Below, piece after piece: positions 1 through 64,000 of a stretch of 64,000 nucleotides of DNA. Both the position numbers and the translations under genes were made by a program. Numbering within the stretch: the stretch's first letter is position 1; each line of letters opens with the position of its first letter. Source of the stretch: Actinomycetes bacterium (GTDB taxonomy: Bacteria > Actinomycetota > Acidimicrobiia > Acidimicrobiales > RAAP-2); contig JAJXUK010000008.1 in assembly GCA_021782915.1 (NCBI GenBank), forward strand, positions 1 to 64,000, in the 5' to 3' direction. The notes beneath the pieces are model-generated. The model worked only from the letters and a program-made list of their open reading frames with translations. It was not told the DNA's origin and searched no databases.

Positions 1-21
1 GGCGTCAGCTTTGCTTTAGCG

Positions 22-95
22 TGACTCATTGAGAGGTCTCTCTTTCTGTTGATGTGTGCAACACCAATCAGACAAGAGAGACCTCTCGTCAGTCA
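22..95. repeat. Long imperfect palindrome with perfect 14-bp arms (31-44 GAGAGGTCTCTCTT / 74-87 AAGAGAGACCTCTC)
   Basis: Read directly: the arms are exact reverse complements, with partial pairing continuing inward (TCTG/CAGA) and outward (TGACT/AGTCA). Confidence 0.8.
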
Positions 96-138
96 ATAAC
101 GGTCCTGGGAATTACAACTAGTCGGTGCGCGACGTCGC

Positions 139-1671
139 CTAGATCGCGCTGGGCAGTCGGGCCTCGATGAAGCTGGGCCCCGGCGTGGCGTACGAGGCGC
201 TCAGCGCCGCGACCAGCTCCTCGGCCGTGGTCGCCACGCTGGCCCTCACGCCGAGCGAGCGGGCCAGGCCGGCCAGATCCATCGCCGGTCGCCCGAGGTC
301 GAAGAGGCGCTCGCTCTCTGCGTCCGGGGCCCCGAGGCGCCGGCGCTCCATGTCCAGGACCGCGTAGCGGCCGTTGGCCAGGGCCACCACCGTGACGTCA
401 AGGCCCTCGCGGGCCATCGTCCACAGGGCCTGGGCGGTGTAGAGCATCGATCCGTCGCTCTCCAGGGCCAGCACGCGCCCGCCCGAGGCCACGCCGGCAC
501 CCACGGCCGTGGGAAGTCCGTAGCCGATGGCCGCGCCGCTCAGGCCCGTCCAGTGGTGCCGGGCCGCGCTCGCCAGGGCCCTCTCGAGATGGATGCCACT
601 GGTGTTGGACTCGTCCACGATGATGGCGTCCTCGGGCAGTGTGGCCGCCACGGCCAGGGCCAGGGTCTCGGCCGTGAGGGCCCCGGACGGGCTGGTGAGC
701 TCGAGGGAGTCGGCGCCGAAGCGCTCGTTGGCACCCAGGCAGTCCGCCAGGGCCCGCAACGCCGGCTCGGCATCGACGCCCGGGCGGGTCAGGCTGTGGC
801 GGGTGCAGCCTTCCGGGAGCAGTCGACTGGGCACGTTGGGGTAGGCGAAGGCGGCCACCGGCTCGGGCGCTCCGACGAGGACCACGTGCTCGAGCTCGCT
901 CAGCTGGGCCAGGGCGAACTCGGGCACGTAGATGATGCGCTCCGGCGCGGGCACGCCCGCGCCGCGCGCCACGAAGGCCGGCATCGTCTCGAGCAGGACG
1001 CGCGAGCCGGTGGCGCGGCTCACTCGCCAGGCGGCTCGCAGGGCCCCCGCGCTCAGTCGCCCCCCGAGCACCAGCGCGCTGCGCGGGCCGAGCGCGTCGC
1101 ACGCGTCGTGCAGGGCGTGCTCGTCCGGCTCGGGGCACGCGGGCGCCGAGAACACCGGCCACGGCCCGGCGCCGGCCTCCGTCCACATCGCGTCCGCCGC
1201 CAGGGCGAGGGTCGCGATCGAGTGCGGCCACTGCAGCGTTGCGGCGACGGCCGCCATCGCGAGTGCCGGCGCCTGCGCCGCGGCGTCGACGCGGTCGAAC
1301 CAGCCGCCCAGGCTGCCGGCCAGGCCGCGCAGGTCGCTCTCGAGCATCGAGTGCAGCCCCAGGTGGCGCGTGGCGTGATCGCCCACCAGGTTCAGCACGG
1401 GTGAATGGGCTCGGGCCGCGTTGTGCAGGTTCGCCCATCCGTTGCCCAGGCCCGGCCCCAGGTGCAACAGGGTGGCGGCGGGCTCGCCGGTGACGCGCGC
1501 GTAGCCGTCGGCCGCACCGGTGGCCACTCCCTCGAAGAGGCAGAGCACCGGGTGCACGCCCGAGTCCTCGAAGGCGGCCACGAGATGCATCTCGGTGGTG
1601 CCCGGGTTGGCGAAGCACGTCGTGACGCCGTTGGCGCTCAGGGTGCCCAGCAGGGCTGCGGCGCCGTTCAC
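139..1671 (-). CDS. Thiamine pyrophosphate-dependent enzyme, acetolactate synthase large subunit-like
   Basis: 510 aa; N-terminal PYR-domain pattern (GVTTCFANPGTTEMHLVAAFED, EGVATGAADGYARVTG) and C-terminal TPP-domain-like SDGSMLYTAQALWTMAREGLDVTVVALANG. Confidence 0.8.
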   Translation of the reverse strand: MNGAAALLGTLSANGVTTCFANPGTTEMHLVAAFEDSGVHPVLCLFEGVATGAADGYARVTGEPAATLLHLGPGLGNGWANLHNAARAHSPVLNLVGDHATRHLGLHSMLESDLRGLAGSLGGWFDRVDAAAQAPALAMAAVAATLQWPHSIATLALAADAMWTEAGAGPWPVFSAPACPEPDEHALHDACDALGPRSALVLGGRLSAGALRAAWRVSRATGSRVLLETMPAFVARGAGVPAPERIIYVPEFALAQLSELEHVVLVGAPEPVAAFAYPNVPSRLLPEGCTRHSLTRPGVDAEPALRALADCLGANERFGADSLELTSPSGALTAETLALAVAATLPEDAIIVDESNTSGIHLERALASAARHHWTGLSGAAIGYGLPTAVGAGVASGGRVLALESDGSMLYTAQALWTMAREGLDVTVVALANGRYAVLDMERRRLGAPDAESERLFDLGRPAMDLAGLARSLGVRASVATTAEELVAALSASYATPGPSFIEARLPSAI

Positions 1672-3062
1672 GGCAGCGGTCTCTCGTCGAGGTGCCGGAA
1701 CGGATTGAGCAGCCCACGCGGGTCAAAGGCGGCCTTGAGCGAGCGCTGCAGCTCGAGCAGGTTCGGATCGGTCAGGGCGCGGTAGTGCGCGGCCTTGTCC
1801 CGCCCGAGGCCGTGCTCGCCGGAGATCTGTCCGCCGAGCTCGAGGCCGCGCGCGAAGAGCTCGCGCAGGAGTCGCTCGCGCGCTTGGTCGTCACTGAGGT
1901 ACACCGACAGGTGCACGTTGCCGTCGCCGATGTGACCACAGCCCGGTACGAAGGCGCCGTAGCGTTCGGCGATGCGTGCCACGTCGCTGAGCAGGCTCGT
2001 GACCTTGGAACGCGGCACGACGACGTCGACGATGTCGTTGGCCCCCGAGGCCTTGGTGACCCAGAAGAGGTTCTCGCGCGCGCCGATGAGGCGCCCGGCG
2101 GCCCCCTCCGGGAGCACGAAGCTGTCCAGGGCGCCCTCGTGGGCCAGCATCGCGCCCAGGTCGGCGACGTCTTCTTCCAGGCCCGCCGCCGTGCGCGCCT
2201 CGAGCACGATCACCAGGTACGCGCCCGTGCGCGCGATCAGATCCTCCCCAACGCCGAGGTCGATGCCGGCGTGCGAGGTGATGGCGCTCATCGTGAGTGG
2301 GTCGATGTACTCGAGCATCGACGGGGCCAGGCCACTGGCCACCACGTGGGGCACCACGTGCGCCGCCCCGGCCAGGTCCGCGAAGGCCACGAGAAGCGTC
2401 GTGGCGTGGGCGAGTCGCGCCGAGAGGGCCAGGGTCACCTCGGTGACCAGCGCGAGCGTGCCCTCGCTGCCCACGATCAGCTGCGTCAGGTCGTAGCCCG
2501 AGGAGCTCTTCACCACTGGCGCGCCGGTGCGCAGGATGGTCCCGTCGATGAGCACGACCTCGAGACCCAGCACGTGGCGGCGCGTGACCCCGTGGCGCAC
2601 CGCTCGCATTCCGCCGGCGTTGGTGTTGACGTTGCCGCCCAGGGAGCCAGAGAGCTCGCCCGGGTGCACGGGATAGCGCAGTCCGGTGCCGGCCAGGGCC
2701 TCGTCGAGCTCGCGCAGCGTGAGGCCCGGCTGCACGCGCACGACGTGGTCGTCCTGGTCGAGCGCGATGATGCGCTTCATCGCGTCAAAGCAGATCACCA
2801 GGCCGCCGCCGACGGGGCTCGCGCCCCCGGAGAGGCCCGTGCCGGATCCGCGCGCCGTGACGGCCAGGCCCTCGCGGCTCGCCAGCGCGGCGAGGGCCGA
2901 GACCTCGGCGGTGCTGGTGGGGCGCAGAACGGCGAGGGGCTCGCGTGGTGCCGGATGCAGGGACTCGTCGTGCAGGTCATCCGGGGAGTGTGTGGGGGCG
3001 AAGGTGACCTGCGCGGCGCCGACGATGGCCGTCAGCTCAGCGCGAAGTCTCACCTCGTCCAT
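1668..3062 (-). CDS. FAD-binding oxidase, GlcD/D-lactate dehydrogenase-like
   Basis: 464 aa; FAD_binding_4-like GSGTGLSGGA and NTNAGGMRAVRHGVTRRHVLGLEVVL, C-terminal GHIGDGNVHL and SGEHGLGRDK. Overlaps the next gene by 4 nt. Confidence 0.85.
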   Translation of the reverse strand: MDEVRLRAELTAIVGAAQVTFAPTHSPDDLHDESLHPAPREPLAVLRPTSTAEVSALAALASREGLAVTARGSGTGLSGGASPVGGGLVICFDAMKRIIALDQDDHVVRVQPGLTLRELDEALAGTGLRYPVHPGELSGSLGGNVNTNAGGMRAVRHGVTRRHVLGLEVVLIDGTILRTGAPVVKSSSGYDLTQLIVGSEGTLALVTEVTLALSARLAHATTLLVAFADLAGAAHVVPHVVASGLAPSMLEYIDPLTMSAITSHAGIDLGVGEDLIARTGAYLVIVLEARTAAGLEEDVADLGAMLAHEGALDSFVLPEGAAGRLIGARENLFWVTKASGANDIVDVVVPRSKVTSLLSDVARIAERYGAFVPGCGHIGDGNVHLSVYLSDDQARERLLRELFARGLELGGQISGEHGLGRDKAAHYRALTDPNLLELQRSLKAAFDPRGLLNPFRHLDERPLP

Positions 3063-4650
3063 CCTGGGGCCACGCTAGCGCCGACGCTTCTTCGAGTTCG
3101 GCCCGAATGGCGTCCAGGCGCCGGCGCCGGGCCTCTCCGGTGAGCGGTGCGTTGCGCCGCCCGATGCGCTGCACGGCGGCCTCGACGGGCCCGAGGAACC
3201 GCGAGGGGGCTCGATCCGGATAGCGCGGGTCGTCGCGGCCCCGACTCCACGTGATGAGGAGAGTCTCCTCGGCTCGCGTCAGGGCCACGTAGGCCAGGCG
3301 GCGCTCTTCGGCCAGGTCGTCGCTGGCGCTGGCGGTGTAGTGCGGCAGGATTCCCTCGGCCCAGCCGATGCTCGCCACGTGACGGAACTCGAGGCCCTTG
3401 GCGCGATGGATGGTGGAGAGGATGACGGCGTCGGTGCTCTCTGCGCGGGGGTGTCGCTCGGGTGTCGTGGCCACGAGGTCCGAGGCGGGGGAGTTCTCGG
3501 CGCCGCTGCGCACGTGGGGGATGCCGGCCGCGTCCAGGGCCGCGGCGACGACGTCGAGCTGGGCGTTGGTGCGAGCGAGTACGGCCATGCTGCGCCACGG
3601 GCTGCGGGTCTGGTGCGTGGCGCTCAGCCACGCCGCCACGTGAGTCGCCTCGTCCTCGTCGGTGTCGTAGCGGCGCACCAGCGGCACGTCGCCATCGGCC
3701 CGGGCCGGCTCGATGCCCGCGGCACCCTCCTCGAGCAGGGTGTTGGCCACCTCCACGATGTGCGCGGTGGAGCGGTGGTTGCGTGTCAGGTCCAGGACCA
3801 CCGTGTCGGGCCACGTGCGCACGATCTCGCTCATGAGGCCGGGGCTGGCGCCATTGAAGCCGTAGATGGACTGGTTCGGGTCGCCCACGCAGAACAGGTC
3901 CGGGTCCTCGCCGGCCATCTGGCGCAGGAGGGTGAACTGGAGAGGGTTCATGTCCTGGGTCTCGTCCACCGACAGCGAGCGGGTGCGGTGTCGAAAGGCG
4001 GCGAGCACCGCGGGCTCCTCGCGCAGCAGTGTGATGGCCTCGGCGAGTAGCAGGTCGAAGTCCAGCACGCCCCGACTGCGACACAGGCCCACGTAGCGAT
4101 CCAGCGCGTCAGCGAAGCGGGCCAGTTCGAGGGGCGGCTCTCGGTGCAGGCGTCGGGCGCTCCGGGCGTAGCTCGTGCCACTGAGGCCCTGGCTGAGGGC
4201 CCAGCCGATCTCCTGTTCCAGACGAGGGATCTGCCAGTCCTCGATGCGCGCGCCCTCGTCGTTGAGCTGGGCGGCCAGGGCGCTCACGAGTCGGCGTCGG
4301 TGCGCCTCGACCACCAGCGGGCGCAGGTGGTGGTCCTCGCGAAACTGATTCACGAGGCTCAGCGCGGCGCGGTGAAAGGTTCCGGCGCGCACGTCGCGCA
4401 CCCCCGCACGGCCCAGGCGACGGCGCAGCTCGTCACCGGCCTTGCGGGTGAAGGTCATCACGAGGGCCTGGTCCGCGTCGATCTCACCGGCGCTGACGCG
4501 GCGCAGCAGACGCAGCGTGAGCACGTGGGTCTTGCCGGATCCCGCACTCGCGCGCACCAGCAGGCGCCGTGCCGGGGACATCACCGCCTCGCGCTGTTCG
4601 GGCGTGAGGCCCTCGAGCAGCGCCGTCGAGAAGCTCGCATCCTCGCCCAT
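3037..4650 (-). CDS. UvrD/Rep-family ATP-dependent DNA helicase
   Basis: Start placed at MGEDASFSTALLEGLTPEQREAVMSP. Motifs ASAGSGKTHVLTLR, DETQDMNP, GDPNQSIYGFNGA, STIHRAKGLEF, VALTRAEETLLI. Confidence 0.9.
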   Translation of the reverse strand: MGEDASFSTALLEGLTPEQREAVMSPARRLLVRASAGSGKTHVLTLRLLRRVSAGEIDADQALVMTFTRKAGDELRRRLGRAGVRDVRAGTFHRAALSLVNQFREDHHLRPLVVEAHRRRLVSALAAQLNDEGARIEDWQIPRLEQEIGWALSQGLSGTSYARSARRLHREPPLELARFADALDRYVGLCRSRGVLDFDLLLAEAITLLREEPAVLAAFRHRTRSLSVDETQDMNPLQFTLLRQMAGEDPDLFCVGDPNQSIYGFNGASPGLMSEIVRTWPDTVVLDLTRNHRSTAHIVEVANTLLEEGAAGIEPARADGDVPLVRRYDTDEDEATHVAAWLSATHQTRSPWRSMAVLARTNAQLDVVAAALDAAGIPHVRSGAENSPASDLVATTPERHPRAESTDAVILSTIHRAKGLEFRHVASIGWAEGILPHYTASASDDLAEERRLAYVALTRAEETLLITWSRGRDDPRYPDRAPSRFLGPVEAAVQRIGRRNAPLTGEARRRRLDAIRAELEEASALAWPQDGRGETSR

Positions 4651-4706
4651 GGGCCTTGACGCTACCGGCGCCCGGTCACGCCACGGGGCCTCGGTAACCT
4701 GATGGA

Positions 4707-5450
4707 GTGCTGACGGCCCTCGGAGACGGAACTCTCTTTGGCGAGTACTACGGCGAGGGCCCCGTTCGGGTGATCTGGCTGCACGGCTGGGCCCGCACCC
4801 ATCAGGACTTCTCGGGCGCCGCGCACCAGCTGGCCGCGCGTGGGGTGTCCTCGTTGGGCCTCGACCTGCCGGGATTCGGCGCCTCGGGCGAGCCGGGCAC
4901 GGTCGGCGGCGCGCGACTGTACGCGGACCTGCTCTCGGGGGTGATCGGGGCCGCCGGCGAGGACCTGGTCCTGGTCGGTCACTCCTTCGGCGGCACGGTG
5001 GCCGCCGTGCTGGGCGCGCGCGCGCCCGAGAGATTTCGGAGCCTCGTGCTGACCGGAGCCCCGTTGCTGCGTCGCGCGCCCGCGCGCGCGCCCTGGCGCT
5101 ACCGGCTCGTGCGCGCTCTCGCGGCCCGACACCTGATTGGCCCGGATCGCCTGGAGGCCGCGCGTCAGCGCTACGGCTCACTCGACTATCGACGCGCCTC
5201 CGGTGTGATGCGCGAGGTCCTCGTGGCCTCGCTGGGCGAGAGCTACGAGGACGAGCTGGCGCGCCTGCGCCTGCCCGTGCACCTGCTCTGGGGAGGGGCC
5301 GACACGGAGGTGCCGGTCTCGGTGGCCGAACGGGCCATCACCGTGCTCGGCGGAGCCCACGAGTTGCGCGTGCTCGAGGGAGTGGGCCACCTGGTGCCCA
5401 CCGAGGCCCCCGACGCCCTCGCTGAGGTCGTCGCGGGTGCGCTCGCGTGA
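4707..5450 (+). CDS. Alpha/beta hydrolase
   Basis: 247 aa; VIWLHGWARTHQDF, nucleophile elbow GHSFGG, C-terminal GVGHLVPTEAPD. Confidence 0.85.
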   Translation: MLTALGDGTLFGEYYGEGPVRVIWLHGWARTHQDFSGAAHQLAARGVSSLGLDLPGFGASGEPGTVGGARLYADLLSGVIGAAGEDLVLVGHSFGGTVAAVLGARAPERFRSLVLTGAPLLRRAPARAPWRYRLVRALAARHLIGPDRLEAARQRYGSLDYRRASGVMREVLVASLGESYEDELARLRLPVHLLWGGADTEVPVSVAERAITVLGGAHELRVLEGVGHLVPTEAPDALAEVVAGALA

Positions 5451-7006
5451 TCGTCTCCGCGCTGGGAGCACTCGGCCTGCTCGCGGCCTTCGCCGCCCAG
5501 ATGGCTCGCTGGTTGCGCGTGCTCCAGCGCGAGCACTACGAGCCCGCTTCGATGCGCCGCTTCCTCGGACGCTGGACTTCGCCCCCCGTCGCTGCGGCGT
5601 CGGCCCCGGTGCGCAGTCGCGATCGTCGCCCGATCACCCTCAGCCATGTCCTGGTCGTCGTGCTCATCAGCGCACTGGTGCTGCGGAGCGTCGTGCTGGT
5701 CGTGCTGTGCACGATCGTGTACGGACTCTTCGCGCCCGTGGGCCTCGGTGTGCGCGGGCGAACGGGTGCGCTGCGATTCACCCCACGCCTGCGCGCCATC
5801 GCCCTCAGCGCGAGCGTGATCGGTCTGGTGCTGGGCCTGCTCGGTGCCCTGAGCGCCCGCGGGTTCCTGATGGGCGCGGCCGTGGTGTGGGCGGTGCCGA
5901 TGCTGTTGGAGCTGAGCACGCGGGCTCTGGGCCCGCTGGAGCGGCGCCGCGCGCGCGGCTTTGTCGCCAGCGCCCAGCAGCGCCTGGAGCGAGTCGGGCC
6001 GCTCATCGTGGCCATCACCGGCTCCTACGGCAAGACCTCGACCAAGAACCACCTCGTCCAGCTGCTCGGCGCCGAGGACGTCGTGGCCTCGCCCGCCAGC
6101 TTCAACAACCAGATGGGCCTGGCGCGAGCCATCAATGAGAACCTGGCCGACGCCACGCGCATCTTCGTGGCCGAGATGGGCACGTACGGGCCCGGTGAGA
6201 TCCGCGCCCTGTGCGTCTGGTGCCCCCCGCGCATCGGCGTCGTGACCGCGATCGGGCCCGTGCACCTGGAGCGCATGGGATCGCTGGACGTGATCGAACA
6301 GGCCAAGTTCGAGATCACTGAGCGCGCCGAGACGCTCGTGCTGAACGTGGACGACACGCGACTGGCCGGATGGGTCGCCCGGCTCCAGGCCGCGGGCAAG
6401 AAAGTGGTGCCCGTCAGCACGCGCGCCGGTGCCCAGGCCCGGGTGATCGTGAGCGGCTCCGGGCCGTGGCGGGTCGTGGTCGAGGGCGTCGCGCTCGGCG
6501 AGTTCGGCCCCGTCGACGGGGTCCAGCCCAGCAACGTGGCCTGCGCCCTGGGCGCCGCGCTCGAGCTCGGACTCGTGCCCGAGCACGTCATGGACGGCCT
6601 GGCTCGTGTCACCGGTGTCGCGCACCGCGCGCAGGTGTCCGTCGCGGCCTCCGGGGTCAGAGTGATCGACGACACGTTCAACGCCAACCCGGCCAGTGCT
6701 GAGGCTGCGCTGCGCGCGCTCTTCTCCCTGGCGGGCCCCGGGCGCCGGGTCGTGGTTACCCCGGGGCTGATCGAGCTGGGTCGACTCCAGTACGCTGAGA
6801 ACCTCTCGCTGGCCCAGAAGGTGCGCGCGCGCGGCGGCGAGTTGATCGCGGTGGGTCGCACGAACGCCGCGGCGCTTCGCGCCGGCGCCGACGGGCGCCT
6901 GGTGCGCGTGGACCGGCGCGAGCAGGCGGTGGCCTGGGTGCGCGAGAACCTGCACGAGGTCGACGCGGTGCTGTACCTGAACGACCTGCCCGACCACTAC
7001 CCTTGA
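5447..7006 (+). CDS. MurF-like Mur ligase with an N-terminal multi-TM region
   Basis: 519 aa; P-loop ITGSYGKTSTKNHL, DDTFNANPASAEAALRAL; several hydrophobic segments in the first ~170 aa. GTGA overlap with the upstream gene. Confidence 0.8.
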   Translation: MIVSALGALGLLAAFAAQMARWLRVLQREHYEPASMRRFLGRWTSPPVAAASAPVRSRDRRPITLSHVLVVVLISALVLRSVVLVVLCTIVYGLFAPVGLGVRGRTGALRFTPRLRAIALSASVIGLVLGLLGALSARGFLMGAAVVWAVPMLLELSTRALGPLERRRARGFVASAQQRLERVGPLIVAITGSYGKTSTKNHLVQLLGAEDVVASPASFNNQMGLARAINENLADATRIFVAEMGTYGPGEIRALCVWCPPRIGVVTAIGPVHLERMGSLDVIEQAKFEITERAETLVLNVDDTRLAGWVARLQAAGKKVVPVSTRAGAQARVIVSGSGPWRVVVEGVALGEFGPVDGVQPSNVACALGAALELGLVPEHVMDGLARVTGVAHRAQVSVAASGVRVIDDTFNANPASAEAALRALFSLAGPGRRVVVTPGLIELGRLQYAENLSLAQKVRARGGELIAVGRTNAAALRAGADGRLVRVDRREQAVAWVRENLHEVDAVLYLNDLPDHYP

Positions 7007-8140
7007 GTGCTTGATGACGAGGCAGGTCTAGACGTGGCAACGGCGGTTCTCTTCGGTGGCCCGAGCCCCGAGCACGACATTTCGATCCTGACGGGCCTGC
7101 AGGCCCTGCGTGAGCTCGAGCGCGCCGGGCGCTCGGCGACGGGAATCTACTGGAGCAAGACCGGCGCCTTCTACGCGCTGAGCGCGGGGGTGGAGGCGGA
7201 GTCCTTCATCGAGGGTCTGCCGCGGGGCTCCTCGGAGCTGCACCTGCGAAGCGGCGAGGGTGGCGGGTTCTTCGCCCCGGCCGGCCGGCTCGCTCGTGAG
7301 CGGCGCCTCGAGCTCGACGTGGTGATCCTGGCGACCCACGGGGGCCCGGGTGAGGACGGCTCCCTGCAGGGTGCCCTGGACCTAGCCGGACTGAACTACA
7401 CCGGCCCGACGGTGTCGGGGGCGGCCCTCGGGATGGACAAGTGGGCCTTCGGCGCGGTCGTGGCCCTGGCCGGCCTGCCGAGCCTGCCGCGTGCGCTGCT
7501 GAGCAGTGCGACGACGGCGCTGGACTTTCCCGGACCGTACATCCTCAAGCCGCGATTTGGCGGCTCGTCCATCGGCATCGACGTCGTGTCGGACCTGGCG
7601 ACCGCCCAGGCGCGCCTGGCCTCGAACACCCACTTCGCGCGCGGCTGCGTCGTGGAGCCCTTCCGCGCCGATCTGCTCGACGTGCAGGTCGCCGTGCGCA
7701 CGCATCCTCAGGTGAGCCTGTCGGCCATCGAGCGTCCGCTGCGGCGAAGCGCCGGGACCGAGATCCTCGACTACCGGGACAAGTACGTGGGCGGTGAGGG
7801 AATGGTGTCGGCTCCGCGCGAGTTGCCGGCTCGTCTCGCTCCCGGCCAGGCCGAGCAGATCGAGCACGCCGCACGCGTGCTGGTGCAGGTCGCCTCGGTG
7901 CGCGGCGTGGCCCGCGTGGACTTCTTGGCCAACGACGATGAGCTCTACGTCAACGAGATCAATACGATCCCCGGCTCGCTGGCCAAGCACCTCTTCGTCG
8001 AGCCCCCGCTGAACTTCCTCACGCTGCTCGATGACCTAGTCGACGAGGCGCTCACCCGACCGGCTCGTCACTACAGCGCCGCCGGCGCCGACGGACTCGT
8101 GTTGCGCAGTGCCGGCTCGATCGCGGCCAAACTCGCGTAG
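7007..8140 (+). CDS. ddl: D-alanine--D-alanine ligase
   Basis: 377 aa; VLFGGPSPEHDIS, GGPGEDGSLQGALDLAGLNYTG, YVNEINTIPGSLAKHLF. Confidence 0.9.
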   Translation: MLDDEAGLDVATAVLFGGPSPEHDISILTGLQALRELERAGRSATGIYWSKTGAFYALSAGVEAESFIEGLPRGSSELHLRSGEGGGFFAPAGRLARERRLELDVVILATHGGPGEDGSLQGALDLAGLNYTGPTVSGAALGMDKWAFGAVVALAGLPSLPRALLSSATTALDFPGPYILKPRFGGSSIGIDVVSDLATAQARLASNTHFARGCVVEPFRADLLDVQVAVRTHPQVSLSAIERPLRRSAGTEILDYRDKYVGGEGMVSAPRELPARLAPGQAEQIEHAARVLVQVASVRGVARVDFLANDDELYVNEINTIPGSLAKHLFVEPPLNFLTLLDDLVDEALTRPARHYSAAGADGLVLRSAGSIAAKLA

Positions 8141-9712
8141 TCGGGGCACCTCGGCCAGAGCCGCCGAGAGCGCGTCGCTGTAGGGGTCGAGTAGACGACC
8201 TTGCTCGATGGCCCAGAAGGCGAGCTCAACGTCACCCTCGTCGGCGGCCCAGCGCGACAGGGCCAGGGCGGCCCACTCGCCCTCGCGCGCCAGTCGCGCG
8301 ACGTGGCCCTCGGCCAGGAACCACTCGTAGCCGCGCAGCACCCCGGCCAGCGGCTCGCCGCGCACGAGCGCGAGCGCGTCGCGCAGCGCCCGGGTCCCGC
8401 CACCGCTGCGCGCCGAGCGCACCAGGGCGTGGAACTGCTCGACGTCACTGTCCAGCCCGTGGGTCTCGTAGAGACCGGCGGAGCTGACCGGATGCAGGCG
8501 CGCCCCGGCGTCGTCCACACCCAGCGCGCGGCGCAGCGTGGTCGCGGTGTTGGCCAGGGTGCGCACCGAGGCGTCGACGTCGGCGTGCGCGAGTACGCGG
8601 CTGCGCAGGCGGTCCCCGGTCACCGGCTCGAGCCGGTGCACGGCCAGGTAGGCGGCCATCTCGATCGCTCGACGTCGCAGTGGTGCTGCCAGCTCCTCGA
8701 CCAGCCCGCTCAGGCGCGGCTCGGCACGCAGCAGCTGAACTCGACACGCGTCGCGCGTCGTGGCCGGGACCGGCGTCAGGCTCAACTCGCGCGCACGGGG
8801 GCGTGCGCTGCGCACCACGCGCACGGCGCGGGTCATCAGTTCGTCATCGGTGCGCTCGCCGTCGTAGAGGACCACGCTGGTGAGCGGGCTGCGCGTGGCC
8901 AGCGCGCGCAGCAGCTCACTCTCGCAGACCGTGACGCGCAGGTCGCCACCAGCGTGAGCCAGCACGACCTCGGCGGCGAGATCGGCGGTGCTCGTCTCGG
9001 GCGGCACCCGCAACGTGCCACCCTCGCGAGCGAAGGCCACGGTCACGCTGCGGGCGTCGTGACCGAGCACGATGAGTGCCAGGGGGGTCTGGGTGTCGAG
9101 GGGGCTGTCGGCGAAGGCGCCACTGAGGCGCACGACGCCGTCGCGCGACCCGGCGAGCAGAAAGTTGAGCTGGCCGAGCAGGGCGACGTCACCCTGGCGC
9201 AGTTGAGCGAGCGCCGTGTCCACGTCCTCGTCGTCGGGCGCGGCGCGTCGCAGCGAGTCGCGTCGGCGCTTGGCGCTCATGGCCAGCACGAGTGCTCCGG
9301 GCCCTGGTGGACCCGGCGTCGCATGACGGGTCGGCTCCGGGCGCGCCCGTGACGACGTCGCGCTGAGCCCAGCCCGGGCGCTCAGGCTCACCGACGGGGC
9401 GCTCGGCCGACTGCTGAGAGCCCCTCCCGGGGCCAGCAGGCTGAGCGACGCCAGGGCGACGAGCACACCGGCGAGCCACGCGCTACCCCCCGAGCCCACG
9501 CTCTCGCCTCGCCGAAGACGCACGACCTGGCGCACCAGCTGGACGAGGAAGATCACCCAGAGCGCCCCGAGGCTGACGAGGAGGACGTGCACCGGGGCAC
9601 TGTCCGCGCGAGAGGCACTGGCGCGCCACTTGGCGAGCACGACGTAGGGCAGCAGGAGGAAGTACAGACCCAGCGCGGTCCCGTGCAGTGGGCCGCTCAG
9701 GAAGCGCTTCAC
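8036..9712 (-). CDS. Membrane protein with C-terminal winged-helix/BTAD-like domain
   Basis: ~558 aa from GTG at 9712 (MKRFLSGPLHGTALGLYFLLLPYVVL...). N-terminal TM segments; C-terminal MAAYLAVHRLEPVTGDRLRSRVL...TLANTATTLRRALG...GEPLAGVLRGYEWF resembles the BTAD/SARP-type region. Confidence 0.65.
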   Translation of the reverse strand: MKRFLSGPLHGTALGLYFLLLPYVVLAKWRASASRADSAPVHVLLVSLGALWVIFLVQLVRQVVRLRRGESVGSGGSAWLAGVLVALASLSLLAPGGALSSRPSAPSVSLSARAGLSATSSRARPEPTRHATPGPPGPGALVLAMSAKRRRDSLRRAAPDDEDVDTALAQLRQGDVALLGQLNFLLAGSRDGVVRLSGAFADSPLDTQTPLALIVLGHDARSVTVAFAREGGTLRVPPETSTADLAAEVVLAHAGGDLRVTVCESELLRALATRSPLTSVVLYDGERTDDELMTRAVRVVRSARPRARELSLTPVPATTRDACRVQLLRAEPRLSGLVEELAAPLRRRAIEMAAYLAVHRLEPVTGDRLRSRVLAHADVDASVRTLANTATTLRRALGVDDAGARLHPVSSAGLYETHGLDSDVEQFHALVRSARSGGGTRALRDALALVRGEPLAGVLRGYEWFLAEGHVARLAREGEWAALALSRWAADEGDVELAFWAIEQGRLLDPYSDALSAALAEVPRLREFGRDRAGTAQHESVGAGGAVVTSRSGERLVD

Positions 9713-10311
9713 GGCCCCGGCGCCAGTCGCCACTGGCTGCTCGTTGAGCTCGCCGAACTCAGCAGAAGCTGACACGTCTGGGCGCTCACGATCAGAACGC
9801 TCGCCGAGCCGGCGGCGCTCGGAGCCGGACAGCTCAGTTGCGTGGCGATCGGCTCGGAGCTGTGCAGCGTCCAGGCGCCCGGTCCGCTCAGGGGCACGGC
9901 CAGGGTCTGGCCGGGGGCCAGGACGCCGCTCAGGGTTCCCGTCGCGACGGCGTCGGGCGCGCGCGACGCGCCGAAACTCGCGCTCACGTCGTTCGTCCTC
10001 GAGGAGGCGCCGGCGAGCGGCACGCTGGTCGTCGAGCTCGGCGCGGACGTCACGGGCGTCCTCGGGGCGTAACGAGGCGAGGAGATGTCGCGTGGTCGCC
10101 CCGAGGCCGCGCGCTGGGCTCGGATGTGCGTCGGCGAACGTGGCGTCGAAAGAGACCCGGGACGTGGCTGGGCCGCGGAGCCCTTCATGGTCAGCACCAT
10201 GACGAGCAGCAGCAGCGGGCTCGACCACGTGACCAGACTCGATCCCCAACGAGACGTGGATGCTCTGGCCATCGAAGGGGCAGGGTAGTGAACCAGGCGG
10301 CGTCGCTTCAT
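9709..10311 (-). CDS. Hypothetical exported or membrane-anchored protein
   Basis: 200 aa; basic N-terminus then hydrophobic SLVTWSSPLLLLVMVLTMKGSAA. GTGA overlap with the downstream BTAD gene. Confidence 0.6.
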   Translation of the reverse strand: MKRRRLVHYPAPSMARASTSRWGSSLVTWSSPLLLLVMVLTMKGSAAQPRPGSLSTPRSPTHIRAQRAASGRPRDISSPRYAPRTPVTSAPSSTTSVPLAGASSRTNDVSASFGASRAPDAVATGTLSGVLAPGQTLAVPLSGPGAWTLHSSEPIATQLSCPAPSAAGSASVLIVSAQTCQLLLSSASSTSSQWRLAPGP

Positions 10312-10359
10312 CGGACAAAAGGCCCAATTCGGCTCTGGGGCCGGCCCGTCTCAACTCGC

Positions 10360-11058
10360 TCACAACAGACAGCGCAGGGCGAAGCGACGCAGCTCAGAAC
10401 GCAGGGCGGCCGGACTCGAGTGATCGTGGTGGGCGAGTTCACGCACAGAGTGGCCCCCGAAGACGCGCGCGTAGGTGAGCCGAGCGAGGCGCTCGTCGGG
10501 ACCGCCCCGATACGCGGCCAGTCTGGCCTCGAGGAGCGAGGCGGCGGGAGCCGCAACGTCGGCGACGTCGAAGTGCTCGACGAGGCTGGCCAGGCCCTTC
10601 TCCTTGAGCAGCCAGCGCCGCAGACGCCCGCGCAGGGCCGACAGCAGGTCGGGACCGGCGTAGTCGCGCCGCTGGCCGGCCCAATCGACCAGCAGTTCGC
10701 TCAGCAGGCTGAGTGCCACCCCGAAGACCTCTGAGGGGTCAGCGACGATGCCGTCGCCGAATCGCAGCTGGCGGCACACGCTCACCACGCCGGGTACCAG
10801 GGTCTGTAGCAGGGCGCGGCGCACGTGCGGATTGCGTGCCTCCTCCAGCAGCGCGCGCACCAGGCGGGCCCGCTGCTCGACGTCCAGGCCCGCGTGCTCC
10901 TCGAGGCTGCGCACGACGTCGTAGAGGTCTAGCGCGTACGGCGGAACCTCCTCCGGGTGCCGCTCGCGCAGCACGCCTAGCGCGGCCTCGGCGTCGGGGC
11001 CGCGTCCGGCGCGCAGCCAGTCTCGGCGAAGTTGGTGGATGAGGTCGATGTTTGTCAT
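10360..11058 (-). CDS. Hypothetical regulator with sigma-region-4/HTH-like C-terminus
   Basis: Start at MTNIDLIHQLRRDWLRAG; C-terminal RLTYARVFGGHSVRELAHHDHSSPAALRSELRRFALR is HTH-like. Remote similarity only. Confidence 0.5.
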   Translation of the reverse strand: MTNIDLIHQLRRDWLRAGRGPDAEAALGVLRERHPEEVPPYALDLYDVVRSLEEHAGLDVEQRARLVRALLEEARNPHVRRALLQTLVPGVVSVCRQLRFGDGIVADPSEVFGVALSLLSELLVDWAGQRRDYAGPDLLSALRGRLRRWLLKEKGLASLVEHFDVADVAAPAASLLEARLAAYRGGPDERLARLTYARVFGGHSVRELAHHDHSSPAALRSELRRFALRCLL

Positions 11059-11192
11059 CGGCCCAGTGAAGAAGGGGTCCCGACATCCCCGACGCCAGTG
11101 CGCGCGCCACTCGCCAGGACGTTCTTGACACCGTCGGGGACGCACACGCGGGTTCACTCGCCGACGCACAGGGGCGGGCGTAGGCTGCGGCC

Positions 11193-11534
11193 ATGGACAT
11201 CGAGACCTTCTATGAGCAGAATGAGGCTCGCCGTGAGAGCGCCGAGTTCGAGTTCGGCAGTGAGTGGACCGACGCGTCGGGCAACGAGTACGAGCTGTCC
11301 TGGGTCGAGGCGACGGGCGAGCTCTACCTCATGGTCGAGCCGGACGCCCTCGTGAATGAGGACATCTTCGGCGACTTCCTGGTCTCGGACGAGGACGTCA
11401 ATGAGCTGACCGTGGTGATCGTGGCGAAGGTCCCGTCACTGGCCGCGCTCGAGGACCGCCTCCAGGGCTGGGAGGACGCGATGTTGGAGGACAACTCCCT
11501 GGAATGGCTCTACGAGCGCGTCGGGGACGCGTGA
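11193..11534 (+). CDS. Small very acidic hypothetical protein
   Basis: 113 aa, about 31 D/E against about 5 K/R by eye. ORF fills the interval and stops 4 nt short of the convergent gene. Confidence 0.7.
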   Translation: MDIETFYEQNEARRESAEFEFGSEWTDASGNEYELSWVEATGELYLMVEPDALVNEDIFGDFLVSDEDVNELTVVIVAKVPSLAALEDRLQGWEDAMLEDNSLEWLYERVGDA

Positions 11535-11538
11535 GGGA

Positions 11539-11907
11539 TCAGAAGTAGGGCTGACTCGAGTCGGCCACCTGACACAGGCGCGTCAGAGAGGCCACGAGGT
11601 TGCCCAGCGGGACGCGCTCGGCCTCGTTGATGGTCGTCATGAGCGGATTCCACGTCCCGTCGGCCGAGGTCGCCTGGGCGGCGGCTGGGGTCGCGGCCAT
11701 CAGCGTTGCCATGGCCCGCGCGGCCAGCGCGTCGCGCTCGGCGGCGTCGCGGTTCGGGCGGAGCGACTCGTCGTACAGAGCGATGGCCTTGTGCACGTCG
11801 ACGCAGGCCAGACGGGCCTGAGCGACGGCGCCGCCCCCGCCGCAGGCGGAGAGTCCGAGGCCGGCCAGCCCGATGACGACGAGGCGGCCCAGCCTCAGGC
11901 CAGCCAC
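11539..11907 (-). CDS. Putative lipoprotein
   Basis: 122 aa; signal peptide with lipobox LSAC (GLAGLGLSACGGGG). Confidence 0.75.
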   Translation of the reverse strand: MAGLRLGRLVVIGLAGLGLSACGGGGAVAQARLACVDVHKAIALYDESLRPNRDAAERDALAARAMATLMAATPAAAQATSADGTWNPLMTTINEAERVPLGNLVASLTRLCQVADSSQPYF

Positions 11908-12452
11908 GAGTCGGCGGCCTGGAGCAGGAAGTCGCTCACGCTGCGTCCGTGCTCGAAGATGTCACACAGCGGGTCCTCACCCTTGGCGACCTGGCTGAGC
12001 GAGATCGCTCGGCGGGCCACGATGGCGATGCGTCGCTCGCTGGCCTCGGTGGGCGAGGCGAAGGTGTCCGTGGCCGTCACCTCGAGGGGCATCTGCATGC
12101 CGCCCACCGGGGCCAGGTCGATGGCCAGACGCAGCAGGTCTGGGCCGTGGGGCAGTGGGGGCAGGCTCCAGGTCAGCACGAGGGGAAAGTGGAACTCGTC
12201 GGGCGGATCGACGTCGTCCGGCAGGCCCATGACGGCGTCCTCGAAGGCCAGCAACGTTCGCGGGTCCACGTCGAGCTCGATGTGCAGGTCCACGGGTCCG
12301 CCACAGCCCTCCTCGGGGTGCAGGTCGACCTCCCAGGCCTGACGCAGCGAGTACGTCTCGACGAAGTGGCGCTCGTCGTGCACGTGAAAGCCGTGCGAGA
12401 CTGCGTGGTCCTTCAGGTCGGCGATGAATCCAGCGACGTCTATGGCGGCCAC
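11895..12452 (-). CDS. Conserved-looking hypothetical protein
   Basis: 185 aa ORF with coding-like composition; overlaps the lipoprotein start by 13 nt. Confidence 0.6.
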   Translation of the reverse strand: MAAIDVAGFIADLKDHAVSHGFHVHDERHFVETYSLRQAWEVDLHPEEGCGGPVDLHIELDVDPRTLLAFEDAVMGLPDDVDPPDEFHFPLVLTWSLPPLPHGPDLLRLAIDLAPVGGMQMPLEVTATDTFASPTEASERRIAIVARRAISLSQVAKGEDPLCDIFEHGRSVSDFLLQAADSWLA

Positions 12453-12494
12453 GACCCTCAGGTTAGTGCCCGAGGCTTCGGGCTCACTCGTGGT

Positions 12495-15038
12495 TCAGCT
12501 GAGCGTGACGGTCACGTGATAGGCGAGATCCGCCGAGGATTGGCCGATGTCGACGCGGTAGGCCCCGGGCACGGTTACGTAGCGTCCGGCCCGCCAGATC
12601 GTGAAGGAGTGCAGTGGCAGGGCGAGCAGCACCGTGGCACGCTGGCCGCCTCGGAGCGTGACCCGTGCTATGGCGCGCAGCTGCTCCGGTGGCTCGCCGA
12701 GCCCCGAGGGGTAGTGCACGTAGGCCTGCACGACCTCGGTGCCCGCTCGGTGCCCGGTGTTGGTCACCGGCACCGCGATGCGTACGCCGGCTCCGCCCAG
12801 ACGTCGCGGTGTGCCCAGGTGGAAGCTGGTGTAGTCCAGCCCGAAGCCGAACGCGAAGAGGGGTCGCACGTCGTGCGCCTGGTACCAGCGATAGCCCAGG
12901 CCATCGAGCGGGCCGAGGTTGACGGTGCTGTTGATCCCGGGATACTGGGCGGTGGTGTTCGCCGGAACCTGGGTGTTGGAAGCGGGAAACGTCAGGGGGA
13001 GTCGACCCGAGGGGTCCACCGCCCCGCGCAGGATCTGGGCGATGGCGGCGCCGTCGACCTGACCCGGGTACCACGCCTCGAGGACCCCGGCTACGTGCGA
13101 GAGCCAGGGCATTAGCACCGCGCCCCCCGTGTTGAGGACCACGATGGTGCGAGGATTCGCGCGCGCCACCGCGCTGATGAGGGCGTTGGCGTCCCCGCCC
13201 AGGTTCAGGCTCGTTCGGTCAAAGCCCTCGCTGGACAGGTCCCCGGCGAAGACGATGGCCACCCTGGCCCTGCGCGCGATGGCCGTCGCCGCGTTGATGC
13301 GCGGCGTGACGTCGACGATGCCCAGGTGGGGCTTGCGGTGGTTGCGCACCTGGAACCAGCGTGCCGCGAGGGTGTAGACGCGTCCCTTGGTCAGCGAGAC
13401 CGTTGTCGACGTGTTGGCCGGAGCATGCAGGCCACGGTCGGCGAGGATGACTCGGGCGTTGAGGTAGAGCCACGTGTCGCCGACGCCCTGTAGGGCGATC
13501 TCGTACACACCAGTCTTGCGCGCGCGCACTCGCAGGCTCCAGGACTCCCAGCCGTCGCCGCGACCGGGGATGGTCGCCGTCGCCACGGCGGGCGTCACGT
13601 TGGGGCTCTGCTCGACGGAGATGTCCTGCTTGCCGGGCTCGCCCGGGTGGCGCAGGGGCTTGAGAGGCTTGAGGGGTGTCCCGCTGAGGACGCCGACGTC
13701 ACTGATCTGGTCGAGTTCGAAGGTCGCCAGACCCCCCGACTGATACAGAACGCGCGAGTGAGCAAAGGTGTTGCGCAGCGCCGTCAGGGGCGTGATCGGC
13801 GCCGGTCCCTGGACCAGGGCACTGCCTTGACCGGCCACGACCGGATCGACCGCGGCGTCGGTGCCGATCACGGCGATGGTCCCCGGGCGCGCCGCGAGCG
13901 GCAGCACGCCACGGTTCTTGAGCAGCACGACGCTGGCCTCGGCGACGCGTTGGGCGAGGGCCACGTGCGAGGCTGACGTGGCGAGAGCCGTGATGGCCGG
14001 CTGGCGCGGGCGCGTGATGAGACCGAAGGTGAACATTTCACGCAAGATGGAGCGCACGGCGGCGTTGATCGCAGCCTCCGGGATAGCTCCACGGCGCACC
14101 AGGGTCTCGAGATTGCTCGCGGAGGCCGGCTTGATGAGGGCCATGCCCGCCCGGAAGGCCGGCGCGGGGTTCGTGACCGCCTTCAGGTCTGAGCGGACGA
14201 AGCCCTGGAAGCCCCATGCGCGCAACGTGGCGTAGAGGCGTGGATCCGAGCAGGAGTTGACACCGTTGATCGAGCCGTAGGAGCACATGAGCGACGCGAC
14301 GTGTCCCTGGGTCACTGCGGCCCGGAACGGTGCGTTGTAGAGCTCGGCCAGCACTCTCGCGCTGACGGTCTGATTCATGCGCGCTCGGGCCGTCTCCTGG
14401 GTGTAGGCGCTGAAGTGCTTGGCGTCGGCCATGGTGCCCGTTGACTGGATGCCACGGATCGTGGCGACGCCCATCACGCTCGTCAGAAACGGGTCCTCGC
14501 CGAAGGCCTCGAAGATGCGCCCACTGGTGGGAATGCGCGCGAGGTTGAGTTCGGGACTCTGCACGGCGTCGAAGCCCTTGGCTCGCGCCTCGAGGCCCTC
14601 GACTCGGCCCACCCCGAAGGCGAGGGCGGGATCGAAGGTGGCGGCCACGGCGATGGCCGCGGGCAACTGGGTGACACCCAAGAGACCGTCGCCGAGCCCG
14701 TTCGGCCCATCGGTCATGGTCAGGGCCGGTACGCAGAGCCGAGGCACGCCCGCATTGGAGTTCTCGACGTTGGGGTGCGTCGTGAGGATGAGGAAGCCGA
14801 CCTTCTCGCCGAGGCTCATGCGTGAGAGCACCTCACCGGCCAGGTGATCCGGACTGGCCGAGTGGGCGAGGGACTGGGCGACCCAGGGGCAGGCCGACGC
14901 AGTGGACACATGGGTGCCCGGGCGCACGTGGGCACGCGCCAGGGCGCTGGCGTTGACCGGCGGGCCCATCGTTGCGAGTAGGCACACGAGCGCCGAGGCG
15001 AGGAGCGTTCGGGTCCGGAGGGAGTGGGCGGCGATCAC
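12495..15038 (-). CDS. Secreted glycoside hydrolase family 3 (beta-glucosidase-like)
   Basis: 847 aa; signal peptide, MTDGPNGLG, DAKHFSAYTQE, GFVRSDLKA, VVLLKNRGVLPL, C-terminal FnIII-like VTNTGHRAGTEVVQAYVHYP. Confidence 0.9.
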   Translation of the reverse strand: MIAAHSLRTRTLLASALVCLLATMGPPVNASALARAHVRPGTHVSTASACPWVAQSLAHSASPDHLAGEVLSRMSLGEKVGFLILTTHPNVENSNAGVPRLCVPALTMTDGPNGLGDGLLGVTQLPAAIAVAATFDPALAFGVGRVEGLEARAKGFDAVQSPELNLARIPTSGRIFEAFGEDPFLTSVMGVATIRGIQSTGTMADAKHFSAYTQETARARMNQTVSARVLAELYNAPFRAAVTQGHVASLMCSYGSINGVNSCSDPRLYATLRAWGFQGFVRSDLKAVTNPAPAFRAGMALIKPASASNLETLVRRGAIPEAAINAAVRSILREMFTFGLITRPRQPAITALATSASHVALAQRVAEASVVLLKNRGVLPLAARPGTIAVIGTDAAVDPVVAGQGSALVQGPAPITPLTALRNTFAHSRVLYQSGGLATFELDQISDVGVLSGTPLKPLKPLRHPGEPGKQDISVEQSPNVTPAVATATIPGRGDGWESWSLRVRARKTGVYEIALQGVGDTWLYLNARVILADRGLHAPANTSTTVSLTKGRVYTLAARWFQVRNHRKPHLGIVDVTPRINAATAIARRARVAIVFAGDLSSEGFDRTSLNLGGDANALISAVARANPRTIVVLNTGGAVLMPWLSHVAGVLEAWYPGQVDGAAIAQILRGAVDPSGRLPLTFPASNTQVPANTTAQYPGINSTVNLGPLDGLGYRWYQAHDVRPLFAFGFGLDYTSFHLGTPRRLGGAGVRIAVPVTNTGHRAGTEVVQAYVHYPSGLGEPPEQLRAIARVTLRGGQRATVLLALPLHSFTIWRAGRYVTVPGAYRVDIGQSSADLAYHVTVTLS

Positions 15039-15164
15039 GTGCGATCCTTGACTCGGCGTTGCTGCGGCGTCCGCCCAGCTCGGCGCCGACCTGTCAGTCT
15101 AGGCCGCTCGCGCTGGGTGTCCCCGTCGCCCCGACTCAACTCGGCACGACGCTAGCGTGGGCGC

Positions 15165-15896
15165 GTGGCGGCGGACCTTGTGAGTACCTTGCTCGAGTGC
15201 GCCACGCAGATCGGCCAGGTTGTCGGCGAGCATCGCGGTCGTGGACTGTCCGGGCGCCGGCCCACTCAGTACCACCTCGACGTGGCGGCGGACGAGGTGG
15301 CCCTGCGCGTGCTGGTCGGCGCCGGTTATCGCGTCATGTCGGAGGAGTCGGGGCTGAGCGGCGCTGGCCAGATCACTGTCGTGGTTGATCCCATCGATGG
15401 TTCAACCAATTGCGATCGAGGGGTTCCCTTCTACGCGACGAGTCTGGCCGCGCTGAGCGGCGACGAACTCATCGCCGGAGTGGTCGTCAATCTGGTCACG
15501 GGCACCACGTACGCCGCGGAACGAGGCGCGGGCGCCACGCGTGACGGCGCGCCGATTTGCACGAGCGCTCACACGGGCATCGCCGGCGCGATCATCGGGT
15601 TCTCGGGCACCCCCGCACGGCACCTGGGCTGGGCACAGTCGCGCGCACTCGGGGCGGCCAGTCTGGAGATCTGCCTCGTCGCCGATGGCTCTCTCGACGC
15701 CTACGCCGTGGCCCAGCGCTCAACGCTGCACCCCTGGGACTACCTGGCGGGCGCGTTGATCGTGCGCGAGTCTGGCGGACGGGTGGGAGAGTACGACGGC
15801 GCCGAACTGGTCACGATCGAAGACGTCGGGCGTCGCTTCGCCGCCGCCGCCAGTGAGGGGCTCCTCGAGGAACTACTCGTCGCTGGTCTCGTCTGA
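15165..15896 (+). CDS. Inositol monophosphatase family protein
   Basis: 243 aa; VVDPIDGSTNCDRGVPFYATSLA and C-terminal HPWDYLAGALIVRESGG. Confidence 0.9.
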   Translation: MAADLVSTLLECATQIGQVVGEHRGRGLSGRRPTQYHLDVAADEVALRVLVGAGYRVMSEESGLSGAGQITVVVDPIDGSTNCDRGVPFYATSLAALSGDELIAGVVVNLVTGTTYAAERGAGATRDGAPICTSAHTGIAGAIIGFSGTPARHLGWAQSRALGAASLEICLVADGSLDAYAVAQRSTLHPWDYLAGALIVRESGGRVGEYDGAELVTIEDVGRRFAAAASEGLLEELLVAGLV

Positions 15897-16799
15897 GAGC
15901 GCCGCGGGGCCGTCGTCGTCGAGATAGAGGGCGGTGCTGCGCCGCCGTGCGTGTGCCACGTGTGCTCGCCAGCGCCGACGCAATTGAGCCATCTCGTCGC
16001 TGAGCTCGCTGAGGGCGATGGCGACGGGCTCTCGACGAGACTCATCCTCATCGAGGGGCCATCGAGAGGCGCGCCAGCGGGTGAGGAAGTCTCTGGCCAC
16101 GACGCGGTCATGCAGGTCGCCAAGGACTCCTTGGGCTTTGGCCAGGTCTTTCGCGACAGCATCAGCGCCTGCACCGAGCGCGGGCGTGGCCACCTCGCAT
16201 CGATATCGGTTGTGCTTGATCGCGATGCGCACGCGATGAAGGTCCTCGTCCGTGGGATTAGGCCCGAGCGAGTCAACCGTGTCAAAGAGCTCACCCAAGC
16301 CGCCAAGAACCCCGGGGCGAAGGATGCTCGAGGCGGATTTGTGGGCACGGCGGCGCAACGGGGGAGCGACGGCCCACGCGGCCAAGGTGGTGACCAAATC
16401 TTGGTAGCGCCGGCTCGAGAGGGCTTCGCTCACGTGGCGACGTTCACGTTCGCGTTGACGCCGCAGTAGAGCGAGCACGCTGGCGTCGAAGGGCACGTCC
16501 TCGTGCTCGACGTGGCAGAGAAGTTCGTAGAGCACGTCAAGATCACGCTGGCGACCCAAGACTCCGCCGATCCAGCGCAGCTCGCGACTCGTATGGGCCG
16601 CGGGTTTCTGTGAGATCGTCTGGGTGAGCACGCCCATCTCCGCCCGCAGGCGTCGGGCTGCGACTCGCAGTTGGTGTACGCCTTCGGGATCCCGACCCTC
16701 GCGAGCCAGTGGATCGAAGCGCAGCCAGCTACTGAGTTCGTGCGTGAAGACCTCGCGGGTCAGCGCTTCGCCGCTCGGACTCGACGGGGAGCGAGTCAT
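15873..16799 (-). CDS. CHAD domain-containing protein
   Basis: Start at MTRSPSSPSGEALTREVF; VHQLRVAARRLRAEMGVL and LHRVRIAIKHNRYRCEVA are CHAD-type motifs. Confidence 0.8.
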   Translation of the reverse strand: MTRSPSSPSGEALTREVFTHELSSWLRFDPLAREGRDPEGVHQLRVAARRLRAEMGVLTQTISQKPAAHTSRELRWIGGVLGRQRDLDVLYELLCHVEHEDVPFDASVLALLRRQRERERRHVSEALSSRRYQDLVTTLAAWAVAPPLRRRAHKSASSILRPGVLGGLGELFDTVDSLGPNPTDEDLHRVRIAIKHNRYRCEVATPALGAGADAVAKDLAKAQGVLGDLHDRVVARDFLTRWRASRWPLDEDESRREPVAIALSELSDEMAQLRRRWRAHVAHARRRSTALYLDDDGPAALSDETSDE

Positions 16800-16929
16800 T
16801 CGCGCACCATCTCGGATCCCGTGAGCAGACCAATGACCATCGTCAACACTCCCGTCAGTGGCAAATCTAGCCCGCGGTGCCACGCGCTCCCTGGGGTGCG
16901 AACACTCGGAGGGTAGGCTTCTGTCTCCC

Positions 16930-17003
16930 GGGCGCTTAGCTCAGTTGGCTAGAGCAGCTGACTTACACTCAGCAGGTCGGGGGTTCGAGTCCCTCAGCGC
17001 CCA
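16930..17003 (+). tRNA. tRNA-Val (anticodon TAC)
   Basis: Full cloverleaf by hand: acceptor GGGCGCT/AGCGCCC, D-stem GCTC/GAGC, anticodon stem GCTGA/TCAGC with loop CTTACAC, T-loop TTCGAGT, discriminator A, no encoded CCA. Confidence 0.95.
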
Positions 17004-17007
17004 CGAA
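16992..17007 (+). repeat. Direct repeat copy 1: 3' end of tRNA-Val (CCTCAGCGCCCACGAA)
   Basis: Exact 16-nt match to 17060-17075. Confidence 0.9.
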
Positions 17008-17008
17008 A

Positions 17009-17056
17009 GTGTCCCAGAAATACTGAGACATGGTGTCCCAGAAACCCTGACACCTC
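17009..17056 (+). repeat. Two tandem 24-nt near-palindromes, each starting GTGTCCCAGAAA
   Basis: 17009-17032 GTGTCCCAGAAATACTGAGACATG; 17033-17056 GTGTCCCAGAAACCCTGACACCTC. Inverted arms TGTCCCAG/CTGAGACA and TGTC..CAG/CTGACA. Confidence 0.8.
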
Positions 17057-17059
17057 AGA

Positions 17060-17075
17060 CCTCAGCGCCCACGAA
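17060..17075 (+). repeat. Direct repeat copy 2 of the tRNA-Val 3' end (att-like)
   Basis: Exact 16-nt match to 16992-17007, offset 68 nt. Confidence 0.9.
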
Positions 17076-17101
17076 GTTGAATCGACTGAACCGCATTGGG
17101 T

Positions 17102-17497
17102 TCAGACGGTAATTACGTGGATCAATTCTTCGAGACCAGTGAAGTCGTCTGGGTTGCGCGTGTAGAGCGTCAGACCGTTGGCGTGGGCGATTGCCGCGAT
17201 CAATAGATCGGCCATGCGTGATCGGTGGGTTCGGCCGGTGCTGGCAACAGCGGCAACTACTTGTCCAAAACTACGCGCGGCCGCAGCGTCGAAGGGGATG
17301 GGTTCGAAGGTCGCCTCCGTTTGCTGAAGGCGAGCCTGGCGGTTTGCTTGCTCGGTGACCGACGACGCCAGCATTGGTCCTGCGGCCAACTCTGCAAGAG
17401 TGATCGCACTCACCGAAATCTCCTCGGGCAAGGCTCGTTGAACCGCGGGTTCATCCCAGTCGATGACCACTGAAGTGTCGAGTAGGCCCGTAGTCAT
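17102..17497 (-). CDS. vapC: PIN-domain toxin, VapC family
   Basis: 131 aa; N-terminal LLDTSVVIDW, SAITLAELAAG, C-terminal RMADLLIAAIAHANGLTLYTRNPDDF. Confidence 0.9.
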   Translation of the reverse strand: MTTGLLDTSVVIDWDEPAVQRALPEEISVSAITLAELAAGPMLASSVTEQANRQARLQQTEATFEPIPFDAAAARSFGQVVAAVASTGRTHRSRMADLLIAAIAHANGLTLYTRNPDDFTGLEELIHVITV

Positions 17498-17746
17498 CTA
17501 GAACTCTTGGTCAACAAAGTTGTCGAAGTCGGCTCGAAATCGTTTTGCGTCAATGCGCGGCCCGGTCTCGGCGAAACCAGCGATGGCGGATTTCGGAACA
17601 ACGGTTCGCCGTGGCGCGAAGAGAGGGCGTAGTTCGGCCACCGGGATTCCGTTGCGGGTCACCACGAAACTCTCGCCCGCGACGACCTCGTCGATCACCT
17701 TGGCGTTCTCGTTGCGTAGTTCACGCTGGGCAATGGTTTTGGTCAT
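17498..17746 (-). CDS. Antitoxin, Phd/YefM (prevent-host-death) family
   Basis: 82 aa from MTKTIAQRELRNENAKVIDEVVAGESFVVTRNGIPVAELRP; directly upstream of the PIN toxin. Confidence 0.9.
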   Translation of the reverse strand: MTKTIAQRELRNENAKVIDEVVAGESFVVTRNGIPVAELRPLFAPRRTVVPKSAIAGFAETGPRIDAKRFRADFDNFVDQEF

Positions 17747-17777
17747 GAGATGTAGTGTAGCCAATTGTGCGACGCAG

Positions 17778-17790
17778 TGCTACGATAGCA
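17778..17790. promoter_or_regulatory. Candidate operator upstream of the toxin-antitoxin operon (TGCTA-CGA-TAGCA)
   Basis: Perfect 5-bp inverted arms, 3-bp centre, about 32 nt upstream of the antitoxin start. Confidence 0.4.
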
Positions 17791-18458
17791 AGTGGCGCTT
17801 CAGTTCATCGTGACGTACGAGCTGTCGCACCGAAAACGTGTTCAAGAGAGAGCGTCGAGCGGTTCATTCGTCACAACAGTGGATGATTGAGAGTCGCCAC
17901 GGTGAGGCACCGGTTCTTATTTCGTCCCTCAAGGTCCACTGGTCTTCAAGTTCTCGACGTTTCTCTGGTTGAACGGGACGCTGCAATATCTGATCGCACT
18001 GGGACCGTCTGCGAAGCGTACGGCCGCATCCAGTGCCGGTACTCGCCGGCTCCACTTTCGTCTCGCCGCTTTTGTCCCGACGAGCACGTCGATGGCGTTG
18101 TCAACCGTGCGCTGCGGCGATTGAGGTGGCGACGTTGGCGGGTGTCGGCATTAGGTCGATCTCGTCGCGGACGGCTCGTGCGCATCTCCCTCCGGGCGGC
18201 GATGCGTGGGCCGAAATCACTAGGGGATCCGAGGGGTTGCTGGACTCGGTTGGTCGTGGTCGTCATTGGGAGCTCTCGGCATGCCAACGAGTTGTTTCCC
18301 CGCTTGAGGATTGCCCAGGGAAGGTCAGAGTCCCGGTCATTCCTCGGTGCGATTTGGGAAGGGGTGCACTTGTGGTGCGCTGATGGCTGCGAGAATAGGG
18401 AAATGAGCGGTGTCGGATGGTTTGTTGCGTGTCTTCTCCGCAGAAGTGGGGCTGAGGA

Positions 18459-19262
18459 ATGACGCCCGTCAGCACGCTCGGAGTAGCCCTGGCGCTTCGC
18501 CGACATGAATTGGGTCTGGACCTGACGAGTTCGGCACTCGCCATGGGAGTTAGTCGATCGACCTACACGGCCTACGAGATGGACTCGCGTCGGCTGTCCA
18601 TCGACACATTGCCCGTCCTGGCGAAGTTCCTCGATCTTCGGGTTGAGGAGATCCTCGATCTGTATGGAGCCACGTGTGTACTTCAGGCCAGCCGAGCGCT
18701 CCTGGGCGGCACCGATGCGCCGATGGCACGTGCCGAGGGATTCATCGAACGCGCTCGGGCCAACGGGGGCGGTCGCATGGACGTCGTGCGACGCGTGTAC
18801 TTCGACGGAGCCGCGGGCACGACTGACGATGAAGTTCCACGTACCTCGACTCTGCGTGACGGCGGTGGCGTCGCCACAGATGAGCCGGAGGGGACGACGG
18901 CGATGGACGAGTCGGACTTTCAACGGCCCGGCGACTACTCGCGAACTGGGTACGGCGAGGCAGCGATCTCACCGGTTCCGCCTCATCGTGCTCGTGGACC
19001 GCTCGCGTCTGAGAGTCCCGGTGCCTCGTCAGTGTCAGGTCTGAGGCGCGACCCTGACGGGTCGGGACCAACTGATGATCTACCCCAACCAGATTCGAAG
19101 AACAAGAACTCGAAGAAGTCGAAGGGCGCCACGAAGAACAAGAAGTCGAAGAAGTCGAAGGGCGCCACGAAGGTCAAGAAGTCGAAGACGACGAAGAAGT
19201 CGAAGGGCGCCACGAAGAACAAGAAGTCGAAGACGACGAAGAAGTCGAAGAAGAATCGCTAG
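18459..19262 (+). CDS. XRE-type HTH protein with a C-terminal lysine-rich repetitive tail
   Basis: 267 aa; HTH LGVALALRRHELGLDLTSSALAMGVSRSTYTAYEMDSRRLSIDTLPVLAKFLDL; final 54 aa are KNKKSKKSKGAT-type repeats. Confidence 0.8.
   Translation: MTPVSTLGVALALRRHELGLDLTSSALAMGVSRSTYTAYEMDSRRLSIDTLPVLAKFLDLRVEEILDLYGATCVLQASRALLGGTDAPMARAEGFIERARANGGGRMDVVRRVYFDGAAGTTDDEVPRTSTLRDGGGVATDEPEGTTAMDESDFQRPGDYSRTGYGEAAISPVPPHRARGPLASESPGASSVSGLRRDPDGSGPTDDLPQPDSKNKNSKKSKGATKNKKSKKSKGATKVKKSKTTKKSKGATKNKKSKTTKKSKKNR
19098..19259 (+). repeat. In-frame tandem coding repeat (36+36+45+45 nt) of the Lys-rich tail
   Basis: Units translate as KNKNSKKSKGAT / KNKKSKKSKGAT / KVKKSKTTKKSKGAT / KNKKSKTTKKSKKNR. Units 1 and 2 differ by 1 nt. 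Confidence 0.95.
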
Positions 19263-19389
19263 GTCGACCTAAAACGGACCGACCGAGTCGGTGCTGATAC
19301 TGGCGGGTAAGGCCCCGATTGCTGGACTCGTCGCGTGGGTTTTGCCTCGCCCTAAGTAGTTCGGGCTGGTCGTGGCATAATGGCTTCCC

Positions 19390-21228
19390 ATGTCTGAGTC
19401 AACGGACGCCGAAATCGGCCGCCCCCCTGAAGACTTCGACCTCAACGCAATTGGTGAGGGCCACCCCGTGGGCCTGCCGGTGTTCCAGCCAGAGGTCGAG
19501 CCGCATCTGCACAACCGGCGTCGGGTGAACAGTCCCTCCGAGTTGCAGAGCTTCCAGGACCTGGTGCACTTCAAGGCGAGTCATGGCCGCTGGCGCATTG
19601 CGCGTGACCTGGTTGGCCTGGTGCGGCGGGGCCACGCCGGTGAGTCGGACGAGTCCTACGGCGACAAGCTGCGTCGTGAGTCGCGCCGGGGCAAGACCGA
19701 GTCTTCGACGTATGGCCTGGGCACCATCGGGGGCCATCAGGTCGTCATCTTCGCCATGAATTGGGACTTCTTCGCCGGGTCACTCGGCGTCGTCTCCGGA
19801 GAGAAGTTCCAGGCTGCCGCCGACTTGGCAGTATCCAAGCGCTTGGCGTTCATCTCGGTCTACGCCTCGAGCGGCGTGCGTCAGCACGAGAACTTCGCGG
19901 GACTGACCCAGATGACGCGGATGGTCGAGGCGCTGCGGCACTTCAAGGACAAGGTCGACCTTCCTCAGGTCGCGGTCCTGCTCGGCAACGTATGGGGCGG
20001 GGTCTCGGCCAGTGCCGTGCCGAATGCCGATCTCATCGTGGCGACGTCGGGTACCAACTTCGGTTTCGCCGGTCCCAACGTGATCGAGGCCTTCGAGGGT
20101 GCCAGCGTGCCCAGTGGGTCCCAGAGCGCGGAGGCGAACCTTCTCGATCGAAATATCGACGTTGTGTTGTCGGATGTGGCTGACGTGGTCGTCTATCTCG
20201 AGTCCCTTCTGAAGGCAACGGAGCGGCCCGACAAGACGCATCAGCTCACCGCCGAGACGCCAACTCTGGTGCGTAACGTCGGGGCTCACGACGAGCGGCG
20301 CACGTTCCGCTTCGGAGGTCTGGGACTGCACGGTCCGCGCTTCGCCGACACCACGGATGGCGTGATTCTGCGGCCGGCGCCGAGTCGGCGCGCCGTCAGC
20401 GACGAGGCCGACGCGCTCGTCGCTCAGTACCAGGACCTGATGACCGACGCGAACCGGGTGGACTTCGAGTTCATCGTTCGCTTTGCCTTCACCGACGCGG
20501 TTGCTATCTACAACTACGTGCAGGAAGACGACATCCAGCGCTACCCGGCGATCGCGGGGGCCTTCGCCAGGATCGGCGCGCAGCCCTTCGTCGTCATCGG
20601 CACGCAGCCGTCGTATCAGCGACTGGGTGACGCCATCATCAAGCGACCGTCCAACCCGGGCCCCGAGGACTTCGAGTACATGGAGCGTCTCTTGGAGATG
20701 GGAGAGCGCCTGGGGGTGCCGGCGCTCTTCGTCACGGACACTCTCGGTGCAAAGCCGACACTGGAGAGCGAGCGGCGCGGTCAGTCACGCGCCATCGCGC
20801 GCTCGATCCTGCGCGGTATCGACTACGACGGTCCCGTCATATCGTTGGTGGCCGGGGCACTCGGCAGCGGTGGGGGCCTAGCCACGACTCCGATGGCCGA
20901 TCACGTCATCATGCTGGAGAAGGCCATGGCCTACGTCGCCGAACCACGTTCGGCCGCCTCGATCCTCTACAAGACGCCGAGTCCGACGCCTGAGCAGGTC
21001 AAGATGACACTGGCTACGATGCGCTCGACAGCCCAGGACCAACTTGAGCTGGGATTGATCGACTACGTGATCCCCGAGGACGCCAACCCGTTCGTGACCG
21101 TCGAACGGATCCACGCAGAGATCCAACGCGCCTACGTCGAGCTCTCCCAGATGTCTGTGCGCAAATTGCGCGCGCGACGCGAAGGGCGCATTCGATCGCT
21201 GCGCGCTTTTGACATCGTCCAGGAGTAG
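19390..21228 (+). CDS. Acetyl-CoA carboxylase carboxyltransferase, fused alpha/beta-type
   Basis: 612 aa; two ClpP/crotonase-like halves (FAMNWDFFAGSLGVVSGEKFQAAADLAV... and FVVIGTQPSYQR...SLVAGALGSGGGLATTPMADHVIMLEKAMAYV). Confidence 0.85.
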   Translation: MSESTDAEIGRPPEDFDLNAIGEGHPVGLPVFQPEVEPHLHNRRRVNSPSELQSFQDLVHFKASHGRWRIARDLVGLVRRGHAGESDESYGDKLRRESRRGKTESSTYGLGTIGGHQVVIFAMNWDFFAGSLGVVSGEKFQAAADLAVSKRLAFISVYASSGVRQHENFAGLTQMTRMVEALRHFKDKVDLPQVAVLLGNVWGGVSASAVPNADLIVATSGTNFGFAGPNVIEAFEGASVPSGSQSAEANLLDRNIDVVLSDVADVVVYLESLLKATERPDKTHQLTAETPTLVRNVGAHDERRTFRFGGLGLHGPRFADTTDGVILRPAPSRRAVSDEADALVAQYQDLMTDANRVDFEFIVRFAFTDAVAIYNYVQEDDIQRYPAIAGAFARIGAQPFVVIGTQPSYQRLGDAIIKRPSNPGPEDFEYMERLLEMGERLGVPALFVTDTLGAKPTLESERRGQSRAIARSILRGIDYDGPVISLVAGALGSGGGLATTPMADHVIMLEKAMAYVAEPRSAASILYKTPSPTPEQVKMTLATMRSTAQDQLELGLIDYVIPEDANPFVTVERIHAEIQRAYVELSQMSVRKLRARREGRIRSLRAFDIVQE

Positions 21229-21252
21229 CGCCGCAGCACGTGAGGGAGGACC

Positions 21253-21573
21253 ATGCTCATCGTCACCGCCAATGATCTGCCCGGCTGGCGCATCACCAAG
21301 GTGTTAGGAGAGGTGAATGGCCTGACGGTGCGCACGCGCAACGTCGGAGCTCAGATCGGAGCGTCGTTGAAGGCCCTAGGCGGCGGCGAGCTGCGAGGAC
21401 TGACGCGTCAGCTCCAGGAGGCGCGCGCCGAGGCGCTCGAGCGCCTCAGCGAGGCCGCCGCGGCTCTGGGCGCGAGCGCGGTCATCGCCATGCGCTACGA
21501 CTCCAACGAGCTCGGCGGAACCTTCCAGGAGATCCTCGCCTACGGCACCGCCGTCATCGCCGAAGCGCTGTAG
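21253..21573 (+). CDS. YbjQ/UPF0145 family protein
   Basis: 106 aa; LPGWRITKVLGEVNGLTVRTRNVGAQIGASLKALGGGELRGLTRQLQEARAEALERL. Confidence 0.85.
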   Translation: MLIVTANDLPGWRITKVLGEVNGLTVRTRNVGAQIGASLKALGGGELRGLTRQLQEARAEALERLSEAAAALGASAVIAMRYDSNELGGTFQEILAYGTAVIAEAL

Positions 21574-21657
21574 TGAGGATCATCTGACCTAAGGCCCTAC
21601 GCGATCGTCGCCTCGCCCGGATTGGATGGAGGTGGTGTACAAAGCGGAGTTCTGAGG

Positions 21658-21678
21658 CGGTTCGCTCGCCGCGAACCG
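21658..21678 (+). other. Hairpin in the radical SAM 5' region (CGGTTCGC-TCGCC-GCGAACCG)
   Basis: Perfect 8-bp stem with a 5-nt loop, ending 8-17 nt before the start codon. Confidence 0.6.
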
Positions 21679-21686
21679 TCCGGAAA

Positions 21687-22844
21687 GTGGGCGATATGAA
21701 AGAGCGAACTCTCGAGCGGACCTTGGCGCGCTATGACGTGGCGCCGCATCTGGTGTTCTGGGAGACGACTAAGGCGTGCGCGCTGGCGTGCCGACACTGT
21801 CGCGCCTCGGCCCAGCACACGGCGTTGCCGGGAGAGCTGAGCACGGCCGAGGGCCTCGCGCTGATCGACGAGATCGCCGGGTTGCCCGCGCCGCGGCCCA
21901 TCATGGTCTTCACCGGTGGGGACTGCTTCGAGCGCCCGGATCTCTTCGAGTTGGTCGAGCACGCCACGGGTGCGGGGCTGCGGGTGGGCGTCTCGCCGTC
22001 GGTGACCCCGCGTCTGACGCCGGCGGCCATGCAACGGCTGTACGCGCTGGGCGTGCGCTCGGTCTCCATCAGCCTCGACGGCGCGGGGCCGGCCACGCAC
22101 GACGGCGTTCGGGGCATCGAGGGCCACTTCGACAAGACCGTCGCCGCGCTGGAGATGCTCGTGAGCATGGGTTTCCGACTCCAGGTCAACACCACCGTCA
22201 TGCGTCGCAACGTCACCGAGCTCGCGGACATCGCGGCTCTCCTCGAACGGCTTGGCGTGGGGATCTGGGAGGTCTTCTTCCTCGTGGGTGTGGGCCGCGG
22301 CGCCAACGTAGACGAGATCAGTCCCGAGATGGCGGAGGATGTCAGTCACTTCTTGGTGGATGTGGCCAATCGTGGCATGACCGTGCGCACCGTCGAAGCT
22401 CCCTTCTTCCGCCGGGTCCACGAGCAGCGTCTCGAGGCCGACGTGGAGGATCCAGCGACGCACTTCGGCCTGGGCGAGCTCTACCGCGAGCTGAGCGCCG
22501 AGCTGGGTCCCCGACGCGCCGATCGGATCGGTCACAGCGCGACGTTGGCCACCGGTGACGGACGGGGGATCATCTTCGTCGCCCACGACGGCGAGGTTCA
22601 CGCGTCGGGCTTCTTGCCCGTGTCCCTGGGCAACGTGCGCGACGAGACGCTCGGTTCGATCTACGCCACCCACTCGCTCTTGACCGAGCTGCGCGCGGGG
22701 CACCTGGGCGGCGCGTGCGGTGTATGCGACTACTCGCGCCTCTGTGGCGGCTCGCGCGCGCGCGCGTTCGCTCGCAGTGGCGACGCGCTGGGCGAGGATC
22801 CGGCGTGCCTGCGCGTGCAGGAGGCTCAGACGGCCGCGCGATAG
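21687..22844 (+). CDS. Radical SAM/SPASM domain protein
   Basis: 385 aa; ETTKACALACRHCRAS (CX3CX2C), GGDCFERPDLFEL, C-terminal cysteines CGVCDYSRLCGGSRARAFARSGDALGEDPAC. Confidence 0.9.
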   Translation: MGDMKERTLERTLARYDVAPHLVFWETTKACALACRHCRASAQHTALPGELSTAEGLALIDEIAGLPAPRPIMVFTGGDCFERPDLFELVEHATGAGLRVGVSPSVTPRLTPAAMQRLYALGVRSVSISLDGAGPATHDGVRGIEGHFDKTVAALEMLVSMGFRLQVNTTVMRRNVTELADIAALLERLGVGIWEVFFLVGVGRGANVDEISPEMAEDVSHFLVDVANRGMTVRTVEAPFFRRVHEQRLEADVEDPATHFGLGELYRELSAELGPRRADRIGHSATLATGDGRGIIFVAHDGEVHASGFLPVSLGNVRDETLGSIYATHSLLTELRAGHLGGACGVCDYSRLCGGSRARAFARSGDALGEDPACLRVQEAQTAAR

Positions 22845-23419
22845 TGCGCGAAAGCCTCGCGCGACTCGCGGACCGCGTAGTACACGATCACCAGGCCCGC
22901 ACCCGGGTCGGCCCACCACCATCCCGCCAACGCATTGGCCGACAAGCCGACTAGGACCGCACTGGCCAGCAGGCCGTCGACGAGGGTGACCCGACCCTCG
23001 GTGATGAGCACCGGGTTGCCAATCCGCTGACCGAGACGCGCCTTGGCCGCGGCCAGGGCGAACATCGCCACTGCGGTCAGCGCGGTCCAGACGATGCCGC
23101 CCGGCGAATGCTCCGGGTGCACGCCGTGCACGAGCGCCAGCACGGTGATGATGACGACGTAGGCGGTGCAGGCGATGAAGGCTGCCCCGATGTAGAGCAG
23201 GGCTCGGCGTTGGCGGGTGCCCTTGACGTCACGCAGTTCCCAGATGACGACTGTCGAGGCGAGGATCTCGATCAGCGAGTCCACCCCGAAGCCGCCCAGG
23301 GCGACGGAGCGCGCGGCGAGGGCGGTCACGCTCAGCACGATCACGCCGACCACGTTCCAGGCCAGCGTGATCGACTCGAGCACGATGCCCCGGCGCACCG
23401 GTGCACTCAGCGTGCTCAC
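22826..23419 (-). CDS. Cation transporter, cation diffusion facilitator-like
   Basis: 197 aa; TM segments and GGFGVDSLIEILAS pattern typical of the CDF first helices. Confidence 0.7.
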   Translation of the reverse strand: MSTLSAPVRRGIVLESITLAWNVVGVIVLSVTALAARSVALGGFGVDSLIEILASTVVIWELRDVKGTRQRRALLYIGAAFIACTAYVVIITVLALVHGVHPEHSPGGIVWTALTAVAMFALAAAKARLGQRIGNPVLITEGRVTLVDGLLASAVLVGLSANALAGWWWADPGAGLVIVYYAVRESREAFAHYRAAV

Positions 23420-23652
23420 GACGGCGTGCTCCCGGTGGCGATCTCGCTCGGGTCACGGTCGGGGCCGGACTGCGGAGAGGACTCTCGTGGCAGTGCGCAC
23501 CGGATACCAGCACGGGAGTAGTAGAGCGAACCCGCGATGACGCCGAGCAGCGCGCCGAGCCAGGCGCCGAGGCTACCCGCGACGGCGCCGAGGCCCACGT
23601 AGCCCAGCGCCCCGGCGCGCAGAAGGGAGCCGAGGCGGCAGGTGGTCAGCAC
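23416..23652 (-). CDS. Small hypothetical membrane protein
   Basis: 78 aa with a Gly/Ala/Leu hydrophobic region; 4-nt overlap with the transporter gene. Confidence 0.5.
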   Translation of the reverse strand: MLTTCRLGSLLRAGALGYVGLGAVAGSLGAWLGALLGVIAGSLYYSRAGIRCALPRESSPQSGPDRDPSEIATGSTPS

Positions 23653-23888
23653 GGCGACACGCTAGCAACCTGGCCCACTGGGCATCCCCCGCGGGTCTCT
23701 AGCGGGTCGAGCCTCACCCCGGGCCCGGTGTACGGCGCTGGTGGCGGCGTTGTTCGGTCGAGTGGTGTCGTGGCCTCTGACAACTCATCGAGCGGGCCTG
23801 GCCTAGCGTGGAGCGCGTGAGACGGAGATCGAGCTGCGCCCCACGGCCCGACGCGGCTCGCGCGGGCGCGATCGCCCGTCACTGAGCC

Positions 23889-25106
23889 GTGCGCGCGACG
23901 CGAGCCGACCTGGGTCTGCTCTTCGCGATCGCTCTCGTCGCTGGCTTCGCCCAGTTCGGGGCGGTGGCGGCGCTAAACGACGTGGCCCTGTACTTCGGGC
24001 ACGTGTCACGCGCCACGACGCTGCGTGACGCGGTGGGACTGTCGGGCTCCGAGATCGGCGTGGGCATGGGTGTCGTGCGCCTCGCGTCACTGCTCGCGAT
24101 GCCCCTGTCGGCCAGCGCCGATCGGCACGGACGCGTCCGGGTGCTGCGCCGGGCGCTGCTCGCGGGACTCTTGGCCACGGCGGCGGCCACGCTAAGTCCT
24201 AGCTACTGGTTCTTCGTGGCCTGCTTCGCCCTGGCCCGCCCACTGCTGACGGCGGTCTCCACCCTGGTGCAGGTCGTGGTGGTCGAGACATCCACCAGCG
24301 CTCAGCGCATCAGCCGTCTGATCGTGATGGCGGCGGGGGCCGGGGTGGGCTCGGGCCTCTCAGCGGTGCTGCACAGCCTGATTCGTGGGCCGAACTCCTT
24401 CCGCTGGCTCTTCGCGCTCGCACTGGTGCCCGTGGTCCTCGTGGTGCCGCTGGTGCACCGACTATCCGAACCGCACGCCCATCGTGCCGACGAGCTCGAA
24501 CGCCGCCTCGGCTCCGTGCCGCACGCCGTGCGCGCTCGCCTGGGCATCGTCGCCCTGGTCTCCTTTGCGACCGGTCTGATCACCGGGCCGGCCAACGGCT
24601 TCGCCTTCGTCTACGCCGAAGGGGTCCTGCGCATGGCACCGCACGTGGTGGCCCTCGTGGTCGTGCTGAGTGGCCTGGCGGGCCTGGCGGGCCTGGGGCT
24701 CTCTCGCTGGCTGAGCCACGCCTGGGGCCGTCGGGCCACGGTGGGCTTCGGACTCATCTGCCTGGGCCTCACCTCGAGCGTGGCCTACGCCGGCGGGCGG
24801 ACCAGCTTCGTGGTGGGCTACATGCTGGGTGTGGCGGCCGCGGGCCTCTTCGCCCCGGCCGCGAGCGCGCTGTCCACCGAGATCTTCGAGCGTCGGGTGC
24901 GCGCGACCGCCGCGGGCTGGGTCGCGCTCGCCGGGGTCCTGGGAGCCACGGTGGGTCTCGGCGTCTTCGGCTGGCTGAGCGACGTGATCCGCTCGACGCA
25001 GCTCACGTCGCTGCGCACGTCGGCGCTGTGGACGTTCTGGCCCCTGATGCCCTCGGTCCTTCTCCTGCTCAGAGTGCCCGAGAGCCGGGGTGTGGAGATC
25101 GACTAG
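23889..25106 (+). CDS. MFS transporter
   Basis: 405 aa; multiple TM segments, loop motif ASADRHGRVRVLRRALL. Confidence 0.85.
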   Translation: MRATRADLGLLFAIALVAGFAQFGAVAALNDVALYFGHVSRATTLRDAVGLSGSEIGVGMGVVRLASLLAMPLSASADRHGRVRVLRRALLAGLLATAAATLSPSYWFFVACFALARPLLTAVSTLVQVVVVETSTSAQRISRLIVMAAGAGVGSGLSAVLHSLIRGPNSFRWLFALALVPVVLVVPLVHRLSEPHAHRADELERRLGSVPHAVRARLGIVALVSFATGLITGPANGFAFVYAEGVLRMAPHVVALVVVLSGLAGLAGLGLSRWLSHAWGRRATVGFGLICLGLTSSVAYAGGRTSFVVGYMLGVAAAGLFAPAASALSTEIFERRVRATAAGWVALAGVLGATVGLGVFGWLSDVIRSTQLTSLRTSALWTFWPLMPSVLLLLRVPESRGVEID

Positions 25107-25906
25107 GGCCGTTCGAGCTCGAGGTCGGCGTAGAGCAGGCGGTGGTCGCTGCCCACGTCCAGGGCGCCGCCCGACGTGGCTCGCCACGGTCCGCGACCCA
25201 GCACGTGGTCGATCTGGGAGTGGGGTCGCCGAGCCGGCCACGTGCGCGCGTGTACCAGACTCCGCCAGCCCGGCAGGAATGCGCGCAGGAGCGGACGCCA
25301 CGAGTTGAAGTCGCCGGCCAGCAGAACGGGCAGGTCGTCGGAAAGGCTCGCGACGAGCTGGCTGATGCGCTGGTACTGGCGGTGCGAGCCGTGGCTGATG
25401 TGTGCTCCGTGCAGGGCGATGACGCGAAAGGCACGACCGTCGGCTTCGAGGGTGGCGACGATGACGGCCCGGTTCACGCGCTCGCGGGGCAGTCGGCCGA
25501 TCGGCTCGACGTGCAGGGAGAGGATGGGCAAGCGCGTCAGCAGTGACAGGCCCCACTCGCCGGGCTCTAGGTCGACGCGCTGGCGCCGGGCCAGCTGGCT
25601 GGCGCTCAGGGGCCGGTGCTCGGTGAAGTAGAGGCCGTGCTCACCGCTCAGCAGCGAGTGCCAGGGCTGCCACGACCGTCCGCCCGTCGTGGCGCGGGCG
25701 CGCTCGGCCTGGGCGAGGACCGCGAACGCACCCGACATGCCCAGCGCGACGCGCAGCTCGTCGTAGAGGTCCTCACGAGACCCGCGCCAGGTCTCGGGAC
25801 AGATCAGCAGGTCGGGGCGCACCTGGACGATCCGCGAGACGATGTCAATGTCTCGCCCCCAGCCGTCGATGCCCGCGTGAAGGTTGCTGATCGCGACGCG
25901 CACCAT
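25103..25906 (-). CDS. Endonuclease/exonuclease/phosphatase family protein
   Basis: 267 aa; ISNLHAGIDGWGRDID, LLAGDFNSW, SQIDHVLGRG, GSDHRLLYADL. Confidence 0.85.
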   Translation of the reverse strand: MVRVAISNLHAGIDGWGRDIDIVSRIVQVRPDLLICPETWRGSREDLYDELRVALGMSGAFAVLAQAERARATTGGRSWQPWHSLLSGEHGLYFTEHRPLSASQLARRQRVDLEPGEWGLSLLTRLPILSLHVEPIGRLPRERVNRAVIVATLEADGRAFRVIALHGAHISHGSHRQYQRISQLVASLSDDLPVLLAGDFNSWRPLLRAFLPGWRSLVHARTWPARRPHSQIDHVLGRGPWRATSGGALDVGSDHRLLYADLELERP

Positions 25907-25949
25907 TCGAGGCTACGCGAGGTGGTGACGCCTGTGGCAGTGTCTAGGG

Positions 25950-26759
25950 GTGGATTCGGTGAAGGTCACCTTCGGGCATCGCCTGTGGTGGGTGGACGCC
26001 TTCATTGGCGAGGGCGCGCGCGGGAATCCCGCCGTCGTGGTTCTCCTGGAACGAGCGTTGCCCGACGATGAACTCCAGCAGATCGCCTTCGAGCTCGGGG
26101 TCTCTGAGACGGCGTTCCTGCGCCGACTGGGCGATGGGTGGTCACTGCGCTGGTTCACACCCACCGTGGAGGTTGATCTGTGCGGGCACGCGACCCTGGC
26201 CACGCTGCACGTGCTCTTAAGCGAGCTCGGCGTTCCCGGCAGCGGCGAGCTCTACTTCCAGACCCGCTCGGGTGTGCTGTCCGGTCGTCGCCTGGAGGAC
26301 GGGATGCTGGGCATTGACCTGCCGCGCTCCTACCTCGAGGCCCTGGAGCCGTCCGTGCTCAACGGGGCCCTGGGCCCGACGAAGGCCGTCTACCAGGCCG
26401 GACCGCAGAGCGTCCTCGCGGTCGTCGAAGACTACGAGGCGCTGTGCGCACTGGCGGCGGACCCGGTCAGCGTGTTCCTGGTGCCGAGTTCCTTGGTCAT
26501 CGCGGCCTGCGTGGGCGGGCCCGACGCGGACGTCTCGATCCGTGTCTTCGCTCCGCGCCTGGGCTTGGCCGAGGACCCCGTCACCGGCTCGGCCATGTGC
26601 GCGATCGCTCCGTGGTGGATGGAGATGGCCGGCTCACCGACGGTGCTGGTGCGCCAGGCCTCGTCGCGCGGCGGGGTCATGTTCGCGCGGCTCTTCGAGC
26701 GCAACGTCGAAGTTGCTGGAGTGGCGCGAACCTTCTTCGGAGGTGATCTGCGCGCGTGA
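25950..26759 (+). CDS. PhzF family isomerase-like protein
   Basis: 269 aa; VDAFIGEGARGNPAVVVLL, ELGVSETAFL, VDLCGHATLATLHVL, EDPVTGSAMCAIAPWW. Confidence 0.9.
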   Translation: MDSVKVTFGHRLWWVDAFIGEGARGNPAVVVLLERALPDDELQQIAFELGVSETAFLRRLGDGWSLRWFTPTVEVDLCGHATLATLHVLLSELGVPGSGELYFQTRSGVLSGRRLEDGMLGIDLPRSYLEALEPSVLNGALGPTKAVYQAGPQSVLAVVEDYEALCALAADPVSVFLVPSSLVIAACVGGPDADVSIRVFAPRLGLAEDPVTGSAMCAIAPWWMEMAGSPTVLVRQASSRGGVMFARLFERNVEVAGVARTFFGGDLRA

Positions 26760-27421
26760 GCGACCAGTTGGGACCGGGGCCACGCACGCGCGTGCGGCGT
26801 CTGCCCGAGAAGGCGCGATACGACGCGCGAAGCGTCTACGAGATCCTCGACGAGGCGCCACTGTGCTACGTGGCGGGCGTGCTCGACGGTCGCGCGGTCT
26901 GCCTGCCGCACCTCTGCGCGCGCGAGGGCCGTCGGCTCTACCTGCACGGCAGTCAGTCCAACGCGCTGCTGGCGGCTCTGGTGGAGGTCGGCGAGGCCTG
27001 GATCAGCGCCAGCACGTTCGACGGTCTGCGCCTGGCGCGCAGCGGCTTCGAGTCCTCGATCGCCTACCGCTCCGTCGCGGTGTCCGGACGCGTCGAGGAG
27101 ATCGTGGACGAGACCGAGAAGGAGCGGGTGCTCGATGTGCTCGTCGACGCGGTATTGCCCGGGCGCGCCGGTGAGCTTCGCCGCCCGAGCGCCCGTGAGC
27201 TTCGCCTGACCCGCGTGATCGCCGTGAACATCGACGAGGCCTCGGCCAAGGTGTCCGAGGGACCCACCGATGACGATGAGGCCGACCAGGCCCTGGCGAT
27301 CTGGTCGGGCGTGGTGCCGGCGCGTCTGGTCTTCGACGAGCCCGTGGCCTCACACGACGGAGCCATGGCGGCCGGGGGCGTTGAGGTGCCCGCATCGGTG
27401 CGTCGCCTGCTGGGGCGATGA
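26756..27421 (+). CDS. Pyridoxamine 5'-phosphate oxidase-like (FMN-binding split barrel) protein
   Basis: 221 aa; RRLPEKARYDARSVYEILDEAPLCYVAGVLDGRAVCLPHLCAREGRRLYLHGS. Confidence 0.85.
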   Translation: MSDQLGPGPRTRVRRLPEKARYDARSVYEILDEAPLCYVAGVLDGRAVCLPHLCAREGRRLYLHGSQSNALLAALVEVGEAWISASTFDGLRLARSGFESSIAYRSVAVSGRVEEIVDETEKERVLDVLVDAVLPGRAGELRRPSARELRLTRVIAVNIDEASAKVSEGPTDDDEADQALAIWSGVVPARLVFDEPVASHDGAMAAGGVEVPASVRRLLGR

Positions 27422-27957
27422 TTTCCGTCGTCCGCGAGCAGATCTCGGCCATTGAGCCAGTCGACGAGCGCGAGCGCGCGTCGATCGCGGCCACGCTGGT
27501 GCGCCTGGGCTGGCCCGTTGACCCCTTCGCGGAGCGCGCGCACTCCCATCACCTGACCGCGTCGGGCTTCATCGTCTCGACCCGCGGCGTACTTCTGCAC
27601 CGGCACCGTCGCCTCGGCATCTGGGTGCAGCCGGGTGGACACGTGGACGAGGGTGAAGACCCGGCGGTCGCGGCCGAGCGCGAGTGCGCCGAAGAGACCG
27701 GGCTGAGCGTGCACCACCTCGACGGGCGCGTCTTTCACGTGGACGTGCACCCTGGTCCGCGTGGACACACTCACTACGATCTTCGCTACGTGCTGCTCAG
27801 CGCGCCCGGCGATCCGCACCCGTCACCCGGCGAGAGTCCGGAGGTCTTCTGGTACGACTTCGCCGCGGCGCGTGAGCGGGCCGAGCCGGCGCTCGTGGCC
27901 GCTCTGGGCAAGCTGGAGCGCGTGACGAGCGGCGTGCGAGACTGGCCGAGTGACTGA
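27418..27957 (+). CDS. NUDIX hydrolase
   Basis: 179 aa; Nudix box GGHVDEGEDPAVAAERECAEETGLSV. Confidence 0.9.
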   Translation: MISVVREQISAIEPVDERERASIAATLVRLGWPVDPFAERAHSHHLTASGFIVSTRGVLLHRHRRLGIWVQPGGHVDEGEDPAVAAERECAEETGLSVHHLDGRVFHVDVHPGPRGHTHYDLRYVLLSAPGDPHPSPGESPEVFWYDFAAARERAEPALVAALGKLERVTSGVRDWPSD

Positions 27958-28660
27958 CGCGGAGGCGCTGCGGGCCCTGATGGAGGCCGATCGGTGGATC
28001 GAGCGCGTGAGCGGCCAGCGGCGCACGTTGCCCGAGGCCGAGGAGCTGGCGGGGGTGGAGGGCGAGTTGCGAGGCCTGGCGGGTGCTCTGCGGAGCGCTC
28101 AGGAGGCGCTGCAACCGGTGCGCACGGCTCACGAGGCGGCCCACGAGGAGGGCGCGCGCCTCGGCGCGCGCCTCGTCGAGCTGGAGGCACGGCTCAGCAC
28201 TAGCGGGGCCGCCGCTCGGGACCTCGCGGCGATTCAGCGAGAGGTGCAGCAGGTGCGCGAGCGTCGCGGGAGCGAAGAGGATCGCGAGCTCGAGCTCCTG
28301 CTCGAACTCGAGCCCCTGGAGGAGGCCGTCGAGGCGGTCAAGACGGTGGCCGCGCCGCTCGTGGCGCGCCGTGCGCAGCTGCAGGCCCAGCTGGAGGCCC
28401 TGCGCGCCTCGCTCGATGAGGAGCTGGACTCCCTGCGAGCCTCACGCGCGCAGGCCGCGTCGGCGCTGCCCGAGACCCTGCGCACCCGATACGAGGCCGC
28501 GCTGGGCCGAGCGGGCACGTCCGGGGCAGCCCAGCTCGTGAACGGGCGCTGCGACGGCTGTCGGCTGAGCCTGGCCCCCCTGGACGTCGAGCGGGCTCGC
28601 GCCGTCAGCGACGGCGAGTTTGCGGCGTGCCCGGAGTGCGGGAGGATTCTGCTGCCGTGA
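27950..28660 (+). CDS. C4-type zinc ribbon, coiled-coil protein
   Basis: 236 aa; long coiled coil, C-terminal CDGCRLSL...CPECGRILLP. Confidence 0.85.
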   Translation: MTDAEALRALMEADRWIERVSGQRRTLPEAEELAGVEGELRGLAGALRSAQEALQPVRTAHEAAHEEGARLGARLVELEARLSTSGAAARDLAAIQREVQQVRERRGSEEDRELELLLELEPLEEAVEAVKTVAAPLVARRAQLQAQLEALRASLDEELDSLRASRAQAASALPETLRTRYEAALGRAGTSGAAQLVNGRCDGCRLSLAPLDVERARAVSDGEFAACPECGRILLP

Positions 28661-29253
28661 TTATCTTGATCCGTCACGGCCAGACCGTCACCAACGCCCA
28701 GAACCTCCTCGTGGGGCGTAGCGATCCGGATCTGACCGAGCTGGGGCGGCGTCAGGCGCTGGCGCTGAGACCGTGGCTCTCGGGCGTGGTTGAGGTCTGG
28801 ACGTCCCCGCTGCGCCGTGCCCAGGACACGGCGTCACTCGCGCTGCCTGACCTGGTGGCTCGCGTGGTCGATGACTTCATTGAGGTGGACTATGGCGTCC
28901 TGGACGGTCAGCCGCTGAGCGTCATCAGCGCCGAGCAGTGGCGCCACTTCGAGTCCGAGCACCACAGCGCCTTCGGCGACGGCGAGTCGCTCGCCTCGGT
29001 GGATGAGCGGGTTCACGGACGCCTCGAGGAGCTGCTGGGCGATCGAGAGAGTCTGCTGCACGCTCATCACCAGCACCTGGCGATCGTGAGCCACATGTCG
29101 CCCATCAAGTCCGCGGCGGTGTGGGCGCTGGGCGTGGGCGGAGCCACGGCGTGGCGCACCCGTCTGGACAATGGATCCATCACCGTGATCGGCACTCGCG
29201 ACGACTCGCCGTCGCTGGTTCGCTTCAACGTGGTGCCGATCCTGGGGGCCTGA
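28657..29253 (+). CDS. Histidine phosphatase family protein
   Basis: Start MIILIRHGQTVTNAQNLL (GTG overlapping the upstream stop); IEVDYGVLDGQ, VSHMSPIKSAAVWALGV. Confidence 0.9.
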   Translation: MIILIRHGQTVTNAQNLLVGRSDPDLTELGRRQALALRPWLSGVVEVWTSPLRRAQDTASLALPDLVARVVDDFIEVDYGVLDGQPLSVISAEQWRHFESEHHSAFGDGESLASVDERVHGRLEELLGDRESLLHAHHQHLAIVSHMSPIKSAAVWALGVGGATAWRTRLDNGSITVIGTRDDSPSLVRFNVVPILGA

Positions 29254-29262
29254 GAACAACGA

Positions 29263-29300
29263 AGAGCCTGCCTGCTCCCTGTGGGGAACAGGCAGGCTCT
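29263..29300 (+). terminator. Strong hairpin (12-bp AGAGCCTGCCTG/CAGGCAGGCTCT plus inner TCCC/GGGA), likely terminator
   Basis: Starts 10 nt after the histidine phosphatase stop. No T-tract follows. Confidence 0.6.
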
Positions 29301-29411
29301 CGAAGTTGGCCCCCCCAGCCAATGGTTAGAAATTACTGCGCGCCTGGGCGCTAGGGTGACGCCGGATTGCCGTAATTGCTGCGTTGTGAGCAAATTCACA
29401 TGGAGGGATCT

Positions 29412-30395
29412 ATGAAGCGTCGCCGACTGGGCCAGGGTCTGGAGGTCTCCGAGCAGGGACTCGGCTGCATGGGCATGAGCGAGTTCTACGGCACGGGGGA
29501 CGACGCCGAGTCCCTCGCCACGATCCACGAGGCGCTGGACTCGGGCGTGAACTTCCTGGACACCGCGGACATGTACGGACCCTTCACCAACGAACGTCTC
29601 GTGGGCCGGGCCATCGCCTCACGGCGCGAGGACGTGGTCCTGGCGACGAAGTTCGGCAACGAGCGCGGCGAGGACGGCTCCTTCATCCGCGTCAACGGGC
29701 GTCCGGAGTACGTGCTCGCCGCCTGTGAGGCGTCCCTGGCCCGCCTCGGCGTGGAGCACATCGACCTCTACTACCAGCACCGCGTGGACCGCAGCGTGCC
29801 GGTGGAGGAGACGTGGGGGGCGATGGCCTCTTTGGTCGAGGCCGGCAAGGTGCGCCACCTCGGCATCTCGGAGGCCTCCGCGGCCACAATCGAGCGCGCG
29901 CACGCGGTGCACCCCGTGAGCGCCGTGCAGAGCGAGTACTCGCTGTGGACTCGCGACCCCGAAGACGGGGTCCTGGACACGTGTCGGCGCCTCGGAATCG
30001 GCTTCGTGGCCTACAGCCCCCTGGGGCGCGGCTTTCTCACTGGCGAAGAGGCGAACCGCTCCACCACCGACGCGCGTGACTTCCGCTCCACCCATCCGCG
30101 CTTCCAGGGAGAGAACCGAGTGGCCAACCTTGCCCTCGTGGCGCGCCTCGAGGTGCTGGCGGTAGACAAGGGCGTGAGCGTGGCGCAGCTGGCCCTGGCG
30201 TGGGTCCTGTCTCGCGGAGACGACGTGGTGCCGATTCCCGGCACGAAGCGGCGCAGATGGTTGCGTGAGAACATCGCCGCGAGCGACATCGTGCTCAGCG
30301 GCGCCGAGTGTGCGGCCCTGGAGGACGCGGTTCCGCGCGAGGCGGTGGCCGGTGAACGCTACCGCGAGCAGGGGATGCTGACGATCAACGGCTAG
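29412..30395 (+). CDS. Aldo/keto reductase
   Basis: Start [27 protein letters not shown] with [38 protein letters not shown]. Confidence 0.9.
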
Positions 30396-31974
30396 TGGTC
30401 ACGCCGTCGCTGAGTACGACCACTCGGTCGCACCAGGCGATGACGCGCTCGTCGTGCGTGGCCACGAGCACGCCCGCGCCGCATCGATCGAGCAGTCCGA
30501 GCACGGCGTCGACCTCGTTGGTGCCGAGGCCACTGGTGGGCTCGTCCAGCACGAGCAGCTGGGGCGAGCCCAGCAGCGCTCTCACGAGCGCCACTCGCTG
30601 GCGCTCGCCGCGCGAGAGGTTGCTCCAGCGCGTGTCCGGGGTCACCGTGAGCCCCACGCTCGCCAGGTCGGCGACGTAGTCGCGTCGCGCGGGCCGGCCC
30701 AGGGTGATCACGTCGCGCACGTAGCCCTCGCTCAGTCCCGGCTCGGCACCGACGTAGGACACGTGCGCGCGCAGGGCGGCCTCGTCGAGGCGCGTGAGCC
30801 CTACGCCGTCGACCTCGACCTCGCCGCCGGAGGCCTCATCGAGGCCCACGGCCACGCGCAGCAGGGCGGACTTGCCGGCGCCCGAGGGCCCCACGAGGCC
30901 CACGTGCTCGCCGGGTTCGACGTGCAGGCTGGCCGCGTGCACGAGTGGACCTCCGTCGAAGACGCTGACCTCGGACAGCTCGAGCCGACCCCGAGCGGGC
31001 CAGGGCTCTTCAGCGCTGGCGCCGGCCGGGGCCAGTTCGTCGAGGCGCTCGGCCGCGCCACTCACGGCCACCGCCGTCTCCACGCCGGCGCGCCACGCGC
31101 TTGCGTACTCGAGGCTGCTCAGTGCCAGCAGCGTGGCGACCACGACCCAGACGGGTGCGGCCGCTGGGCGCGTGGCCAGCACCCCGAGGAGGGCTCCGGC
31201 GCTTCCCAGGGGCCCGGCCAGGCCCAGGGTGCGTGCGCGGCGCTGACGACGCTGCTCGGCGCGCGCGAGTGCTTGGCCGGCCGCGGCGCAGCGAGCCTGG
31301 GCGAAGTCCTCTCGGTGCAGCAGGCTCAACTCCGGGACGGCCCCGCCCAGCTCCACCAACGTGGCGCGGTAGCGGCCCCGGCTCTCGCGCACGAGTCGAT
31401 CGCTCGCGACGAGGCGTGGGTAGTGCGCCAGGATCGCCAGCGCGCTCAGCACCTGGCACGCACCGAGCACGCCGGCGCTGGGCCACCACGACGAGCGCGC
31501 GGGCAGCAATCCCAGCACGAGGTCCCCGACCAGGGCGGTACCGGCCGCGCTCGCGGCGGGGATGACGGCGCGCAGCCACAGATCCTGGAGCTCGTCGGTG
31601 TCGCGCAGGGCGCGCTCGAGCAGGTCGCCGGAGGCCTGCTGGCGCCAGCGCCGATACGGCCAGCGCCCCACGCTGAGCATGAGCCAGCGCCGCCAGTGCG
31701 TGACGGCCGCGAGGCCCAGGCGGTGCGCGCTCATGCGCTCCGCGTAGCGAATCGGCGAGCGCAGGAAGGCCAGCAGTTCGATCACGATGAGCACACCAAG
31801 CACCGCGGCCAGACCTGGTCGACGTGCGCTCTCCACGAGCAGGCCCAGGGCGCCGACGCTGAGCGCGAGACTGCTGAGGCTGGCGAGCAGTCCGGCGCCC
31901 AGCGCCACGAGCAGGGCCCGCCGTGGGGGTCGCGCGCGTCGTAACCAGCGCAGGAGTCGGCGCAGGTCGCTCAC
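30385..31974 (-). CDS. CydC-like ABC transporter permease/ATPase
   Basis: 529 aa; TM domain with ATPase [35 protein letters not shown]. Confidence 0.8.
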
Positions 31975-33437
31975 ATGCGCACCGTCTGCGTGGGCTCCAG
32001 GAGTGGACTGTCGACCGTGGCCTCGAGGATCGTGGTGTCCAGCTCGCCCAAGACGCGGCGCAGCCGCTCACGGTTGTGCGCGTCGAGCACTCCCGCGACG
32101 TCGTCGAGGACGAGGACCTCGGCCCGAGCCAGCAGGGCCCGGGCCAGCAGCACCCGCACCCTCTCGCCGCTGGAGAGTGCACGTCCGTCCGCGCCCAGGT
32201 CGGCTCGAAGGTCGGCGAAGCGTGCCCCGCTGAGGCCGAGCCGTTCGAGCATCGCGCGTACGTCGCGCTCGTCAGCCTCGCGGGCGCACGTGAGATTGTC
32301 CCAGATCGATCCCGAGACCACGACGCTCTCCGGGCTCACGAAGCCCAACGGCACGTCGCGGCGCTCGAGCGATCCCGCCGCCGGGGCGCGCCAGCCCACC
32401 AGGGTGTGCAGGAGGGTCGTCTTGCCAGCGCCGGAGGGCCCGGTGATGACGAGTCGGTCCCCGTCGTGCAGGTCGATGCTGAACGCTGGCCCGCCGGGTG
32501 TCGTGCGCAGGCCCTCGCAGCGCAGGAGCGCCGCGGGGTTCGAGCGGGTCGGGGCGGACGTGCTCAGCACCTCACGGGCCTGTCGGGCGTTGTCGCGACG
32601 GTGAAAGGCGGTGCCGAATCGTCGCACGTGGGTGAAGACCTCGGCGGTGACGAGCACGGCGATGAGGCCGCGCTCCAGGCTGAGATGGCCACCGAGCAGT
32701 GAGAAGCCGACGACCATGGCGACGAGTCCGATGCTCACACCGCCCAGGAACTCCGTGATGAGCGAAGAGCCGAGGCTCACGCGAACCGCGCGCTCGACAA
32801 TGGCGTGCTCGGAGTCGCTGATCGCACCGATCTCGCTCGCGCCGAAGTCCACCGCGCCGAGGGCGCGCAGATCAGGTGCGTGCCCGATGAGCTCGAGTTG
32901 GCGACTCTCGAGGGTCGCTCGTCGCGCGCGGTACTCCACGTCGATGGCGGCGCTGCGCTTGCCCGCGCGGCGATAGAGCGGGACCGACAGGCCGAGCAGG
33001 GCGATGACGATGGTGGCGCTCAGCGGGCCCGCAGACCACAGCACGACACCGAGACCGAGGATGCCCACGCGGGCGCTGGTGCTCAGGACCTCGAGCTCGG
33101 GCAGCGCCGCAATGTCCTCGATGGCCGTGCTGACGTCGCTGCGCGCCCGCGCCGCGACGGCGGCGGGCGCACGCATGAAGTCCACCACGCGGGCGCGATA
33201 GAAGTCGCGCACGCGGCCCGCCGCGCGCCAGGACCACTCCTCACTCAGCTGAGCCGTGAGAAGGCGCACTGCCAGGACCAGGACGAGCGTCATCACGCCA
33301 CGAGCTACGCGCGCGTGGGCGACGTCGACGACGCCGTGCGCGCTCAGCACCGCGAGTCCCAGCCCCACCAGGGATAGAGCGGCACCCACGACGCGCGCGC
33401 TCCAGATCGGACCGCTCGGGCTCGCGTTGGGCGTCAC
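31971..33437 (-). CDS. CydD-like ABC transporter permease/ATPase with degenerate NBD
   Basis: 488 aa; GPSGAGKTTLLH, LSSGERVR, but Walker B ends LDD and the H-loop reads ATVDS. Confidence 0.75.
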   Translation of the reverse strand: MTPNASPSGPIWSARVVGAALSLVGLGLAVLSAHGVVDVAHARVARGVMTLVLVLAVRLLTAQLSEEWSWRAAGRVRDFYRARVVDFMRAPAAVAARARSDVSTAIEDIAALPELEVLSTSARVGILGLGVVLWSAGPLSATIVIALLGLSVPLYRRAGKRSAAIDVEYRARRATLESRQLELIGHAPDLRALGAVDFGASEIGAISDSEHAIVERAVRVSLGSSLITEFLGGVSIGLVAMVVGFSLLGGHLSLERGLIAVLVTAEVFTHVRRFGTAFHRRDNARQAREVLSTSAPTRSNPAALLRCEGLRTTPGGPAFSIDLHDGDRLVITGPSGAGKTTLLHTLVGWRAPAAGSLERRDVPLGFVSPESVVVSGSIWDNLTCAREADERDVRAMLERLGLSGARFADLRADLGADGRALSSGERVRVLLARALLARAEVLVLDDVAGVLDAHNRERLRRVLGELDTTILEATVDSPLLEPTQTVRM

Positions 33438-33485
33438 CGCTCGATGCTAACGAGGCTCGCCACACCCCGATGACGCGCAGGGGAC

Positions 33486-33911
33486 CTAGTCGCTCGTGTC
33501 GACGATGAGCACCGAGCAGGGCGCCTCGTGAGCGATTGAGTTGGGAACGCTGCCCAACACACGTCGGGCCCCCCTCATGCCTTGATTGCCCACCACGATC
33601 AGGTCGGCTCCGACGTTTCGGGCCGTCTGCAGGATCGCCTGGACCGCGTCGCCCTCGACGCCGTGGGCCGTTGCGGTGACGCCGTGTCGTTGGGCGATGA
33701 AGGTGAACTCCTGCAGGAGCGCCTCCGCGTCGCTGAGGCTACCCATGGCGGCGTACTCGCTCGGCAACTGATTCAAGGCGACTCGCGTACCTCGGTAGGC
33801 CGAGACGACATGGAGCTGACCCTGAAACTGGGCGCAGACGCCCGCTGCCGCTTCGACCGCGCGTCGCGCCGTCGACGAGTCATTGGCGCCCACTACGACC
33901 GTCTCAAACAT
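33486..33911 (-). CDS. Universal stress protein family
   Basis: 141 aa; VVVGANDSSTARRAVEAA, LIVVGNQGMRGARRVLGSVPNSIAHEAPCSVLIV. Confidence 0.9.
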   Translation of the reverse strand: MFETVVVGANDSSTARRAVEAAAGVCAQFQGQLHVVSAYRGTRVALNQLPSEYAAMGSLSDAEALLQEFTFIAQRHGVTATAHGVEGDAVQAILQTARNVGADLIVVGNQGMRGARRVLGSVPNSIAHEAPCSVLIVDTSD

Positions 33912-33929
33912 GACCCACCTCCCTGGGGG

Positions 33930-35639
33930 TCAAGAGTACTGGTCGGCCCGGGCTGGCGGCGTGCTATCGCGATGGGGTAGTGCGCGAGCCGGACCGTTCA
34001 GCCAGTCGCGCAGCGCCAGCGTCGCCCGACAGTCGTCTTCGTTGTACTCGAGCAGCCGTCGGCGCGACGCCTCGGCCGGAGCGCCGTCTCCACAGGCGAT
34101 CTCGTACCAGGACATCGACGCCTCTCCGCTCGGGTTGGGGTCGCGCCAGGAGAAGCCCGCACCGCCAGCGAGTGACTTGAGGCCCAAGGGTCCTTCAGTC
34201 TGTATTTGGGACTTGACCACCGCGTGCATGTCGATCCACTCGCGGGGAGTCGCGGCCCGGAACTCCTCGAGGTCGTCGCGGCGAGGGCCGTTCTCGAGGG
34301 GCACCGCGACGGCTCGATTCATCGCGCCGTCCTCGGCCTGAGCCCAGAAGCAGTAGGCGGCAAAGCTCAGGCCGGCCCGGTGACACGTGTCGCGCAGGGC
34401 GCTGAACCACGACCAGAACTGCGAGAAGGTCTCGGCCTCCGAGCGCGGGCTCAGTTCAGCCCAGTTGGCGAAGTGTCGGTAGCCGGGAGCGATGGGGCTG
34501 TCGGGGGCTCGCAGCGTGACGTAGGCACCCCAGAGGTACGTCAGGTCGTTGTAGCTCTCCATGTCGACGTCGACTTCCACGTCGGCGCCCGGGCAGCCGA
34601 CGTCCGTCGCGTCCACGATGCGTAGCGGGCTCGAGCGCACGTGGGCCCGGGCGCGGTAGATCAGCTCCTCCAGGTTCTCGATGGAGCGCCCGAGCACGAC
34701 CTCGCGCGCGGCGTTCTCGGGCAGTGCGCGTCGCGCGTCACGGGCGAGTTGGGGGTCCAGACGTGCCAGCGCGGCGCGGGTGGGCACGCCATGCTCGCGC
34801 AGGAGGCCCTGTTGGCTCGCGTTGGTGAAGCGAGTCAGCGAGACGTCGTCGCTCGCCTCGAGCTCTCGCAGGCAGTGCTCGGCGTACGGGCACTCCAGGC
34901 ACTCGCGATGCCAGTGCGGCGCAGTGGGGAAGGCCGCCTCGCCGCGCGACCAACTCTCGTGTCCGAGGAGAACGGCGAGCCTGCTCTCGTAGAGCTCATC
35001 GTAGGTGGCCAGGTTGAAGCGAGGATGGTCCCGGCCCGCCAGCTCGAGCCAGAAGACCCTGGCGTGGCGGTCGATGAGCCCGGCCCGAGCCTGGGGGTCG
35101 GCGTGCCCGAGGACCCCCAGGACGCGGGTGGCGTGGGCCAGGGTGATGCCGCTGCGCGTCACGGATCGCGTGGCGCGCACGCCGACGCCGTCGCGAAAGT
35201 GCGCACGCGACGGCACGAGGTCCTCGAGGCTCGCCTCGAGGGTGCGCCGGGTCAGCGCGGTCTCGATCACCTCGATGTTCTTGATCAGCACGGGCGCGTA
35301 GGTGTGTTGGTTCTCACGCCGCCCCACCCGGACCAGGGCCTGGACGCGACTGCGCCGCCGGCCGAGGACGTCATCAGGGAGCACGGGCGAGACGACGAGC
35401 GCCGTCCCCGCCTCCAGATGCTGGAGGGTGTCCGGCACGCTGGCCGGTCGCGCGGCCCCCGGATGCGCCTGGACCAGTTGGCTCAGGACGTGCTCGCGCC
35501 ACTCCTCGGCCGCCCGGCGGCGACGGTGGGCCTCGGCGCTCTCGCCCGGCGCCGAGAAGGCGAAGGGCTCGCCGCGCGAGAGGGCCACCCGGTGCGCGCA
35601 CGCAACTATCTCGTCACCGCGCAGGGGTCGTGTCACCAC
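33930..35639 (-). CDS. TM0106-type RecB-like putative nuclease
   Basis: 569 aa; HRECLECPYAEHC, DVDMESYNDLTYLWGAYV, C-terminal LLEYNEDDCRATLALRDWL. Confidence 0.8.
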   Translation of the reverse strand: MVTRPLRGDEIVACAHRVALSRGEPFAFSAPGESAEAHRRRRAAEEWREHVLSQLVQAHPGAARPASVPDTLQHLEAGTALVVSPVLPDDVLGRRRSRVQALVRVGRRENQHTYAPVLIKNIEVIETALTRRTLEASLEDLVPSRAHFRDGVGVRATRSVTRSGITLAHATRVLGVLGHADPQARAGLIDRHARVFWLELAGRDHPRFNLATYDELYESRLAVLLGHESWSRGEAAFPTAPHWHRECLECPYAEHCLRELEASDDVSLTRFTNASQQGLLREHGVPTRAALARLDPQLARDARRALPENAAREVVLGRSIENLEELIYRARAHVRSSPLRIVDATDVGCPGADVEVDVDMESYNDLTYLWGAYVTLRAPDSPIAPGYRHFANWAELSPRSEAETFSQFWSWFSALRDTCHRAGLSFAAYCFWAQAEDGAMNRAVAVPLENGPRRDDLEEFRAATPREWIDMHAVVKSQIQTEGPLGLKSLAGGAGFSWRDPNPSGEASMSWYEIACGDGAPAEASRRRLLEYNEDDCRATLALRDWLNGPARALPHRDSTPPARADQYS

Positions 35640-35648
35640 GCTTCGAGC

Positions 35649-37424
35649 CTACGGGGCTCCCGTTGCCTGGTTGCGCCAGCTGCGCCAGAGCGCGGCGTAC
35701 TCACCGCCGTGACGGAGAAGTTCGTCGTGCGTGCCCAGTTCGACGATGCGTCCATCGCTGACGACGCAGACGCGATCGGCGTCGTGGGCCGTGTGGAGCC
35801 GGTGTGCGATGGCGATCACCGTGCGCCCGGCCAGGACCGCGGCGAGGGATCGCTCCAGGTGGCGGGCCGCGCGAGGATCGAGCAGGGCGGTGGCCTCGTC
35901 CAGGACCAGGGTATGGGGATTGGCCAGCACCAGGCGGGCCAGGGCGAGCTGCTGGGCCTGGGCCGGGGTGAGGCTGTAGCCGCTCGAGCCCACTTCTGTG
36001 TCGAGGCCCTGGGGCAGAGCGTCGGCCCACTCTCGCGCATCAACCGCCTCGAGTGCACGACGCAGCTCGTCGTCGCTGGCCGTGGGTTGTGAGAGGCGCA
36101 GATTGTCACGCAGGGTGCCGAGGAAGACGTGGTGCTCCTGGGTCACGAGGGCCACGTGGCGACGAAGCTCTCTCGGACTCAACCGGGCGAGGTCCACGTC
36201 GCCTACGCGAACCGAACCGCGCTGGGGCGCGTCGATGCCGGCGATCAGGCGCCCGAGCGTGGACTTGCCCGCCCCGGACGGCCCGACGATGGCCAAGCGC
36301 TCGCCTGGGCGAATCGTCAGGGAGACTCCGTGCAGGACGTCGTGTCCGGCCCGGTAGGCGTAGTGCGCGTCCTCAACGACGATCGTCTCGTCGTTCGCGG
36401 TGGTGGGGTCGGTGCCGGTGTCGGCACCGTCTTCGAGTCGCTCGTCGCGCACCCCGGCCACCCCGAAGAGCCGCGCCATCGACGTCTGGCCGATCTGCAG
36501 CTCGTCGAGCCAGGAGATGATGCGATCCAGAGGATCGTTGAGCTGTACGACGTAGAGGGTGACGGTGGTCGCCGCGCCGACGCTGATCAAGTGCTGCAGC
36601 GCCAGCCACCCGCTCCAGGCCAGGGTCGCCGCGACGGCGATGGCGAAGGCGCTCTCCACGGTCGGGAACCAGAGCAGGCGCATGAGCAGCGTGTACATCT
36701 CGGCGTAGAAGCTTTCGCGCACGTTGTCCTCGATTCGCGCGCTCTGGCGCGCTCCGAGACGGTGCGCGTCCACGGTGCGCGCACCCTCGGCGGTCTCGGC
36801 GACCGTGCCCGACAGCGACGCGTAGCTGACCCGTTCGCGCACGTAGCCGGGACGCGCGAAGCGCAGGTAGCGGCGAGTCGACACCACGAGCAGGGGAATC
36901 GAGACCAGGCTCGCGAGCGCGGCTCGCGGGCTCACGAGCACCATCGCCACCACCGTGATGAGCGCCTGGACCACGGCGACGAGCCACTCGGGCACCGCGA
37001 ATCGAACGGTGCGCGAGAGCGCGTCGATGTCGTTCGTGGTGCGGCTGAGCAGGTCGCCCGTGCTCGTGCGCTCGACCTCCACGAGCGGCAGAGCGAGGAC
37101 GCTGGCGAGGAACTCCTCGCGAAGTTGGGCGAAGACCTGCTCGCCGAGGACGTAACTGCGCCGTCGGGCGACAAAGGAGAGGCCGGCGTAGACGAGCGAA
37201 GCGCCCAGGAGGGCGGCGACGTGGCTCAGCACGAAGCGTGACGTCAGTTGGTGGGCCGTCGCGGCGTTGGTGATCTGTCCGATGATCCAGGCCGGGACCA
37301 GCGCCATTGCCGAGGCGAAGGCGTAGAAGCTGAGCATCGTCAGGCCGGCACGGCGATGTTGGCGCGCCAGGGCTATGGCGCGCGTGCGCACGGCGGCCCG
37401 ATCGGCGACGGGCAACTGGCTCAC
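35649..37424 (-). CDS. ABC exporter half-transporter with degenerate signature motif
   Basis: 591 aa; [32 protein letters not shown]; signature reads SLTPAQAQQ. Confidence 0.85.
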   Translation of the reverse strand: MSQLPVADRAAVRTRAIALARQHRRAGLTMLSFYAFASAMALVPAWIIGQITNAATAHQLTSRFVLSHVAALLGASLVYAGLSFVARRRSYVLGEQVFAQLREEFLASVLALPLVEVERTSTGDLLSRTTNDIDALSRTVRFAVPEWLVAVVQALITVVAMVLVSPRAALASLVSIPLLVVSTRRYLRFARPGYVRERVSYASLSGTVAETAEGARTVDAHRLGARQSARIEDNVRESFYAEMYTLLMRLLWFPTVESAFAIAVAATLAWSGWLALQHLISVGAATTVTLYVVQLNDPLDRIISWLDELQIGQTSMARLFGVAGVRDERLEDGADTGTDPTTANDETIVVEDAHYAYRAGHDVLHGVSLTIRPGERLAIVGPSGAGKSTLGRLIAGIDAPQRGSVRVGDVDLARLSPRELRRHVALVTQEHHVFLGTLRDNLRLSQPTASDDELRRALEAVDAREWADALPQGLDTEVGSSGYSLTPAQAQQLALARLVLANPHTLVLDEATALLDPRAARHLERSLAAVLAGRTVIAIAHRLHTAHDADRVCVVSDGRIVELGTHDELLRHGGEYAALWRSWRNQATGAP

Positions 37425-39145
37425 GTGTCCTCCCTCAGCACGATCTGGCGATAGGGGCTCGACGTGGTGATCAGTTCCTCGTGCGAGCCCTCGTCGACGA
37501 CGACGCCCTCTGACACGAGCAGGACTCGGTCCAGGCGCTCGAGCACCAACGGGCTCGTGGTGGCGATCAGCACGATTCGCTCGCCGCGCAGTTCGCCCAG
37601 GGAACGCGCGATTCGCCCCTCCGTGTGTGTGTCCACGGCCGAGGTCGGCTCCACCAGGATCAGCACGTCAGCACCACTCAGCAGCGTGCGCGCCAGGGAG
37701 AGTCGCTGGCGCTGGCCGCCGGAGAAGCTCCGGCCCCGCTCGTCGACGAGGGTGTCGAGGCCCTCGGCGAGGGCCTCCAGGACGTCCAGAGCGCTCGTGG
37801 CGGCCAGGACATCGAGGATCCGGTCGTCGGCGGCGTGCTCGTGCGGGGCGAGCTCGTCGCGAAGGGGCCCCGAGAAGAGTCGGGGTTCGACGTCGTGCAC
37901 GATCACGTGGCGACGCACGTCTGCCAGGGCGTATCGATCGAGCTCGACGCCGTCGAGCGTCACCCCGGTGGCGCGGGCGTCGAAGCGACCGAGCCGATCG
38001 GCGAGGGCCGAGGCCTCGACCGGGGTCTCGGTGACCAGTCCCACCAGCTGGCCGCGCGTCAGACGTATCCCCGAGGACGCGTCCGCCAGCTCGTTGATCA
38101 CGCCGGGCCAGGAGACTGGCTCGGTGGGGTCCTCGATGGCCGGCTCGATCTGGAGCAGGCGCACGACCTTGGTGGCTCCGACGTAGGCGCGTGTAGCCAT
38201 GATCGAGTACTGGATCACCTCGCGAAGGGGCGTGGTCAGGAACGTCGCGTAGCCAAAGAAGGCCACCAGCTGGCCGGGGGCCAGTCGGCCCTGGGCCACC
38301 TCACGTGCTCCGAGGAACGTCACGAGCGTGGTGAGGATCGCCGGCAGCAGGAGCTGACCGGATTCCAGGGCCGCCTGCGGGCTCGCCGCGCGCACGCCCG
38401 CGGCGCGCACGCGCGCGCTCTGGGATCGGTAGTTGTCGAGGAAGACGTCCTCGCCGCCCACGCCGCGCAGGATGCGCAGGCCGGCGACGGTGTCGGTGCC
38501 CAGGGCCGCGAGACGTCCCGTCGCCTCGCGCTGGGCCGCCTGGGCGCGGTGCAGGGGTCGCATGAGCGGCGCGGTGGCCAGCGCCAGGACCGGCACGCCC
38601 ACGAGCACGATGAGCCCGAGGGTTCCCGAGGAGCGCAGCAGGATGAGCGAGACGATCAGCCAGGAGATGATCGCGCCGATGAAGCGCGCGAGCGAGTCGT
38701 AGGCCATGCCGATTCGGGGGGCGTCGGCGCCGACGGAGTTGACGATGTCGCCGGGGTTGACCCGCTCGGTGATGGCGGTACCGGCGCGAGACAGGTGCCG
38801 GCCGATGACCTGGATGGTGCGATACGTCGCGCGCATCCAGTTGGTCACGGCCAGTTGGTGACGCAGACCGCCGCTGACGGCCTGAATCAGCCCGAGCAGC
38901 ACGATCAGGCCCGACCACGTGAGCAGCTGCGAGAGGCTGTGGTCGGCGATGCCGTGGTCGATGGCGCCGCCGACGGCGGCCCACAGCAGGGCCTGGGAGA
39001 GCATCCACGCCGTCGCGCAGGCGGTAGCGGCGGCGATCGTGCCGCGCTGTTGACGGGCGATCCAGACCAGGAAACGCCAGGCCGAGCGCGCGTCGGGCGT
39101 GCCGGGTTCGGCCACCGGCAGCTCGCGATAGGGCAGGTGTGGCAT
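37421..39145 (-). CDS. ABC exporter half-transporter with degenerate Walker A/B and H-loop
   Basis: Start likely MPHLPYRELPVAEPG; signature FSGGQRQRLSLARTLL intact; Walker A region GLVTETPVEASALADRL, Walker B LILVEPTSAVD, H-loop ATTSP. Confidence 0.85.
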   Translation of the reverse strand: MPHLPYRELPVAEPGTPDARSAWRFLVWIARQQRGTIAAATACATAWMLSQALLWAAVGGAIDHGIADHSLSQLLTWSGLIVLLGLIQAVSGGLRHQLAVTNWMRATYRTIQVIGRHLSRAGTAITERVNPGDIVNSVGADAPRIGMAYDSLARFIGAIISWLIVSLILLRSSGTLGLIVLVGVPVLALATAPLMRPLHRAQAAQREATGRLAALGTDTVAGLRILRGVGGEDVFLDNYRSQSARVRAAGVRAASPQAALESGQLLLPAILTTLVTFLGAREVAQGRLAPGQLVAFFGYATFLTTPLREVIQYSIMATRAYVGATKVVRLLQIEPAIEDPTEPVSWPGVINELADASSGIRLTRGQLVGLVTETPVEASALADRLGRFDARATGVTLDGVELDRYALADVRRHVIVHDVEPRLFSGPLRDELAPHEHAADDRILDVLAATSALDVLEALAEGLDTLVDERGRSFSGGQRQRLSLARTLLSGADVLILVEPTSAVDTHTEGRIARSLGELRGERIVLIATTSPLVLERLDRVLLVSEGVVVDEGSHEELITTSSPYRQIVLREDT

Positions 39146-39181
39146 CTCAGGGCTCTCGGTCGTGGGGCGGATCAAGTACGA

Positions 39182-39553
<372 letters not shown>

Positions 39554-39623
39554 CAGTTTCGCACATCGCCGCGAGCGGCTCAAATGACGATTTGGTGACA
39601 CCCGCGCACTAGCCTCACCAGAC

Positions 39624-40886
39624 GTGAGCCTCGGCGTCGAGAAGGAGTCCGTGCTCGAGGTCGGCGAGTTCTACCGGCTGCTGACCGAGCACCTGGAGTC
39701 CGCCTTCGGTCGGCGACACCCCGTCTGGGTGCGCGGAGAGATCGTCAAGGTCTACGAGAAGAATCATCTCTACATCGACGTGGCCGACGCCGCGGCGGGG
39801 CCCCAGGAGGCGCGCCGGGCCGTGCTCAACGCGCACTGCTGGGCCAGCCAGTGGGCCGGTTTGCGCCGAGGCCTCGCCGAGAGTGGAGTCAGCCTCCGTG
39901 CCGGTATGGTCATCTCCCTCTACGGCTACGTGGACGTCTACGCCCCGCAGGGACGCATCGGCTTCACCGTGACCGACATCGATGTCACCGCGCTGATGGG
40001 CGACGTGGCCCGGCGCCGCCAGGAGCTGATCGCGCGCCTGGCCGGTGAGGGTCTCCTCGAGGCCAACAAGGCCCTGGCCGCGCCGGCGGTGCCACTGCGC
40101 GTGGGTCTCGTGGCCAGTCCCCAGACGGAGGGCTTCAGTGACTTCACTGGCCAGCTGCTGCGCTCGGGATTCGCCTTCGACATTCGCCTCGTCACGACGC
40201 TGGTCCAGGGCGAGGCCGCTCCCGCACAGATCGTGCGAGCCCTCGAGGCCCTTGACGCCGAGGCCCTCGACGTCATTTGCCTCGTCCGCGGCGGCGGCTC
40301 CAAGGGTGATCTGGCGTGCTTTGACGATGAGAAGGTGGCCCGAGCGATCGCCGGCTCATCCACGCCCGTCTTCACGGGCATCGGTCACACGGGGGACGAG
40401 TCGGTGGCGGACCTCGTGGCCCACACGCGGGCCATCACTCCGACCAAGCTCGGCGAGGAGCTCGTGAGTCGTGTCGACGCCTGGCGCAGCGCGCGCGTCG
40501 TGTCGCCGGCGCGTCGCCTTGACCTGGCCGCCAGCGCGGTGCTCGACGAGGCCCAGAACTACCTCGCGGAGCGCCGTCGCACGATGATCCTGGCGGTGCG
40601 CGAGCGACTGCGGGCCGAGGCGCGTCACCTGGGTGCGACGCGTCAGCGACTGGACGTGGCGGCCCGACGGGTCCTGCAGGCGGCCACCACCTACCTGCTC
40701 GGGAGCCGCCAGCTGCTGGGCGCCTACGACCCGGCGCGTCGCCTGGCCCAGGGTTGGTCGATCGTGACCGACGCTCGCGGCAACGTGGTGAGTGCGGTGC
40801 ACGACGTGATTCTCGGGGACGAGGTGTCGATCAGGGTGCTCGACGGTGTCATCGGCGCCGTCGTGCGAGAGAGAGGGGAAACGTGA
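39624..40886 (+). CDS. xseA: Exodeoxyribonuclease VII large subunit
   Basis: 420 aa; OB-fold VWVRGEIVKVYEKNHLYIDV, catalytic-region VRGGGSKGDLACFDDEKVARAIAGSSTPVFTGIGHTGDESVADLVAHTRAITPT. Confidence 0.95.
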   Translation: MSLGVEKESVLEVGEFYRLLTEHLESAFGRRHPVWVRGEIVKVYEKNHLYIDVADAAAGPQEARRAVLNAHCWASQWAGLRRGLAESGVSLRAGMVISLYGYVDVYAPQGRIGFTVTDIDVTALMGDVARRRQELIARLAGEGLLEANKALAAPAVPLRVGLVASPQTEGFSDFTGQLLRSGFAFDIRLVTTLVQGEAAPAQIVRALEALDAEALDVICLVRGGGSKGDLACFDDEKVARAIAGSSTPVFTGIGHTGDESVADLVAHTRAITPTKLGEELVSRVDAWRSARVVSPARRLDLAASAVLDEAQNYLAERRRTMILAVRERLRAEARHLGATRQRLDVAARRVLQAATTYLLGSRQLLGAYDPARRLAQGWSIVTDARGNVVSAVHDVILGDEVSIRVLDGVIGAVVRERGET

Positions 40887-41092
40887 GCACGGGAAGCTGG
40901 AACGAGGCCGCGAGCGAGTTGGACGCCATCGTGGCGTCCTTTGACGAGGGCGAAGTGTCGGTGGACGAGTTGTTCGCCAAGCTGGAGCGTGCGACCGCGA
41001 TCATCGAGGACCTGGAGGGTCGGTTGCGATCCACGCAGGCCAAGGTTGAAGAGCTCGCCCCACGGCTGAGCCGAGTGATCGAAGACGCGTGA
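40883..41092 (+). CDS. xseB: Exodeoxyribonuclease VII small subunit
   Basis: 69 aa from GTG at 40883 (GTGA overlap with xseA); FDEGEVSVDELFAKLERATAIIEDLEGRL. Confidence 0.9.
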   Translation: MSTGSWNEAASELDAIVASFDEGEVSVDELFAKLERATAIIEDLEGRLRSTQAKVEELAPRLSRVIEDA

Positions 41093-41802
41093 GCGATCGG
41101 GTCTACTTTCGCCAGTTCTTGAGCGGACGCGACTTCGCCGCCGGAGACGCGATGGCCACGGCGATGGTCAACTTCGCCTACGCGCTGGGAGATCGAGAGG
41201 CCGGCGAGGCGCTGCTCGTGGATCCGGCGCACGCACCAGTCGAGCTGCTCGAGCTCGTGGAGGCCGACGGCATGCGAGTGGTCGGCGCGCTGGGGACTCA
41301 CTTCCATTTCGACCACGTCGGTGGCGAGTTCGCGGGCCAGCACGTCGAGGGGATCGTCGAGCTGCTCGCGGCACGTGACGTGCCGGTGCACGTCCAGGGC
41401 GCTGAAGTGTCCTGGGTGCGCGAGCGCACGGGGGTGGCGGCGTCGGCTCTCGTGGCCCACTCGCCGGGGGACCGTCTCAGTGTGGGCGAGCTGGAGGTGA
41501 CCCTCGTGCACACGCCGGGCCACACGCCGGGCAGCCAGTGCCTGCTCTTCGAAGGCCGCCTGGTGAGCGGGGACACATTGTTCATCGAGGGTTGCGGACG
41601 CACGGACCTGGCCGGCTCGGATCCGGAGGAGATGTATCGCACGCTCAGCCAACGCCTGGTGGACGTGAGCGACGACACGATTCTCTACCCCGGGCACTTC
41701 TACGCCGCGGACGCGAGCGCTCCGATGTCCCGGGTACGGGCTGAGAACTGGGTTCTCGCCCCGCGCACCGCCGACGAGTGGTTGGCGATGTTCGCCCGAT
41801 GA
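41089..41802 (+). CDS. MBL-fold metallo-hydrolase
   Basis: 237 aa; THFHFDHVGG, HTPGHTPGSQCLLFEGRLVSGDTLF, LYPGHFY. Confidence 0.9.
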   Translation: MSDRVYFRQFLSGRDFAAGDAMATAMVNFAYALGDREAGEALLVDPAHAPVELLELVEADGMRVVGALGTHFHFDHVGGEFAGQHVEGIVELLAARDVPVHVQGAEVSWVRERTGVAASALVAHSPGDRLSVGELEVTLVHTPGHTPGSQCLLFEGRLVSGDTLFIEGCGRTDLAGSDPEEMYRTLSQRLVDVSDDTILYPGHFYAADASAPMSRVRAENWVLAPRTADEWLAMFAR

Positions 41803-43019
41803 GCCTGGGCGGCTCGGACCACGTGATTGTCGTGGGCGCGGGCCTGGCCGGCTGGCGCCTCGTGGAGTCTCTGCGCCACGACGGGTACGACGGCGCACTG
41901 AGCCTCGTCGGCGACGAGCCCGAGGTCCCCTACGACCGACCCCCACTGTCCAAGCAGGTGCTCAGGGGCGCCTGGGACCTCGAGCAGACGGTACTGGGCA
42001 CTGCGCAGCGCCTGGAGTCGGCTCGGGTGACACTGCGACTGGGAGTGCCCGCGCGACACCTGGACGTGGCCGCGACAACGCTGCACCTGGAGGACGGCAC
42101 CACCATCGCGGGCACGCACGTGGCGATCGCCACCGGATCTCGCGCGAGGCGCCTGGACTTCAGTGCCGCGGAGCGCGTGCACGTGCTGCGCACCCGCGCC
42201 CACGCGGCTCGCTTGCTCGCCGAGCTCGACGCGCTGGGCCCGGGGCGCATCGCGGTGGTCATCGGTGGCGGGTTCATCGGCGCGGAGGTGGCGACCGCCC
42301 TCGCCTCGCGCGGGTTGCGCGTGATCGTTTTGGAGCGACTGCGCCGGCCCCTGTTGGGCCCCCTCGGGCCCGTGGTGGCCGAGTGGCTCGCCAACCTGGC
42401 GAGCGCGGCGGGAGTCGATCTGCGCGTCGAGCAGGAGGTCCTGGACGTTACCGAGGACGCCGGCGCGCTCGTGGTGCACCTGGGCGACGGTTCGAGCATC
42501 ACGGCGGGACTGGTCGTGCTCGGCGCCGGATCCCAGGCCAACGTCGAGTGGCTCGCGACCTCGGGACTGAGCATCGACGACGGCGTGGTCGTGGATGACC
42601 GGCTCCAGGCCACGGAGCGTGTCGCGGCCATCGGCGACGTGGCGCGTTTTACGTGGCACGGACCGCTGGGCGCTCAGCTCGTGCGCATCGAGCACTGGCA
42701 GGTGGCCGCGGACCACGCGGCGGCGCTGTCGCGTGTGTGGGTGCGCGCGCAGGAGCCCGGCCCGCTGGTGCCCTATTTCTGGTCCGATCAGTACGGGACC
42801 AAGATCCAGATGCTGGGCCACCCTCAGGGTGACGACGACGTCGTGCGGGTCCTGGAGCGCGACGGGGGCGCCCGCTGGCTCGGCGTGTACAGCCGGCGCG
42901 GCATCGTCAGCGGGATCGTCGCCCTGGGTCTGCCCAGGGCGTTGACGCTGTCGCGCACCCTCATCGAGACGCCGACCTCGCTCGAGGTGGCCCTGCGCCA
43001 CGCGCCGTGGAGCGCTTAG
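41799..43019 (+). CDS. FAD-dependent NAD(P) oxidoreductase, ferredoxin reductase-like
   Basis: Start MSLGGSDHVIVVGAGLAGWRLVESLR; YDRPPLSK, VVIGGGFIGAEVATALASRGLRVIVLE, AIGDVARF. Confidence 0.85.
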   Translation: MSLGGSDHVIVVGAGLAGWRLVESLRHDGYDGALSLVGDEPEVPYDRPPLSKQVLRGAWDLEQTVLGTAQRLESARVTLRLGVPARHLDVAATTLHLEDGTTIAGTHVAIATGSRARRLDFSAAERVHVLRTRAHAARLLAELDALGPGRIAVVIGGGFIGAEVATALASRGLRVIVLERLRRPLLGPLGPVVAEWLANLASAAGVDLRVEQEVLDVTEDAGALVVHLGDGSSITAGLVVLGAGSQANVEWLATSGLSIDDGVVVDDRLQATERVAAIGDVARFTWHGPLGAQLVRIEHWQVAADHAAALSRVWVRAQEPGPLVPYFWSDQYGTKIQMLGHPQGDDDVVRVLERDGGARWLGVYSRRGIVSGIVALGLPRALTLSRTLIETPTSLEVALRHAPWSA

Positions 43020-44464
43020 AACTGCACGTCGCTGAGCGAGGGAATCGTGCGGGCCGCCCGCTCGACGGCGTCGCTCCATCTGGCGCGCCACTCGAGGCGC
43101 TCATCGGGAGTTAGCCTCGGCTCCAGGCGCCGCACCGGTCGCCACAGGGCTTCGACGTCGCCGACGCTCAGGTGCCCTGCGCCGAGCAGCGCCATGAGAC
43201 CGGCGCCGCGGGTGGTCGCCTCTCGCTCGGGCGAGACGGCGATCAGAAGGCCGGTGGCGTCGGCGAGGGCCTGCAGGAAGACCGCGTTGTCCGTCATGCC
43301 ACCGTCGACGCGCACCTCGTCGATCGGTGAACCCGTCTCGGAGATAGCGGCGTCCACCAGGTCCGCTCCGCGTTGGGCCACGCCCTCGAGCACGGCGCGC
43401 ACGAGGTGGGCCCGGCTGGAGCCACGGGTCAGTCCGAAGAAGGCGCTGCGGGCGCCGAAGTCCCAGCGCGGCGTGCCCAGTCCCGATTGGGCTGGCACGA
43501 AGGTCACACCCCCGGAGCTGTCGACGCTGGCGGCGAGCTCGCTGGTGGCCTCGACGCTGCGGGCCAGGCCAAGGCCGTGCACGGCCCAGTCCACCGCGGA
43601 GCCCGCGCTCAGGGCGATGCCCTCGAGGCCCCAGGTGATCTGGGCGGCGTCAGACCTGGCGACGATGGGAAAGCAGCCCGACTCGAAGCGAGTCATCGAC
43701 CGGGGGGACCAGCTGCCACGTGGGGCGTTGAGCATCGCGCCGGTGCCGAAGGTCACCTTGGTCCCCTTGGTCAGACAGGACTGGCCGAAGAGCGACGCGG
43801 GCTGATCACCCACCAGGGCGGTGATGAGCGGTGCGCCCGGCAGAGCGCTGGCGCGCTCGATCGACCCGGCGGTGGGCACGATGCGCGGCAGAACTCCCTT
43901 GTCAATCTCGAGAACGTCGAGGATTGCGTCGTCCCACCGGGTGACGTCCACGCCCACCAGTCCCGTGATGGCCGCGTTGGAGTGGTCGCTGACGTGAGCC
44001 GACCCGCGTGTCAGGTGCCAGGCCACCCAGGTTTCGATGGTTGCAAAGCGCGCCTGGCCCAGCGGCTCGACGGCCGCGCGTAGCAGCCAGCGCAGCTTGG
44101 TCGCGGACTGGTTCGGGGCCAGTCGCACGCCGTCGGCCTGCAGAACGAGGCAGTCCAGGACGGTCCTCAGGTCTTGCCAGCTCAGTGCCGGGCCCACGGC
44201 GCGCCCGGTGACGGCGTCGAAGAGGACCGTGGTGGCCCGCTGGTTGGTCACGCCCACCACGTCGACGGGCCCGACGCGTTCGATCACCTGCGTGGCGACC
44301 TCGAGGGCGCTGCGGGCGATCTCGTCGGCGTCGAGCTCGACCTCGCCGGGGACCTGGGTGCGAACGCTCAGGCGACGCTGGCACAGCTCTCGCACCTCAC
44401 CGGTCTCGTCGACGACGCCGGCACGCACCGAGGAGGAGCCGACGTCGATCGCCAGGGCCCTCAC
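43016..44464 (-). CDS. FGGY-family carbohydrate kinase, glycerol kinase-like
   Basis: Start GTG at 44464 (MRALAIDVGSSSVRAGVVDETG); GVTNQRATTVLFD, VTFGTGAMLN, EVRVDGGMTDNAVFLQALADATG. Confidence 0.85.
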   Translation of the reverse strand: MRALAIDVGSSSVRAGVVDETGEVRELCQRRLSVRTQVPGEVELDADEIARSALEVATQVIERVGPVDVVGVTNQRATTVLFDAVTGRAVGPALSWQDLRTVLDCLVLQADGVRLAPNQSATKLRWLLRAAVEPLGQARFATIETWVAWHLTRGSAHVSDHSNAAITGLVGVDVTRWDDAILDVLEIDKGVLPRIVPTAGSIERASALPGAPLITALVGDQPASLFGQSCLTKGTKVTFGTGAMLNAPRGSWSPRSMTRFESGCFPIVARSDAAQITWGLEGIALSAGSAVDWAVHGLGLARSVEATSELAASVDSSGGVTFVPAQSGLGTPRWDFGARSAFFGLTRGSSRAHLVRAVLEGVAQRGADLVDAAISETGSPIDEVRVDGGMTDNAVFLQALADATGLLIAVSPEREATTRGAGLMALLGAGHLSVGDVEALWRPVRRLEPRLTPDERLEWRARWSDAVERAARTIPSLSDVQF

Positions 44465-45900
44465 GATGAGCTCGCCAGCCCCAGCACACCCGGATTCAGC
44501 ACGCCCTGGGGGTCGAGGGCCGCCTTGATGGCACTCAGCACGGTGAAGGAGGGCCCGAGCGTCGCCGCGAGGTAGGGGGCGCGAACCCGGCCGACGCCGT
44601 GGTGGTGGCTCAGGGCCCCCGAGCGCGCGGCCACGCCCATCGCCATGTCCCAGGCGTGTCGGTAGTACTCGCGGGGCTCCTCGGACACGCCGGCGAAGGT
44701 CACGTAGAGACAGGCGCCGTCGGTGTAGGCGTGCGACTGGTGCACCGAGGCCATGACGGTCCCCTCGAGGCCCCTCAGGCCGGCCAGGATCTCTTCGTGC
44801 AGCGTGCTGAGGGCTGACCAGGGCGCCGCCACCTCGATCGTGTCCACGACGACACCGCGTCCCCAGAGCTCGCCCAGGGCCGACACGTCGTTGCGGTGCG
44901 CGAGCCAGCGGGCCACGACTCCGACGTCGAGGGCCTCGAGACCCTCGGCCTCTTGCTCGAGCACGCTCATGCGAGCCCGGCACATGGCCTCGTCGCCCTC
45001 GTCGAGCACCACCAGCACGGCTCGCTCGTGGCCGAAGAGGCGCCGTGCCTCGATCTCGTCGTACAGGCGCAGCACGGCCGGCGCCGCGCCACGCTGAACG
45101 ACGCGTCGACAAAGGTCGAGCCCGTCGCCGAAGCTCGACACGGCAAAGGCCCGGCGCTGCTCGAAGTTCGCCCGGGTTCGCGCCACGAGCGTCGCGCGCA
45201 CGATGACGCCGAGGGTTCCCTCGCTGCCCACGAAGAGCGAGAGCAGGTCTGGTCCCAGGGCGGCGCGCGGGGCCCGGGCCCCGACGTCGATGATCCGCCC
45301 GTCGGTGAGCACCACCCGCAGCGCGCGCACGAGGTCGGCGGCGGTGCCGTAGCGGTTGGAGAACTGCCCGGCGCCCCGGCTGGCCACCCATCCACCGACC
45401 GTGGAGATCTCGAAGGATTGGGGGAAGTGTCCGACGGTGAGCCCGTGGGTCTCGAGGACGCTCTCGAGGTCCGGTCCGAAGACGCCCGCGTCGACCTCGA
45501 CGAGCCCGGAGACCACATCGACGGGGCCGATGCGCGAGAGCCCGCCCGTGTCGAGGGCCACCGCACCCAGGGCGGGCTGAGCGCCGCCGACCACGCTGGA
45601 GCGTCCGCCCTGGGCGGTGACGGGAGTGGCGTGCGCTGCGCAGATGCGCAGCGCGCTCGCGACCTGGAGCTCGTCGCGTACGCGCACCACGGCGTCGGGC
45701 CAGCTCGGCACGCGTCCGGCGATCACGTCCAGCAGGGAGACCGGCCACCAGTCACGGCCGTGCTCGGCGCGGTCCGCCGCGTCGGTCGAGACGTCAAGGC
45801 CCGCCTGACGCAGAGCGTCGACGGTCTCGGGGTGCACGAGTGGCGGTGGGTCCTGGAACGCGGCCTCGGGGTAGTCACGAGACGCGCGAGGGCCGGCCAC
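44461..45900 (-). CDS. FAD-binding oxidoreductase, alkyldihydroxyacetone-phosphate synthase-like
   Basis: 479 aa; PVTAQGGRSSVVGGAQP, VGGWVASRGAGQFSNRYGTAADLVRALRVVLTDG, C-terminal HHHGVGRVR. Confidence 0.8.
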   Translation of the reverse strand: MAGPRASRDYPEAAFQDPPPLVHPETVDALRQAGLDVSTDAADRAEHGRDWWPVSLLDVIAGRVPSWPDAVVRVRDELQVASALRICAAHATPVTAQGGRSSVVGGAQPALGAVALDTGGLSRIGPVDVVSGLVEVDAGVFGPDLESVLETHGLTVGHFPQSFEISTVGGWVASRGAGQFSNRYGTAADLVRALRVVLTDGRIIDVGARAPRAALGPDLLSLFVGSEGTLGVIVRATLVARTRANFEQRRAFAVSSFGDGLDLCRRVVQRGAAPAVLRLYDEIEARRLFGHERAVLVVLDEGDEAMCRARMSVLEQEAEGLEALDVGVVARWLAHRNDVSALGELWGRGVVVDTIEVAAPWSALSTLHEEILAGLRGLEGTVMASVHQSHAYTDGACLYVTFAGVSEEPREYYRHAWDMAMGVAARSGALSHHHGVGRVRAPYLAATLGPSFTVLSAIKAALDPQGVLNPGVLGLASSS

Positions 45901-45909
45901 CTCCGCACC

Positions 45910-47535
45910 CTACAGAACGAGACCGGCGGCGGCGAACTCCTTGAGCACGAGTCCGCGGTAGGCGGCCACCTCGGCCTCGAGGTGCGCGTCGCTCCAGCCC
46001 AGGACCGGCGCGACGGCCTGGGCCACGCGTGAGGCGCCCGCGAGGCTGGCCCGCGCGTCAATGAGGTGCGCGCGCGTGCGGCGCGTCAGCAGGTCGATGA
46101 GCGAGTGGGTCATCTCTTCGCGAGCCGAGTAGACGAACTCGCCGAGCACGTAGTCCAGTCCCGTGATGGGCCGCTGGGCCAGGCTCTGGTCCTGCTCGAT
46201 GAGGTCCAAGACGGCGCGGGCGTCGTCGCCGAAGCGTTGGTACAGGTGCGTCTCGAATTCACCGTGCGGGCGCCACGTGCTCACGCCGTGCAGGGAGAGG
46301 TCCTTGGTGCGCGTGGGACCCAGGTGGCCGACGTAGGGGCTCAAGGCGTCGACGGCGTCCTGGGCCATCTGGCGATAGGTCGTCCATTTTCCCCCGGTGA
46401 CCTGGACGATGCCGGCTCCGAGGTCACTCACGCGGTGGCGTCGTGACAGGTCAGCGGTGCGCTCGGACAGGCGCTCACCCTGGCGAGGGCGCAGGAGCGG
46501 ACGTAGGCCCGCCCAGACTCCGGTGACGTCATCCGGGGTCAGATCCGACGAGGTCGCCGTATTCACCGCCTTGAGCAGGTAGGCGACGTCCTGCGGCTCG
46601 CACTCGGGATCGTTGAGCTCGCCCTCGTAGGCCGTGTCGGTGGTCCCGATAAAGGTGTAGGGGCCGTCCTCGAAGGGAACGAGGAAGATCGAGCGTCGAT
46701 CTCCCGGCACGCTCAGCACCGCCGCGACGTCCGCAGCGAGGCGCTCGCGTCGCACGCTCAGGTGCACCCCCTTGGCCGGCACGATGACGTGACCGTCGAC
46801 GTGATCACCCAGGGCGAGGATCTGATCGGCCCACACGCCCGTGGCGTTCACCACGCAGCGCGTCTGGATCGACAGTGCCGCGCCACTGAGCTCGTCGCGG
46901 GCGCTGACGGCGCAGACCCGTCCGACGTGGTCGCGCGCGAAGCCCACGGCGCGCACGTAATTGGCGGCCCAGGCGCCACGTTCGACCGCGGAGCGGGCCA
47001 GGGTGAGCGCCACTCGGGCGTCGTCCCCCCTCGCGTCCATGTAGATGAAGGCACCCTGGAGGTAGTCGGGGCGCAGCTGCGGCAGGTGCGCGAGGGCCTC
47101 GTCGGCGCTGATGCGCCGATGCCGCTGACCGATCTTCCAGCCGCCGCTCAGGTCGTAGAGCCGCAGCGCCGAGGCGTAGCCGCGCATCAGGGCCCGGCCC
47201 GCCAGGGCGTTCGTGGCCATGAGGGGGATCAGGAAGGGCAGCGGTCGCACGAGGTACGGGGCGTTGTGGAGGAGTCGCTGTCGCTCGCGCAGGTTCTCGT
47301 ACACCAGGCGGAACTCTCGCTGCTGCAGGTAGCGCAGCCCGCCGTGAACCATCTTGGATGACTTCGAGCTGGTGCCCGCCGCGAAGTCGCTGGCGTCGAT
47401 GAGGGCCACGCTCAGTCCGCGCGTCGCGGCGTCCAGGGCCACACCCGCACCCGTCATGCCCGCGCCGAGAACCACGACGTCGAAGGTCTCCTCAACGAGA
47501 GCCTCCAGGGCACGGTCGCGCGCGAAGATCGGCAC
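45910..47535 (-). CDS. glpD: Glycerol-3-phosphate dehydrogenase/oxidase
   Basis: Start GTG at 47535 (MPIFARDRALEAL); VVVLGAGMTGAGVALDAATRGLSVALIDASDFAAGTSSKSSKMVHGGLRYL. Confidence 0.9.
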   Translation of the reverse strand: MPIFARDRALEALVEETFDVVVLGAGMTGAGVALDAATRGLSVALIDASDFAAGTSSKSSKMVHGGLRYLQQREFRLVYENLRERQRLLHNAPYLVRPLPFLIPLMATNALAGRALMRGYASALRLYDLSGGWKIGQRHRRISADEALAHLPQLRPDYLQGAFIYMDARGDDARVALTLARSAVERGAWAANYVRAVGFARDHVGRVCAVSARDELSGAALSIQTRCVVNATGVWADQILALGDHVDGHVIVPAKGVHLSVRRERLAADVAAVLSVPGDRRSIFLVPFEDGPYTFIGTTDTAYEGELNDPECEPQDVAYLLKAVNTATSSDLTPDDVTGVWAGLRPLLRPRQGERLSERTADLSRRHRVSDLGAGIVQVTGGKWTTYRQMAQDAVDALSPYVGHLGPTRTKDLSLHGVSTWRPHGEFETHLYQRFGDDARAVLDLIEQDQSLAQRPITGLDYVLGEFVYSAREEMTHSLIDLLTRRTRAHLIDARASLAGASRVAQAVAPVLGWSDAHLEAEVAAYRGLVLKEFAAAGLVL

Positions 47536-47593
47536 CCGTCCATGTTGGCATAGCCCTCGAGAGGGGCGTCCGCGCGGCAGTAACTTGCCAGGT

Positions 47594-48763
47594 ATGGACT
47601 TTGAACTGACGGATGAACTTACGGCCCTGCGGGCGACGGTGCGTCGCGTGGCCCAGGAAAAGATCAAGCCCCGCGCACGCGAGATCGATCTGACGAGCGA
47701 GTACCCCCAGGACATCTTCGACGAGTTTCGTCGCGCCGACTTGCTCGGGCTCTGCATTCCCGAGGAGTACGGCGGCTCGGGCGCGGGCATCATGGGCCTG
47801 ACGATCGCGATCGAGGAGGTCACCAAGTACTCGAACGTGCTCGGACTGATGTTGCTGCTCACCCGCCTGCCCACGGGGCCGATCATGATTGCGGGTACCG
47901 AGGAGCAGAAGCAGCGCTACCTGCCCGGCATTGCGAACGGGACTCAGCGCGCCTCCTTCTGCCTCTCCGAGCCCGGGGCCGGCTCGGACGTGGCCGGGAT
48001 CCAGACTCGCGTCACGCCCGATCCCGACGTACCCGGTGGCTTCATCCTCAACGGCACGAAGTCCTGGATCTCCGGCGGCATGCAGGCGGACTGGTTCACG
48101 GTCTTCGCCAAGACCGGCGACCCGGCCTCGCGTCATCACAGCGAAAACGAGGCCTTCATCGTGGACGCACAGACCCCGGGGGTCACTCGTCCGCGCGTGG
48201 ATCACAAGATGGGCGTCAAGGGGATCGACACCGCGGAAATCCACTTCGACAACGTGCACCTGGGACCGGCCCAGGCCATTCCGGGTGGCTTCCAGCTGGC
48301 CATGCAGTCGCTGAACGCGATGCGCCCGATCGTGGCCGCTCGCGGGATCGGCCTGGCCGAGGGGGCACTCATGTACGCGACCGAGTACGTCAAGAGCCGA
48401 CCCGCGTTCAATCGCACGATCTCTGAGTTCCAGGGGATTCAGTGGGAGATCGCCAAGTGCGCCACCGACATCGAGGCGGCGCGACTGCTGACCTATCGTG
48501 CCGCGTGGCTCGCGGACCAGGGCAAGTTCACCAAGGAGTTCGTCGCGTACCTGTCGATGTGCAAGTACTACGCCTCGGAAGTCGCCGTCAAGACCTCGGG
48601 CCTGGCCCTGCAGTTGCTGGGTGCGGCCGGCTACATGGAGGAGCACCCGACCGAGCTGTACTACCGCGACGCACGCCAGTTGACCATTGTCGAGGGCACG
48701 AGTCAGGTCCAGCTCGGGCTCATCGCGCGCGGCGTGCTCGGTCACGACCTCTGGTGGGACTAG
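47594..48763 (+). CDS. Acyl-CoA dehydrogenase
   Basis: Start MDFELTDELTALRATVR; SFCLSEPGAGSDVAGIQT, LLGAAGYMEEHPTELYYRDARQLTIVEGTSQVQ. Confidence 0.95.
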   Translation: MDFELTDELTALRATVRRVAQEKIKPRAREIDLTSEYPQDIFDEFRRADLLGLCIPEEYGGSGAGIMGLTIAIEEVTKYSNVLGLMLLLTRLPTGPIMIAGTEEQKQRYLPGIANGTQRASFCLSEPGAGSDVAGIQTRVTPDPDVPGGFILNGTKSWISGGMQADWFTVFAKTGDPASRHHSENEAFIVDAQTPGVTRPRVDHKMGVKGIDTAEIHFDNVHLGPAQAIPGGFQLAMQSLNAMRPIVAARGIGLAEGALMYATEYVKSRPAFNRTISEFQGIQWEIAKCATDIEAARLLTYRAAWLADQGKFTKEFVAYLSMCKYYASEVAVKTSGLALQLLGAAGYMEEHPTELYYRDARQLTIVEGTSQVQLGLIARGVLGHDLWWD

Positions 48764-49899
48764 TGGGCCAGGGCCCGCTGGCCGGCGTGCGCGTCATCGA
48801 GCTGGCCGGCCTGGGCGCGGCACCCTTCGCCGCGATGCTCCTGGCCGATCTGGGCGCGCACGTGTTGCGCCTCGAGCGTGGTGACCCGGACGCCGCGGCC
48901 ACGGCGAACTGGGATCTGCTGGCGCGCTCGCGGCACTCCGTGGCCGTGGACTTGAAGTGCCCGGCGGGGCGCGACCTCGTCCTGGAGCTCTGCGAGCGCG
49001 CCGAGGTGCTCATCGAGGGATTCCGCCCTGGCGTGGCCGAGCGCCTCGGCGTGGGTCCCGAGGCGGTCGGCGCGCGAAACCCGCGCCTCGTCTACGGACG
49101 CATGACCGGCTGGGGCCAACGCGGTCCGCTGGCTGCGCGCGCGGGTCACGACATCAACTACATCGCGGTGTCCGGGGCCCTCTGGCCCGTGGGGCGAGCG
49201 GGTGCGGCCCCGGTCCCGCCACTCAACTACGTCGGCGACTTCGGGGGCGGGGCGCTCTATCTGGTGATGGGGGTGCTCGCGGGGCTCGTGCACGCCCGGC
49301 GCACGGGTGAGGGCCAGGTGGTCGACGCCGCGATGGTGGACGGCTCCGCGTCGCTGACCGCGATGACGCACGCACTCATGGCCGCGGGGTTCTGGCACGA
49401 GGAGCGCGGGGTCAACATCCTGGATACCGGGGCGCCGTTCTATGACGTCTACGAGACGAGTGACGGTGCCTACGTAGCGGTCGGGGCGATCGAAGCGCAG
49501 TTCTACGCGAACCTGCTCGAGGGTCTGGGCCTGGACGCGGCCGATCTGGCGCCCCAGATGGAGCGGGCCCAGTGGCCGGGCCTGCGGGAGAGATTCGCCG
49601 CGATCTTCCGGACCCGCACGCGTGATGAGTGGGTGGAGCGCTTCGAGGGCGTGGAAGCGTGCGTCTCACCCGTGCTCTCACCCAGCGAGGCGCCGGTGCA
49701 CCCGTACAATCGCGAGCGAGGGGTTTTCTCCACGGCCGAGCGTGTCGAGCCCATGCCGGCGCCGCGATTCTCCGCAACGCCGAACCCCGCACCGCGCCCG
49801 GCGCAGCCCGCCGGCGCGGGAACGCGCGAGGGACTCATCAGTTGGGGCCTGGACGAGGCGCGTCTCGCCGAGCTTCGAGCGGCCGGCGCCTTTGGCTAG
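48763..49899 (+). CDS. CaiB/BaiF CoA-transferase family protein
   Basis: Start GTG at 48763; LAGVRVIELAGLGAAPFAAMLLADLGAHVLRLER, RSRHSVAVDLKCPAGRDLVLEL, GHDINYIAVSG. Confidence 0.9.
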   Translation: MGQGPLAGVRVIELAGLGAAPFAAMLLADLGAHVLRLERGDPDAAATANWDLLARSRHSVAVDLKCPAGRDLVLELCERAEVLIEGFRPGVAERLGVGPEAVGARNPRLVYGRMTGWGQRGPLAARAGHDINYIAVSGALWPVGRAGAAPVPPLNYVGDFGGGALYLVMGVLAGLVHARRTGEGQVVDAAMVDGSASLTAMTHALMAAGFWHEERGVNILDTGAPFYDVYETSDGAYVAVGAIEAQFYANLLEGLGLDAADLAPQMERAQWPGLRERFAAIFRTRTRDEWVERFEGVEACVSPVLSPSEAPVHPYNRERGVFSTAERVEPMPAPRFSATPNPAPRPAQPAGAGTREGLISWGLDEARLAELRAAGAFG

Positions 49900-50132
49900 A
49901 TGTTGACGACGGGGCAGGTCAACGTGCGGGTGATGCCCGGCACCTTCTGAATGGCGCCCACGATGAACTTGCCCAGGTCGTCCACGCTTTCGGCGCTGCA
50001 ACGCACGATGACGTCGTAGGGCCCCGTCACCTCGAAAGACTCGATGACGCCGGGAACGGCGCGCGTCGCCTTGACCACGCTCTCGCTGGAGCCGATCTCT
50101 GACTGGATCAAGATGTAGGCCTGGACCGTCAT
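49896..50132 (-). CDS. Stand-alone Lrp/AsnC-type ligand-binding (RAM) domain protein
   Basis: 78 aa; MTVQAYILIQSEIGSSESVVKATRAVPGVIESFEVTGPYDVIVRCSAESVDDLGKFI. Confidence 0.85.
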   Translation of the reverse strand: MTVQAYILIQSEIGSSESVVKATRAVPGVIESFEVTGPYDVIVRCSAESVDDLGKFIVGAIQKVPGITRTLTCPVVNI

Positions 50133-50185
50133 GGAGAACCTTTCGCTGAAGTCCTCTCATTCTGCCCGACCAGTTCGCGCGTGCG

Positions 50186-50398
50186 CTACTCGTCGCGAAA
50201 GCGCTTGCCGATGTGCCACTGGTGGCACACCTCGCAGCGGTACGTGTTCAGCTCGACCCCGTTGAGCGTCCAGGCCAGATTGGCCGCACTGGCCGCCTCG
50301 GCCCGGGTGCGATATGCCGTCTTGGGCCGGCCCTCGCGGGTCACGTGAACGGCCCCGACGCGCCGCGGCGCGGACGACTCACGGCGGGCGCGCGGCAT
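50186..50398 (-). CDS. Small hypothetical protein with CX2C motif
   Basis: 70 aa from MPRARRESSAPRR; C-terminal YRCEVCHQWHIGKRF. Confidence 0.6.
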   Translation of the reverse strand: MPRARRESSAPRRVGAVHVTREGRPKTAYRTRAEAASAANLAWTLNGVELNTYRCEVCHQWHIGKRFRDE

Positions 50399-50431
50399 GG
50401 GCACATGGTACCGGGCCGCTAGGGTTCTGAC

Positions 50432-50710
50432 GTGGTGAAGGGCCTCGAGCAGCCAGTCCAGGAGACGGTCGTCACGACCGAGGACGGGGACCACGAGCGC
50501 TTCACGCACATCGTGCTCGAGGGCTACACGCCCGAAGGCGGTGACTTCGTGGCGTTGGGCAACTCGGTCGTCGACGGGATGGTCAACGCGACGCCGGTGA
50601 CGGCCCTGTGCGGCAAGGTGTGGGTGCCCGGACGCGATCCGCAGAAGTACCCGCTGTGCCCGACGTGTCGCGAGGTGGCCGAACGCCTCGGCTGGTCGCT
50701 GCCGAGCTGA
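50432..50710 (+). CDS. DUF3039-like actinobacterial protein
   Basis: 92 aa; ERFTHIVLEG...VVDGMVNATPVTALCGKVWVPGRDPQKYPLCPTCREV. Confidence 0.8.
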   Translation: MVKGLEQPVQETVVTTEDGDHERFTHIVLEGYTPEGGDFVALGNSVVDGMVNATPVTALCGKVWVPGRDPQKYPLCPTCREVAERLGWSLPS

Positions 50711-50732
50711 ACCTGGCTAGAGAGGCGCGAAC

Positions 50733-51413
50733 ATGTCCCGGGCCCTCTGCGTGCGACACCATCTCGAGGACCGTGCCGGGCTGATCGGCGACGCCTTCGA
50801 GGCCCGTGGCGTGACGGTGCAGACGGTGATGCTGGACGCCGGCTCACCGACGCCGAGCTTGAGCGGCAGCGACTACCTGATCATCCTGGGCTCCAAGCAC
50901 GCCGTCTACGACGAGGCCGTCGAGGCCGCCTGGTTCGGCCGCGAGCTCGAGCTCCTCGGGCACGCCGAGGATCAGGGCGTGCCGGTGTTGGGCATCTGCT
51001 TCGGCGCCCAGGCGCTCTGCCGGCACTACGGCGGCGTCGTCGCTCCCGCGGCGCAGCCCGAGATCGGCTGGTACGAGATCGAGGTCAGCGCCGAGGTGGA
51101 TCTGCCACGCGGGCCGTGGTTCGAGTACCACTACGACGCCTGCCAGCTGCCCGCGCGGGCCCGTGAATGGGCGCGCACCGCCCGAGCCGTCCAGGCCTTC
51201 TCGATCGGCTCGAACGTGGGCGTGCAGTTCCACCCGGAGATCGACGCGCGCCAGCTGGCTGACTGGTTCGCCGCGGGTGACGACGATCCGCGTGACTTCT
51301 TCATCGATCACGAGGCGCTGCTCGCCCAGACCGAGCGTGAGACCCCGGCGGCGAGACGACGGGCGCAGGCACTCGTGGACCTCTTCCTGGCTCACGCCGG
51401 TCACGGGCACTGA
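50733..51413 (+). CDS. Type 1 glutamine amidotransferase-like protein
   Basis: 226 aa; VPVLGICFGAQALCRHYGG, VGVQFHPEIDAR. Confidence 0.9.
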   Translation: MSRALCVRHHLEDRAGLIGDAFEARGVTVQTVMLDAGSPTPSLSGSDYLIILGSKHAVYDEAVEAAWFGRELELLGHAEDQGVPVLGICFGAQALCRHYGGVVAPAAQPEIGWYEIEVSAEVDLPRGPWFEYHYDACQLPARAREWARTARAVQAFSIGSNVGVQFHPEIDARQLADWFAAGDDDPRDFFIDHEALLAQTERETPAARRRAQALVDLFLAHAGHGH

Positions 51414-51437
51414 CGAGGGCATCAGTACACTGGGCCC

Positions 51438-52643
51438 GTGAGCGTCCCGCGAGCGCACGAGACGCTGCGAATCGAGCGCGCGGCCACCGGCGGAGGTCTG
51501 GCCCACCTGAGTGACGGGCGTGTGGTCTTCGTGCGCCACGCACTCATCGGCGAGCTCGTGGAGGCTGACGTCCTGGAGATCACCTCGTCCTTCGCTCGTG
51601 CGGACGCGACGCGCGTGATCGAGTCGAGCCCCGAGCGCGTGGACCCGCCCTGCCCGTACGCGGGACCGGGCCGCTGTGGCGGCTGTGACCTGCAGCACGC
51701 CACCCCGGCGGCTCAGCAGCGCTGGAAGGCCGACCTGGTCGCCGAGCAGCTGCGTCGCATTGCCCACGTCGACTGGCACGTCGAGGTGCGCGACGCCGGA
51801 CCGGTCAAGGGCTACCGGACTCGCCTGCGCTGCGGCGTGAACGAGCGGGGCTACCTGGGCCTGCGCGCGAGCCGCTCGCACGAGATGGTGCCGATAGGCT
51901 CCTGCTACATCGCTGACGAGCGATTCTCGGAGGCCTTCACCCACGAGTGGACCGGGGCAACGGAGGTGGAGCTGCGCGCCATTGGCAACTCCGAGCCCTT
52001 CGCGGTTCTGAGCCGTGGCGCCGAGACGCGCGTGGAGATTCGCACCCTCGGGGCTCGGCCGCTGAGCACCCCGGCGCCCTCACGCGTGGCGGTGGGCGCC
52101 AATACCTTTCAGGTGTCCGCCCAGTCATTCTGGCAGGCGCACCGCGCGGCGCCCGAGCTGCTGACGCGAGAAGTGCTGCGCATGGCCCAGGCCGAGGAGC
52201 GTGACTCGGTCGTGGATCTCTTCAGCGGCGTGGGACTCTTCAGCGTCCCCCTGGCCCAGCGCGTCGGGAGACGCGGGCGGGTCACCGCGGTGGAGGCCTC
52301 ACCGCACGCGGTGCGTGACGCGCGGCTCAACGTTGAGGGCCTCGACGCGGTGCGCGTGCGTCAGCGCTCGGTCAGCGCGCGCTCGATGCCTGGCTCGGTC
52401 GCCCGCGGCGACATCGTCGTGCTGGACCCGCCACGGGGGGGCCTGGCTCGCGGGGCGGCCGCGGCCCTGGCCGCCTGCGGGCCCCGGCGCATCGTCTACG
52501 TCTCGTGTGACGCGGCCACCTTCGCTCGCGACTTGAGAGAGCTCTCAGGTGGCGGGTACGTCCTGAGCGACCTGGTCGCGTACGACTTCTTCCCCATGAC
52601 CGAGCACGTGGAGCTGGTTGGGCTACTTGACACCGGGCCCTAG
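51438..52643 (+). CDS. TrmA/RumA-family SAM-dependent RNA methyltransferase
   Basis: 401 aa; CPYAGPGRCGGCDLQH, VVDLFSGVGLFSVPLAQRVG, VVLDPPRGGLARG, IVYVSCDAATFARDL. Confidence 0.9.
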   Translation: MSVPRAHETLRIERAATGGGLAHLSDGRVVFVRHALIGELVEADVLEITSSFARADATRVIESSPERVDPPCPYAGPGRCGGCDLQHATPAAQQRWKADLVAEQLRRIAHVDWHVEVRDAGPVKGYRTRLRCGVNERGYLGLRASRSHEMVPIGSCYIADERFSEAFTHEWTGATEVELRAIGNSEPFAVLSRGAETRVEIRTLGARPLSTPAPSRVAVGANTFQVSAQSFWQAHRAAPELLTREVLRMAQAEERDSVVDLFSGVGLFSVPLAQRVGRRGRVTAVEASPHAVRDARLNVEGLDAVRVRQRSVSARSMPGSVARGDIVVLDPPRGGLARGAAAALAACGPRRIVYVSCDAATFARDLRELSGGGYVLSDLVAYDFFPMTEHVELVGLLDTGP

Positions 52644-52660
52644 AGGGTGGACAGTGAGGG

Positions 52661-52684
52661 TGAGGGCGCAAGACCTCGCCCTCA
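52661..52684 (+). other. Hairpin TGAGGGCG-8nt-CGCCCTCA just upstream of the RBS of 52699..52977
   Basis: Perfect 8-bp stem read directly. Confidence 0.6.
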
Positions 52685-52698
52685 GTGAGGGGAAGAGG

Positions 52699-52977
52699 AT
52701 GCCGGTGAAGCTGGACCACCACCACCGAATGACGTTGCTCAAGATCTTCGGTCACCCGATGAATCACAACATCAAGTGGCGCGACGTCTTGTCGCTGCTG
52801 GAGCGCTTCGGCGAGGTGCACGAGACGCACCGTGGCAATTGGGCGGTCACGCTCGATGGCGAGACGGTGTCGCTGGGCTCAACGCGCGCGCGCGATCTCT
52901 CGGAGGACCAGGTGGTCAAGGTGCGAGGCTTCCTTCGCTCGGCGGGAGTCGATCCGAGAGGTCTCAGCGCGGCGTAG
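52699..52977 (+). CDS. Small conserved-looking hypothetical protein
   Basis: 92 aa; MPVKLDHHHRMTLLKIFGHPMNHNIKWRDVLSLLERFGEV...; RBS-like GAGGGGAAGAGG upstream. Confidence 0.7.
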   Translation: MPVKLDHHHRMTLLKIFGHPMNHNIKWRDVLSLLERFGEVHETHRGNWAVTLDGETVSLGSTRARDLSEDQVVKVRGFLRSAGVDPRGLSAA

Positions 52978-52998
52978 GCCCACTACCCTCTAGGGGCC

Positions 52999-53727
52999 GT
53001 GTCCCGACCCCTGCTGCTCGTGCCGCCCTCGGAGGCCAAGCGTACGGGTGGGTCTGTCGGCGCCGGACGGGATCTGTTCGCCGAGCACCTCGGCCCGCAG
53101 CGCGCCGAGGTGCGCCAGGCGCTGGGTGAGTTGCTGGGGACTCACGAGAGTGTGCTGGCGCGCGTCCTGGGCGTGCGCGGGGCGTTGCTCGAGCGCGCTC
53201 GGATCGCCACGGAGGAGCTCGTGAGCTCTCGAGCGCGGGTGCTGGCGGCGTGGCGCCGCTACGACGGGGTGGTCTGGGCGCATCTGGATCCCGCGTCGCT
53301 CACGCCCGGACAACGTCGCCGGATCCTGGTGCCGTCGGGGCTCTACGGACTGAATCGGGCCGACGACGCGATCGCGGACTACCGATTGAAGATGTCCGCG
53401 CCCCTGGGGGGCGGACGCCTCGCCAGTCACTGGCGTGAACCGGTCAGTCGGGCCCTCGCCGACTACGCGGGCGAGCGCGTCGTCTACGACCTGCTGACCC
53501 AGGAGCACCGTGCCGCACTTGAGCCGACGCTCCTGCTTCGAACACGCTTGGTCCGCGTGGACTTCGTGCGAGCGGATTCGGGGCGTGCGGTCGGCCACGA
53601 CGCCAAGGCCGCCAAGGGGGTCTTCACCCGTCACCTCCTCGACGCGCGCGACGTGGCGGACTTCTCCTGGCGCAACTGGCGGGCCCAGCGCGAGGACGAT
53701 CAGGTGAGCGTGGTCCTGCACGCCTAG
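52999..53727 (+). CDS. YaaA/UPF0246 family protein (peroxide stress-type)
   Basis: 242 aa; LLLVPPSEAKRTGG, LVPSGLYGLNRADDAIADYRLKM, HDAKAAKGVFTRHLL. Confidence 0.8.
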   Translation: MSRPLLLVPPSEAKRTGGSVGAGRDLFAEHLGPQRAEVRQALGELLGTHESVLARVLGVRGALLERARIATEELVSSRARVLAAWRRYDGVVWAHLDPASLTPGQRRRILVPSGLYGLNRADDAIADYRLKMSAPLGGGRLASHWREPVSRALADYAGERVVYDLLTQEHRAALEPTLLLRTRLVRVDFVRADSGRAVGHDAKAAKGVFTRHLLDARDVADFSWRNWRAQREDDQVSVVLHA

Positions 53728-53767
53728 TCTTCTGGCGTCACCGGCACCGCCGTCCTACCATGCGGAT

Positions 53768-54262
53768 ATGGCCGATTCGATCGTGATCGAGGAGAGGCTG
53801 GCCACGCGTGAGATCTCCGCGCTGCTCGCCGTGGGACTGATCGGCAGTTTGATCCGTCGGCGGCGCGAACGCGCCTCTCGGCTCGGGCGGGCCCTGGAGC
53901 GCTGCCGGCGCGGCGCGCGTCTGATGGGCGTGCCGCTCGTCGGGGCGCTGCTGTGGCTGTCGAGTTGCGTCGTCGTGCGCGTCGTCGAGGCGGATGACGG
54001 TCGTCGTCTGGAGGTGCTCTACGGGCCGAACGGTGTGATACGCCAGACGTTCTCCGCCTCGGAGATCCTCAGCGCCGACGTGGGCGACGCGCCGCTGTGG
54101 CGCTGGGGGGGACTGGGCTATCGCGGCAGCCTGCGCCTGTTCAAGCGCGCGGCGCTCGTGACGCGCCGCGGCGAGGCCCTGGTGCTCGAGCTCACGCGGG
54201 GCCGGCGCTTCGTGGTCACCGTGGACGAGCCCGGCGCGTTCGCCTCGGCGCTGAGCGACTAG
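53768..54262 (+). CDS. Hypothetical membrane protein, possibly PH-like domain
   Basis: 164 aa; one or two hydrophobic segments then a beta-rich region. Confidence 0.55.
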   Translation: MADSIVIEERLATREISALLAVGLIGSLIRRRRERASRLGRALERCRRGARLMGVPLVGALLWLSSCVVVRVVEADDGRRLEVLYGPNGVIRQTFSASEILSADVGDAPLWRWGGLGYRGSLRLFKRAALVTRRGEALVLELTRGRRFVVTVDEPGAFASALSD

Positions 54263-54265
54263 CGC

Positions 54266-54778
54266 GTGGGTGGGCTGCGGCTGCGGCCGCTTCACTACGA
54301 GGATGAGGCCGTCGCTCGGGCCGCGCACGTCGAGCTCTCGGACGAGGACTTCCCGTTTCTACTCTTCTTCGAAGCCCAGGACCCGTGGGTGAGCTACGTC
54401 GACGCCTGGCGAGCGGGCGGGCTGGGCCACGCGGTTCCCCACGGGCCGGCCGTGCCCTCGACGTTCCTCATCGCGGTGGCGAACTCGGAGATCGTCGGGC
54501 GCGTCTCGGTGCGCTTTGCCCTCAACGAGTGGCTGGCGCACGAGGGAGGACACATTGGCTACGCGGTTCGACCACAGTTTCGCCGGCGCGGCTACGCCCG
54601 CCAGATGCTGGCCCAGGCGCTGGTCGTGGCGCGCGCCCACGACGTCGAGACGGTGCTCATGGTGTGTGACGAGGCGAATCCGGCCTCCGCGCGTGTCATC
54701 GAGGGTGCGGGAGGCGTCTTTGAGGGCCACGTGCGCGCACAGGACGGAGTGCTGCTGCGCCGCTACTGGATCCACTAG
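54266..54778 (+). CDS. GNAT family N-acetyltransferase
   Basis: 170 aa; GHIGYAVRPQFRRRGYARQMLAQAL, LMVCDEANPASARVIEGAGGVFEG. Confidence 0.9.
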   Translation: MGGLRLRPLHYEDEAVARAAHVELSDEDFPFLLFFEAQDPWVSYVDAWRAGGLGHAVPHGPAVPSTFLIAVANSEIVGRVSVRFALNEWLAHEGGHIGYAVRPQFRRRGYARQMLAQALVVARAHDVETVLMVCDEANPASARVIEGAGGVFEGHVRAQDGVLLRRYWIH

Positions 54779-54811
54779 GACGCACGGGTCGCTGAGCAGA
54801 CGGGGGGCGCG

Positions 54812-55246
54812 GTGAATCTGCGGGGGGAGTCGCCGCGCGACTCGGTGGCGGCCCTGGTGCGAGAGCGTGGGCTGGACGACGTGGTGGATGCTTGCCTCGC
54901 CCTGCTGGATGAGGGTGAGATCGACGCGGCGCTCCTCGTGGGCCTGGCCGGACGGCACGCTGAACTCGTGCTGGAGGGCGCTGAGGGTGGCGTCGAGGGC
55001 TACTGGGCCCGGGTCTGGGCGCTGCGCGCGCTGTTGTACGCGTGGCGCGAGGACGCGTGCAGCGCCGTCGTACGGGCCACCGCCGAGGACTCGTGGCGGA
55101 TCCGGGAGATGGCCCTCAAGGTGATCCGGGCTCGGCGCCTGCGCGGTGCCGAGGATGTCGTCGCGGCGTGTCTGAATGATCCCGTGGCGCGCGTGGGCGC
55201 GGCGGCGAGACGAGCCCTGCGCGCCCTCGGGCGAGAGACGATCTGA
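54812..55246 (+). CDS. HEAT-repeat-like protein
   Basis: 144 aa; DSWRIREMALKVIRARRLRGAEDVVAACLNDPVARVGAAARRALRAL. Confidence 0.6.
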   Translation: MNLRGESPRDSVAALVRERGLDDVVDACLALLDEGEIDAALLVGLAGRHAELVLEGAEGGVEGYWARVWALRALLYAWREDACSAVVRATAEDSWRIREMALKVIRARRLRGAEDVVAACLNDPVARVGAAARRALRALGRETI

Positions 55247-56431
55247 TCAGGGGCGCGACGCCACCATCGGATCGAGCCGGGAGACCGGCTCACGCAGGGC
55301 GCGCAGGGTCGGCAGGCTGGACGCCGTTGCGAGGGCGAGGATCAGGAACGCCAGGTGCGGACGGGTCGCGATGAGTCCGGTCACCGAGGCCATCACGAGG
55401 CCCCCGAGGTTCCCGGCGAGCCAGATCAAACCGGACGCCGTGGACTCCGAGTCGGGCGCGGCTCGCTCGGTCAGCTCGAGCACGACTGGCAAGACCGATA
55501 GCGCGAGGAATCCCACGACGAGCAGGCTGATGAGCGCGCTGAGGGTCCCGGGGGCGATCGCCAGAACCAGGCACGCGAGTGAGGTGGCGATCGCGGCCAC
55601 CGTGGCCAGGCGGACCTCGCGGTGCCGGCGCGCGGCCAAGACCGGCAGCACGCTCGAGCCCACGACGCCGGCCAGCACCATCGCGATCAGGATGCCACCA
55701 GCGGCGTTGGCCGAGACGCCCGCGGGCTTGAGCAGGTCCTGTGCCCAGGTGGTCAGAGAGATGAAGACGCCGAAGGGTAGGGCGATGAAGGCGCACAGCA
55801 GTCGCATGAGGGGCCGGCGCCAGGCCGCGGCGAAGGCTCCCAGACCCAGTGAGGGCGCCGACGGGGGGAAGGGGGCGTCTCGAAGTAGGGCGAGCGCCAG
55901 GCCCGCGCCCGCGAGGACCGCGAGCATGGCTTGCACTCTGACGAGTGCGGGCATCTGGGAGGGCGTCGAGAAGATCACACCGAGCAGGAACGCCATGACC
56001 ATGCCGGCGAAGATGGACGCGGACGCCAGGGCGATGCCGGCGGGCCGGCTGCGTTCGGGCAGGTACTGGGCGACGAGTGCCGTGACGGAGTTCAGCACGA
56101 GCGGCTGGGCGACGGCGGCCACGGCGGCGCCGAGCAGCAGCGCCGAGTAGGAGCCCTCGAGGCGGATCAGCGCACCGGTGGCCGTGAGCAGGGCGCCGAT
56201 GACGAGCCATCGGCGCAGGTGCCGGTCGAGCAGGAGCCCGGCCGGGATGGCCAGGAGCACGTAGATGAAGACGAACGGCTGAGCCAGCCAGCCGATGGCC
56301 GAGCTCGAGACGTGGAAGTGCCGGGCCGCCGGCGTGGTGACCGCGGCGAAGGTCAGCCAGACCATCTGGGTCACCGCGCCCACGCCCGCGAAGGCCACCA
56401 CGACGCCCCACCCTCGCTTCGCACTCTGCAC
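55247..56431 (-). CDS. MFS transporter
   Basis: 394 aa; 12-TM-like pattern, LLLDRHLRRWLVIGALLTATGALIR. Confidence 0.8.
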   Translation of the reverse strand: MQSAKRGWGVVVAFAGVGAVTQMVWLTFAAVTTPAARHFHVSSSAIGWLAQPFVFIYVLLAIPAGLLLDRHLRRWLVIGALLTATGALIRLEGSYSALLLGAAVAAVAQPLVLNSVTALVAQYLPERSRPAGIALASASIFAGMVMAFLLGVIFSTPSQMPALVRVQAMLAVLAGAGLALALLRDAPFPPSAPSLGLGAFAAAWRRPLMRLLCAFIALPFGVFISLTTWAQDLLKPAGVSANAAGGILIAMVLAGVVGSSVLPVLAARRHREVRLATVAAIATSLACLVLAIAPGTLSALISLLVVGFLALSVLPVVLELTERAAPDSESTASGLIWLAGNLGGLVMASVTGLIATRPHLAFLILALATASSLPTLRALREPVSRLDPMVASRP

Positions 56432-56493
56432 GCGACCTCCTCGGCACGCTCGGTGGCCGCCCCGAAGTTAGTCCGCTTCGAGCGCCGCGTTCG

Positions 56494-57669
56494 CTACGGC
56501 TGCACGAGCGCGGCGGGACTCAACTGGGCGACGTCGCTCAGGCCGGTGAGGCCCAGGGTGACGCGCAGTTCCTCGCGCATGACCGCCAGGGTGTGGCCCA
56601 CGGCCCGCTCGCCCCCAGCGGCCACGGCGTAGGCCCACGGGCGACCGATGAGACACGCCCTGGCGCCCAGGGCCAGGGCCTTGGCCACGTCCAGGCCGCT
56701 GCGCACTCCACCATCCATCAGAACCTGGGCGCGCCCCTGCACCGCCTCGACGACCCGGGGCAGGGCTCGGATACCCGAGAGCACGCCGTCGAGCTGGCGC
56801 CCGCCGTGATTGGACACGATGACGGCGTCGGCGCCCGCGTTCACCGCGGCTGACGCGTCCTCGTGGTCCAGGATCCCCTTGAGCGCGATGCGCCCGGGCC
56901 AGTGCGCGCGCACCCACTCCAGGTCGTCCCAGGTCACCGACGGGTCGAACTGGCCGGCAACCCAGTGCTGGAAGTCTGCGGGCACCGTGGCCTCGGGCAG
57001 GGCCGCCGTGAGGTTGCCGAAGCTCAGGGGCCGACCACCCAGGGCCACGTCGCGCACCCAGTGCGCGTGACGCGCCAGGTCCCAGCCGCGACGGGCGCGA
57101 CCCCAGAGGCCGATGGGCGCACCGATGCCGTTGCGCGCGTCCCGGTAGCGCTGGCCGACGACCGCCAGATCCACGGTCAGCACCAGCGTGCGAGAGCCCA
57201 GCGACCAGGCCCGAGCCATGAGGTCCTCGGCGTACGAGCGGTCCTTCATCACGTAGAGCTGGAACCACGGAGCTCGCGACACGGCCCCCGCGACCTCCTC
57301 GAGACTGCAGATGGACAGGGTCGACTCGACGAAGACCACGCCCGCCTCGGTGGCCGCGCGCGCCGCCTGGACTTCGGCTCGTCGAGCGAACATGCCGGCA
57401 AAGCCCACCGGCGCGAGGATGATCGGCATGGAGAGTTCCTCGTCCAGCACGGTGGTGCTGAGCGAGCGCACCGAGACGTCGCGCAGGACTCGTTGGCGAA
57501 AGGCCAGGGCCTCCAGGTCCGCGCGATTGGCCCGCAGCGTCACCTCATCGAAGGCGCCGCCATCGATGTAGTCGAAGAGCTGGCGCGGTAGGCGCCGTCG
57601 CGCCAGCTCACGGTAGTCGCCGACCGAAGCGGGGGCAAGACCGAGGCTGTCGTCGCGACGGGGTGTCAT
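56494..57669 (-). CDS. FMN-dependent alpha-hydroxy acid oxidase/dehydrogenase
   Basis: Start MTPRRDDSLGLAPASVGDYRELARRRLPRQLFDYIDGGAFDE; VIVSNHGGRQLDG, VLMDGGVRSGLDVAKALALGARACLIGRPW. Confidence 0.9.
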   Translation of the reverse strand: MTPRRDDSLGLAPASVGDYRELARRRLPRQLFDYIDGGAFDEVTLRANRADLEALAFRQRVLRDVSVRSLSTTVLDEELSMPIILAPVGFAGMFARRAEVQAARAATEAGVVFVESTLSICSLEEVAGAVSRAPWFQLYVMKDRSYAEDLMARAWSLGSRTLVLTVDLAVVGQRYRDARNGIGAPIGLWGRARRGWDLARHAHWVRDVALGGRPLSFGNLTAALPEATVPADFQHWVAGQFDPSVTWDDLEWVRAHWPGRIALKGILDHEDASAAVNAGADAVIVSNHGGRQLDGVLSGIRALPRVVEAVQGRAQVLMDGGVRSGLDVAKALALGARACLIGRPWAYAVAAGGERAVGHTLAVMREELRVTLGLTGLSDVAQLSPAALVQP

Positions 57670-57692
57670 GGGTCCAGTATGGTCCCGATGCC

Positions 57693-58340
57693 TCAGGTGA
57701 GCCGGAGCCGAGAGAGGACCTCCCCGGCGCTCTCGGCCAGGACGACGGCGCCCGCCGCGCTCAACTCCTCGCGTGAGCCGTAGCCCCACAGCGCGCCCAC
57801 GGAGAGCAGGCCAAGCTCACGCGCCGCCACGACGTCGTAACGCCGGTCACCCACCATCCAGACCTCCGGCGCCGGTGGGACCCCTACCTCGTCCAGGACC
57901 AGGCGGGCGATGTCGGCTTTATTTCGGCGCGACTCGCGCGTGTCGCCGCGCACCGAAGTGAAGTAGGGCGCCAGGCCGAGGCGTTCGAGTATCTGGCGCG
58001 CGTAGGGCTCGAACTTGGAGGTGGCCACGCCCAGGGCTAGGCCCCGCTGGCTCGCCTCGTCGAGCAGCTCCTGCACTCCCGGGTAGGTCGTGCACTCAGA
58101 CACGCCGAGGATCGCGTAGTGGCCTCGGTACGTGTCCACGACGGCCTCGAGTTCGTGCCCGGCGAAGCCCAGGCTCTCGAAGGTCTCGGCCAGCGGTGGG
58201 CCTATCAGATCATCCGGTAGCTCGCGCTCGGGATCTCGGCCCCACTCGATGAGCGTGGCGGCAAGGCAGTGACGGATGCCCGGGGCACTGTCGATCAGCG
58301 TGCCGTCGAGGTCGAAGACGATCGCGGGGGGCGTGCGCAC
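57693..58340 (-). CDS. HAD-family hydrolase, phosphoglycolate phosphatase-like
   Basis: 215 aa; IVFDLDGTLIDSAPGIRH, GVATSKFEPYARQIL, VWMVGDRRYDVVAARELG. Confidence 0.85.
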   Translation of the reverse strand: MRTPPAIVFDLDGTLIDSAPGIRHCLAATLIEWGRDPERELPDDLIGPPLAETFESLGFAGHELEAVVDTYRGHYAILGVSECTTYPGVQELLDEASQRGLALGVATSKFEPYARQILERLGLAPYFTSVRGDTRESRRNKADIARLVLDEVGVPPAPEVWMVGDRRYDVVAARELGLLSVGALWGYGSREELSAAGAVVLAESAGEVLSRLRLT

Positions 58341-58374
58341 CGCTCCACGCTAGGCCCGTGGCTAGCGTGAGCGC

Positions 58375-59649
58375 ATGGCCTACGTGGACGATGTGAGTCC
58401 CGCGCCGGTGCCGCCCGCAGACCTGCTGGGTCTGCTCGGCGTCTGGCGCGAGGGCCTGTCACTGTCGCGACGACTGGTGCAGCGCTGGCCCGAGGGGGCG
58501 CCGGCGGGCCCCTACGACGTCATCGCACTCGGCAAGGCGGCGCCGGCGATGGTCGAGGCACTGGGTGAGGTGGGCGTTGGCGTTCGTCGCCAGATCGTCA
58601 TCACGACGGCTGAGGCCCGTCGGGCCGACTCGCAGGACATCGTCGGCGACCACCCGGTGCCGGGCGCGGCGAGTGAGGCCGCGGCGCGCGCGCTCGACGA
58701 GTTCCTCCGCGAGGGTGAGGCGGCGGTGCCGACCCTGGTGCTCCTCTCGGGCGGTGCGTCCGCGCTCGTGGTCGATGTCGTGGACCCTGTCAGCCTGTCG
58801 GACCTGCACGAGCTCTGGGACGCGGCGCTGCGGACCGGAGTGGACATCACCACTCTCAACCGACTGCGCGCGAGTGCGTCGAATCTCGGGGGCGGGATGC
58901 TCGCGCGTCGGGTGCGATCAGCCGACAGCGTGGTGGCGGTGATGGTGGACAACCCGGTCTCCGGACCTCGTTGGGTGGCGTCTGGTCCCTTCACTGACTT
59001 CGCACCGAGTCGCGCCGAGTTGGATGGCCTTTTTGAGGCGGTCGCGCTGAGCCCGCGGGCGCGAGGAGTCTTCCGTCGCGCGGCGGCTCAGCGCGCGCAG
59101 CGTCTGCGATCTCAGGAGCCCACGCGTACCCGTCTGATCACGCTGGCCGAGCCGGCTGACGTGTTGCACTCGGTGCGTGACGAGGCGATCCGGCTCGGCT
59201 ACGCGGTCCACGACCTGGGTGCGGGGCTCGTGGAGAACGTCGAGGTGTTCGCGGGCCGAGTGGGGGCGCTGCTGGCCAGCGCCTCCGGGCCGACGGTGGT
59301 GCTGGGTGTGGGCGAGCTCGCCGTGCGCGTGAGCGGGCCCGGCCAGGGAGGTCGATGCCAGGAGTTCGCCCTGCGTTGTGCGGCCTGGCTGGACGAGGCG
59401 TCCTTGAGGAGCGCCGTCGTGGGAGCCGTGGCGACGGACGGGCGCGATCACGTCAGTGGCGTCGCCGGGGCCTGGGTCAGCGCCAGCATCGCGGGCGAGG
59501 CTCGTGAGGCGGGGCTCTCGTTGGTGGACTACCTCGCGCGCAGCGACAGCGGCACGCTGCTCGCGCGCCTGGGTCGGCACTTCGCCGGCTCGCTCACCGG
59601 GTGGAACCTGTGTGACCTCTACCTCGGCCTGGTGCACCCGCGCGACTGA
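58375..59649 (+). CDS. Glycerate 2-kinase family (DUF4147/MOFRL)
   Basis: 424 aa; VIALGKAAPAMVEAL, LLSGGASALVVDVVDPVSLSDL, GPGQGGRCQEFALRCA, ATDGRDHVSGVAGAWV. Confidence 0.85.
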   Translation: MAYVDDVSPAPVPPADLLGLLGVWREGLSLSRRLVQRWPEGAPAGPYDVIALGKAAPAMVEALGEVGVGVRRQIVITTAEARRADSQDIVGDHPVPGAASEAAARALDEFLREGEAAVPTLVLLSGGASALVVDVVDPVSLSDLHELWDAALRTGVDITTLNRLRASASNLGGGMLARRVRSADSVVAVMVDNPVSGPRWVASGPFTDFAPSRAELDGLFEAVALSPRARGVFRRAAAQRAQRLRSQEPTRTRLITLAEPADVLHSVRDEAIRLGYAVHDLGAGLVENVEVFAGRVGALLASASGPTVVLGVGELAVRVSGPGQGGRCQEFALRCAAWLDEASLRSAVVGAVATDGRDHVSGVAGAWVSASIAGEAREAGLSLVDYLARSDSGTLLARLGRHFAGSLTGWNLCDLYLGLVHPRD

Positions 59650-59690
59650 GACCGCCGATACGCTGCTCGCGTCGAGACGGAGGTGGCCAA

Positions 59691-60590
59691 GTGCCCGGGG
59701 AGTTGCCCAGCGAGCGAGGGAACGTCGGATTTATTGGTCTGGGAGCGATGGGCCGGCCCATGGCGGCCAACCTGGCGCGTGCGGGCTTTTCACTGTTCGT
59801 GTGGCGTCGACACCGGTCCGCGCAGCACGAGCTCGACGACCTGGGCGTCGTAGAGTCTGACTCTCTGAGCGCACTGGGCGCGTCGTGCTCCACGGTGGTG
59901 CTCTGTGTGACCGACGGGCCCGACGTTGAGCAGGTTCTCTTCGCCGACAACGGCCTCGCCGCGTCCCTGGGCGCAGGCTCCTTGGTGATCGACTGCTCGA
60001 CGATCAGCCCGCGTGTTGCCGAGTCCGTGGCGCAGCGCCTGTCCCAGCGTGGCGTGCGTTTCATCGACGCCCCGGTCACCGGCGGCACCGAGGGTGCCGC
60101 GCGCGCGACGCTCAGCATTCTCGTCGGGGGCGAGCCGGCCGCGGTCGCCGACGCGTGGGATGTGCTGAGTGCGATGGGCTCGATGATCACCCATCTCGGT
60201 CCCGTCGGCTCCGGTCAGCGGGCCAAGGCCGTGAATCAGGTCATTCTCGCGGGCACCTACCTCGCCGTGGCTGAGGGCGTGGTGCTGGCCTTGCGCGCGG
60301 GCCTGGATGCGCGTGCGGTCGTGGCCGCCCTCGGCTCCGGCGCGGCCGGCTCGTGGGTGCTGGCGAATCGGGCCGAGCGGATGATCGACGACCGCTACCC
60401 GCTGGGCTTCAAGCTCTCGCTGCATCGCAAGGACTTGGGCATCGCTCTGGAGATGGCCGGGGCCGCGGGAGCGTCGCTGCCGGTGGCCGCCATCGCGGCC
60501 GCGTTCGAGGACGGTCTGCTGGCCCAGGGCTTCGGCGATGACGACAACGCCGCTCTGGCGCGCGCGATCCGGCGTCTGTCCGGACTCTAG
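59691..60590 (+). CDS. Beta-hydroxyacid dehydrogenase (3-hydroxyisobutyrate/tartronate semialdehyde reductase type)
   Basis: 299 aa; VGFIGLGAMGRPMAANLARAG, FIDAPVTGGTEGAARATLSILVGG, GQRAKAVNQVILAGTYLAVAEGV. Confidence 0.9.
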   Translation: MPGELPSERGNVGFIGLGAMGRPMAANLARAGFSLFVWRRHRSAQHELDDLGVVESDSLSALGASCSTVVLCVTDGPDVEQVLFADNGLAASLGAGSLVIDCSTISPRVAESVAQRLSQRGVRFIDAPVTGGTEGAARATLSILVGGEPAAVADAWDVLSAMGSMITHLGPVGSGQRAKAVNQVILAGTYLAVAEGVVLALRAGLDARAVVAALGSGAAGSWVLANRAERMIDDRYPLGFKLSLHRKDLGIALEMAGAAGASLPVAAIAAAFEDGLLAQGFGDDDNAALARAIRRLSGL

Positions 60591-61945
60591 AGCGCCTTGG
60601 TGACGGGCGCCTTCGGGTGCTCACCGGTGCCGCGCTCCTTCCACACGTCGCGCCAGCGCACGCGCGTGCCCGTGCGAAGGATTGCACGTTCGTACACCTT
60701 GGCCGCTAGTCGTGCCAGGGCCACGGTGCTGGCGAGATCAACCACCACGCCCAGGAGGAACTCCCACCACGACACGGCGTGGCGGCCAACGAGGGCGGGC
60801 ATCAGGAACGGGGCGGTGGGCGGCAGGTAGGCGAGGACCTTGGTCAGCAGTGAGATACTCGTCGCGCTGGTCTGCACGAGGGCGTACACGTAGCCGAAGA
60901 TGATCGGAAGGCTCAGTGGAAAGGCGACCGCCTGGGCCTGATCCTGGCGTTCGACCATGGCCCCGGCGGCGGCGAATACCCAGGAGTAGAAGAAGTAGCC
61001 CAGCGCGAGCCAGAGCACCGAGGACGCCATGATCGCCGGCGAGGCGCCATGGAGGACAGATGAGCCCGTCAACTCTCCCACGAGGAGGGCCACCGCGATG
61101 ATGGCGCCGGCCTGGGCCAGCGTGACGGCTCCGATGCCGAGCACCTTGCCCGAGATCAGCTGCAGTGGTCGCACGCTGGACAGCAGAACCTCGATGACGC
61201 GACTCGTCTTCTCCTCCATGACGCCCATGAGTATCCAGCCCATGTACTGCTGGAGCATCACGAAGGTCACGATGATCCCGAGGATCGACGTCGCATTTCG
61301 CGGGGACGGGCTCGGCCCGTGTCCCGTCGACGCGATGGGCAGGGCACGATAGCCGTAGAGGGTCGAGATCTGCTGATTGTTGAGGCCGGCCTGGGCCATG
61401 GCGCGGGCGATGCCGAGCTGGGCGGCCAGGCTGCGCGCAAACTGGGCCAGGCTCGACGTGTCCGTCGGGCCCGGTGCAGCAAGCATCTCCAGGCGCTGGT
61501 CGTCGATGACTGCGAGGTCAAGGCTCTTGTGTTGCAGGGCCCGCTCGGCCGCGGCGAGGCTCGGCTCGCTGCTCACGTGCGCCGTGGTGCCGACACTCTG
61601 GGCCGCGCGCTGAACGGTGCCCGCCAAACTGGCCGGGGCGACGCCCACGACGCCCACCGTGATGCTGGTGGTGCGACCCCGGTTGTGGGCCGGGATGATG
61701 ATGGCCGCGGCGACGACGAGCAGGATGAGGGCGCTGGTGACCAGCAGGGCGCGGCTGCGCACGCGCTCGCGTATCTCACGCCGGGCGATCAGGCAAATCA
61801 CCGAGGTTCGGTCCGGCCGACGTCGGTCCCCGGGCTCGGCGCGGCGAGTCCGAGCCGAGCGCTGCGCACGAGCGCGTCGACTCAGGCGACGCACCACGCT
61901 CAGAAGCCCGGCGAGGAGCACGACGAGCAGCCAGCGCAGTTTCAT
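60587..61945 (-). CDS. ABC transporter permease, ABC-2/NatB-like
   Basis: Start MKLRWLLVVLLAGLL; MGVMEEKTSRVIEVLLSSVRPLQLISGKVLGIG. Confidence 0.85.
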   Translation of the reverse strand: MKLRWLLVVLLAGLLSVVRRLSRRARAQRSARTRRAEPGDRRRPDRTSVICLIARREIRERVRSRALLVTSALILLVVAAAIIIPAHNRGRTTSITVGVVGVAPASLAGTVQRAAQSVGTTAHVSSEPSLAAAERALQHKSLDLAVIDDQRLEMLAAPGPTDTSSLAQFARSLAAQLGIARAMAQAGLNNQQISTLYGYRALPIASTGHGPSPSPRNATSILGIIVTFVMLQQYMGWILMGVMEEKTSRVIEVLLSSVRPLQLISGKVLGIGAVTLAQAGAIIAVALLVGELTGSSVLHGASPAIMASSVLWLALGYFFYSWVFAAAGAMVERQDQAQAVAFPLSLPIIFGYVYALVQTSATSISLLTKVLAYLPPTAPFLMPALVGRHAVSWWEFLLGVVVDLASTVALARLAAKVYERAILRTGTRVRWRDVWKERGTGEHPKAPVTKAL

Positions 61946-62838
61946 CGCACGGCCTCGCGGAAGACCTCCGACAGGCGTCGTCGCTGGTAGCTGAACTCGG
62001 TGACTCGTCCCGCGCGGCGCGCGGCGTCGAGCACGACGTTGGTGTCCACATCGGGCTCCAGCACCAGGCGCACCTGGCCGGCGCCGACCTCGGAGATTCT
62101 GACGCCGGCCAGCTCGCGCGCCCATCGAGCGTCGCGATCGTCCTCCACGCGCACCACCAGGCGCCGGGGCCCGCTGGTGGCCAGGTCGTCGACGCGTCCG
62201 GTGACCACGAGGGCTCCGTGGTCGATGATGACGACCGACTCGCACAAGTCCTCAACCTGATCGAGCTGGTGGCTCGAGAGCAGGACGCCGCATCCCTCTC
62301 GCGCGCGCTCCACGAGGATCGCGCCGATCTCGTCGGTGGCGGTGGGATCCAGTCCGGCCAGTGGCTCGTCGAGGACGAGCATCTCGGGCTCGTGCACGAG
62401 CGCGCCCGCGAGCTGGACGCGCTGCTGGTTGCCGTGGGACAGGTCGGCCACTTTGGACTGCGCGCGCTCGGCGACACCGAGGCGCTCCAGCCAGCTCGCC
62501 GTGGCCGCTCGGGCGTCGCGCTCGCTGAGCCCGTGGAGGCGGCCGAGGTACTCAATCTGCTCTCCGACACGCATCGTGGGGTAGAGGCCCCTCTCTTCTG
62601 GCATGTAGCCGAACCGGCGCCGCACGCCTTCGTGCACTGGTTCGTCGTTCCACGTCACCGTTCCGGCATTGAGCTCGGTCAGCCCGAAGATCGCGCGCAT
62701 CGTCGTCGTCTTGCCGGCGCCGTTGGGTCCGAGGAATCCGGTCACGTGACCCGCCGGGACGTCAAAGGAGAGCTCCCGAAGCGCCTGCACGTCGCCGAAG
62801 CGACGACTCAGGCCCCGCATGGAGAGGACGCCGGGCAC
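61942..62838 (-). CDS. ABC transporter ATP-binding protein, NatA-like
   Basis: GFLGPNGAGKTTTMRAIFGL, LSHGNQQRVQLAGALVHEPEMLVLDEPLAGLDP. Start uncertain (GTG 62838 or ATG 62820). Confidence 0.85.
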   Translation of the reverse strand: MPGVLSMRGLSRRFGDVQALRELSFDVPAGHVTGFLGPNGAGKTTTMRAIFGLTELNAGTVTWNDEPVHEGVRRRFGYMPEERGLYPTMRVGEQIEYLGRLHGLSERDARAATASWLERLGVAERAQSKVADLSHGNQQRVQLAGALVHEPEMLVLDEPLAGLDPTATDEIGAILVERAREGCGVLLSSHQLDQVEDLCESVVIIDHGALVVTGRVDDLATSGPRRLVVRVEDDRDARWARELAGVRISEVGAGQVRLVLEPDVDTNVVLDAARRAGRVTEFSYQRRRLSEVFREAVR

Positions 62839-62882
62839 TTTCGTGACGCTAGTGCCTTCATCGACTCGCGGTGGGTGCGAAG

Positions 62883-63779
62883 TCAGGGCCCGCGTCGCGT
62901 GAGTCGGAGTCGACCCTGGGCAATCGCCGCCCCCAGGAGGACCACCGCGCCGCCGAGTGGCTGATTCCACAGAACCGCCTCGTGCAGGATGCTCACGCCC
63001 ACGATGACGGCCACGACCGGGGTCAGGTACGTGACCGTGCTGGCCACGGCCGCGCCGGCGCGTTCAATGACCCGATAGTTCCACAGAAACGCCAGGCCCG
63101 ATCCGAGGGCCCCGAGGGCCAGCATCGAGAGAATCTGGTTCGGCCGAGGAGCCGCGCTATGCCAACCGTGCACGATGAAGGCGGGCGCGAGGCACAGCGC
63201 CGCGAAGCTCAGCTGTACTGGCACGGCTCCGAGCGCGTCGAGCCCGCGCGGCGTGAGGTATCGGCGGGTGTAGGGGAAGCTGACTCCGTAGAGGGTGACA
63301 GCGAGCACGAGGCTGGCTACCGCCCACCACGGACTGCGACCAAAGCCCCTCCAGGCCCCCAGCACCAGCACGATGCCCACCAGACCCACGACGAGGCCCA
63401 TCACCTGGTGGCGGCGGATTGGCTCGTCGCGAAACACGACGGCGATGAAGAAGAGCGAGGTCAACGGCGTCATGCCGTTGATGATCCCGGCGAGAACGGT
63501 CGTCGCGTGGGTCTCGGCGAGAGCAAAGAGCACACTGGGCACCGAGTTGATGAGCAGGGAGACCACGGCCAGGTGGGCCAGCACGACGGGCTCGCGCGGC
63601 AGACGCTGACCACGGGCACGGGCCACGCCGAGCAGCGTGAGGGCCCCGAGAGCGTTGCGCACGAAGGCCACGCCCGTGGGCGTCAAGAAGCCCAGACCCT
63701 CCTTGATGAAGAGGAACGAGCAGCCCCACACGACGCCGATCCCGGCGTACATCCAGAGCCAGGAGCGTGGGCGTGGCAT
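62883..63779 (-). CDS. EamA/DMT-family transporter
   Basis: 298 aa; WGCSFLFIKEGLGFLTPTGVAFVRNALGA, AAVASTVTYLTPVVAVIVGVSILHE. Confidence 0.9.
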   Translation of the reverse strand: MPRPRSWLWMYAGIGVVWGCSFLFIKEGLGFLTPTGVAFVRNALGALTLLGVARARGQRLPREPVVLAHLAVVSLLINSVPSVLFALAETHATTVLAGIINGMTPLTSLFFIAVVFRDEPIRRHQVMGLVVGLVGIVLVLGAWRGFGRSPWWAVASLVLAVTLYGVSFPYTRRYLTPRGLDALGAVPVQLSFAALCLAPAFIVHGWHSAAPRPNQILSMLALGALGSGLAFLWNYRVIERAGAAVASTVTYLTPVVAVIVGVSILHEAVLWNQPLGGAVVLLGAAIAQGRLRLTRRGP

Positions 63780-63828
63780 CGACCGAGTCTAGGGAGCGAA
63801 CTCGAGTCTCATCTGCGAAGATGGTCAC

Positions 63829-64000
63829 GTGAGCGTGCCTAGCTACTCGCCCGAGGTGGCCCTCGAGCACTTGCGAGCCACCCCGCGGCGCCTCAGCGAG
63901 ATGTCGCGGGGCTGGTCCGACCATCGCCTGGCCCAGCGACCCGGTAGGGACGAGTGGTCCGCCGTGGAGGTCTTGGCTCACCTGCGAGCGTGCGTCGAGA
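63829..64000 (+). CDS. DinB-like protein, N-terminal fragment truncated by the window end
   Basis: GTG start; reading frame open to window end: VSVPSYSPEVALEHLRATPRRLSEMSRGWSDHRLAQRPGRDEWSAVEVLAHLRACVE. Confidence 0.55.
   Translation, partial: MSVPSYSPEVALEHLRATPRRLSEMSRGWSDHRLAQRPGRDEWSAVEVLAHLRACVE

Follow-up and report, generated by a model that had tools for sequence, protein, structure and literature searches.

An XRE-type DNA-binding protein with a lysine-rich tail, kept across homologues in an uncultivated Acidimicrobiaceae genus

What might a small helix-turn-helix regulator gain from a long, lysine-rich tail resembling that of histone H1? This question is raised by a gene, here called xre-K, that lies in a 64,000-nucleotide stretch of actinobacterial DNA (contig JAJXUK010000008.1, positions 1 to 64,000; hereafter the window). 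The parts of the gene, all on the forward strand, are as follows.

18403..18462, + strand: candidate upstream ORF of 19 codons, its stop overlapping the xre-K start (ATGA); from the sequence, with relatives compared by eye
18459..19262, + strand: xre-K, encoding a 267-aa XRE DNA-binding protein with a Lys-rich C-terminal tail (ORF call, Pfam, homologues)
18459..18710, + strand: XRE helix-turn-helix domain, aa 1-84, five helices (HTH_3, AlphaFold pLDDT, alignment)
18711..19097, + strand: linker, aa 85-213, disordered, Gly/Ser/Pro-rich, slightly acidic, no Lys (pLDDT and composition)
18777..18806, + strand: MDVVRRVYFD motif, aa 107-116, the sole conserved island of the linker, in clade I only (alignment)
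19098..19259, + strand: Lys-rich tail of 54 residues (aa 214-267), 26 of them Lys and 1 Arg, with neither Asp nor Glu
19098..19133, + strand: tail repeat unit 1, KNKNSKKSKGAT, 36 nt
19134..19169, + strand: tail repeat unit 2, KNKKSKKSKGAT, 36 nt, 1 nt different from unit 1
19170..19214, + strand: tail repeat unit 3, KVKKSKTTKKSKGAT, 45 nt
19215..19262, + strand: tail repeat unit 4, KNKKSKTTKKSKKNR plus the stop codon, 48 nt

Head, linker and tail of the xre-K protein

The sequence-only reading of this DNA had described a 267-aa ORF with an XRE N-terminus, a Gly/Ser/Pro-rich linker and a 54-aa histone-H1- or HupB-like lysine tail, and its frame, coordinates and tail counts are all correct. The N-terminus is a genuine XRE domain: HTH_3 (PF01381) matches aa 13-65 with an E value of 2.8e-7 and 30.9 bits against a Pfam cut-off of 23. 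AlphaFold predicts a confident five-helix HTH at aa 7-81 (helices at 7-18, 22-29, 33-40, 48-58 and 62-81), with a mean pLDDT of 90 or more over aa 11-80; the fifth helix is long and bears LYGATCVLQASRALL. Sequence and fold searches, Foldseek among them, relate this head to ordinary XRE regulators, namely SinR, an ICEBs1 regulator, ClgR, P22 C2 and restriction-modification controllers, and the predicted structure has the repressor fold of four to five helices (Foldseek matches to ClgR, SinR and P22 C2). Moreover, the recognition-helix region, SR(S/T)TYxxYE, is near-invariant in the alignment of homologues.

Beyond about residue 85 no confident order is predicted, the linker having a pLDDT of about 43-59. 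Its 129 residues include 42 Gly/Ser/Pro, 23 Asp/Glu and 14 Arg with no Lys at all, and the 213 residues outside the tail hold a single Lys against 21 Arg. The tail consists of four in-frame units as assembled, reads being needed for the exact repeat number; the unit lengths given by the sequence-only reading stand for the first three, as does the 1-nt difference between units 1 and 2, and the last unit, which it had put at 45 nt, is 48 nt with its stop. Units 3 and 4 are alike along most of their length, and the end of unit 4 diverges. Tandem Repeats Finder gives this array the top score of the window (169-174), and its GC content of 0.15/0.41/0.98 at codon positions 1/2/3 is consistent with coding in the xre-K frame. 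With 26 Lys in 54 residues and low pLDDT, the tail has the Lys-rich, disordered character of HU-type C-terminal tails, which is a resemblance and does not make xre-K an HU protein, since Pfam finds only HTH families in it and no Bac_DNA_binding domain (PF00216).

Upstream of the gene, comparison by eye reveals a TGCGAnACT-like element in clade I, about 60-70 nt ahead of the HTH-aligned start (18385-18462 in the window). It is followed by an in-frame GTG in G021, G030, G057 and G026, and by an upstream ORF of ~20 codons with its stop over the start in the window, G036, G105, G048 and G103. This arrangement suggests leaderless transcripts and translational coupling in clade I. When the upstream regions of 21 homologues were searched for operators, no palindrome or convincing operator common to them emerged.

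Spread of the family and conservation of the tail

A profile search with the HTH domain recovered xre-K relatives in 23 of 100 genomes of the window's genus (13 of 60 high-quality ones) and in none of 73 other genomes of the same family; over these 173 family genomes, matches at E 1e-12 or better occur only in the window's genus. Across the order, 397 sampled genomes yielded one further weak match (2.7e-11), to a protein lacking the Lys tail. Among the genomes searched, the xre-K family is thus confined to one uncultivated Acidimicrobiaceae genus, which belongs to the soil actinobacteria. In named genomes, the window protein as query found no relative, and a search with the clade II alignment returned eight Acidimicrobiaceae metagenome-assembled genomes and one unrelated Chryseobacterium match; the named relatives carry the labels palsa, bog and fen, with one labelled RYN_33. 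A second HTH match in G030 (L065) was set aside, as it lacks the Lys tail and looks like another kind of XRE regulator.

The HTH tree separates two clades. Clade I (the window, G021, G030, G057, G026, G048, G115, G036, G105, G103 and G059) has longer tails and a linker motif MxVVERVYFD, while the nine genomes of clade II have short poly-Lys ends and acidic linkers with net charges of -8 to -73. The HTH tree is longer-branched and poorly resolved compared with that of the carboxyltransferase (ACC) encoded next to xre-K in the window; close pairs are common to both trees, which favours, without proving, mainly vertical inheritance of xre-K with many losses. Identity among xre-K proteins is 45-57% across the aligned N-terminal part, as against 86% for ACC.

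With respect to the tail, a Lys-rich stretch of 8 to 26 Lys lies at or near the C-terminus of all 20 homologues whose C-terminus is intact, the window's included; the remaining three break off at contig ends or runs of N. At least seven Lys fall within the last 20 residues in 17 of the 20, and in the others the Lys-rich stretch extends or sits further in. On the contigs that carry the homologues, 0 of 299 unrelated predicted ORFs have seven or more Lys in the last 20 residues, six minus-strand family members not being counted as exceptions. We rely on this contrast, which argues that the tail is not due to chance, in place of per-protein Fisher tests of Lys against Arg, which are biased because the tails were chosen for high Lys. 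Every homologue tail contains more Lys than Arg, a notable preference because Lys is scarce in an ORF sample of these genomes (2.3% versus 7.7% Arg). The linkers span 41-180 residues, and neither linkers nor tails can be aligned.

Judged from these sequences, the tail is a selected family trait and a kept working part of the protein, conserved as composition and not as sequence. The sequence-only reading had named uniformly tail-less homologues as the finding that would count against it, and the opposite is the case. Its proposal of recent in-frame repeat expansion accounts for the sequence of the window's tail; it does not explain why tails exist at all, because in most homologues the same composition arises without the window's tandem repeat. 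On this comparison, the repeat is a lineage-specific way to build the tail.

The genomic slot of xre-K

In the window, xre-K stands between the following genes, of which the tRNA and toxin-antitoxin genes had already been recognised in the sequence-only reading.

16930..17004, + strand: tRNA-Val (TAC), edge of the variable slot; the same gene in the relatives G057 and G048
17102..17497, - strand: VapC-like PIN toxin (Pfam)
17498..17764, - strand: Phd-type antitoxin (Pfam)
19390..21228, + strand: fused carboxyltransferase (ACC) with AccD-like and AccA-like halves, directly downstream of xre-K in the window and three related genomes

The gene order in G057 (CHAD, tRNA-Val, VapBC, xre-K, ACC, YbjQ, radical SAM, CDF) is that of the window plus two extra genes. 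G021 and G030 have the ACC side of the slot in common with the window, G048 lacks ACC there and carries xre-K between tRNA-Val/CHAD and radical SAM/CDF, and in G115 the gene lies near radical SAM/CDF. The contents of the slot vary, and its GC content is lower than elsewhere (0.56-0.64 versus 0.66-0.72). No integrase was found among the ORFs between tRNA-Val and xre-K. To call xre-K island-encoded, as the sequence-only reading did, is too strong: the variability and lower GC are real, yet the core flanks are common to relatives, no integrase is seen by the tRNA, and genomes that pair closely in the ACC tree also do so in the HTH tree. By gene order, the slot is better described as an old, flexible region flanked by core genes (CHAD/tRNA-Val to radical SAM/CDF).

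Several neighbours deserve mention in their own right. The 612-aa fused ACC was matched at E 1e-60 in 63 of the 100 genomes of the genus; adjacency to xre-K is limited to the window and three close relatives. Between the window and G057, the VapC/antitoxin pair is 94-97% identical compared with 86% for ACC and about 45% for xre-K, which suggests that VapBC at the tRNA-Val site was exchanged recently and independently of xre-K. The neighbourhood of xre-K includes a CHAD protein in the window (about 1.6 kb away), G057 and G048. At other loci xre-K neighbours surface proteins, a solute-binding protein, an epimerase or PPK2; in G005 a PPK2-type polyphosphate kinase (L057:8041-8961) is convergent with xre-K, and four clade II genes adjoin genes for large surface proteins, rich in repeats, that combine List_Bact_rpt repeats with an OmpA domain at the C-terminus (L056:3999-6545, L059:9834-13082 and L058:6019-8031 by Pfam; L055:55-1035 by similarity). 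No partner gene is common to all xre-K loci, clade I being found partly in the tRNA-Val/ACC slot and clade II often near envelope genes, and in the absence of a constant neighbour the context names no xre-K target.

Possible function and relation to known systems

In our preferred reading, to which we assign a probability of roughly 0.6, xre-K is a genus-restricted, site-specific XRE regulator whose Lys tail adds nonspecific DNA affinity. From the domain layout, the predicted disorder, a tail kept in composition without sequence and the use of Lys over Arg, we infer how such a protein may function. The N-terminal HTH (aa 7-81) would bind a specific operator, probably as a dimer, and a flexible linker of ~130 residues would carry a polycationic arm that touches the DNA backbone regardless of sequence, with a longer residence time, a higher nonspecific affinity and perhaps contact with a nearby DNA segment as the outcome; a limited gene set would be regulated in this way. 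The HTH head and its near-invariant recognition-helix region argue for a real operator and one kept type of DNA site, and the Lys tail argues for added nonspecific affinity, so that a combination of specific and nonspecific contacts is supported as the most economical mechanism. By analogy with the Lys tails of HU and eukaryotic histone H1, the tail probably clamps the regulator onto DNA. This type of role has precedent in actinobacteria, where TopA, Ku, HupS/HupB and HrdB carry lysine repeats; in TopA they stabilise the complex of enzyme and DNA, and Ku and HupB need their Lys-rich domains to interact with DNA (PMC7398561; PMC5676037). The acidic linkers of clade II could offset the tail, and family members need not all bind DNA alike.

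The same architecture could instead serve a nucleoid-associated or xenogeneic silencing protein, with the XRE head seeding at sites and the tails bridging or coating long DNA stretches in the manner of EspR or tailed HU. The likeness of the tail to those of H1 and HupB and the report of EspR, an HTH regulator, as a nucleoid-associated protein (PMC3315491) speak for this, and the genome leaves room for a tailed nucleoid protein: its single PF00216 match is a 91-aa HU (L114:1501-1776) that, unlike HupB/HupS, has no Lys-rich tail, and no credible Lsr2 was found in it, the best match scoring under the cut-off and lying on the opposite strand of a MetH-like ORF. We nonetheless regard this role as unlikely, because a general nucleoid protein would be expected to be near universal and no more than 23 of 100 genomes of the genus (13 of the 60 of high quality) carry xre-K, and because it evolves fast relative to ACC. 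More doubtful still is a lineage-specific chromatin protein, in which the XRE head and H1-like tail would silence or compact DNA, with tail length tuned by tandem-repeat slippage, in a genus with a tail-less HU (in the window's genome) and no Lsr2 found. A repressor that came from a phage or mobile element, is domesticated or in transit in the flexible slot next to the tRNA and bears its tail as incidental basic low complexity would fit the phage-repressor-like HTH, the nearby tRNA-Val and VapBC, the patchy distribution and the lower GC; it is less probable again, as the tail is present in every intact homologue, other contexts included, the close pairs of the ACC tree are kept in the HTH tree, and no integrase or phage gene was recognised near xre-K.

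The tail might also act elsewhere than on DNA. Polylysine binds any polyanion, and the favouring of Lys over Arg fits published reports that acetylation controls HupB and Ku (PMC7398561), so the main targets of the tail could be RNA, ribosomes or the envelope, or its lysines could be sites of regulated acetylation or pupylation, with DNA contacts secondary. This seems very improbable given that the tail is joined to a DNA-binding domain in every member and no other domain was recognised. The least probable of these readings has the tail target polyphosphate, or a granule, instead of or besides DNA and thereby give the regulator a link to starvation, in the manner of AlgP, a protein with an H1-like tail that associates with polyphosphate granules and spaces them (PMC9239181). 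The CHAD protein in the slot of the window, G057 and G048 and the PPK2 gene adjoining xre-K in G005 point this way, but the CHAD adjacency reflects one inherited slot and not an operon, and the other xre-K loci contain homologues of neither that CHAD protein nor the G005 PPK2.

xre-K joins a known head to a known type of tail, a combination for which our literature search found no published precedent; the search matched literal terms in the open-licence literature and is weak evidence on this point. Lys tails on unrelated DNA-binding proteins (HU, Ku, TopA, the sigma factor HrdB and the H1-like AlgP) are a recurring bacterial device, and a small XRE family that keeps its tail while linker and tail sequences turn over offers a clean natural experiment. 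Such a family would make it possible to ask how strongly the function of a bacterial regulator depends on nonspecific electrostatics, and whether changes in repeat number can adjust the length of its tail.

In terms of known systems, ClgR, SinR and the restriction-modification controllers have an N-terminal fold like that of xre-K; to our knowledge these XRE regulators have neither a Lys tail nor a long disordered linker, and we know of no Lys tail on EspR of Mycobacterium tuberculosis. The likeness to EspR, an HTH regulator reported to be nucleoid-associated (PMC3315491), is at the level of the HTH superfamily. Pseudomonas AlgP and PhaF, like xre-K, have a basic tail built from tandem repeats (H1-like KPAA repeats), and AlgP repeat number varies among clinical isolates (PMC9239181); the AlgP N-terminus, however, is another helical domain, and its KPAA repeats differ from the KKSKGAT of xre-K. 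Actinobacterial TopA and Ku bear the same kind of tail on unrelated DNA-binding heads, the TopA of the window's own genome having a Lys/Ala tail, and are enzymes or repair proteins, not HTH regulators. Mycobacterial HupB and Streptomyces HupS, finally, share with xre-K a disordered Lys-rich tail on a DNA-binding domain, whereas the head of xre-K is an XRE HTH and not HU, its linker is long and its distribution is patchy within one genus.
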